From the NCBI GenBank assembly GCA_949457475.1, contig CASUON010000002.1, positions 1 through 36,510 of the forward strand: 36,510 nt of DNA, in the 5' to 3' direction. The stretch comes from an uncultured Lachnospiraceae bacterium (GTDB lineage: Bacteria; Bacillota; Clostridia; Lachnospirales; Lachnospiraceae). Both the position numbers and the translations under genes were made by a program. Positions 1-36,510 of this stretch are shown here, one piece after another (within the stretch, counting starts at the first letter, position 1; each line of letters opens with the position of its first letter). Below the pieces are notes generated by a model that saw nothing but the letters and a program-made list of their open reading frames with translations, made no database searches and was not told the origin of the DNA.

Positions 1-1
1 T

Positions 2-862
2 GGAAAACGCTATATTAAAAAGCTGGTGGAAGACGGCATTGTAGACGGATGGGACGACCCGCGCCTGGTGTCTATTTCCGGCCTGCGCAGGCGGGGGTAT
101 ACGCCGGAGTCTATACAGAATTTCGTAAGGCTGTGCGGGGTATCCAAAGCGCAGAGTACGGCGGAAATGGCAATGCTGGAATATTGCATCCGGGAAGATT
201 TAAAGCTGAAAAAACCGCGTATGATGGCAGCCGTCGACCCAGTGAAAGTGGTGATAGATAATTATCCGCAAGGGCAGGTAGAATATCTGGAAGTGGAGAA
301 CAACCAGGAAAACCCGCAGCTTGGCACGCGCAAAGTGCCGTTTTGCGGTGAACTGTATATCGATGGCGCGGACTTTATGGAAGTACCGCCGAAGAAGTAT
401 TTCCGGCTGTTTCCAGGAAATGAAGTACGCCTGATGCAGGCTTATTTTATAAAGTGCGAAAGCTATGAAAAAGACGAAGATGGGAATATCACCCTGATCC
501 ACTGTACGTACGACCCGGCTTCGAAAGGCGGCAACAGCCCGGATGGAAGGAAAGTCAAAGGCACTTTGCACTGGGTGGCAGCTCCATATGCAGTCGAGGC
601 GCAGGCGCGGCTATTTGAAAATCTGATCGACGAAGAAAAAGGGGTATACAATGAAGACGGCAGCTTGAACTTGAACCCGAATTCTATGGTTGTTAAAAAA
701 TGCTATGTTGAACAGGCGCTTGCCGACGCAAAAGCATATGACAGTTTTCAGTTTGTTAGAAACGGATTTTTCTGTGTGGACGCCAAAGACTCCACAAAGG
801 AGCATCCGGTATTTAACCGTATCGTATCGTTGAAAAGTTCGTTTAAACTGCCGGCAAAATAA
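2..862 (+). CDS. glnS: Glutamine--tRNA ligase, C-terminal part (5' end outside window)
   Basis: Frame is open from base 2 (GKRYIKKLVEDGIVDGWDDPRLVSISGLRRRGYTPESI...), typical GlnRS catalytic C-part plus anticodon-binding beta-barrel (VPPKKYFRLFPGNEVRL, NSMVVKKCYVEQAL, FQFVRNGFFCVD). Confidence 0.95.
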   Translation, partial: GKRYIKKLVEDGIVDGWDDPRLVSISGLRRRGYTPESIQNFVRLCGVSKAQSTAEMAMLEYCIREDLKLKKPRMMAAVDPVKVVIDNYPQGQVEYLEVENNQENPQLGTRKVPFCGELYIDGADFMEVPPKKYFRLFPGNEVRLMQAYFIKCESYEKDEDGNITLIHCTYDPASKGGNSPDGRKVKGTLHWVAAPYAVEAQARLFENLIDEEKGVYNEDGSLNLNPNSMVVKKCYVEQALADAKAYDSFQFVRNGFFCVDAKDSTKEHPVFNRIVSLKSSFKLPAK

Positions 863-943
863 GGTTGACCATAGGGGCGCGCATAGGGCGCATAGGATGA
901 AAATAAGGTTGACCATAGGGGCGCGCATAGGGCGCGTAGGATG
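856..943. repeat. Tandem duplication of a 44-bp unit
   Basis: aaaataaggttgaccataggggcgcgcatagggcgcataggatg at 856-899 followed directly by a copy with one mismatch at 900-943. Confidence 0.95.
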
Positions 944-992
944 AAAAGCCCGTTTAAATGCATACGGTAACAGAAGGGAAAGAGGGGTATTT

Positions 993-1775
993 ATGTCAGT
1001 ATTATATAATGAAGAAGAAGAGAAAAAACTGCTTTTTACAAAACAGATAGTTTGTACAAATTGTGAGTGGAAATTCGAGGATATCCGGGTATTGAACAGC
1101 AAGCTGCGCAGAAAAGAGTCTGACGAAGACCTACGTCCGCGGTTTCAAAATATCGATTCCCTAAAATACGGGATCACTGCCTGTCCGCAATGCGGGTATG
1201 CGGCATCTGCAAAAAACTTTGAGCGTTTAAATAAATTGCAGAAAAAAATGCTGATGGATAAAGTTACGACGAAATTTATCGGGCGCCAGCCGCTGCACAG
1301 TGGGCAGATTGTCGATTACACGACGGCATTGGAGCAGTATAAACTTGCGTTGATCTGCGCAATGGCGATCGAACTGCCGATTAGCGAACAGGCTTATCTG
1401 TGCCTGCAAATATCCTGGCTCATCCGGGGGCAGATCGAGGAACTGGAGGCGGAAGGGCCGCTGGACGCGCAGGAAAAGCAAAAGATGCAGGAGGAGGAAA
1501 AGCATTTTTACAGCCAGGCATACGAAGGATTAGGAAAGGCGGCCATCCAGGAAGATTTTCCAATCTGCGGAATGGACCAGAATACGTTTTATTATTTGCT
1601 GGCCGTATTAAGCTACCGGCATAATGAGTACGAAATGGCGATTCGTTATTGCGGCATGGTCGTACAGGACAGAGGAGTCAGTCCGAAGATCAAAGATAAA
1701 GCGTTGATGTTGAAGGATGAAGTCAATGAGGCGAAGAAAAAAGCGGAAGAGGAGGCGGAAGGCAAGGGTGAATGA
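993..1775 (+). CDS. DUF2225-family protein (two CxxC motifs, TPR-like C-terminal region)
   Basis: ORF with CTNCEWKFE ... CPQCGYAA paired CxxC and helical C-terminal part; ggaaagagggg upstream of ATG. Confidence 0.75.
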   Translation: MSVLYNEEEEKKLLFTKQIVCTNCEWKFEDIRVLNSKLRRKESDEDLRPRFQNIDSLKYGITACPQCGYAASAKNFERLNKLQKKMLMDKVTTKFIGRQPLHSGQIVDYTTALEQYKLALICAMAIELPISEQAYLCLQISWLIRGQIEELEAEGPLDAQEKQKMQEEEKHFYSQAYEGLGKAAIQEDFPICGMDQNTFYYLLAVLSYRHNEYEMAIRYCGMVVQDRGVSPKIKDKALMLKDEVNEAKKKAEEEAEGKGE

Positions 1776-3258
1776 ACTGTTAATCAGCCTTAACAGACAC
1801 AAAAAAACAGCGCTTTACGAGCAGATTTATGAACATATCAAACAGGATATTATGGGCGGCAGGCTTTCCCATGGGGAGAGGCTGCCGTCTGCGCGTATAC
1901 TGGCGGAAAACCTACAAGTAAGCAGGAGCACGGTTGACGCGGCATACGGGCAGCTGGTCAGTGAAGGCTATCTGCTGGCGAAGCGGGGGAGCGGGTATTA
2001 TGTATGCGACGTTGCGGGACTGTATGACCTGGCGCCCGAAATGTTAGTTAAAACGCAAGAAACGGTCCGGGGAGCGTATATACCAGACAGTAACAGCCGT
2101 TGTTTAGGAAAAAACTGGCCCCGTCCGGCCGAAAAAAGAAAGACGGAAGAAAACGGGAACTGGCCATGTAATTATAACATGCTGCCCGGGCAGATTGATA
2201 GCGAAGCGTTTTCTTACGGCGCATGGCGCAAAGCAGGGAAAGAAGCGATGCTGGAAATTGAACATGAACTGCTGCTGCCCGGGCACCCGCAGGGGGAATA
2301 CGGGCTGCGCCGTGCGGTTGCCCATTATCTTTACCAGGCAAGGGGCGTATGCTGTATGCCGGAACAGTTGGTCGTAGGGGCCGGAAACGAATACCTGCTG
2401 CTATTGCTTGGGCAGATTTTGGGACATGCAGGGGCAGTGGCAATGGAAAGCCCTACTTATCCGCAGGCGTATCATACGTTCTGGAATATGGGCTATGAAA
2501 TGCAAGCCGTTCCCATGGATGCGGACGGGATGCTGGTGCAAGAGCTTGCGCGGAAGGACGCCTCCCTCGCCTATGTTATGCCGTCCCACCAGTTTCCGCT
2601 TGGCAGCGTCATGCCGTTCAAACGGCGCCTGCAGCTTTTGGCATGGGCGCAAGAGCGCCCGGGCTGTTATATTATCGAAGACGACCATGACAGTGAATTC
2701 CGCTACAAGGGAAAGCCAATACCGTCGCTCCAGGGCATGGACAGGCAGGGCCGGGTCATTTATGTTGGCACGTTTTCCAACAGCATTATGCCGTCTATCC
2801 GGGTCAGCTATATGGTGCTGCCAGAGGAATTGCTCCGAATATATCATCGGAAATGCGGGTTTTATGCTTCTACCGTGTCCCGGCTAATACAGATGAACGT
2901 CTGCAAATTTATCGAGGACGGCGGCTTTGGGCGGCATTTAAACAAAATGCGCAGGATTTATAAAGGCCGGCATGACCTGCTGCTGCAGTTGTTAAAAGGC
3001 AGGAAATGGGTGCGCAAAATATATGGCGCCCATGCGGGGCTGCACCTTGCCGTAGAATTAAATTGCCCGCTGTCAGAACAGGAGGTGCTCAGGCGCGCGA
3101 AGGCGCGCGGAATAATGATCCAGGGGATTCGCGAATGCTTGATTGTGAACAAGAAAAATACCCTCAACCCGGTGATGCTGATTGGCTTTGGGAATCTGCC
3201 GGAAGAAAAAATCTGTGCGGGGATCGAAGCGTTGGAACAGTGCGTGCAACTTGCATGA
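1768..3258 (+). CDS. MocR/PdxR-type transcriptional regulator (GntR wHTH + class I aminotransferase-like domain)
   Basis: GTG start (VNELLISLNRHKKTALYEQIYEHIKQDI) with N-terminal GntR HTH (LPSARILAENLQVSRSTVDAAYGQL) and aminotransferase-like fold (ESPTYPQAY, YIIEDDHDSEFRY, YVGTFSNSIMPSIRVSYMVLP). Confidence 0.88.
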   Translation: MNELLISLNRHKKTALYEQIYEHIKQDIMGGRLSHGERLPSARILAENLQVSRSTVDAAYGQLVSEGYLLAKRGSGYYVCDVAGLYDLAPEMLVKTQETVRGAYIPDSNSRCLGKNWPRPAEKRKTEENGNWPCNYNMLPGQIDSEAFSYGAWRKAGKEAMLEIEHELLLPGHPQGEYGLRRAVAHYLYQARGVCCMPEQLVVGAGNEYLLLLLGQILGHAGAVAMESPTYPQAYHTFWNMGYEMQAVPMDADGMLVQELARKDASLAYVMPSHQFPLGSVMPFKRRLQLLAWAQERPGCYIIEDDHDSEFRYKGKPIPSLQGMDRQGRVIYVGTFSNSIMPSIRVSYMVLPEELLRIYHRKCGFYASTVSRLIQMNVCKFIEDGGFGRHLNKMRRIYKGRHDLLLQLLKGRKWVRKIYGAHAGLHLAVELNCPLSEQEVLRRAKARGIMIQGIRECLIVNKKNTLNPVMLIGFGNLPEEKICAGIEALEQCVQLA

Positions 3259-3357
3259 TATGCGATGCGTGGCATATACGACAGGATATTAGGTTGTTTT
3301 CCGGCAGGGCTGGAAATCGTGCAAAGTTCGCACCTAGAAAATTTTAGCGTAAAGCAG

Positions 3358-3391
3358 AGCCGGATGGCGGAAAGTTTTCCGCCATCCGGCT
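3358..3391 (+). terminator. Strong hairpin downstream of the MocR-type gene
   Basis: AGCCGGATGGCGGAAA-gt-TTTCCGCCATCCGGCT stem of about 16 bp, followed by a short T-containing run. Confidence 0.7.
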
Positions 3392-3570
3392 GTTTGCAGC
3401 AACATTTATTTTTATTTGTATCTTTATCTTTATCTAAACGTTGCTTGTGTGTATGCTTTTATAGGCTGCCCAAAATAGTTATCCTCTATCATTCACAGTA
3501 CGCCTGCGTATATGTCTGTCAAAACGCTTGCGTAAGCAGTCCCAGTTAGTATGGCAAGCGTTAATGTATC

Positions 3571-3673
3571 AGGATGAAGGGCGCATGCCATCGCTACGCT
3601 GGGGCAGGCCTAACGGGCTATATAACCTGAATTTGGCACAAATATCACGGAAAGTATTTTTCAAACATGCGCT
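3571..3673. repeat. Truncated copy of palindromic repeat family 1
   Basis: cgggctatataacctgaatttggcacaaatatcacg...tatttttcaaacatgcgct matches the reverse complement of the 25318-25479 element; the inner part (gcatgccatcgctacgctggggcag) matches the reverse complement of 17400-17445. Confidence 0.75.
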
Positions 3674-3837
3674 AGTACTTCATCCAGACAGAAATTAAAG
3701 TAAGAAGCTGTCTGGTTCGTAGCAATGCTAGGCAAAATTTCGACGGCGATGTGGTTCCATCGACTAGAAATTTTAACGACGCAGTGGTGCGGAGCAGGCA
3801 GTTCCTTACTCTGATTTCTGTCCGGATGGAGTACTAG
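3672..3837. repeat. About 166-bp imperfect palindrome (MITE-like) abutting the 3' end of argG
   Basis: CTAGTACTtCATCCaGACAGAAAT...ATTTCTGTCcGGATGgAGTACTAG ends are inverted repeats; pairing continues inward (aagctgtctggttcgtagcaatg / ggtgcggagcaggcagtt). Confidence 0.8.
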
Positions 3838-5051
3838 GCCTTGTTAAGCTCTTGCAGCTTCATTGCGCGCACTTTTAACGGCAGGCCGAACAGCGTAATA
3901 AACCCTTCCGCGTCGTGGTGGTCATAAAGCTCCCCGGTTGTGAAGCTGGCGAGCGATTCGCTGTACAGGGAATACGGGGAGGTAGTGCCGGCTTTTATAA
4001 TATTGCCTTTATACAGTTTGAATTTCACTTCCCCGGTTACATATTTTTGTGTAGACGTTACAAATGCCTGCACAGCTTCGCGTAGCGGCGTAAACCATTT
4101 GCCTTCGTATACGATCTGCGCCATTTTGTTGCCCATGTCTTTTTTTACATCCATGGTCGCGCGGTCTAGTACAAGCTCTTCCAGCTGCTTTTGCGCTTCC
4201 ATCAGGATCGTTCCGCCAGGCGTCTCGTATACGCCGCGGCTCTTCATGCCGACTACGCGGTTTTCCACAATGTCGACGATCCCGATGCCGTGTTTGCCGC
4301 CCAGGCGGTTCAGCTCGCGGATAATATCAGATACTTTCATCTGTTTGCCGTTTAATGTCTTTGGGACGCCTTCTTCAAACGTCATCGTTACCGCTTCGGC
4401 TTCGTCCGGCGCTTCTTGCGGGGTTACGCCGAGTACGAGCAGATGGCTGTAATCCGGTTCGTTGGCAGGGTCTTCCAGCTCCAGCCCTTCATGGCTAATA
4501 TGCCATAGGTTGCGGTCGCGGCTATAGCTGTTGTCCGCTGAAAACGGAAGGTTGATGCCGTGCGCATTGCAGTATGCGATTTCAGATTCACGGGAATCCA
4601 TCGTCCATTTATCATCGCGCCACGGCGCAATAATTTTAAGGTCAGGGGCGAGCGCTTTGATCGTAAGCTCAAAACGAATCTGGTCGTTCCCTTTGCCGGT
4701 AGCGCCGTGGCAGATTGCTGCAGCGCCTTCTTTCCGGGCGATTTCTACTAGTTTTTTAGCAATCCCTGGGCGCGCCATAGAGGTGCCGAGCAAGTATTTG
4801 TTCTCATATACGGCGCCGGCTTGTACGCATGGGATAATGTAGTCGTCGCAGAATTCATCGGTAATATCTTCAATATATAGTTTTGCGGCGCCGGATAATT
4901 TCGCGCGTTCTTCCAGCCCGTCCAGCTCGTTGCCCTGCCCGCAGTCTACGCAACAGCAGATGACTTCGTAATCGTAGTTTTCTTTTAGCCATGGAATGAT
5001 CGCGGTCGTATCCAGCCCGCCGGAGTATGCCAGAATTACTTTTTCTTTCAT
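3834..5051 (-). CDS. argG: Argininosuccinate synthase
   Basis: MKEKVILAYSGGLDTTAIIPWLKENYDYEVICCCVDCGQG... and ICHGATGKGNDQIRFELTIKALAPDLKIIAPWR. Confidence 0.97.
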   Translation of the reverse strand: MKEKVILAYSGGLDTTAIIPWLKENYDYEVICCCVDCGQGNELDGLEERAKLSGAAKLYIEDITDEFCDDYIIPCVQAGAVYENKYLLGTSMARPGIAKKLVEIARKEGAAAICHGATGKGNDQIRFELTIKALAPDLKIIAPWRDDKWTMDSRESEIAYCNAHGINLPFSADNSYSRDRNLWHISHEGLELEDPANEPDYSHLLVLGVTPQEAPDEAEAVTMTFEEGVPKTLNGKQMKVSDIIRELNRLGGKHGIGIVDIVENRVVGMKSRGVYETPGGTILMEAQKQLEELVLDRATMDVKKDMGNKMAQIVYEGKWFTPLREAVQAFVTSTQKYVTGEVKFKLYKGNIIKAGTTSPYSLYSESLASFTTGELYDHHDAEGFITLFGLPLKVRAMKLQELNKA

Positions 5052-5206
5052 CGGTATCTTGTCCTTTCTTTTTCGTATCTTTTCTTAAAAATAGCTCCTA
5101 CAGTAATATACAACACCTGGCATTAGAACGCAAGTGAAAAAATATACGAATTATATTTATAAATATTCATTTTGGGGAAAATTCCAAAACGTGAGCGCCT
5201 TTTACT

Positions 5207-5266
5207 GCAAATCTCCTACAAAATGGGACGCACATCTGTTGGAAAGCATTTTTTAAACACGCGCTG
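5207..5266. repeat. Solo half-copy of palindromic repeat family 1
   Basis: gcaaatctcctacaaaatgggacgcacatctgttggaaagcattttttaaacacgcgct is highly similar to 25421-25479 (gcaaatctcccgcaaattgggacgcacatctgccggaaagcatttttcaaacacgctct). Confidence 0.85.
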
Positions 5267-5319
5267 GGGGCGGTAAAATAGACAATACATAGTGGGGCAT
5301 ATGTATAAAAAATGAACAA

Positions 5320-5392
5320 AATGAATAAATATGCAAAAATGAAGAAAAAAGGGCATAAACTACTTGTACTTTTTGCGCATTTATATTAGTAT
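5320..5392 (+). promoter_or_regulatory. Candidate ArgR/AhrC operator(s) and promoter region upstream of argC
   Basis: aATGAATAAATATGCAAAAA resembles the B. subtilis AhrC ARG box (CATGAATAAAAATKCAAKT); a second, inverted ARG-box-like match (TTTGCGCATTTATATTAGTATG) overlaps a possible promoter (TTGTAC...). Confidence 0.5.
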
Positions 5393-5556
5393 GGAGAAAG
5401 CTGTTACTGTATAAGCCTGCAGTAGTATGGGATGGGGCTGGCAGAGGAGGCTATTTTGAAAAAGTGAATAGCAAGAAAAAATAGTAAATAGAAGGAAATA
5501 AGAAATAAAGGTATACATTAAAAAAAGAATAAGAAACAGGAAATGGAGTAAACGTT

Positions 5557-6612
5557 ATGATTAAAGCAGGCATTATAGGCGCCACCGGATATGCCGGGGC
5601 AGAACTGGCAAGGATTTTGTATGGACATAAAGGAGTAGAGATCATATGGCTGGGGTCTAGGAGCTATATAGACAAACCGTATGCATCGATTTATCAGAAT
5701 ATGTTTGAACTGATCGAAGGAGACTGCCTGGACGACCGTATGGATGAGCTGGTAGGCCGGGCGGACGTCGTATTTACGGCAACGCCGCAGGGGTTTTTGG
5801 CTTCTGTGATGAAGGAAGAATATTTGCGGCAGGCAAAGTTTGTAGATTTAAGCGCGGACTACCGGATAAAAGATGTGCGCGTTTATGAACAGTGGTATCA
5901 GATTGAACATAAATCCCCGCAGTTTATAGAAGAAGCGGTATATGGGCTGTGCGAGGTCAACCGCGAAAAAATAAAGGCGGCAAGGCTGGTGGCAAATCCA
6001 GGCTGCTATACGACCTGTTCGATCTTGACGGCCTATCCGCTTGTAAAGGAGGGTATCATCGACCCGGATACGTTGATTATAGACGCAAAAAGCGGGACGT
6101 CCGGCGCCGGAAGGGGCGCCAAGGTCAACAACCTGTTTTGCGAAGTAAATGAGAATATCAAAGCATATGGCGTCGCCACGCACAGGCATACGCCGGAGAT
6201 CGAGGAACAGCTTGGCTATGCGGCCGGAAAGCCGTTTCGGATTAATTTTACCCCGCACTTGGTGCCGATGAACCGCGGCATCTTGGTGACCGCATACGCA
6301 TCGCTTGCTAGGCGCGCGGACGGCAGCTTTCCGTCGGAATCCGAGATTCGGGCAGTCTATGAAACGTATTATGGCGGCGAGAAGTTTGTGCGCGTTTTAA
6401 AGCCGGGCGTATTTCCGGAAACCAGGTGGGTAGAAGGCAGTAATTTTGTAGACATTAATTTCCTGGTTGACGAACGTACGGGGCGCGTTATTATGATGGG
6501 GGCGTTGGACAACCTGATAAAAGGCGCTGCCGGAGCGGCGGTGCAGAATATGAACCTGCTGTTTGGGCTGCCGGAAACCGAAGGGCTGGAATTTGCGCCG
6601 CTGTTTCCATAA
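5557..6612 (+). CDS. argC: N-acetyl-gamma-glutamyl-phosphate reductase
   Basis: MIKAGIIGATGYAGAELARIL ... VANPGCYTTCSILTAYPLV ... SGTSGAGRGAKVNNLF. Confidence 0.97.
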   Translation: MIKAGIIGATGYAGAELARILYGHKGVEIIWLGSRSYIDKPYASIYQNMFELIEGDCLDDRMDELVGRADVVFTATPQGFLASVMKEEYLRQAKFVDLSADYRIKDVRVYEQWYQIEHKSPQFIEEAVYGLCEVNREKIKAARLVANPGCYTTCSILTAYPLVKEGIIDPDTLIIDAKSGTSGAGRGAKVNNLFCEVNENIKAYGVATHRHTPEIEEQLGYAAGKPFRINFTPHLVPMNRGILVTAYASLARRADGSFPSESEIRAVYETYYGGEKFVRVLKPGVFPETRWVEGSNFVDINFLVDERTGRVIMMGALDNLIKGAAGAAVQNMNLLFGLPETEGLEFAPLFP

Positions 6613-6673
6613 TGAATGACAGGATATTATAACATGGGCAAACGTACGATCCAGGGAAAGGAAGGATGATAAA

Positions 6674-7135
6674 ATGCAGCAGAAGATACAGGTACGGGAG
6701 ATGGATATGCAGGATTTCCAGCAGGTCTATGCGCTCTGGAAGACAATCCGCGGGTTTGGCATCCGTTCGATCGATGATTCCAGGGAAGGGGTAGAGCGGT
6801 TTCTCAAAAGAAACCCTTCGACCAGCGTTGTGGCGGTAGATCAAAGCCGCGTGGTCGGGGCAATCTTATGCGGGCATGACGGTAGGAGGGGCTGTTTTTA
6901 CCATGTATGTGTCCATGAGGATTACCGCAAGCAGGGGATCGGTACGGCAATGGCTGTGTTTGCGATGAAAGCGCTGCAAAAAGAGCAGATTAATAAGGTT
7001 TCCCTGATCGCCTTTAAGAAAAACGAAGGCGGCAACCAGTTTTGGAAACGTGTCGGATGGACGTTTCGGGAAGATCTGAATTATTATGATTTTACTTTAA
7101 ATGACGCTAATATTACAGAATTTAACCAAATATAA
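6674..7135 (+). CDS. GNAT-family N-acetyltransferase (YpeA/RimI-like)
   Basis: GNAT motif [16 protein letters not shown]; in line with the arg genes. Confidence 0.85.
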
Positions 7136-7220
7136 AATGTGCCAATACGATAAAAAATGGAACATATGTCCCTTGGAGTACAAAATGGGCACTATATTAC
7201 AACGAAAACAACAAGAAAAC

Positions 7221-7360
7221 AGAACAAGCATCGAAGCGTCAGAACAAACGTCGAGGAAATAGGACAAGCATCAAAGCAACAGAACAAACATCGAGGAACC
7301 AGAACAAACATCGAGGAACCAGAACAAGCATCAAAGCAACAGAACAAGTATCAAGGAAAT
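7221..7360. repeat. Seven tandem copies of a 20-bp repeat upstream of argB
   Basis: Units begin at 7221, 7241, 7261, 7281, 7301, 7321, 7341; consensus AGAACAARCATCRARGnAMC; units 4 and 5 are identical. Confidence 0.95.
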
Positions 7361-7383
7361 ACACCAGAAAGAAGGAAGAAAAG

Positions 7384-8283
7384 TTGGAACAGGACATGAT
7401 GGAGGAACTATTAAAAAAGGCATCCGTACTCGTAGAGGCGCTGCCTTATATCCAGCGGTTTAACCGCAAGATTATAGTTGTGAAGTACGGCGGCAGCGCA
7501 ATGCTGGATGAAGATTTAAAACGCAGCGTTATTGAAGACGTAACGCTGCTGAAACTGGTTGGATTTAAGCCGATCATCGTACACGGCGGGGGCAAGGAGA
7601 TCAGCGAATGGGTGGCCAAGTCAGGCATGGAGCCAAAATTTGTCAACGGGCTGCGCGTTACCGATGAGCCGACGATGGAAATTGCGGAAATGGTATTAAA
7701 CAGGGTCAATAAGTCTTTGGTACAGCTGGTGGAGCGGCTGGGCGTTTTAGCGGTAGGCATCAGCGGCAAAGACGGAAACCTGTTAATTGCGGAAAAAAAG
7801 TACGCGGACGGGGAAGATATCGGTTTTGTAGGCGACGTGAAGCAAGTGCACCCAAAAATATTGTATGACCTGCTGGAAAAAGATTTCCTGCCAATTGTTG
7901 CGCCGATTGGAATGGATCAGGATTACCATACCTACAACATTAATGCCGATGACGCGGCGTGTGCGATCGCTAAGGCGGTATCCGCGGAAAAGCTGGCGTT
8001 TTTGACGGATATCGAAGGCGTATACAAAGACCCGGAGGATAAAGCGACGTTGATTTCGGAATTAACCGTATCAGAAGCAAAAGAGCTGATTGCGGGCGGC
8101 ATGATCGGCGGCGGTATGCTGCCAAAATTGGGCAACTGTATTGAGGCGATTGAAAAGGGCGTATCCCGCGTACATATTTTAGACGGCAGGATTTTACACT
8201 GCCTGCTGCTGGAAATCTTTACGAACAAAGGCATCGGGACAGCAATTTTGGGAGATCAGGAGGCAAAATTTTACCATGAATAA
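7384..8283 (+). CDS. argB: Acetylglutamate kinase
   Basis: [16 protein letters not shown] ... [13 protein letters not shown] ... [14 protein letters not shown] start at 7384 has upstream gaaggaag; ATG at 7396 is the alternative. Confidence 0.97.
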
Positions 8284-9466
8284 GCAGGCATATATCAACG
8301 AATCTGAGCAGGCGATCCTGCATACTTATAACCGTTTCCCTGTTATTTTTGACCATGGGGAGGGTGTGCGCCTATATGATGAACAGGGGAAAGAATACCT
8401 CGATTTTGCGTCTGGGATCGGCGTTATGGCGCTTGGCTACCATGACCGTGAATATACGGACGCGCTCAAAGCGCAGGCAGACCGCCTGCTGCACACATCC
8501 AATTTGTATTATAATACAAGGATGGCGGACGCGGCGGCGAAAACACTACGCGCATCCGGCATGGACCGCGTATTTTTTACAAACAGCGGTGCGGAAGCAA
8601 TAGAAGGGGCAATAAAAGCGGCGAAAAAATACGCATATACAAAAGACGGCTACGCCGGGCATGAAATCATTGCCATGAACCGTTCGTTCCACGGCAGGAC
8701 GCTTGGCGCGCTTTCCGTAACTGGCAACGCGCATTACCGGGAGCCTTTCGAGCCGTTAATTGGCGGCGTGCGGTTTGCGGATTTCAACGACTTGGACAGC
8801 GTAAAGAACCTGATGACAGAACGCACGTGCGCGGTTATTTTGGAAACAGTCCAAGGAGAAGGCGGCATCTATCCGGCTGACCCGGAGTTTTTAAACGGTG
8901 TGCGTAGCTTATGCGACGCCAACGGCAGCCTTTTGATACTAGACGAAATCCAGTGCGGAATGGGGCGTACTGGCGAAATGTTTGCATGGCAGCGCTACGG
9001 CGTAAAACCGGATATTATGACGACGGCAAAAGCGCTCGGCTGCGGCGTTCCGGTCGGCGCGTTCCTGCTGACAGAGCGCGTTGCGCAAAAGTCTTTGGCG
9101 CCGGGGGACCACGGTACGACCTATGGGGGCAACCCGTTTGTAGAAGCGGCGGTTAGCGCGGTCTTTGACATATTTGAAAGCAGGCATCTATTAGAACATG
9201 TAAAGCAGGTATCGGCATATTTGGAAGAAAAGCTGGAAGAAATCGTAGCGGGCTGTGACTTTTTGACGGCGCGCCGCGGAATGGGCTTGATGCAGGGGCT
9301 CGTATCCGAAAAACCAGTCGGTGAGATTGCTGCAAAAGCGCTGGAAGAAGGGCTGGTCATTCTTACGGCGGGCGCCGACGTAATCCGCCTGCTGCCGCCA
9401 TTAGTAATTACACAGGCGGATGTAGACCAGATGTGCAAGAAACTGGGGCGCGTGCTGGATAATTGA
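8276..9466 (+). CDS. argD: Acetylornithine aminotransferase
   Basis: Class III aminotransferase: [54 protein letters not shown]; overlaps the argB stop. Confidence 0.95.
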
Positions 9467-9574
9467 CTATACAGGTCATATTGAAAAAACTGAAAGAGGA
9501 AAACACCACTACTTAGTACAGCATTTGATGTAAATGGAAAGCAGTGGCTTGCACAGACAGAGGATAGAGGGAAC

Positions 9575-10450
9575 ATGCTGTTTGAAAAACTGAAGCAGGG
9601 ATTAAATTTTACGAATCATGAAAAGGAAGTTGCACGATATATCCTGGAGAATTCAGACAAGATTCCGGGGATGTCTTCTGCAGAGCTTGCCAAGGCCACG
9701 TTCACCAGCAAGGCAACTGTAGTGCGTCTTAGTCAGAAGCTGGGGCTTACAGGATATCAGGAGCTGCGTATAAAGCTTGTGGAAGAGATCAGTCAGAAAA
9801 ACAGGCTATCCAGGCTGCTTGAAGGGGAACCGATCAATCAGGAAAGTACTTATACGGATATTATAAATACGCTCCCGCTCATTTATGACAAAGCGGTGAC
9901 CAATACCCGGCTTACTCTGGATAAAAACAGAATGAACCGGATTAACTGTGTACTGCAGAGGGCTGAGTGCATTGATATTTATGGCGCCGGAATCAGTTAT
10001 ATCCTGGCGCAGGCGGCTTCATTTAAATTTGCCACACTTGGCATGGAAAGTTCGGCTTATGAAAGCATCAACGGGCATTATCTGGCGGCAAGGAGTAACA
10101 AGAAGACGATTGCGTTCCTGATTAGCTTTACCGGTGCGAACCGGACAATGATCCGTGCAGCTGAGTATTTGCGCAAGGCGACCAATAACTATGTGGTGGG
10201 TATTATAGGGCCGCACAATGAAGTCATTAGAAAATGGTGCCATGAAGCGGTTGAGATTCCTAACCGGGATTCACTGTTAAGCCTTGATGTCATCACTTCT
10301 TTTTCGGCAACTACATATGTACTGGATATATTTTTCTCACAGCTTTTGGCTTCCCATTATAATGAGCATGTGAAATCTTCCCTGAAAATGTTGCTGCACA
10401 ACGATTTGCTGTTAGATAAGGCAGGCTGTGAGGAAGACAAAAAAGAGTAG
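9575..10450 (+). CDS. MurR/RpiR-family transcriptional regulator (HTH + SIS)
   Basis: MSSAELAKATFTSKATVVRLSQKLGLTGYQELRIKL HTH_6 and SIS-like domain. Confidence 0.9.
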   Translation: MLFEKLKQGLNFTNHEKEVARYILENSDKIPGMSSAELAKATFTSKATVVRLSQKLGLTGYQELRIKLVEEISQKNRLSRLLEGEPINQESTYTDIINTLPLIYDKAVTNTRLTLDKNRMNRINCVLQRAECIDIYGAGISYILAQAASFKFATLGMESSAYESINGHYLAARSNKKTIAFLISFTGANRTMIRAAEYLRKATNNYVVGIIGPHNEVIRKWCHEAVEIPNRDSLLSLDVITSFSATTYVLDIFFSQLLASHYNEHVKSSLKMLLHNDLLLDKAGCEEDKKE

Positions 10451-10466
10451 GAAGATAAGAAATTGA

Positions 10467-10495
10467 ACCGCTGTTACAAAAACAGCGGTATTTTT
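10467..10495 (+). terminator. Rho-independent terminator after the RpiR-type gene
   Basis: ACCGCTGTT-acaaa-AACAGCGGT followed by ATTTTT. Confidence 0.8.
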
Positions 10496-10611
10496 CTGTC
10501 CTTTTTTGTAACGGCAGACCTATTGCCCTGTAACGTATTGAGAGAACATTTCCGCTATGTTAAAGTCGTAGCAGTAAATGAACTGCGATAAAAATAAAGG
10601 AGGTAAAGCAG

Positions 10612-12573
10612 ATGGGAAAGTATCAGACGCTGGCAGAAGAAATCGTGAAAAATGTTGGCGGAAAAGAAAATGTAACAGGATTGGTTCACTGTATTACAAG
10701 ACTTCGTTTTACATTAAAAGACGAAGGTATCGCGAAAGACCAGGTGCTAAAAGATATGGACGGGGTTGTTACTGTTATGAAAAGCGGCGGCCAGTACCAG
10801 GTGGTAATTGGAAATCATGTGCCGGAAGTATTTGAGGATGTCATACAGCTTCTTGACATAAAGGATGGGACAAAGGCTTCCGAAGAGAAGAAGTCTGGAA
10901 GGCTGCTTGACCGGGCCGTGGATATGGTATCCGGAATTTTTCAACCGATTTTAAGCATTATGGCGGCATGCGGCATGCTGAAAGGGTTAAATACACTGCT
11001 TGTGACACTTGAAATATACAGTGCGGACTGCGGCGGGTATTTGATCATTAATGCGGCTGGAGATGCACTATTTACCTTCTTACCGCTGTTTTTGGGATAT
11101 ACTGCGGCGAAGAAATTTGAATTAAAGCCGATGCTTGGACTTGCAGTTGGAGCAGCTATGTGTTATCCGGGAATACAGTCCAGTGCGTTATCGGCGGGGG
11201 CAGAACCACTGTACCAGATTTTGGAAGGAACAATGTTCCATTCTCCGGTATACATAGATTTTTTTGGAATACCGGTAATCTCTGTGGATTATACAGGTAC
11301 TGTAATACCCGTAATCCTTGCCGTATGGTTTGCGTCAAAATGTGAAAAACTGTTCAGCAAGTTTATACCAGATCTGGTGAAGTTCTTTTTTGTTCCTATG
11401 TTGACATTGCTTGTAACGATTCCGATATCCGTGTGTCTGCTTGGACCGGTTGCAACGTTTGGCTCTACTCTGATCTCTGAATTTACGTTGGCAATCCGGG
11501 GTGTCAGCCCGATGCTGGCAGGAGGAATTGTAGGGTTTACCTGGCAGATACTTGTAATTTTTGGTATGCATTGGGGATTTATCCCTGTTTATATCAATAA
11601 TGTGCAGACGCTGGGATACGATAATGTGATGATGCCGTTTTTTGCCTGTACATTTGCGACATCAGCTGTGGTTCTTGCAATCTTTTTCAAAACAAAAGAT
11701 AGAAAATTAAAAGAAATGGCTATCCCTAATTTTATATCCGGTATTTTTGGTGTAACGGAACCTGCAATATACGGTATTTTGCTGCCGCTGAAAAAACCAT
11801 TTATTATCAGCTGTATTGCAGGCGGTATTGGGGGCGCATTTTACGGATACTGTAATTTTCGAAAATTCATTTTAGGGGGAATGGGGATTTTTGAATTGCC
11901 CAATATGATGAATCCGGATGGAAGTATGGGGAATATTCTGGTGGCTTTTGCAGGAATTGCAATCTCCATGGCCGTTGGTTTCATTCTGACTATGCTTTTC
12001 TATCAAGATGAGAAAGCAGCGGGAACGGGCAGGCTGACTGGAGAAGCCGGCGCTTCAGGCGGCTTAAGTAACGTAGGTTCAAATGAGGAGACGCCAAAGC
12101 ACGCAGCAGGGCGGATTAAAATTTACAGCCCGCTAAAAGGCAAAACGATAAAACTGGAAGAAGTAGAAGATGAAGCATTTTCTTCTGGCTTACTTGGACA
12201 GGGCATTGCTATACTGCCGGAAGAGGGCGTATTGTATGCGCCTGCGGACGGAACGATTTCCACGTTTTTTCCAACCGGCCATGCGGTCGGCATGATGACA
12301 GACGATGGGGCTGAACTGCTAATGCATGTGGGGATGGATACCGTACAGTTGAATGGAAAAGGATTTCAGGCTTATGCAGCTGGCGGCGATTATGTGAAAA
12401 AGGGACAAAAACTATTGGAATTTGACATGTCGCTGATTCGGGATGCCGGGTATTCATTGGTTACTCCTGTGCTGGTAACAAACCCCGATGATACCGGAAC
12501 TGTAAATCCGATAGAGGGCGCTAGGCACATATTGCCGGGAGACGAACTAATCGTAACAGGAAAAAAGGATTAA
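10612..12573 (+). CDS. PTS beta-glucoside transporter, EIIBCA
   Basis: EIIB active site (VHCITRLRFTLKDEG), multi-TM EIIC, C-terminal EIIA (GLLGQGIAILPEEG, ELLMHVGMDTVQLNGKGF). Confidence 0.93.
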   Translation: MGKYQTLAEEIVKNVGGKENVTGLVHCITRLRFTLKDEGIAKDQVLKDMDGVVTVMKSGGQYQVVIGNHVPEVFEDVIQLLDIKDGTKASEEKKSGRLLDRAVDMVSGIFQPILSIMAACGMLKGLNTLLVTLEIYSADCGGYLIINAAGDALFTFLPLFLGYTAAKKFELKPMLGLAVGAAMCYPGIQSSALSAGAEPLYQILEGTMFHSPVYIDFFGIPVISVDYTGTVIPVILAVWFASKCEKLFSKFIPDLVKFFFVPMLTLLVTIPISVCLLGPVATFGSTLISEFTLAIRGVSPMLAGGIVGFTWQILVIFGMHWGFIPVYINNVQTLGYDNVMMPFFACTFATSAVVLAIFFKTKDRKLKEMAIPNFISGIFGVTEPAIYGILLPLKKPFIISCIAGGIGGAFYGYCNFRKFILGGMGIFELPNMMNPDGSMGNILVAFAGIAISMAVGFILTMLFYQDEKAAGTGRLTGEAGASGGLSNVGSNEETPKHAAGRIKIYSPLKGKTIKLEEVEDEAFSSGLLGQGIAILPEEGVLYAPADGTISTFFPTGHAVGMMTDDGAELLMHVGMDTVQLNGKGFQAYAAGGDYVKKGQKLLEFDMSLIRDAGYSLVTPVLVTNPDDTGTVNPIEGARHILPGDELIVTGKKD

Positions 12574-14040
<1,467 letters not shown>

Positions 14041-14302
14041 GAAAGGGAACGGCTGGAATACGCTGTTCTGGTGCAACCACGGCCAGCCCCGCATTGTAAG
14101 CAATCAGCAAATCCGATATGTTTTGTTTGTTAAAAAGATACACAAACAAAAATCGTCTTATGAGGGACTGGTACAGAGATCTCTGTCAATTGCAGCAAAT
14201 ACAGTAATATGGTAAACTAAGAACAGTATGGCGCAGACTACTTTTTGATTGACAGCACTTATCCAATGGATGCATTGATACAGATGTTTTAGCTTGTCCA
14301 TG

Positions 14303-14335
14303 CGTTTTGCCGGTTCAAGGCGATTCGGCAAAACG
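14303..14335. terminator. Hairpin between convergent genes
   Basis: CGTTTTGCCG-(13-nt loop)-CGGCAAAACG perfect 10-bp stem. Confidence 0.45.
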
Positions 14336-14359
14336 AGGGAAAAGCTGCGCGCAAAAAGA

Positions 14360-14917
14360 TTACTTTTCAGTGCTTTTATAGGGATACATTTTAAAAACAG
14401 ACCAGCATTCGTTTATTTTATCGTAATAGTCATATTCATCAAGCATCTGAAATGCATTTTCATCAGAACAGTAGGCATATCCTGTTACGTTGCCGGTAGT
14501 CCCTGTTGTAAAAAGAATAGCTACGCTATTATCCTTTTTTTTGCAGAGGATATCCGAGTCACTTAGAATATAGGAATTTATATCCATACATTCCCCTTCC
14601 GTATTATGAGTGAGTGAAGGAAGTGTTTCTTTTATAGCCTGTTCATACCGGCTTTCAAGAATGCGGAAACGTATTTTTTCAGTCTGGTAATAGAGTTCAA
14701 GCGCGGGATTCATGGCGGTGTCGAGTAAAAATGCAATGCATAAGTCAATAAATACCATCCCGGCTTTTTTCATAAATATATCCGCAATGCTTAAGATAAA
14801 GAAAAAGATGCTGATAAAAAAGCGTCCGTAAGTAAATGAAAAAAGATATAAAACGATGAAAAAAATTTTGATGATAGTCATAATAAGAGTGCTGTGGCGC
14901 ATGAATTTCTTTTTCAT
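14360..14917 (-). CDS. Hypothetical membrane protein
   Basis: 185-aa ORF with N-terminal hydrophobic segments; follows the HK gene on the same strand. Confidence 0.6.
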   Translation of the reverse strand: MKKKFMRHSTLIMTIIKIFFIVLYLFSFTYGRFFISIFFFILSIADIFMKKAGMVFIDLCIAFLLDTAMNPALELYYQTEKIRFRILESRYEQAIKETLPSLTHNTEGECMDINSYILSDSDILCKKKDNSVAILFTTGTTGNVTGYAYCSDENAFQMLDEYDYYDKINECWSVFKMYPYKSTEK

Positions 14918-14935
14918 TTCAAAGTACCAGTCAGA

Positions 14936-15064
14936 TTACATATCGCGTATATAAAATATAACCTTCGCAAAAAAGAAAATCAAGAATCTGTCCGCTATCG
15001 GTCTTTTTTCTGCCGTAAACGGCTTATGTATCGACTGGTTTTGTTTTTCCAGTGACTTGCCCAT
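14936..15064 (-). CDS. Possible 42-aa small peptide between HK and membrane protein
   Basis: MGKSLEKQNQSIHKPFTAEKRPIADRFLIFFFAKVIFYIRDM; fits between flanking genes without overlap; RBS is weak. Confidence 0.25.
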   Translation of the reverse strand: MGKSLEKQNQSIHKPFTAEKRPIADRFLIFFFAKVIFYIRDM

Positions 15065-15077
15065 GCTGCTGTTTTAA

Positions 15078-16487
15078 TTAGATATCATTTTCAAGGAAGA
15101 TATGCTGGCGGTTTTTTACTGCGGCAGGTTTTACATTTTCTGAAAAACCGACAAGGCCTATGGTCAGTTTGAAGCAGCCGTCTTCTGTACGGAAGTTCAT
15201 GCGCCCGCCGTAATGATCCAGTACTTTTTTTACACTGTACATTCCGTATCCATGGTTCTGTTTATCTGTTTTTTCGGTTTCTGGAATTCCATTCTTCTGG
15301 TTTATTTCTATTTTGGCAGGGTTATTTAATACGATAACCGCCATGCGTTTTTGCCTTTTGCATGAAAAATACAGCCAGCGGCTGGACGGTGCGTCCTGCC
15401 TTAAATTTGATTCTATTGCATTATCCAGGATATTCGAAAACAGCGCACAGACATCGGCCGGCTGCAGGATTAAGCCGGACATGTCATCACATTCAAGCTC
15501 GACGCGGATACTGCCTTTGTGCGCATCCTGCAGCTTTCTGTTTAGGATCAGGTCTAAGATAGGGTGGTTTGTCCAGACGCGGCTTTGGCCGCGTGCCAGC
15601 TCTCCATAGATTTGCTGCACATAATCCAGTGCAGCGTGGTTTTGGCCATCTATAATCAAATCATGCAGTGCGGACATGTGGTTTTTCATATCATGCATCA
15701 GTGCGGCTTTTTCTTTCTGTGCTTTTAAAAGGGACTGGTAATTATCTTCAAGCATCTGGAATCTTACATGCAGCAGTTGATCCCTTGCCCGTTCTTTTTG
15801 CAGTGTCCGCAGCGCGAAAATCACGGCTGCAGCAAAAAAGAATGCCATCCAGCTTATGACCAGCCGTTCCGCTATCAGACTTTTATAGACCCTTTGAAAG
15901 TAAATGACGCATAAGGCAAGGGGCAGCATGGCTGGGAGAGACAGATTTTCCAGGCGTTTTTTATATACGTTCTGCAAAGAGGTGCTGCAGGATAGGTTTT
16001 TGCGGGTCATTTTTAGGCCCCATAAAAGAAATGCGGCAAAAATCAGAAGATACGATCCGCGGCATGCATTTTTGGCGGTCAGTATGTCAGCACTTACGCC
16101 GAAGCTTTCGATAAAGATGCTGCACAGCGACATCAAAAACAGGTCAAAGAGAGACAGCGCCGCCCAAAGGCTGAATGCACTGCAAAAAGCTGTTTTTCTG
16201 GAGTCGGGACGCAGGAAGGCCGACAGTATGCCGGCCAAGAAGGCATTCGCAATAAACGCTGCATGTGAAAAAAGATCCAGCTTAAAATAAACGCTGCAAA
16301 GACTCCCCAGGAGCGCAGGGATAAACGCGGCCGATACTACTGGTGCAGGGCGTTCCTTTTCTTTCCTGCACGGCGGGAATGCACAGGCGAGCCGAAGCGT
16401 AGCGCAGGCTTTCACAAAAGTATTGATAAATTCACTTCCATAATAAAAAAAGTCCATCATAAAAAAGTCCATCATAAACGCTCCCAA
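15078..16487 (-). CDS. Sensor histidine kinase with GHKL ATPase domain (AgrC-like)
   Basis: Multi-TM N-terminus, LMHDMKNHMSALHDLI, LFSNILDNAIESN, HGYGMYSVKKVLDHYGG. Confidence 0.85.
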   Translation of the reverse strand: MGAFMMDFFMMDFFYYGSEFINTFVKACATLRLACAFPPCRKEKERPAPVVSAAFIPALLGSLCSVYFKLDLFSHAAFIANAFLAGILSAFLRPDSRKTAFCSAFSLWAALSLFDLFLMSLCSIFIESFGVSADILTAKNACRGSYLLIFAAFLLWGLKMTRKNLSCSTSLQNVYKKRLENLSLPAMLPLALCVIYFQRVYKSLIAERLVISWMAFFFAAAVIFALRTLQKERARDQLLHVRFQMLEDNYQSLLKAQKEKAALMHDMKNHMSALHDLIIDGQNHAALDYVQQIYGELARGQSRVWTNHPILDLILNRKLQDAHKGSIRVELECDDMSGLILQPADVCALFSNILDNAIESNLRQDAPSSRWLYFSCKRQKRMAVIVLNNPAKIEINQKNGIPETEKTDKQNHGYGMYSVKKVLDHYGGRMNFRTEDGCFKLTIGLVGFSENVKPAAVKNRQHIFLENDI

Positions 16488-17200
16488 AATGTCAGCATTT
16501 TTGCTTCAAAATCTTTTTTCATCCGGCGGCTGCAGTGTAGTACGGCCCCTGAGTCCAGTTTTACTTCATCTTTATGAAATTCCGCAATGCGCGTAAGATT
16601 TACAATCTGCCCGCTGTTGATATAGGCAAATTCTGTTTCGGGAAGTTCCGAAAAAACAGTTTTCAGCGGCTTTCGTTCCACGTACTGGGCGCCGCTGCAA
16701 TAAAAGACGGCATCTTTGCCGTTTCTTTCTATGTAGAATATATCGTCAAGGCAGACTTTTTCATATGCAGAGCTATTTCCAACAAGGAAGCTTTTTGTCT
16801 GGCGTTTTCTTGATTCTTCCATACAGATTTTATGCAGCACCTTATGCAGCTTCTTGTCATGCTCTTCTTTTAGTATATAGTAAAAAGCACCTATTTTTAT
16901 GCTTTGAAGCGCGTATCGTTCATAAGAAGTAATGAATACGATATAGGACTGCGCGGAAAGACGCATAATAGCTTCAGCCAGCTTCAGCCCGTTTATTCCG
17001 GGCATTTCGATATCCAGAAAATAGATATCATACCGCAAGCCCTGCCTCAGGCAGTCTGCAAGGTCTGTTCCGCTTTTATAAATTTTTACCGCCGGTTTAT
17101 CCGTGTCCCAAAACTCCTGGATGGTCCGGCAGATTTTCCGGGCAAACAGCACATCGTCATCTGCAACGGCTATTTTAAAACGGCTGTTTTCTTGATTCAT
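16472..17200 (-). CDS. LytTR-family response regulator
   Basis: Receiver domain (IAVADDDVLFARKI, YFLDIEMPGINGLKLAE) + LytTR domain (DDIFYIERNGKDAVFY, FAYINSGQIVNLTRI). Confidence 0.9.
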   Translation of the reverse strand: MNQENSRFKIAVADDDVLFARKICRTIQEFWDTDKPAVKIYKSGTDLADCLRQGLRYDIYFLDIEMPGINGLKLAEAIMRLSAQSYIVFITSYERYALQSIKIGAFYYILKEEHDKKLHKVLHKICMEESRKRQTKSFLVGNSSAYEKVCLDDIFYIERNGKDAVFYCSGAQYVERKPLKTVFSELPETEFAYINSGQIVNLTRIAEFHKDEVKLDSGAVLHCSRRMKKDFEAKMLTFWERL

Positions 17201-17375
17201 TTTCGTTCCTCCAGATTTTGTATAGTAAAATGCATGCCGTAAGGCAGCTTATTGTATCTTGCGTTTGATGGCCGGCTTATAAATAACCACAATTTCTGGA
17301 ATGGCAGAGAAGCCGGTTGTTTATAAAAATATCATAAGGATACCGGCATTTCAATCCCTGCACTCACTATTTCGC

Positions 17376-17467
17376 GGAGAATCTATCCCAAATTTAGTCT
17401 ACATAGACCGATAGGGTCTGCCCCAACGTAGCGAGGGCATGCATCCTAAATTTGGGATAGATTCTCC
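17376..17467. repeat. Palindromic repeat (family 1 relative) with perfect 20-bp terminal inverted repeats
   Basis: GGAGAATCTATCCCAAATTT ... AAATTTGGGATAGATTCTCC; core resembles the 3571-3640 element. Confidence 0.85.
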
Positions 17468-17647
17468 ATAGCATGCCCCGTAGGGTACAAAATTAAGCTT
17501 GCGACAAAACTTTCCTGCCAGGTTTCGTGCCAGCAGGATGTGTCGTTTTGGACTGCAGCCGCCTGTTCCTTGGCATGTGTTATATATGATATTGTATATT
17601 ATTAGAATTATTATAGTAATAAAATGGGGATTGTAAAATAGTATGTG

Positions 17648-18568
17648 TTAAATATGAAATTCCTTTCTGGGATGTTTTGTTGTCAGAATATCCCTTTGTT
17701 TGGACATTGTGACATGAGTATAAATTTCTGTAATATTAATCGAGCTGTGCCCGAGCATTTCTTGAATATAGCGGATATCCACATCTGCTTCTAGCAGGCA
17801 GGTTGCGAAAGTGTGGCGGAACATATGCGGCGTAATGTGCAGTTCTATGGCAGCAAGGGACGTGTATTTACGGATCATCCTACGGATGGACTGGTCGGAA
17901 AGCGCCCTGCCGGACTGGTTTGCAAAAAAATGGCTACAGCTCTGCATTTCGGCCAGATAAGTGGTCCTATATTTTTCTAAAGCATGCAAAACATCGTCAT
18001 TTCCAATCTGGATTTTTCTTTCCTTGGAACCTTTCCCATAAATTAAGATACTTCTGTCATGTAAATTTACATCATTGATTTTTAAGGAACATAACTCCGA
18101 AATTCGCATCCCAGTTGCAAAGAGTAGTTCAATTACTGCGATATCCCTGAGCGCGTTTTTCTTCTGAAAGGCTGTTTTGGCCTCCGTATGATATGTATAG
18201 ATTGCAGTTAAAAACTGCTCTACGGTATAGAGGGGGATTGTTTTGGGCAATATGGCTGGATCGCGGAATTTAACTTGTATTTTACTAAAGAGATTCCGGT
18301 CTATGGCGTCTTTGTATTCAAGGTAGTGGAAAAACGCTTTTACGGAGGCGATCTTTCTTTTGACTGTCTTTGGCTTGTATTTTTGATGTAGCGTTGCGAT
18401 AAAATCTTCCAATGTACCTGTCGTAATATTGGTTATGCTATTAGTGGATATGATGGAACAGAATTGTTTCAGGTCGATGCTGTAAGCTTTTTGTGTTTTT
18501 TTGTCCAGCCTTTTTTGGGATTTGCAGTATTCCAGATAGTTATTTATGTGTGTATGTAGGTTGTCCAT
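17648..18568 (-). CDS. Tyrosine recombinase (XerC/XerD/phage integrase family), probably a DNA invertase
   Basis: N-terminal SAM-like domain; catalytic R (ATGMRISELCSLKINDV), HxxR (ITPHMFRHTFATCLLEA), LGHSSINITEIYTHV tyrosine; RBS aaggagg. Confidence 0.93.
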   Translation of the reverse strand: MDNLHTHINNYLEYCKSQKRLDKKTQKAYSIDLKQFCSIISTNSITNITTGTLEDFIATLHQKYKPKTVKRKIASVKAFFHYLEYKDAIDRNLFSKIQVKFRDPAILPKTIPLYTVEQFLTAIYTYHTEAKTAFQKKNALRDIAVIELLFATGMRISELCSLKINDVNLHDRSILIYGKGSKERKIQIGNDDVLHALEKYRTTYLAEMQSCSHFFANQSGRALSDQSIRRMIRKYTSLAAIELHITPHMFRHTFATCLLEADVDIRYIQEMLGHSSINITEIYTHVTMSKQRDILTTKHPRKEFHI

Positions 18569-18779
18569 ATAGTTGTCCTCCTTAGCTGTGTTGTTTTAAA
18601 ATATATCGTATAGGGGAGTTAAAAAGCGTATATGTGGCGGATTGTGATTTCTGTCGGTTGGACAAGTAGTAATTATTATTATCGAGTGGGTACTGAAAAA
18701 GCGTATGCATATTTGGCATGTTGATGGGGCGCTGTTGGAGGTTGAATGAAAAAATTGATATTACAAGATAAAAAAAGTG

Positions 18780-18807
18780 TTGAATGTAGTTGGATTTATG
18801 ATATAAT
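18780..18807 (+). promoter_or_regulatory. Candidate sigma70-type promoter just outside the left inverted repeat, reading into the cassette
   Basis: TTGAAT - 16 bp - TATAAT; about 32 bp before the 50-bp inverted repeat. Confidence 0.65.
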
Positions 18808-18839
18808 ATACTAGAAATATCGAAAAAATAGTATAAATA

Positions 18840-18889
18840 TTAAAAGTGAAGGATAATACTGGATTATCCGTTAATAGTATTATTGGACA
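18840..18889 (+). repeat. Left copy of a perfect 50-bp inverted repeat bounding the proposed invertible segment
   Basis: ttaaaagtgaaggataatactggattatccgttaatagtattattggaca; exact reverse complement at 24559-24608. Confidence 0.98.
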
Positions 18890-18945
18890 GATTTAACATG
18901 ATTATTTATTTCAATCCATAATTAAAAATAAGTCAGGTGAATAGA

Positions 18946-20052
18946 ATGAATAAATTATTGTCAAAAGCGAATATTTTAATTCGGCAAAACCGGCCATTAG
19001 ACAATCCTGATGAAATAATAACTGTATTTCGCAGAAATAATTTTCTCCAGCTTACATTCCACTCAAATGGGTGCAGGTATAGTGCAGCGGGTTCCTGTAC
19101 TATGTGCAATTATGGTATCGGGAAAATTGCAAAATTACAAGATATTTTATCAGAATTAGAGACAATTTGCCAATCAAAAGATTTTAAAGAATGTGATATG
19201 ATACTCCTCGGTGCATCCGGAAGCTTTTTGGATGATCAGGAAATTCCAGCTGATTATCAGCATAAAATAATGGAACGAATTGCCAAAAGCCATATGCAGG
19301 AGATACACATTGAGACTCATTATAAAAGTATTACGAATCAAAAATTGCATAATATACGTAAAATTTTTCAAAATCAAACAATTACTATAGAAATGGGTCT
19401 CGAAACAGTTACGGAAGAGTTTCAGGAAAATATACTAAATAAAAAAATTCCGTTAAGCGAGTTGAATTCAGTAATAAAGCAAATACATACTGAAAAAATG
19501 CTGACAGCTCTTAATGTACTTGTAGGAATTCCGTTTTTATCAGAAAAGGAACAGCTTGCAGAAGCTTTAAAAACTTTACGCTGGGCATTGAACAACAACG
19601 CTGATTATGTAGTGCTTTTTCCTATAAACATACAGCCATATTCTCTTTTTGAATGGTGGCATAAAAATAATTATATCACTGAACCATCTCTATGGATGCT
19701 TGTTTATTTATTATCAGAATTATCTGATGATGAAATGAGGCACGTCTGTTTTGCGTGGTACGGAAACAGATGTATTACATACTCAAATGAAAGAAAAACA
19801 CAGACTCCACAGGCCTGTTCCGTATGTCGGCCGCAATTAATTAAATTTTTTCAAAAATTTTCGAGTGATTTTAATATAGAAACCCGAAAAACATATCTGA
19901 AACAATTTCTTCAAACAAACTTTGAATGCGATTGTTTCGATAAGTTAAAAAATAAAATTAAAAAAGATACAGACAATTTCCCGGATTTGAAAAGGGGAAA
20001 TTTGGCAGTTAAAGAATGGATGGATAAATATGCAATTGATGGATGCAATTAA
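18946..20052 (+). CDS. Radical SAM protein (Elp3/archaeosine-synthase RaSEA-like architecture)
   Basis: CRYSAAGSCTMCNYG (Cx7Cx2C), ILLGASGSFLDD, IEMGLETV; C-terminal extra cysteines (CSVC, CDC). ATG at 18946 with aggtg SD. Confidence 0.8.
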   Translation: MNKLLSKANILIRQNRPLDNPDEIITVFRRNNFLQLTFHSNGCRYSAAGSCTMCNYGIGKIAKLQDILSELETICQSKDFKECDMILLGASGSFLDDQEIPADYQHKIMERIAKSHMQEIHIETHYKSITNQKLHNIRKIFQNQTITIEMGLETVTEEFQENILNKKIPLSELNSVIKQIHTEKMLTALNVLVGIPFLSEKEQLAEALKTLRWALNNNADYVVLFPINIQPYSLFEWWHKNNYITEPSLWMLVYLLSELSDDEMRHVCFAWYGNRCITYSNERKTQTPQACSVCRPQLIKFFQKFSSDFNIETRKTYLKQFLQTNFECDCFDKLKNKIKKDTDNFPDLKRGNLAVKEWMDKYAIDGCN

Positions 20053-20650
20053 CAATCGAAAAAGCATTCGAAAATTTAAAAAGATAAAAATAGATACACA
20101 AGAGATAAAACAAATTATCAATGCCGCGATACTTGCTCCTTCTGCAAAGAACCGACAGCCATGGCATTTTTATGTCATTCAGGATAAAGAATTGGATATT
20201 CTTTTGGAAAAAGTAGCTGAAGGAATTGAGAATTTATCAGAAGAATATAAAAAAGCAGGCATTTCCAGACCGGATATAGACGCAGCTTACCATACGCTAG
20301 AGAGTATGCATCAGGCATCTGCCATTATAATTATTACATGTAAAAAGAAATATAAAGAAAGTTTTTCAGATGGTGTTAATTGGTATTTAAATGCTCTTGA
20401 TATTGAAACAACAGATATTTTATCAATTGGTGCAGCCATTGAACATATGCTGTTAAAGGCGACTGAAATGGGATATGGAACACTTTGGGTCTGTGATATT
20501 TTTTATGCTTATCCGCAAGTAGTAAAATATTTGCGAACAGATGATGCGGTTGTATCAGCAGTTTGTATCGGATGCTCGGATGAATTTCCATCTGTCCGTT
20601 CACGTCTGTCTATGAATGAAGTAACTACTTTTTATCAAAGCAAGGAGTAA
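20030..20650 (+). CDS. Nitroreductase-family protein
   Basis: MDAINNRKSIRKFKK ... AAILAPSAKNRQPWHFYVIQD ... LSIGAAIEHMLLKATEMGYGTLWVCDI; overlaps the radical SAM stop by 23 bp. Confidence 0.9.
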   Translation: MQLMDAINNRKSIRKFKKIKIDTQEIKQIINAAILAPSAKNRQPWHFYVIQDKELDILLEKVAEGIENLSEEYKKAGISRPDIDAAYHTLESMHQASAIIIITCKKKYKESFSDGVNWYLNALDIETTDILSIGAAIEHMLLKATEMGYGTLWVCDIFYAYPQVVKYLRTDDAVVSAVCIGCSDEFPSVRSRLSMNEVTTFYQSKE

Positions 20651-20655
20651 AATAC

Positions 20656-22950
20656 ATGGATCATATATATTGGATAGGTATAAGAAAATCCGATCTATTG
20701 ACAATTGAAAATTTATATAAAGGATCAGTAACTTTTTTTGGTGATGGAAAAAACGGAAATATATCATTATCACAAACGGGCATTTCCCGTATGAATCACA
20801 ACGTAGATTCGCCAGTTTTTTTTGAGTTTTACGAAATGGCAATGCAACAAATTTTAGATGAAGATAAAAATGCCAAATTTATGTTTTATAATCCGATTCT
20901 GGCATATTTTTTGGATGAACGATTTCGAAAAAGAATTATTTGCCTTAATAATTTTGACGTTCTCAAAATTATTAATAATAAGATATTATGCAAACTATGG
21001 CTTAAAGATCATATACAAATGCTGGGAAATGTTCAGATGTTCGGAAAAGAAATTTCTTTAGAACATCTGAATAAGATTTTAGGCCATAAAAATGAGTATA
21101 TTGTTCAGCTTCCCATTTCTTCTGGAGGCGCAGGAACATACATTTTAAATAAAGATAATGAAGAATCAGTTATTGATCAATTAGATTCATTTAAACAGTA
21201 TATTATCTCTGTTTATTATCCAAATGCAATCCCGATAAATGTACATTGTGTTATTTATGAAAATGACTATTGCATTTATCCAAGTTCAGTACAAATCATA
21301 AAAATAGAAAATAATAATCTTTTATATAAAGGCTGTGATTTTATTGCGGCAAATTCCTTAGACTGGGAAACACAAGAACAAATAAAAAAACAAGCATCCT
21401 TTATCTGTAAAAGATTGTGTAATATCAATTATCGTGGCATTTGTGGTATTGATTTTATGATCATTCATAATAGTGTCTTTTTTTGTGAGATTAATCCAAG
21501 GTTTCAGGCATCTACTGCAATATTAAATTTTGCTCTGGCAAACGAAAATTTATTGTCTGTAAATGAAACAACTATCAATGCTTTTAAGAACCATGGACCA
21601 GATAAAACAATACCTTCCTTTCATGTACCCTACAGTTCATATGCATATGAAGAGCGCCGTGAACTGAATAGTTTTCATAAAAATATATTTCATACTTATT
21701 TTGAGTTGTATCCTGAATATCGAATATTTAAAGATGGATATGATTTTGATGTAACAGCTGAGTCAGGCGCCTATCTATTCAGAGCTGTTTATTCACGTCC
21801 ACTTATCAGCATCTGTCACAATGAAATACATACGTATGAACTTTTTACGGGATATACTTTGCCAACTCCTTTAAATTTGATTCAGCTAAAGATTATGTTA
21901 TTAACTTTCGGTCTTAAGATTTCATCGAAAGCTTTATCATTTATAGAAGAAATAGGAAAAATACGTGAAGCAAATTTTACGGCAATCGACATAATTTTAT
22001 TGGATGATCTGGTGATTAATTGCCCATATAAAACTACTTTTACAGATTTTAGTCCATTTACAATAAATATGGATGATCAAAAACTGCTTTTATTTTATTT
22101 TGAACATAAAATCACTGAAATAAAAATTTATTATGAAAGTAAACTTAATCAGAAAAAAACCCAAAATGGTACTTTTTATAGTTCCGCTGCTTTTTTAGCT
22201 ATGGATCGTTTAAGGATTAATTACAGGCCTGTCTGCTACTATAAAGAAAATGGAAAAAGCTGCCAGTTTTGCAATCTTCCAACGGTAAATCAATCTTATG
22301 ACTTTGAAACTGTTTGCGAAATAATTGATGGATTTTTGGAAGGTGAACAATTTCGGCATATATTATTAGGAGGTGGTTCCGATGATCCGAAAAGTGATTT
22401 TTCGAACATTATTGAATTAACCGCTTATTTGAAAAATAAATCTGATAAACCTATTTATTTAATGTCCCTTCCGCCATATAACCTTGAAATTATCTCTAAG
22501 TTATACAATGCCGGAATCTCTGAAATAGCATTCAATATAGAGGTATTTGATGAAAAATCCGCTATGAAGTATATGCCTGGAAAAGGTTATATTCCCAGAG
22601 AATATTATTATGAAGCTTTACGCAAAGCAGTGATGTTATGGGGTAAAGAAGGAAATGTACGCAGTATGGTGATCATTGGATTGGAACCAGAACAGACTTT
22701 ATTAGCAGGTATCGAAAAATTATGTCAAATAGGTGTGCAGCCAATGCTTTCCATATTCCGTCCATTGGAGCATACACCATTAAGAAATCTGATACCATTG
22801 TCCTGTCAATATTTATACGAATTATATCTGAAAATTTATAATATTTGTTCGAAATATGGCCAGATACTTGGTCCAACTTGTACCTATTGTCAAAATAATA
22901 CACTTGCTATTTCTGAAAAATATGAAAATAAAGAAATTGTTATAATATGA
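20656..22950 (+). CDS. ATP-grasp / radical SAM fusion protein
   Basis: N-terminal ATP-grasp-like region (YIVQLPISSGGAGTYIL, GICGIDFMIIHNSVFFCEINPRFQAST); C-terminal radical SAM (CYYKENGKSCQFCNLP, ILLGGGSDDP, FNIEVFDEKS, MVIIGLEPEQT). RBS aaggag. Confidence 0.8.
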   Translation: MDHIYWIGIRKSDLLTIENLYKGSVTFFGDGKNGNISLSQTGISRMNHNVDSPVFFEFYEMAMQQILDEDKNAKFMFYNPILAYFLDERFRKRIICLNNFDVLKIINNKILCKLWLKDHIQMLGNVQMFGKEISLEHLNKILGHKNEYIVQLPISSGGAGTYILNKDNEESVIDQLDSFKQYIISVYYPNAIPINVHCVIYENDYCIYPSSVQIIKIENNNLLYKGCDFIAANSLDWETQEQIKKQASFICKRLCNINYRGICGIDFMIIHNSVFFCEINPRFQASTAILNFALANENLLSVNETTINAFKNHGPDKTIPSFHVPYSSYAYEERRELNSFHKNIFHTYFELYPEYRIFKDGYDFDVTAESGAYLFRAVYSRPLISICHNEIHTYELFTGYTLPTPLNLIQLKIMLLTFGLKISSKALSFIEEIGKIREANFTAIDIILLDDLVINCPYKTTFTDFSPFTINMDDQKLLLFYFEHKITEIKIYYESKLNQKKTQNGTFYSSAAFLAMDRLRINYRPVCYYKENGKSCQFCNLPTVNQSYDFETVCEIIDGFLEGEQFRHILLGGGSDDPKSDFSNIIELTAYLKNKSDKPIYLMSLPPYNLEIISKLYNAGISEIAFNIEVFDEKSAMKYMPGKGYIPREYYYEALRKAVMLWGKEGNVRSMVIIGLEPEQTLLAGIEKLCQIGVQPMLSIFRPLEHTPLRNLIPLSCQYLYELYLKIYNICSKYGQILGPTCTYCQNNTLAISEKYENKEIVII

Positions 22951-22976
22951 TTCAGCTGCCTATATTAGAAATTGTT

Positions 22977-23016
22977 AAAAATGGTTTTCTGCCTGATTCA
23001 TTAGAAAACCATTTTT
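22977..23016. terminator. Bidirectional terminator between the two cassette modules
   Basis: AAAAATGGTTTTCT - 12 nt - AGAAAACCATTTTT perfect 14-bp stem with A/T tails on both sides, between convergent ORFs. Confidence 0.9.
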
Positions 23017-23057
23017 AACTTTGTCTGATTTAGTAGTTTTTAGGTTAAATTTGTATA

Positions 23058-24515
23058 TTAAAGCTGAATATCTGTTTCATCCGACTCCTCAGTTGGGTTA
23101 TCAATAATATATTGAACTGTATATTGTACATTATTATTTTCAAGAGCTTCGCTTCTTTCTTCTGCTCTTTTTAACTTTTCTTCTTTTTCTTTAATTTCCA
23201 GTTGATTGAGCCTGATTTGCTGATGTGTTAATATTTTCTGCTGAATAGAATCATGTACTTTTGAAAATGTCAGAAACATATTGACTAAGAAAATAAGTTC
23301 ATTGTAATGAGCACAAATAAATGCAATAAAATTACATTCTGAATTATGTCGTATCTCAATATGACTTATTTTCTTTGTACATAAATCATTGATGGAAGAA
23401 TCAATATGTTCGATAAACTGCATCATTTTTTCTGATTCTTTAGAATCGATATTTGTCTGCATAATAATTCTGGCAGTAGGAAATTCATCAAAACTGTCTA
23501 ATAAAGAAGAACGTATTTCGCCAATATTATAGATAAAACTTCTCCGTTCATAAATATTGAATTTCTGTTCTGATACATATTGCTCAATAGATGTATATAA
23601 TCTTTTTAACACATCATATGAAAAAATATTTCCTTGTTTTGCTTGTTTGCAAAAAAACTTAAGCATTCTGAAATTTCTTTGTGCGATAGATTTCCGTATT
23701 CCCATTACAATAGAATTAAAAGCAAGATTTTTTTTGTTTTCTGCTAAATATATATTGGCCAAAGGAAAATATTCCTCTATAGAAGTATAATAAACAATAA
23801 ATGATTCTTTTAATCCCAAATATTCTTCCATCGTAATCATTTGATTATCTGCAGACAAAGTTATATCTTTTTTATTATCCGGCAGCGCATTAAATATCCC
23901 ATAAATATACGGAAACTGAGACATAGGGAAACTGACATTTGATAAATTACAATTTTTTAATTCCATGTACTCAATATTTGAGTTCGAAAATGTAACATCT
24001 TGAAAAGTGCAACAAAGGAATACAGTATTTTCCATCATAGAAGATGAAAACAGGCAATTTTCGAAATTACATCTTTCAAATAATATTTCCGCAACAGTAG
24101 AGCCTTTAAAATTTACATTTTTAAATGTGACTCCATAAAAATTTGAATAGCTTAGGTTCGTGCTTTTAACATTTATATTTTTCCATGTATTTTTTATAAA
24201 TTGGCAATATTGTACATTAGATTCACAGAATGTCGAATTAGATAAACCTGTATTTGAAAAATATGAACCTGTTAATGCAGCATTTCCAAAATTAACGTCT
24301 TGAATCTCGCTATCAATTAATGTGCTCCTCTTCAAACTAACATCTTCAAAACTGCCGTTTATCTTGAGGTTAATTCCATTTTCAAATAAGCGATTATTAT
24401 TTTGCATTAGCGATATATATTTTTCTAATGTATGAACTGCATTTTGTACCTGTATATCAGAAAATTGCTGAATACCATTTTCTAAATGTAGTTTTATATC
24501 CATATATTGCTTCAT
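23058..24515 (-). CDS. Pentapeptide-repeat protein with long helical/coiled-coil C-terminal region
   Basis: NLSYSNFYGVTFKNVNFKGSTVAEILFERCNFENCLF... semi-regular [ANST][LFV]xx[SN] pentapeptides; charged helical tail (LNQLEIKEKEEKLKRAEERSEALE). Confidence 0.8.
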   Translation of the reverse strand: MKQYMDIKLHLENGIQQFSDIQVQNAVHTLEKYISLMQNNNRLFENGINLKINGSFEDVSLKRSTLIDSEIQDVNFGNAALTGSYFSNTGLSNSTFCESNVQYCQFIKNTWKNINVKSTNLSYSNFYGVTFKNVNFKGSTVAEILFERCNFENCLFSSSMMENTVFLCCTFQDVTFSNSNIEYMELKNCNLSNVSFPMSQFPYIYGIFNALPDNKKDITLSADNQMITMEEYLGLKESFIVYYTSIEEYFPLANIYLAENKKNLAFNSIVMGIRKSIAQRNFRMLKFFCKQAKQGNIFSYDVLKRLYTSIEQYVSEQKFNIYERRSFIYNIGEIRSSLLDSFDEFPTARIIMQTNIDSKESEKMMQFIEHIDSSINDLCTKKISHIEIRHNSECNFIAFICAHYNELIFLVNMFLTFSKVHDSIQQKILTHQQIRLNQLEIKEKEEKLKRAEERSEALENNNVQYTVQYIIDNPTEESDETDIQL

Positions 24516-24558
24516 ATGTATGAATGTTTCCTTTCAGTTAAATTTTTATGATAAGAAT

Positions 24559-24608
24559 TGTCCAATAATACTATTAACGGATAATCCAGTATTATCCTTC
24601 ACTTTTAA
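24559..24608 (-). repeat. Right copy of the perfect 50-bp inverted repeat
   Basis: tgtccaataatactattaacggataatccagtattatccttcacttttaa = exact reverse complement of 18840-18889. Confidence 0.98.
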
Positions 24609-24802
24609 ACCTGAAAATTTATGTTTAAGGACAGGGTAATATTATCCCAAAAAGTATTTATAATAATACAGAATATCCATATCGATGGCATCTTATATTT
24701 GCGAAATTGCATCCATCCTCTAAGGTTGTTGTAATAATGTGTCTAATCATTGAGAAACCGCTATAAATATGATATAGTAGGTACATTCGAAAGGATATTA
24801 AT

Positions 24803-25935
24803 ATGGCAGAAGATAAAAGAAATCGTGCACCTAAAATAGAAAATAAAACAGAAAAACAGGATGTTTCCTATAATCCACCCAAAGGAGCAACAAACATAAC
24901 AGCAGATAACCATAACAATTTTAACACGAATCAGCCTAGCGTCATTGCAAAAAAAGCCGATGCCAGCACAGGCGCACGCGCAGGGAAAGGCGGGGCAGTA
25001 ACCAAACAGGCGATTCGCAGGGCCGTCAAGAAGCTAAGGCCGATTGACGACGTGCTTTTTCAAAAACTAGCCGGAGACAAACTGGTAGTCCAGGAAATGC
25101 TGCGCATAATACTGGAAGACCCATCTTTGGAAGTAATTGCTGTAACGCCGCAAAACAGCATCCGGAATCTATTTGGCCGCTCGGTACGCCTGGATGCCCT
25201 CTGCGACCTGTCCGGGGTGGGAAAGTGCAATATTGAAGTGCAAAAGGCAGACAATGACGACCACCTAAAGAGGGTAAGGTACCATGCGTCCTGCATTACA
25301 GCGAATATTACAGACATAGAGCGTATTTGAAAAATCATTCCCGCCATCTGCACGCCCCAATTTGCGTGATATTTGTGCCAAATTCAGGTTACATAGCCCG
25401 CTATGCGCCCTTCATTTGGCGCAAATCTCCCGCAAATTGGGACGCACATCTGCCGGAAAGCATTTTTCAAACACGCTCTGGCGTGGATTTTCGAGACGTG
25501 CCGGATGTATATATATTGTATCTGTCAGAGCACGACTTTCTGAAGGGAAACCGGACGATATACCATGTAGAGTCGGCGGTGAGGGAGACAGGCAAATATG
25601 TGGACGACGGCTTAAAAAGGGTATTTGTAAATACACAAATCGATGACAAGACGGATATCGCCGGTTTGATGAAATGCTTTTTGCAGACAGAAGTTGATAC
25701 ACCGAGATTCCCGGAGCTGTCAAGGGCAATGGGCTATTTCAAAAAAGAACGGGAAGGGGTGAAGCTTATGTGCGCAGTAGTCGATGATTTAATAAATATG
25801 GCAAAAGAAGAAGCAGAAGAGAAGGCAAGAGAGGAAGCAGAAGCGAGAAAACGCGAAGTAGAAGCGAGAAAACGTGCAGAAACGGAGCTTGCAATTTTAA
25901 AAGAAAAATTAAAAGCCCAGGGCATAACGATTTAG
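24803..25935 (+). pseudogene. PD-(D/E)XK nuclease / Rpn-like transposase-family gene split by a 162-bp palindromic element
   Basis: 5' part ends ...CNIEVQKADNDDHLKRVRYHASCITANITD(25315); the family sequence resumes at 25480 as GVDFRDVPDVYILYLSEHDFLKGNRTIYHVESAVRETG... Confidence 0.8.
25318..25479. mobile_element. About 162-bp imperfect palindromic MITE/REP-like element (family 1 full copy)
   Basis: AGAGCGTaTTTGAAAAATcattcccgcc... pairs with ...ggaaagcATTTTTCAAAcACGCTCT almost end to end; inserted in a coding sequence. Confidence 0.85.
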
Positions 25936-26100
25936 GAAAGATTTTTTAGCACTTTTTGCTTGTATTTTTTTTAATATTCTATTGTAATCACTTTAATTTT
26001 CCGATAGAATAAAAATGATAGGCATTGAGGGACTCCTTTTTCCAAAACATTCCAAAGGATTCCAATAAGGAAGCGATTTTGAGTGAAAAGGAGAATGCAT

Positions 26101-26895
26101 ATGAAAAAATGGAAATTGAAAATATACACGGTTTTATTTTGCGTCGTATGCGCATTAAGTGGGTGCACGGCAAAAAACCAGATGTATTTGCAGGCAAAAG
26201 AACAGGAAAACCAGGCGGAAGACGCGAATTTTGATAGGGATGCAGAGGATGTAACGCTTGCAGGCAGTACGCAGGTAGACGACACGTCTAAGGGCATGCA
26301 GCCCCAGGAACCGAAGGCAGCCGATACAGAGCGTGGCGAACCGCAGACATCAGGCGCGCAGCGCCAGCAATCACAGGCTGCAGGGGAACAGACAAAGGAC
26401 GCGCAGGCCAATGGCATGCAAGAAAATTGTTTTGTCTATATCTGCGGGGCAGTGAAAAAACCGGGCGTGTTTGAGGTGCCCGCGGGCAGCCGGATCTATG
26501 AAGTGATAATGCTTGCCGGAGGGCTGAAAAAGAATGCGTCAGTAAGAGGGCTGAACCAGGCGCAGCAGGTTGCAGACGGCGATATGATCGAGGTACTTAC
26601 CAAGAAGGAGCAACGGACGGCGCAAAAAGACGACAAGGGCTTGGCCGGGCAAAGCGTCTTAGAGACGGACGGTACGCTGCAGGCGGACGTTGGCGCGGTC
26701 GGACGGGTTAATCTAAATACGGCGTCGGCTGCCGAACTTATGACGTTAAATGGTATTGGCGAAGCGAAAGCCGCCAATATTATTGCCTACCGTCAGGAAA
26801 CCGGCGGATTTTCGTCTACGCAGGAAATTATGAATGTAAATGGCATTGGGGAAGGCGTGTATGCACAGATTAAAGATACAATTACCGTAGAATAG
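26101..26895 (+). CDS. comEA: ComEA-like protein (lipoprotein-type signal, SLBB, helix-hairpin-helix)
   Basis: VVCALSGC lipobox; CFVYICGAVKKPGVFEVPAGSRIYEVIMLAGG (SLBB); GRVNLNTASAAELMTLNGIGEAKAANIIAYRQETGGF (HhH). Confidence 0.88.
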   Translation: MKKWKLKIYTVLFCVVCALSGCTAKNQMYLQAKEQENQAEDANFDRDAEDVTLAGSTQVDDTSKGMQPQEPKAADTERGEPQTSGAQRQQSQAAGEQTKDAQANGMQENCFVYICGAVKKPGVFEVPAGSRIYEVIMLAGGLKKNASVRGLNQAQQVADGDMIEVLTKKEQRTAQKDDKGLAGQSVLETDGTLQADVGAVGRVNLNTASAAELMTLNGIGEAKAANIIAYRQETGGFSSTQEIMNVNGIGEGVYAQIKDTITVE

Positions 26896-27013
26896 GGCAT
26901 AATAGCTGTATTGTAGTTGCGTAATACCAAAGAAATAGAAAACAGGCGCTTGGGCAGAATATTTTGCCCGGGCGCTTCATATAGAATATTTCGAAAGAAA
27001 TTTGGAGGTTGGC

Positions 27014-27703
27014 ATGGCAAAGAAGGTTTTGGTCGTTGACGATGAGAAATTGATTGTAAAAGGGATCCGTTTTAGCCTGGAGCAGGACGGCATGGAAGTA
27101 GACTGTGCTTATGACGGGGAAGAAGCATGGCAGAAGGCAAACGCGAATATTTATGATATGATTTTGCTGGATCTGATGCTGCCCAAAATCGACGGTATGG
27201 AAATCTGCCAGCGGATCCGCGAGTTTTCGGATGTGCCGATTGTTATGCTGACAGCCAAAGGCGATGATATGGATAAGATACTCGGCCTGGAATATGGAGC
27301 GGATGACTATATTACAAAACCGTTTAACATTTTGGAGGTAAAGGCGCGGATCAAGGCGATTATGCGCAGGACTGGCAGGAAAAAAGTTGTGGAAGAGCGG
27401 GTCAATACGATTGAAGACGGAGATCTGAGGCTGGATTGTGAAAGCCGCCGGTTGTTTGTACAAGATAAGGAAGTAAACCTGACGGGAAAGGAGTTTGAGC
27501 TGCTGGAGCTATTGGTGCGCAACCCGAATAAAGTGTACGGTCGTGAGAAATTGCTAAACCTTGTATGGGGCGTGGACTATCCGGGGGATGTGCGTACAGT
27601 GGACGTACATGTCAGGCGTATGCGGGAAAAGATTGAAAAAAATCCAAGTGAACCGAAATATGTCCATACGAAGTGGGGTGTGGGCTATTATTACCATGGT
27701 TGA
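27014..27703 (+). CDS. OmpR/PhoB-family response regulator
   Basis: MAKKVLVVDDEKLIVKGI ... DMILLDLMLPKIDG ... winged-helix C-terminus; RBS tttggagg. Confidence 0.93.
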   Translation: MAKKVLVVDDEKLIVKGIRFSLEQDGMEVDCAYDGEEAWQKANANIYDMILLDLMLPKIDGMEICQRIREFSDVPIVMLTAKGDDMDKILGLEYGADDYITKPFNILEVKARIKAIMRRTGRKKVVEERVNTIEDGDLRLDCESRRLFVQDKEVNLTGKEFELLELLVRNPNKVYGREKLLNLVWGVDYPGDVRTVDVHVRRMREKIEKNPSEPKYVHTKWGVGYYYHG

Positions 27704-27714
27704 TTGGGGTTGTC

Positions 27715-29157
27715 ATGAAGAGGAAAAAGAAAATCCGTGATTATTTTAAAAGTCTGAAATTCCGCCTGCTGTTCGTATTGCTGCTGTTTGGAATCGTGCC
27801 GATGCTGATGATGCAGTTTTTTGTTATCCGTGGCTATGAAAAACGGGCAATTAATGTAAGGATGGTGGATATTCTGTCCCAGTCCAAAATTCTGGCAGAT
27901 CAGATCGCTGCCTATGGATATCTGGAAGATATTACAGTCGAAGCAATTAATAAGCAGTTTGAACAATTGTCAAATATTTACGATGGGAGGGTGCTGGTCA
28001 TTGACCAGTCTTTCCACATCCGCAAAGATACGTTCGATATTGACAGGGATAAGATTATCATTTCGGAAGAAGTGGTAAAATGCATCAAGGGGGAGGATGT
28101 ATCCAAGTATGACGCGGTAAATGGCTTTATTGAGGTTGCAGTGCCGGTCCGACAGCCAGCATCTGGCGAGGTTACGGGGGTCATGCTGGTCAGCGTTTCT
28201 ACTGATGTAACGCAGACGCATATTGCCTATTTAAGGCAGATTGGTCTGGTCGTTGCGCTGTTGGCTGGCTTCGTCTGCATTGTGCTGGCCGTACTGTTGT
28301 CTTCGCTTTTGGCGCAGCCGTTTATCCAGCTGTCGAAGTCGATTGATGAAATCCAGGCCGGCTATGGCGAAGATGAGCTGATGATCCATTCGTATTCTGA
28401 GACGGAGCTGATTTGCGAACGGACGAATGAGCTACTGCACCGGATGAAAGTATTAGACGATTCCAGGCAGGAATTTGTCTCCAACGTGTCCCATGAGCTC
28501 AAAACGCCGCTGACTTCGATGAAAGTGCTGGCGGATTCGTTAAATGTCCAGGAAAATGCGCCGGTAGAACTGTATAAGGAATTTATGCAGGATATTACAA
28601 ATGAGATAGACAGGGAAAACAAGATTATTACCGACCTGCTTTCCCTTGTGAAGATGGACAAAGCAGCGGACGGCTTAAATATTGCGTCATTGAATATCAA
28701 TGACCTGCTGGAGTTGATATTAAAACGGCTGCGCCCGATTGCAAAACAGCAGAATGTAGAGCTTGTGTTAGAAAGTTTCCGTCCGGTTACCGCGGAAGTG
28801 GATGAAGTAAAGCTTACGCTTGCAATTTCAAATCTGGTTGAAAATGCGATTAAATATAATTCGGAAAACGGCTGGGTGCATGTCTCGCTGAATGCAGATC
28901 ACCAGTTTTTCTACATTAAAGTAGAGGACAATGGGATGGGGATACCAGAAGAATCCCTAGACCGTATTTTTGAGCGCTTTTACCGCGTAGACAAATCCCA
29001 TTCCAAAGGCATTAACGGCACCGGGTTGGGCCTTGCAATTACAAGAAGCGTTATATTAATGCACCGCGGCGCGATCAAAGCGTTTAGTACAGAAGGGGAG
29101 GGTACGATTTTTAACGTCCGCATCCCACTGATTTATGTTGTGCGCAAGGATGGCTAA
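27715..29157 (+). CDS. Membrane sensor histidine kinase (HAMP, HisKA, HATPase_c)
   Basis: FVSNVSHELKTPLTSMKVLADSL (H-box), NLVENAIKYNSENGWV, VEDNGMGIPEESLDRIFERFYRVDKSHSKGINGTGLGLAI. Confidence 0.95.
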   Translation: MKRKKKIRDYFKSLKFRLLFVLLLFGIVPMLMMQFFVIRGYEKRAINVRMVDILSQSKILADQIAAYGYLEDITVEAINKQFEQLSNIYDGRVLVIDQSFHIRKDTFDIDRDKIIISEEVVKCIKGEDVSKYDAVNGFIEVAVPVRQPASGEVTGVMLVSVSTDVTQTHIAYLRQIGLVVALLAGFVCIVLAVLLSSLLAQPFIQLSKSIDEIQAGYGEDELMIHSYSETELICERTNELLHRMKVLDDSRQEFVSNVSHELKTPLTSMKVLADSLNVQENAPVELYKEFMQDITNEIDRENKIITDLLSLVKMDKAADGLNIASLNINDLLELILKRLRPIAKQQNVELVLESFRPVTAEVDEVKLTLAISNLVENAIKYNSENGWVHVSLNADHQFFYIKVEDNGMGIPEESLDRIFERFYRVDKSHSKGINGTGLGLAITRSVILMHRGAIKAFSTEGEGTIFNVRIPLIYVVRKDG

Positions 29158-29187
29158 AAATGTCTGGTAGATTTATTCTGCGGGCAG

Positions 29188-29300
29188 GAAGAATCAAGTT
29201 GCCGCGTAGCTTTTAGTTTGTAAACAGTGTGAATGCAAGCGTCGCGTAGTTTTAGCTTGCAAGCGGAGAGAATAAAAGCGTCGCGTAGCTTTAGCAAGCG
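29188..29300. repeat. Three degenerate units of about 40 bp
   Basis: g(c/t)cgcgtag(c/t)tttta... core at 29201, 29241 and 29280, with gcaagcg / agcttgcaagc flanks. Confidence 0.7.
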
Positions 29301-29393
29301 TTTTGCAAATAAGGAGAAGATGAGCCGGAAGAATTCGGCTGCAGGACAGACGCAGATGAACGGTGACCATTTAATCAATCAGAAAGGAAGAAG

Positions 29394-30455
29394 ATGAAAA
29401 GGTTGACAGGTGGACGTGCCGCACGGCCAGTATGGACATGCGCGGGAATTGTGAAAGCTTTTGTAAATATGCTAACAAGTGGACGTACCGCATGGCCGGC
29501 ATGGACGGCTGCGTGGATGTGCGTACTATTATGCGTACTGGCAGGCTGCGGCTCCGGGCAAAAGGAATATCGGTATAGTATCAGCTATATGGACAGTGCG
29601 CAGACGAGGACTGTGCAGGTTGGATATGAGCCGCAGAGCGAGTCGATAGACGGTATGATACAGGAATTTTTAGATCAGCTTGCGAAAGATACCGATTCTA
29701 TGGAATATGTAAGGACGATCCCGCAGGGGGTGGAAATCAACGAATGGGAAGTTGAACAGGATTGCCTTAACCTGGATTTTAACCGTGCTTACGATAAACT
29801 GGATTCGGTTGCGGAAATTTTGTGCCGCCTTGCCATTGTGCAGACGATGACCCAAATTGATGGGATTGAAAGCGTGCACTTTTCCGTCCGGGGCGAACCG
29901 CTACGGGATGGCAAGGGCGATGTGGTAGGTAATATGACGATTGATTCTTTTGTGGAAAATCCAGGGGAACAGATTAATTCTTACCAGCATGCTACGATTG
30001 ATTTGTATTTTTCCAACAAAGAGGGAGACAGGCTGCTTAAGGAAACACAGGAAGTCTATTTTAACAGCAATATTGCAATGGAAAAGCTTGTAATTGAACA
30101 TCTGATCCTTGGGCCGAAGAATAAAGAGGCAAAAAAGACATTTCCGGATGAAACAAAGCTGATTAACATTGCTGTTGTAGACGGCTCATGTTATGTAAAT
30201 CTGAATGAAAATTTTATGAATCAAAACTATGAGATAAAAGAGCCGGTCGTCATTTATTCAATTGTAAATTCCCTGGCAGCCCTTTCCAATATCGACCAGG
30301 TACAGATATCCGTCAACGGCGATACCAGTGGGACTTACCGTGACGAGCTGGAGCTGTCTAGGATGTATCAGCCGGATTACCAGCTTGTAGATTATAAAGA
30401 TAATAAGCCGGTCATTATTAAAGAAGAAAAGGGGGATACAAAAGTAAATGATTAG
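29394..30455 (+). CDS. GerMN-domain lipoprotein
   Basis: VLLCVLAGCGSG lipobox; two GerMN-like repeats (VEQDCLNLDFNRAYDKL..., VDGSCYVNLNENFMNQ...). Confidence 0.8.
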   Translation: MKRLTGGRAARPVWTCAGIVKAFVNMLTSGRTAWPAWTAAWMCVLLCVLAGCGSGQKEYRYSISYMDSAQTRTVQVGYEPQSESIDGMIQEFLDQLAKDTDSMEYVRTIPQGVEINEWEVEQDCLNLDFNRAYDKLDSVAEILCRLAIVQTMTQIDGIESVHFSVRGEPLRDGKGDVVGNMTIDSFVENPGEQINSYQHATIDLYFSNKEGDRLLKETQEVYFNSNIAMEKLVIEHLILGPKNKEAKKTFPDETKLINIAVVDGSCYVNLNENFMNQNYEIKEPVVIYSIVNSLAALSNIDQVQISVNGDTSGTYRDELELSRMYQPDYQLVDYKDNKPVIIKEEKGDTKVND

Positions 30456-33400
30456 ACGTTACTTGTGTCAGATTGTAATTGTATTTGTGCTTGGCATCCT
30501 GACAGTAAAGGGCGTAAGTATGGGAAATGAAATATACCAGGCCGAAGCGGCGGGGTTGCAGACTACATTTTATTTGTCAAAGTCCGGCCGTGTGCAGCCT
30601 GAACTGCACCGGGTGAACTCGGGCGTGTTGCTTGCCGCCATAGCGTTATTTGCCCTCGTGGCATTGGCGTTAGCCTGGCTGCACCAGGAAAAAACTCTGC
30701 TGGTGAGGCTGCGCCAGGCGTTGCTTTTGTTCCTGGCTTTTGCGGCGGGTGTAGCAAGAATGTATGCGGCAACGGATGAAATGGAATGCAGGCTCGCGGG
30801 TATATCAGATGGGGAGCCGGTGTCCGTGCAGGGGCGTATTATCAAAAAGCAGCGGAAACAACCGTCAAGCGAAGCGAAGCCGCAAAACAGGACAGCAGGG
30901 CGGATGAACAGCTCAGGCGGCCGTCAAGCCGCGGTTCGAAAAATCATTTCAAGCAAATGCAACGTTCCAGCTCGAGAATCCGGTCAAGATGGGCATCAAA
31001 TTTCAGTGCAGGACGCCAGTCAAAGAAAGCGCCAAACTTCAGAGCAAAACGCCATATCAATAAAGCGTCAAATCTCAAATCGAAACGCCATTCAAACGAA
31101 ATATCAAATTTCAAGTCAAAACGCCAGTCAAAGAAAGCGCCAAACTTTAGAGCAAAACGCTATTCCAATAAAAAGTCAAATTTCAGAGCAAAACGCTATT
31201 CCAATAAAAAGTCAAATTTCAGGGCAAAACGCTATTCCAATAAAAAGTCAAATTTCAGAGCAAAACGCCATTCAAACAAAACGTCACAATCTGATACAAA
31301 CATCCATATTAAATGAATATAAAAATGCCTATGGAATGATCTATCAATTCCATAGGATATGTCCAAGTATATTTGTAAAAAAACAAATCCCTAATATTCC
31401 ACGGGTATCTTTGGAAAATATAGATAAACTAATTCCTAGCATTCGACAGGTATCTTTTGTGGACAATCAGCCTGCCCAGCAGTGGGTGCTTTACTTAGAA
31501 GACTGTTATCTGAAGACGTCACAGGGAATCCGTCCGGCCGGGAAAGTAATTTTGTATGTGGATGACGTAGAACCGGTGGTCGGAAATACGGTAACTGTTT
31601 CAGGAAACATTAAATTATTTAGCCGGGCGCGTAATGAAGGGAACTTTGACGCATGCGCCTACTATCAGAACCAGGGTTATACGTTGAGCGTTTATGCAGA
31701 GGACGGCACGTACCAGGTTGCGGATAGGAGCCGCAGACGGATAAGGGGGTGGCTGTATGATATCCAGCAGCAATTTTTACATGTATATGAAAGCAGGATG
31801 CCGGAAGAAGAGGCGGGGGTTTTGTGCGCGATGATTTTAGGGGAAAAGTCGTTGCTTGCGGGGGAGACGAAGGAATTGTACCGACAGGGCGGGATTGCGC
31901 ATATTCTTGCGATTTCGGGGCTGCATATTTCCATATTGGGGATGGCAGGGTACCGTATGCTGCGAAAAAGGGGATGTTCATTTGCCGTGTCAAGTATTAT
32001 TTCCATAAGCTTGCTTGCGCTGTTTGGCATTATGGCGGGGATGGGGATTTCTACCGTGCGCGCAATCGTTATGTTTGGTATATACCTGGGAGCAGAATGC
32101 TGCGGGAGGGCGTATGACAGTATGAATGCCCTGGCTGTAGCCGCGGGGGCTTTGCTTTTATATAATCCATGCGTGCTGTTTCTCGCTGGGTTTCAATTTT
32201 CCTTTGCGGCAGTGGCGGGCGTGTTATTCGGCAGGGAAATGTGCGCGGCGTTTCGTCCGGCGTTTCGGCTGACGGAAACGGTATATATGAGCCTTGGCAT
32301 CCAGATGCTGACGTTGCCTTTGACGGCATGGTATTATTTTGAAATTCCGGTGTATTCGGTACTGTTGAATATGCTTGTGCTGCCGTTTATGGCGTTTGTG
32401 TTGCTTAGCGGGCTTTTAGGGGGCGGATTGGGAATTGTTGCATGTGTGGCGGCAACTTCGGAGAATCTGTTCTTGCCTGCAGGCAGGATCTGCGGGCAGC
32501 TTTCGCAGTGGGCGCTGGCAGCCTGTACTATGCTGTTACGGTACTTTTCCAGTGCCAGCAGTTATTTCTTGCAGTTTCCAGGGGCTATCTGTGTGGTCGG
32601 GAGGCCTCGTGTGTGGAGCATGGCGGGATATTATCTGATTTTGGCGGTTTGCAGCCTGGTAGTATATAAAAAAGCAGACAAGGTAGAGGAAAACAGCTCC
32701 AGCTGTGCGGCTGTTGATGTCAGCTGTTTGGATTTGCATAGAAAAGTGCAGAAAGTGGGAAAAAGCCAGTCTATTCAGCTATTTGCGAATGTTAACCCTC
32801 TGGCATTTTATGCAAAGGCAGTGAATAATTCTGTCGAAATTCCGCTTATAGCGGCTTGCCTGTCTTGTATGCTGTTGCTGTTTTTTCCATATCCGAAACC
32901 TGCGGAGGTGTCCGTTTTGGATGTGGGGCAGGGGGACGGCATTTATATCCATACAAGCGACGGGCTTGATATAATGATCGATGGCGGGAGCAGCGATGTG
33001 AAACAGGCGGGTACTTACCGTATTCTGCCGTTTCTGAAAGCAAAGGGAGTGGCGGAAATTGACTACTGGTTTGTTTCACATCTGGATGAAGACCATATCA
33101 GCGGCTTACGGGAGCTGGTGCAGGGCGGGTATCCAATCGGGCAGGTTGTATTTGCCAAGGGGGTCGTGCGGGATGAAGCGTATGAAGGACTGGCCGGAAT
33201 ACTTGCAAAACAGCAGGTTGCGGTAAGGTATATGGACAAGGGGGATATGCTGCGTAGCGTCAATGCATGCGTTACGTGCCTGGCACCCCAATATGGTGGG
33301 CAAGGCAGCGACCGGAATGGATCCAGCCTGGTATTGCTGTATGAAGACTGTGGATTTCGTGGATTTTTTTCCGGGGATATTTCCAACCAGGAAGAAGCAC

Positions 33401-33639
33401 GATTAGCAGCGGGCGGTGCGGTGCCTACGGTGTCTTTGTATAAAGCGGCGCACCATGGGTCGTCGTATTCCAATTGCGATCAATTGCTGGAAAGGCTGCT
33501 GCCGGACATTTGCGTTGTTTCCTGCGCAGAAAAAAACCGGTATGGACATCCTGGAAAAGAAGCGGTTGCCAATATGGAAAGGAATAGCGGACGCGTATGT
33601 TATACAATGCATGCGGGAAGGATACGGGTACGTTGGTAA
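30448..33639 (+). CDS. comEC: ComEC/Rec2-family DNA internalization protein with a repeat-expanded N-terminal region
   Basis: Competence domain (MILGEKSLLAGETKELYRQGGIAHILAISGLHISILGMAGYR) and C-terminal metallo-beta-lactamase-like domain (VLDVGQGDGIYIHTSDGLDIMIDGGSS...FVSHLDEDHISGL). Confidence 0.93.
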   Translation: MIRRYLCQIVIVFVLGILTVKGVSMGNEIYQAEAAGLQTTFYLSKSGRVQPELHRVNSGVLLAAIALFALVALALAWLHQEKTLLVRLRQALLLFLAFAAGVARMYAATDEMECRLAGISDGEPVSVQGRIIKKQRKQPSSEAKPQNRTAGRMNSSGGRQAAVRKIISSKCNVPARESGQDGHQISVQDASQRKRQTSEQNAISIKRQISNRNAIQTKYQISSQNASQRKRQTLEQNAIPIKSQISEQNAIPIKSQISGQNAIPIKSQISEQNAIQTKRHNLIQTSILNEYKNAYGMIYQFHRICPSIFVKKQIPNIPRVSLENIDKLIPSIRQVSFVDNQPAQQWVLYLEDCYLKTSQGIRPAGKVILYVDDVEPVVGNTVTVSGNIKLFSRARNEGNFDACAYYQNQGYTLSVYAEDGTYQVADRSRRRIRGWLYDIQQQFLHVYESRMPEEEAGVLCAMILGEKSLLAGETKELYRQGGIAHILAISGLHISILGMAGYRMLRKRGCSFAVSSIISISLLALFGIMAGMGISTVRAIVMFGIYLGAECCGRAYDSMNALAVAAGALLLYNPCVLFLAGFQFSFAAVAGVLFGREMCAAFRPAFRLTETVYMSLGIQMLTLPLTAWYYFEIPVYSVLLNMLVLPFMAFVLLSGLLGGGLGIVACVAATSENLFLPAGRICGQLSQWALAACTMLLRYFSSASSYFLQFPGAICVVGRPRVWSMAGYYLILAVCSLVVYKKADKVEENSSSCAAVDVSCLDLHRKVQKVGKSQSIQLFANVNPLAFYAKAVNNSVEIPLIAACLSCMLLLFFPYPKPAEVSVLDVGQGDGIYIHTSDGLDIMIDGGSSDVKQAGTYRILPFLKAKGVAEIDYWFVSHLDEDHISGLRELVQGGYPIGQVVFAKGVVRDEAYEGLAGILAKQQVAVRYMDKGDMLRSVNACVTCLAPQYGGQGSDRNGSSLVLLYEDCGFRGFFSGDISNQEEARLAAGGAVPTVSLYKAAHHGSSYSNCDQLLERLLPDICVVSCAEKNRYGHPGKEAVANMERNSGRVCYTMHAGRIRVRW
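30997..31284. repeat. Eight in-frame tandem copies of a 36-bp (12-aa) repeat inside comEC
   Basis: QISVQDASQRKR/QTSEQNAISIKR/QISNRNAIQTKY/QISSQNASQRKR/QTLEQNAIPIKS/QISEQNAIPIKS/QISGQNAIPIKS/QISEQNAIQTKR. Confidence 0.95.
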
Positions 33640-34136
33640 GTTTTGTTTTTCGGAACAGCAACGACTGCAATTTGGCAGTTATTTCATCAGATCATTTGTG
33701 TTTTGTAGTAAGAATTATTGTTGTTTTGCAATTGTTTCGTCAGGTCATTTGTATTTTGTAGTAGATATTACTGCTACTTAACGAAAACGTTGTCTGATAG
33801 TTTACATATTGGGAACTAAAAAATTAGAATATAATAGTTATTTTTAGAACAAAATTAGGTAAGAAAATTGTATTTTTTTTAGTACAATCTGTATTGCTTT
33901 TGCGATTAGTGCTAATGCCTACAAGGGTTTTGCACGGAAAAAAAAAGAATGCGCAACATGAAAAATCCCTTGTTTTCCGGCACTTTTTCGGCTATACTAG
34001 AATAGAAACACTTGGTTATATTTTTCAAAATGTAAGAAAGCTTCGCATATGTATAACAGAAGTATAGCTGCAAATAAAGATTGAAAGCAACCGCCACTTG
34101 TAGTAAACTAGTTGCGTGGTTCAGAAAGGATGGAGT

Positions 34137-34514
34137 ATGAGAGCAAAGGAAATAACAGATTGTGAAAAGGTTGTCATGAAATGTGTATGGGACAGCACGC
34201 AGGATTTATCCATGCAGGAGATCACGGATATGGTCAATACACAATATGGCAAAAATTGGAAGACACAAACCGTTTCAACTTTCCTTGCAAGGCTTGTAAA
34301 AAAAGATTATCTGAAGATGTATCGGAAAGGAAGATGTTTTTATTATCAGCCACTCGTTGACAAAGAAGAATATAAAGACGATGTACTGAAAGATTATATA
34401 CAGTTTTGGAATGGTGGCAGTATGTCCGCATTTGTTTGTGGATTATTTGGCAAAAAAATGTTAAGCCAATCAGATCGGGAGGAACTTAAGAAAAAGATTG
34501 ATGAACTTGATTAA
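34137..34514 (+). CDS. BlaI/MecI/CopY-family transcriptional repressor
   Basis: MRAKEITDCEKVVMKCVWDSTQDLSMQEITDMVNTQYGKNWKTQTVSTFLARLVKKDYL. Confidence 0.92.
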   Translation: MRAKEITDCEKVVMKCVWDSTQDLSMQEITDMVNTQYGKNWKTQTVSTFLARLVKKDYLKMYRKGRCFYYQPLVDKEEYKDDVLKDYIQFWNGGSMSAFVCGLFGKKMLSQSDREELKKKIDELD

Positions 34515-35943
34515 TCAGTTACTTTTTGCGGTACTGATCAGTTCCGTAACAAGCACTTTCCTGCTATTGGTATGGTGGATGTTACGGGGCTTTTTTATGT
34601 TGGTGGATCCAAAGATGATTTATACATCTTTGCGTTGGATATGCCTGCTGTATATGCTTCCAATAGGGTATGTAGCAGTAATTTTTGCTTATAGAGTGTG
34701 GTTTCAAGGACAAGATAAAGTGTGGATGCTTGTTTTTTCGAGAACAGAGGATATCACAAGCGGCCTGCATGTAATTTCAGTCATTTGGTTTATCATTGCC
34801 CTGGTGCTGCTGATTTATCGATGGATAGACAATAAAGTATGGTGTAGAAAATTTCGGGACAATATTGAGGTCGAAAGGAAATATGACCCCGATATTGTAG
34901 ATACTTATGAAATGGTCTGCGATGTGCTTGAAATACCGAAAGAGAAGTTGTCTTTACAGAAAAATGTACTCATCGATATGCCTATGATAGTAGGCATTAG
35001 GCATCCGCAGGTAATATTGCCGGAACGGGATTATACGAAAGAGGAGCTTGAGATTATTTTCTTCCATGAGCTGTCTCATTTTAAGCACAAGGATTTGCAA
35101 TGTAAAATTCTCGTTGTGGTTGTACTGATGTTCCATGTATTTAATCCTTTTTGTTATGTGTTGCTTGGAATTGTCAATTTGTGGAGTGAGTTTATGGCGG
35201 ACGCATCGGCGCTTGAAATGTCCGGCCAGCTGCACGATGCAAAGCTGTATTTTAACAAAATCGTAGATTTAGTTCCAGACCACAAAAAAACAATCAGGGA
35301 GAAATTTTTGTTTTCAACATTGTATAAAGATGATAATACATTATCTAGGAGAATTGATTTCATGAAAAAGTACCAAAGGGCAAGAAAAGCAGGCAAGGCA
35401 GTAACAGCGGCGTTGACGGCCGCATTTGTATTAATGTCTACCACGACGATCTTTGCGTCGGGCAAGACAGTAGCTGATTTACATAATTTTATTTATCAGA
35501 GTACGGAAGGCCAGACAAAAGAAAACGAAAAGTTGGTTGTGACAGACGACGGATATGTAGAACATTACTGTGATGTGGAAGATTTGAATTTTGAAGATTT
35601 GCAGGAAGTATCTACCTTAGACCAAGATATTGTGACCATTGATTCTGGTGTTCACTATAATATTGACTGGATTGTAAACCCAAATACGAGGCATGTGAGT
35701 GGGCCGTATAAAGTGAAAAATGGTGAGACAATTTGTGCAGCTGTTGTAGTAGAACCTATCGATAAAGTATATTGGTTGGGTATTATGGATCATGAAGGTC
35801 ATGCACGTTATGTAGAGACCACTGGTTCTGCAGCACATGATTTTAAAATCACAGAAACAAAAAACTACCGCGTATTTGTTCAAAACAACTACAAAGACGG
35901 GAAAACTAAACTGAACGCGAAAGGTTATTTTTTGTATGAATAA
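34501..35943 (+). CDS. BlaR1/MecR1-like M56 membrane metallopeptidase with non-penicillin-binding C-terminal domain
   Basis: IIFFHELSHFKHKDLQ (HExxH), N-terminal TM segments; overlaps the BlaI stop; C-terminal region lacks SxxK/SxN/KTG transpeptidase motifs. Confidence 0.85.
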   Translation: MNLINQLLFAVLISSVTSTFLLLVWWMLRGFFMLVDPKMIYTSLRWICLLYMLPIGYVAVIFAYRVWFQGQDKVWMLVFSRTEDITSGLHVISVIWFIIALVLLIYRWIDNKVWCRKFRDNIEVERKYDPDIVDTYEMVCDVLEIPKEKLSLQKNVLIDMPMIVGIRHPQVILPERDYTKEELEIIFFHELSHFKHKDLQCKILVVVVLMFHVFNPFCYVLLGIVNLWSEFMADASALEMSGQLHDAKLYFNKIVDLVPDHKKTIREKFLFSTLYKDDNTLSRRIDFMKKYQRARKAGKAVTAALTAAFVLMSTTTIFASGKTVADLHNFIYQSTEGQTKENEKLVVTDDGYVEHYCDVEDLNFEDLQEVSTLDQDIVTIDSGVHYNIDWIVNPNTRHVSGPYKVKNGETICAAVVVEPIDKVYWLGIMDHEGHARYVETTGSAAHDFKITETKNYRVFVQNNYKDGKTKLNAKGYFLYE

Positions 35944-36088
35944 GAAATATAAAAACTACATGCTTCACCGATGTAAAGCATATTATGATCTGGACGATTA
36001 TAAAATTATTATATTTTCGTTTGGTAAGCGTAAAATCCCTATGTTTTATGTACCGCTATTTGAAGGGCCGGGCAGTGATGATGAATAA
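35936..36088 (+). CDS. Small 50-aa ORF overlapping the end of the BlaR1-like gene
   Basis: MNKKYKNYMLHRCKAYYDLDDYKIIIFSFGKRKIPMFYVPLFEGPGSDDE; ATG overlaps the upstream stop (tATGAATAA). Confidence 0.4.
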   Translation: MNKKYKNYMLHRCKAYYDLDDYKIIIFSFGKRKIPMFYVPLFEGPGSDDE

Positions 36089-36159
36089 TCTTCTGGCGAT
36101 TATCATAGACTGCCGGGTGCGGATGTTGATAGAGGGAGATTTATGCAATGAAAAAAGAT

Positions 36160-36208
36160 ACAGCAGATATAGTGGAATGAAAGAATTCCATTATGTCTGC
36201 TGTTTTTT
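36160..36208 (+). terminator. Rho-independent terminator downstream of the BlaI/BlaR1-like operon
   Basis: ACAGCAGAtATAgTGGAATgaaagaATTCCAtTATgTCTGCTGT followed by TTTTT. Confidence 0.8.
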
Positions 36209-36429
36209 ATTATATGTAGCTATTTGTCCTTTTGTATAATCCAGAGGGTTTTCCGTATCAGCTAACGGCCAGGGAAGTTATTATAGCAATTACTTTGTAG
36301 TTTTCCTATGCAAGAAATACCGTTGTTGCTTTTTACGGGGTGGGAATATGCAGAATATACTATAAAAAGAAAAATAATAGGTTGTTATCCGGCGGTTAGA
36401 TTCTGGAACAGTTTTTCGGTTTTGTGCTA

Positions 36430-36480
36430 CCCGGACGCTGGAACCAGGCCGCAAACCCTCTCGGATGTTCCAGCTTCGGG
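36430..36480. repeat. Inverted repeat near the window end
   Basis: CCCGgacGCTGGAAC ... GTTCCAGCttCGGG imperfect stem. Confidence 0.5.
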
Positions 36481-36510
36481 ATGTAAGAAATTCTAAGCAT
36501 TCTGCGTAAA

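What the first reader, a model, noticed from the sequence alone, without database searches (positions are those of the whole stretch)
17648..24608. Proposed recombinase-controlled invertible cassette switching between a radical-SAM/ATP-grasp module and a pentapeptide-repeat module
Seen in sequence: a perfect 50-bp inverted repeat (18840-18889 / 24559-24608) bounds 5.7 kb with two oppositely oriented modules, and an intact tyrosine recombinase lies 270 bp outside the left repeat. Inversion would exchange which module faces the left-flank promoter. Tyrosine recombinases with flanking inverted repeats are the known basis of phase-variable inversions in gut bacteria, but switching between a putative biosynthetic operon and a pentapeptide-repeat protein is not a system I recognise.
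Basis: partly seen in the sequence, partly recalled or inferred. Interest (0 to 1): 0.93.

Follow-up and report, generated by a model that had tools for sequence, protein, structure and literature searches.

The report
Flippable defence-or-enzyme DNA switch
A gut bacterium carries a 5.8-kb stretch of DNA that its own recombinase can very probably flip over, so that one outside promoter drives either a set of enzyme genes or a defence-like protein, and related gut bacteria carry dozens of such flip switches with different cargo, which to our knowledge had not been recognised as one family.

Summary
A perfect 50-bp inverted repeat bounds two convergent modules, and an intact XerD-like tyrosine recombinase lies 271 bp outside it. 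A relative of the same genus, Eubacterium plexicaudatum ASF492, holds two loci of the same design. At each one, two near-identical contigs (about 99%) differ only by inversion of the DNA between the repeats. The repeats share a dif-like 17-bp core, GATAA-N7-TTATC. The core lies next to homologous recombinases across Lachnospiraceae: 20 of 80 loci have a matched inverted pair (0 in shuffles), and 22 of 80 contigs end at the core, as flipping repeats would cause.

In 32 of 34 cassettes the cargo is exactly two convergent modules. A single inward promoter is predicted on one flank only. Typically one module is metabolic or sugar-transferring enzymes and the other a defence-type effector (STAND/NLR-like, TIR, SIR2 or pentapeptide repeat). 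Nine cassettes carry pentapeptide-repeat proteins; five of these face the same ATP-grasp/radical-SAM enzyme. Two cassettes split the Thoeris genes ThsA and ThsB. Cargo is swapped between conserved flanks, with breakpoints at or near the core. Flipping in the window's own organism, and the biological payoff, remain untested.

The parts
17648..18568 (-). XerD-like tyrosine recombinase (306 aa), proposed invertase; points away from the cassette
   Evidence: Pfam Phage_integrase 1e-43; XerD 1a0p E 1e-32, catalytic motifs intact; 80% identical to the ASF492 cassette recombinase
18780..18807 (+). single inward promoter (TTGAAT-16-TATAAT, extended -10), outside the left repeat
   Evidence: conserved at 0-4 mismatches in 34 bp at the ten sister loci read
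18840..18889 (+). left 50-bp inverted repeat
18852..18868 (+). dif-like crossover core GATAA-TACTGGA-TTATC (left)
18937..20052 (+). RaSEA-like radical SAM enzyme (371 aa), first gene of the enzyme module
   Evidence: TIGR01210 126.9 bits, below cut-off 212
20030..20650 (+). nitroreductase-family flavoenzyme (206 aa)
   Evidence: PF00881 1e-30
20656..22950 (+). ATP-grasp / variant radical SAM fusion (764 aa), core enzyme of the module
   Evidence: PF02655, PF04055; NF045502 156.3 bits above cut-off 125; homologues facing a pentapeptide-repeat gene in L061, L071, L095, L148
22974..23019 (.). 18-bp-stem hairpin between the convergent 3' ends, probable two-way terminator
   Evidence: fold -30.7 kcal/mol, z -7.9 (plus) and z -5.5 (minus); the consensus terminator scan did not call it
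23058..24515 (-). pentapeptide-repeat protein (485 aa) with helical domain and C-terminal hydrophobic/coiled helix; second module
   Evidence: PF13599 6e-20; AF2 pLDDT 73, solenoid 50-197
24559..24608 (-). right 50-bp inverted repeat
24580..24596 (-). dif-like crossover core (right), identical to the left one in inverted orientation

Best explanation
This is a two-state genetic switch. The XerD-like recombinase pairs the two inverted dif-like cores and exchanges strands across the 7-bp spacer, which is identical in both copies. This flips the 5.7-kb cassette and leaves the sites intact. One fixed promoter (18780-18807) reads into whichever module is turned towards it, and transcription is expected to end at the hairpin between the modules. 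In the assembled state the enzyme module (RaSEA-like radical SAM, nitroreductase, ATP-grasp/radical SAM) is ON. After inversion the pentapeptide-repeat protein would be ON. The cassette belongs to a Lachnospiraceae-wide family with exchangeable cargo in which one module is usually an enzyme set and the other a defence-type effector. The most likely role is to divide a clonal population between an effector-bearing, phage-resistant state and an enzyme-expressing state. Shown: anatomy, shared core, family, both orientations in a relative, cargo exchange. Inferred: flipping in this organism, promoter activity, termination, defence role.
For: Both orientations in ASF492 at two loci: flanks collinear at 99.4-99.7%, interior inverted at 99.0-99.8%. 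Core pairs with identical spacers in 20/80 recombinase loci against 0/80 in each of ten shuffles. A contig end within 200 bp downstream of the recombinase in 20/80 against 2/80 upstream; 22/80 have the core and then a contig end. Promoter conserved across the genus. Over 21 cassettes, promoter-like signal exceeds shuffles on one flank only, the flank depending on recombinase direction (p=0.005 against 0.10-0.38). 32/34 cassettes are two convergent blocks, including 7/7 in a second set drawn afterwards. Defence-type domains in the second module. Hairpin between modules. Cargo swaps in L112/L119 and L088/L110.
Against: No alternative orientation was found in the window's own assembly. Whether the recombinase does the flipping was not tested. 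The promoters are consensus matches only, and an internal promoter-like site at 18893-18922 would flip with the enzyme module. The hairpin was not called by the terminator scan. Thoeris split over two exclusive modules (L096, L117) is hard to square with strictly alternative expression. 24 of 80 homologous recombinases have no recognisable core nearby. The defence role of the pentapeptide-repeat protein rests on family context, not on a match above a curated cut-off.
Confidence: 0.8

Rival explanations
1. The two modules are halves of one conflict system (for example, the enzyme makes a ligand, mark or inhibitor for the effector). Inversion does not choose between alternatives but limits or times when both proteins are present.
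For: Two cassettes carry the two Thoeris genes, ThsA and ThsB, one per module. ATP-grasp/radical SAM faces the pentapeptide-repeat protein in 5/5 cassettes, and GT2 faces the Mrr-STAND family in 3/3.
Against: Pentapeptide-repeat proteins also face an aminotransferase, another radical SAM, and a PLP decarboxylase, and GT2 or ATP-grasp enzymes face several effector types. Only one inward promoter per cassette is predicted.
Confidence: 0.25
2. The repeats are mainly cargo-exchange sites (like pdif modules or integron cassettes); inversion is a side product.
For: L112/L119 (95% identical up to the left core, resuming at the right core, unrelated inside) and L088/L110 (about 90% identical flanks, unrelated inside). 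The core resembles dif.
Against: Both orientations in ASF492 at two loci, one predicted promoter flank, and two convergent blocks in 32/34 cassettes point to selection for switching.
Confidence: 0.1
3. Fixed inverted repeat left by a mobile element; not invertible now.
For: Only one orientation seen in this MAG; a PDDEXK/DUF6783-like transposase remnant lies just right of it.
Against: Perfect 50-bp identity, intact recombinase and the shared core with flipped sister loci.
Confidence: 0.04

Closest known systems
Tyrosine-recombinase phase-variation switches (FimB/FimE fim, C. difficile RecV switches, pneumococcal PsrA/hsdS, Bacteroides invertons)
   Same: Tyrosine recombinase, inverted repeats, reversible DNA inversion deciding expression
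   Different: Most of these flip a promoter or a gene segment. Here the promoter stays fixed and two complete alternative transcription units flip; one is usually a defence-type effector. The recombinase scores far below the FimB/FimE-type models (70.8 of 221 bits)
Phage tail-fibre inversion segments (Mu G, P1 C segments; from general knowledge)
   Same: Fixed promoter outside, alternative genes inside an invertible segment
   Different: Those use serine invertases and switch receptor-binding proteins. The same core family does occur around LRR genes on a phage-like ASF492 replicon
Xer/dif sites and Acinetobacter pdif modules (PMC6449649, PMC11705084)
   Same: dif-like site, here about 10-bp arms around a 7-bp spacer; genes between recombination sites; cargo exchange
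   Different: Dedicated recombinase beside a mostly chromosomal cassette; one inverted pair with two convergent modules
Thoeris
   Same: Two cassettes (L096, L117) carry ThsA (E to 1e-179) and ThsB
   Different: The two genes sit in opposite modules between invertible repeats; the window's cassette carries neither
Hailong HalA and Qnr/MfpA pentapeptide-repeat proteins
   Same: Pentapeptide-repeat solenoid
   Different: Far below cut-offs (HalA 45.8 of 250, Qnr 35.9 of 240 bits); different C-terminal half

Membership tests
Tyrosine-recombinase invertible switch | Intact tyrosine recombinase beside the element | tested here: met
Tyrosine-recombinase invertible switch | Two identical crossover cores in inverted orientation | tested here: met
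Tyrosine-recombinase invertible switch | Both orientations observed | tested here: inconclusive
   Met at two sister loci in ASF492; only one orientation in the window's own assembly
Tyrosine-recombinase invertible switch | Inversion changes which gene faces a promoter | tested here: met
   By sequence only: promoter outside the repeat, conserved in the genus
Tyrosine-recombinase invertible switch | Inversion requires the recombinase | not testable with these tools
   needs an experiment
Housekeeping XerC/XerD | Score above curated XerC/XerD cut-off | tested here: not met
   243.6 of 335.15 and 240.5 of 329.6 bits
FimB/FimE-type invertase | Score above PRK09870/PRK09871 cut-off | tested here: not met
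   70.8 of 221 and 60.8 of 222 bits
RaSEA (archaeosine synthase radical SAM) | TIGR01210 cut-off | tested here: not met
   126.9 of 212 bits; a relative only
variant radical SAM domain NF045502 | curated cut-off | tested here: met
   156.3 of 125 bits for the 764-aa protein
Qnr/MfpA gyrase-protecting pentapeptide-repeat proteins | curated cut-off | tested here: not met
   Qnr 35.9 of 240; MfpA 17.7 of 360
HalA (Hailong) | curated cut-off; effector half | tested here: not met
   45.8 of 250 bits; the sequence match covers only the repeat region and the fold match has TM 0.12-0.16
Thoeris (cassettes L096, L117) | ThsA and ThsB models | tested here: met
   PADLOC ThsA and ThsB models matched by two members each; SIR2-STALD and TIR domains for L096, L117 by homology
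Acinetobacter-type pdif module | Module between dif-like sites recombined by housekeeping XerCD | tested here: inconclusive
   dif-like core present; dedicated recombinase instead; XerCD use not testable

The most novel reading that the evidence does not exclude
A widespread gut-bacterial class of invertible cassettes that split two-part conflict systems: an enzyme making a signal, mark or inhibitor, and its immune effector (STAND, TIR, SIR2, pentapeptide repeat; Thoeris included). Only one half is made at a time and immunity is timed or limited by DNA inversion.
Probability: 0.25. Interest if true: 0.95.

Novelty: new variant of a known kind. Interest (0 to 1): 0.86.

Why it matters
Phase variation by inversion is well known for surface structures and restriction specificity. 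Here a family of at least 34 cassettes across Lachnospiraceae places whole immune-type effectors (STAND/NLR-like, TIR, SIR2, pentapeptide repeat) opposite whole enzyme modules on a flippable segment with one predicted promoter. If true, part of the defence repertoire of these gut bacteria is heterogeneous within a clone and invisible in single-orientation assemblies, and new defence effectors can be found by looking opposite the enzyme module. ASF492 is a named strain with both states in its assembly, so the idea can be tested directly. The paper searches made found no description of it.

Tried and rejected
Searching genome contigs with the first radical-SAM protein found no relatives. The pentapeptide-repeat protein as a Qnr or HalA member: rejected on cut-offs; the PDB matches listed for its AF2 model are chiefly to pentapeptide-repeat solenoids. 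Housekeeping Xer and FimB-type identity: rejected on cut-offs. Looking for a promoter always on the recombinase side: rejected, because when the recombinase points at the repeat the promoter-like signal is on the far flank. A phage or plasmid origin: the recombinase is mainly chromosomal, with one IMG/VR hit, three phage-collection records at 49.5-65% identity and nothing above 60% on plasmids. A second cassette in the window's own genome: no second core pair, and the two lone cores near contig ends, C292 and C319, lie beside ordinary-looking chromosomal genes. One clean origin of either recombinase orientation class: not supported by the tree. Paper searches for prior description: nothing in the held library.
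Full report
WHAT IS THERE. The perfect 50-bp inverted repeat at 18840-18889 / 24559-24608 is real. No other inverted repeat of that quality was listed in the 11 kb searched, and its sequence occurs nowhere else in the genome. Between the arms lie two convergent modules that fill the space. Plus strand: a RaSEA-like radical SAM protein, a nitroreductase and an ATP-grasp/variant-radical-SAM fusion. Minus strand: a 485-aa pentapeptide-repeat protein. Their 3' ends meet at an 18-bp-stem hairpin (z -7.9 and -5.5 on the two strands), which looks like a two-way terminator although the consensus scan did not call it. The recombinase (17648-18568, minus strand) is an intact XerD-like tyrosine recombinase. 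It scores below the curated cut-off of every NCBIfam model it matched. A strong-looking promoter lies between it and the left repeat, pointing in.

BOTH ORIENTATIONS IN A RELATIVE. The same genus includes Eubacterium plexicaudatum ASF492 (G003; named). Its chromosome and two small contigs hold the same loci twice. Contig C3 against C1:3.57 Mb: flanks collinear at 99.4-99.7%, the 3.2 kb between 50-bp repeats inverted at 99.8%. Contig C2 against C1:1.04 Mb: flanks 99.5-99.7%, the 6.5 kb between repeats inverted at 99.0%. In one state of the first locus an SHMT-like gene faces the promoter; in the other a P-loop ATPase faces it. The C2 and C3 contigs may be alternative assemblies of one site or recent duplications; either way the segment has flipped recently.

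THE SITE. The repeats share GATAA-N7-TTATC with longer flanking arms, roughly TGATGGATAA-N7-TTATCCGTYA read from outside to inside. The spacer often differs between loci but is the same at both ends of a cassette. Repeats of only 22-31 bp exist, so this is probably the minimal crossover region. The layout (about 10-bp arms around 7 bp) is dif-like. Among 80 recombinase loci 20 have a matched inverted pair, against none in ten shuffled sets. A further 22 have the core followed at once by the contig end. Contig ends fall within 200 bp downstream of the recombinase 20 times and within 200 bp upstream twice. That is what a flipping or collapsed repeat does to an assembly.

ONE PROMOTER. In the window's genus the promoter sequence (34 bp, 0-4 mismatches) was found at all ten sister loci read. 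At nine of them it lies just outside a core and points at it; the tenth, L066, has no core. Three sister contigs (L068, L069, L070) end just past promoter and core. Across 21 cassettes, promoter-like signal above shuffled sequence appears on only one flank. It is the recombinase flank when the recombinase points away from the repeat, and the opposite flank when it points at the repeat (p=0.005 against 0.10 and 0.38). These are consensus scores, not measured promoters.

TWO MODULES, EXCHANGEABLE CARGO. In 34 cassettes (27, 7 from an independent second set), 32 consist of two convergent blocks. The other two (L064/L065 and L124) have an extra outward gene. Nine carry a pentapeptide-repeat protein opposite other genes: the ATP-grasp/radical SAM in window, L061 (degraded), L071, L095 and L148, other enzymes in L094, L110 and L124, and one partner without a Pfam hit in L211. 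Nineteen carry STAND/AAA/NACHT/TIR/SIR2/TPR-type proteins opposite glycosyltransferases, D-Ala-ligase-like ATP-grasp enzymes, SHMT-like PLP enzymes, carbamoyltransferases or methyltransferases. Some of these domain calls are below Pfam's own cut-offs, and three (L112, L118, L139) were assigned by homology to scanned members. Four have an unrecognised second module (L088, L105, L119, L210). Two split Thoeris into ThsA and ThsB. L112 and L119, from one genome, are 95% identical up to the left core, resume at the right core and are unrelated between. L088 and L110 share about 90% identical flanks to the left core and resume within about 0.3-0.9 kb beyond the right core, again with unrelated cargo. 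The recombinase, core and flanks thus behave as a frame into which cargo is swapped. A related recombinase (E at most 1e-110) occurs in 33 of 397 sampled genomes of the family.

HOW IT MOST LIKELY WORKS. The recombinase flips the cassette and the fixed promoter then reads the other module. In the assembled state the enzymes are ON. The pentapeptide-repeat protein (AF2 pLDDT 73: solenoid 50-197, helical domain, C-terminal helix with a hydrophobic stretch) is probably a defence-type effector, by its position in the family. It is not shown to be one, and it is not a HalA or Qnr member. The likely gain is a population divided between a resistant or effector-bearing state and an enzyme state. The split Thoeris cassettes are the main puzzle: if only one gene is made at a time the system should not work, unless both proteins coexist after a flip or the off module leaks. 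That keeps alive the rival that the two modules are halves of one system.

NOVELTY. Inversion by tyrosine recombinases is known (for example PMC5903667, PMC7096588, PMC11892184). The pairing of whole immune-type effectors with whole enzyme modules in exchangeable, single-promoter cassettes was not found in the searched library. That library lacks most subscription papers and all bioRxiv preprints, so absence there is weak evidence.

CORRECTION NOTE.

Noticed in passing
L218 (ASF492 contig C4:84000-100000), cores at C4:91093 and 93102: A 238-kb ASF492 contig with phage-tail-like genes and a ParA-like gene has the same core pair around convergent LRR (BspA-like) ORFs, like a tail-fibre inversion switch.
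   Followed up: partly
L184:9323-12692 (IMGVR_UViG_3300006204_000004): A 126-kb viral contig carries a 67% identical recombinase and a core pair around two LRR-like ORFs.
   Followed up: partly
L096:10992-13356 and L117:10975-13318: Thoeris ThsA and ThsB split into opposite modules of an invertible cassette, in opposite orientations relative to the recombinase in the two genomes.
   Followed up: partly
L117:67-5117 and L117:10975-13318: Roseburia faecis M72 carries two such cassettes about 6 kb apart.
   Followed up: no
L061:9451-13540: Degraded ASF492 relative of the window's cassette: pentapeptide-repeat gene split in two, ATP-grasp/radical-SAM gene broken, recombinase reduced to a C-terminal remnant, 143-bp repeats intact.
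   Followed up: yes
window 24803-25935: Remnant of a PDDEXK-type transposase-like gene with a DUF6783 ORF just right of the cassette; a similar stretch (window 25317-25479) occurs near an ASF492 cassette (L064).
   Followed up: no
window 15078-17200: GHKL histidine kinase and LytTR response regulator pair to the left of the recombinase.
   Followed up: no
L141 (JAFQDD010000019.1): A contig labelled Spirochaetaceae carries a recombinase close to that of Lachnospiraceae L144; transfer or mis-binning.
   Followed up: no

Follow-up and report, generated by a model that had tools for sequence, protein, structure and literature searches.

What does a single polypeptide that joins an ATP-grasp enzyme to a radical SAM (rSAM) domain do, and how are the genes around it arranged? 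This question is raised by an ORF at 20656–22950 in an uncultured Lachnospiraceae bacterium (GCA_949457475.1). The window analysed here is the whole stretch of 36,510 nt, positions 1–36,510 of the forward strand of contig CASUON010000002.1. The fusion proved genuine, an enzyme that is new yet can be understood. What makes the locus remarkable, a putative invertible cassette, lies outside the coordinates of the fusion. With a probability of roughly 0.75, we read 18840–24608 as an invertible segment whose inversion switch would select either biosynthesis or a pentapeptide-repeat protein.

The ATP-grasp/rSAM fusion and its operon

The operon contains the following features.

18937–20052, + strand: second rSAM, RaSEA/queuine-lyase-like, Cx7Cx2C (TIGR01210, 9.5e-37, below cut-off)
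20030–20650, + strand: nitroreductase-family FMN protein, 206 aa (Pfam Nitroreductase, 1.2e-30)
20656–21855, + strand: ATP-grasp part of the fusion, aa 1–400, including the former "linker" 320–400
21880–22854, + strand: variant rSAM part of the fusion, aa 409–733 (NF045502)
22234–22272, + strand: Cx8Cx2C [4Fe-4S] motif, codons C527 to C539, invariant in 15/15 fusions
22879–22890, + strand: C-terminal CxxC, codons C742 and C745, invariant in 15/15 fusions

The 764-aa ORF, which has an ATG start, is genuine and encodes an ATP-grasp/rSAM fusion. Pfam ATP-grasp_3 (aa 107–286, 3.6e-9) and Pfam Radical_SAM (aa 535–675, 3.3e-8) matched above their curated cut-offs, and NCBIfam NF045502 variant_rSAM spanned aa 409–733 (1e-45), also above cut-off. 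In the AlphaFold2 model (15 homologues; pLDDT 90.5, pTM 0.88) both folds were present, and Foldseek matched residues ~1–400 to PurK (TM ~0.6 by target length) and also to an ATP-grasp peptide ligase (8ynd). The two domains named in the original prediction, ATP-grasp at the N terminus and rSAM at the C terminus, were thus confirmed. The fusion has the fold, the glycine loop and the metal-binding E/N of ATP-grasp carboxylate-amine ligases, and G157, G158, T161, D266, E278, N280 and R282 are invariant across 15 fusions. The three-cysteine cluster motif has the variant spacing C527-x8-C536-x2-C539; it had been given as Cx7Cx2C, which is the motif of the other rSAM. At the C terminus is a second invariant cysteine pair, C742-x2-C745, and the rSAM of a split relative (G695) has the canonical Cx3Cx2C. 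The linker of ~150 residues that had been left without assignment does not hold up: judged by homology, aa ~320–400 complete the ATP-grasp protein, an equivalent being present in a stand-alone ATP-grasp protein of 363 aa (G116), and aa 409–500 are the N-terminal part of the rSAM family, within one variant-rSAM unit (409–733).

The MSMEG_0568 equivalog TIGR04043 scored 95.6 bits on the fusion, below its curated cut-off of 303.7. A PDB sequence search with the fusion gave no match, and a PDB profile search gave weak matches to ATP-grasp enzymes only. No PADLOC match of note was obtained for the window proteins.

The second rSAM and the nitroreductase, described before as neighbours of the fusion, were found directly upstream of it, nearly overlapping, in one operon. 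The true start of the second rSAM is likely the ATG at 18947, after AGGTGA. This protein scored 126.9 bits on the RaSEA equivalog TIGR01210 (cut-off 212) and phmmer linked it weakly (1.1e-5) to queuine lyase 6p78. The nitroreductase is optional, present only in the window, L043 and L051. As reported before, no precursor peptide was seen; a RiPP reading was rejected for the window because the operon holds no candidate precursor ORF of at least 40 aa.

The enzyme folds are present and their conserved residues intact; as to the chemistry, we infer that the ATP-grasp half would join a carboxylate to an amine via an acyl phosphate, and that bond cleavage or carbon remodelling would be the work of the two rSAM enzymes. 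The probable product of the operon is a small metabolite derived from an amino acid. That part of the original prediction fits the wider family, in which some loci have an NspC-like decarboxylase gene and one switch locus has genes for a PLP decarboxylase, a carrier protein and an adenylation enzyme, but the inverted repeats, the recombinase and the convergent pentapeptide gene had been missed. It is very improbable that the fusion unites a PylC/PylB-like pair which produces a rearranged amino acid dipeptide: an ATP-grasp is paired with an rSAM and the ATP-grasp_3 family is common to PylC and the fusion (PylC model TIGR03909, a weak match at 0.0011, 17.8 bits versus a cut-off of 248.3), but the rSAM belongs to the NF045502/MSMEG_0568 group, not to PylB, and no PylD-like gene was seen.

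No match was obtained when genome contigs were scanned with the single fusion sequence. A profile from an alignment of three fusions, scanned against 85,462 species genomes, gave 55 loci, of which 48 were family members (L043–L090), nearly all in Clostridia and Bacilli. There were fourteen full-length relatives (15 fusions with the window), and most fusions are 754–812 aa long. When neighbours were tabulated a RaSEA-like gene recurred, located before the fusion in the window, L043, L044, L045, L046, L052, L053 and L056. A carboxynorspermidine-decarboxylase-like (NspC-like) gene was found in L052, L053, L054, L056 and L070; the nspC match in L053 was 5e-105, below cut-off. Because the ATP-grasp and the variant rSAM are encoded by adjacent separate genes in several lineages (e.g. 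L083, L085, L087; L057, L066, L070), a joint function is indicated. Fusions and split versions together support a single enzyme system to which an archaeosine-lyase-like second rSAM belongs.

In the ATP-grasp tree all fusions group together, with the rSAM-less G116 protein inside on a long branch, its place unsure. Few genomes of the order have the fusion-type ATP-grasp part: 6 of 392, even with weak matches counted. Viral contigs gave no match for the fusion or the pentapeptide protein. Among the plasmid matches listed there were only MSMEG_0568-type rSAMs beside nitrilases, ~24–26% identical to the fusion, and none covers most of it.

Other arrangements were also observed. L051:15-2879 encodes a triple fusion with a RaSEA-like C-terminal part in front of ATP-grasp and rSAM (955 aa, start cut by the contig start); a nitroreductase accompanies it, and the contig was binned as Atopobiaceae. 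In Bacilli (L072–L082), related ATP-grasp proteins stand in a conserved set with a GT4 glycosyltransferase and a guanylate-kinase-like protein, often including a HelD-like RNA polymerase recycling helicase; L073, the one scanned of these loci, encodes a NUDIX~ATP-grasp fusion.

Inverted repeats, recombinase and convergent pentapeptide gene

Around the operon the window contains the following features.

17648–18568, − strand: tyrosine recombinase, XerC/D-like, 306 aa, candidate invertase (Pfam Phage_integrase, 1.1e-43)
18780–18807, + strand: predicted sigma-70 promoter TTGAAT-N16-TATAAT with TGn, outside the left arm, inward-pointing
18840–18889: left inverted-repeat arm, 50 bp, 100% complementary to 24559–24608; core 18852–18868, GATAATACTGGATTATC
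22960–23033: hairpin between the convergent genes, possible terminator, 31-nt arms, 84%; missed by a simple terminator scan
23058–24515, − strand: pentapeptide-repeat protein, 485 aa (Pfam Pentapeptide_4, 6.3e-20), downstream of the fusion, convergent
24559–24608: right inverted-repeat arm; core 24580–24596

The two arms are the window's only inverted repeat of at least 20 bp with arms 1.5–8 kb apart. The 5.8-kb segment between them holds the second rSAM, the nitroreductase, the fusion and the convergent pentapeptide gene. One inverted repeat was present in 12 of 12 loci having the pentapeptide protein and both flanks, and such repeats were present in 3 of 46 control loci (635 kb). Its length ranges from 21 to 143 bp (window 50, L017 143, L043 101–109, L044 21, L047 25, L048 54, L049 104, L055 24, L031 51, L123 37, L124 22 and L139 21 bp). 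L139 was picked by the pentapeptide domain only; the repeat was searched for afterwards and was present. Biosynthetic gene(s) and the pentapeptide gene are enclosed together in 11 of the 12 loci, and the pentapeptide gene alone in L123. The contigs of L045 and L050 stop at or in such arms, and L046 has one site before its contig end.

Both arms of 10 loci contain a 17-bp core, GATAAY-N5-RTTATC, which in the window reads GATAAT-ACTGG-ATTATC. The 5-bp spacer of the core is the same in the two arms of each locus and different in all ten loci, which points to recombination between the arms; the arms themselves are identical or nearly so within a locus only. The exact motif GGATAAT-N5-8-ATTATCC is confined to the two arms in the whole 3.59-Mb genome. 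We infer that the segment flips, and consider site-specific inversion very likely. Three inverted-repeat pairs of 23–71 bp, not related to the 17-bp core, were seen at L021:135-3690 (G053) around a PLP gene and a variant-rSAM gene.

Two loci carry other cargo. In G215 (L123) the recombinase and the invertible pentapeptide gene alone are followed by a RaSEA-like rSAM, a PLP decarboxylase, a carrier protein and an adenylation enzyme. In G100 (L124) the pentapeptide gene shares the space between the arms with a 657-aa rSAM of another type and a 60-aa glycine-rich ORF. The conserved heart of these loci is therefore the repeat arms, the pentapeptide protein and mostly rSAM chemistry. Two details were noted beside this: at L123:2049-9552 the arms include the RBS and ATG of the pentapeptide gene, and the 60-aa ORF (L124:7849-8031), directly after the rSAM and glycine-rich at its C terminus, is a possible RiPP precursor.

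The recombinase gene sits just outside the left arm. Its product fell below the cut-off of the XerC model and has no close second copy in the genome, the next best being 31% identical. Recombinase homologues adjoin the L031, L043, L044 (here on the pentapeptide side) and L049 loci, and a piece is left in L017; L139 has none nearby, and no recombinase could be recognised in L047, L048 or L055. The protein encoded at 17648–18568 would be the recombinase that acts. Beside this gene there is also a 29-nt, 90% inverted repeat with a 34-nt loop (17376–17467).

The pentapeptide protein was modelled (pLDDT 79.4) as a beta-helix at ~51–197, a helical region and an RRM-like C-terminal domain with conserved H/R-N-S. 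Foldseek matched the beta-helix to AlbG, Qnr, MfpA and HalA; the Qnr family model NF033086 gave 35.9 bits against a cut-off of 240. The C-terminal region of ~280 aa had no Pfam match, and a PDB profile search with its domain gave nothing meaningful. Homologues in the same convergent position were found in L017, L031, L043, L044, L045, L047, L048, L049, L050, L055 and L139. Of 200 genomes of the family, 5 had the C-terminal domain; among 291 of the class, only the window's own genome had it. A conserved family of ~240 aa lacking Pfam matches (L047:11272-11982, L048:11260-11982, L050:2289-2984, L046:11267-11998) lies at the 3′ end of the fusion on the opposite strand, before the pentapeptide gene where that exists. 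Large co-directional pentapeptide proteins of 957 and 849 aa (L053:12483-15356, L054:12478-15027) come after the fusion and the NspC-like gene, there without inverted repeats.

In six loci a strong inward predicted promoter was found on one side only, with four of them having it on the operon side (the window, L017, L047, L055) and two on the pentapeptide side (L049, L124), although promoter-like matches in the region are at chance level (34 found versus 40.2 expected in shuffles). The flank of G003 (L017) aligns with the window's left flank, with the same promoter kept beside the arm. Predicted promoters were weak or ambiguous in L043, L044, L048, L031 and L123, and in L139 there were none on either side. 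The two placements fit a switch read in different states across species, the comparison being between species with one genome for each. A weak 9/12 promoter match (24577–24548) begins in the right arm just upstream of the pentapeptide gene, so that this gene might be expressed in both states.

How the segment may work

In the preferred reading, the dedicated tyrosine recombinase would recombine the two inverted sites and flip the 5.8-kb segment. As sequenced, the fixed promoter outside the left arm would read the operon of second rSAM, nitroreductase and fusion; after a flip, the same promoter would read the pentapeptide gene on the other strand. The two transcription units are convergent and hence cannot both face the promoter. 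Their alternate expression is likely.

Pentapeptide proteins such as AlbG, McbG, Qnr and MfpA protect a target, which for AlbG, Qnr and MfpA is gyrase. One account of the switch is that the operon makes a toxic metabolite, perhaps directed at gyrase, from which the pentapeptide protein shields the target, and that flipping gives producers and protected non-producers. The gyrase-protecting proteins are the best structural matches of the beta-helix, and the pentapeptide gene stays beside rSAM biosynthesis though the cargo changes (L123, L124). However, pentapeptide folds serve many functions, the large extra C-terminal region is unlike Qnr/MfpA, and producers lacking immunity would poison themselves, unless the protein stayed on or the action of the product were confined to the outside. 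We consider this account rather unlikely.

The same holds for a signalling or defence switch, in which the pentapeptide protein would be a receptor or effector with an RRM-like (TRADD-N-like) domain and the metabolite either its ligand or a weapon in its own right. The C-terminal domain may be TRADD-N-like: in its beta-alpha-beta-beta-alpha order and its invariant Ser in the beta2–beta3 turn it resembles the description of TRADD-N, a domain whose bacterial proteins also have pentapeptide repeats (PMC8195603). The structural match to HalA (9nyi) and the ~240-aa protein that follows the pentapeptide gene in L047, L048 and L050 also point this way; against it, the C-terminal domain had no Pfam or PDB sequence match, and PADLOC gave nothing of note. 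Reading the repeats as the ends of a transposon-like element, in the manner of terminal inverted repeats, is highly doubtful. Loci in different genomic contexts suggest that the unit moves between genomes, but the core is a palindrome around an asymmetric spacer, and arm sequences vary between loci and not within one. The idea was rejected on account of the recombinase: wherever one was found it is encoded outside the arms, and it is of the tyrosine type, not a DDE transposase.

The inversion switch also admits a broader, tentative picture, which we hold at somewhat less than even odds. The loci would be mobile cassettes of gut Clostridia in which inversion splits a clonal population into makers of a small molecule and makers of a pentapeptide protein that protects against it or responds to it. 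The cargo would be exchangeable: ATP-grasp~rSAM, ATP-grasp alone, or another rSAM type with a small peptide.

The best-known role of DNA inversion in gut bacteria is the control of surface structures. In the window, inversion seems to choose between metabolite production and a protein of a resistance- or defence-linked fold. If true, this would amount to division of labour hard-wired into gut bacteria, and would explain to chemists why such a cluster may appear silent in culture.

Comparison with known systems

A literature search of incomplete coverage found no paper combining these elements. Taken singly, the parts have relatives. The second rSAM aligns to TIGR01210 like RaSEA (archaeosine) and queuine lyase; in contrast to these, it is bacterial, falls far under the cut-off and adjoins an ATP-grasp, with no tRNA-modification genes beside it. 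The variant rSAMs of NF045502/MSMEG_0568 (nit1C) share one domain model with fusion aa 409–733, but they adjoin nitrilase genes, whereas the window rSAM is fused to ATP-grasp and has no nitrilase. The right-handed beta-helix of the pentapeptide protein is that of Qnr, MfpA and AlbG, which do not carry its extra C-terminal region.

Like C. difficile RecV (PMC7446863) and invertons (PMC11892184), the putative switch combines a DNA recombinase, inverted repeats and reversible control of expression. The RecV flagellar switch lies upstream of its own operon (PMC7446863); the window segment differs from RecV and inverton switches in its 5.8 kb with whole genes inside, its dedicated neighbouring recombinase and its own core.

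The G segment of phage Mu is an inversion switch between alternate genes, in which the serine recombinase Gin chooses tail-fibre variants. As in the G segment, two convergent units lie between inverted sites with one promoter outside, and a flip would select between them; unlike it, the window has a tyrosine recombinase, and the choice would be between a biosynthetic operon and a pentapeptide protein.
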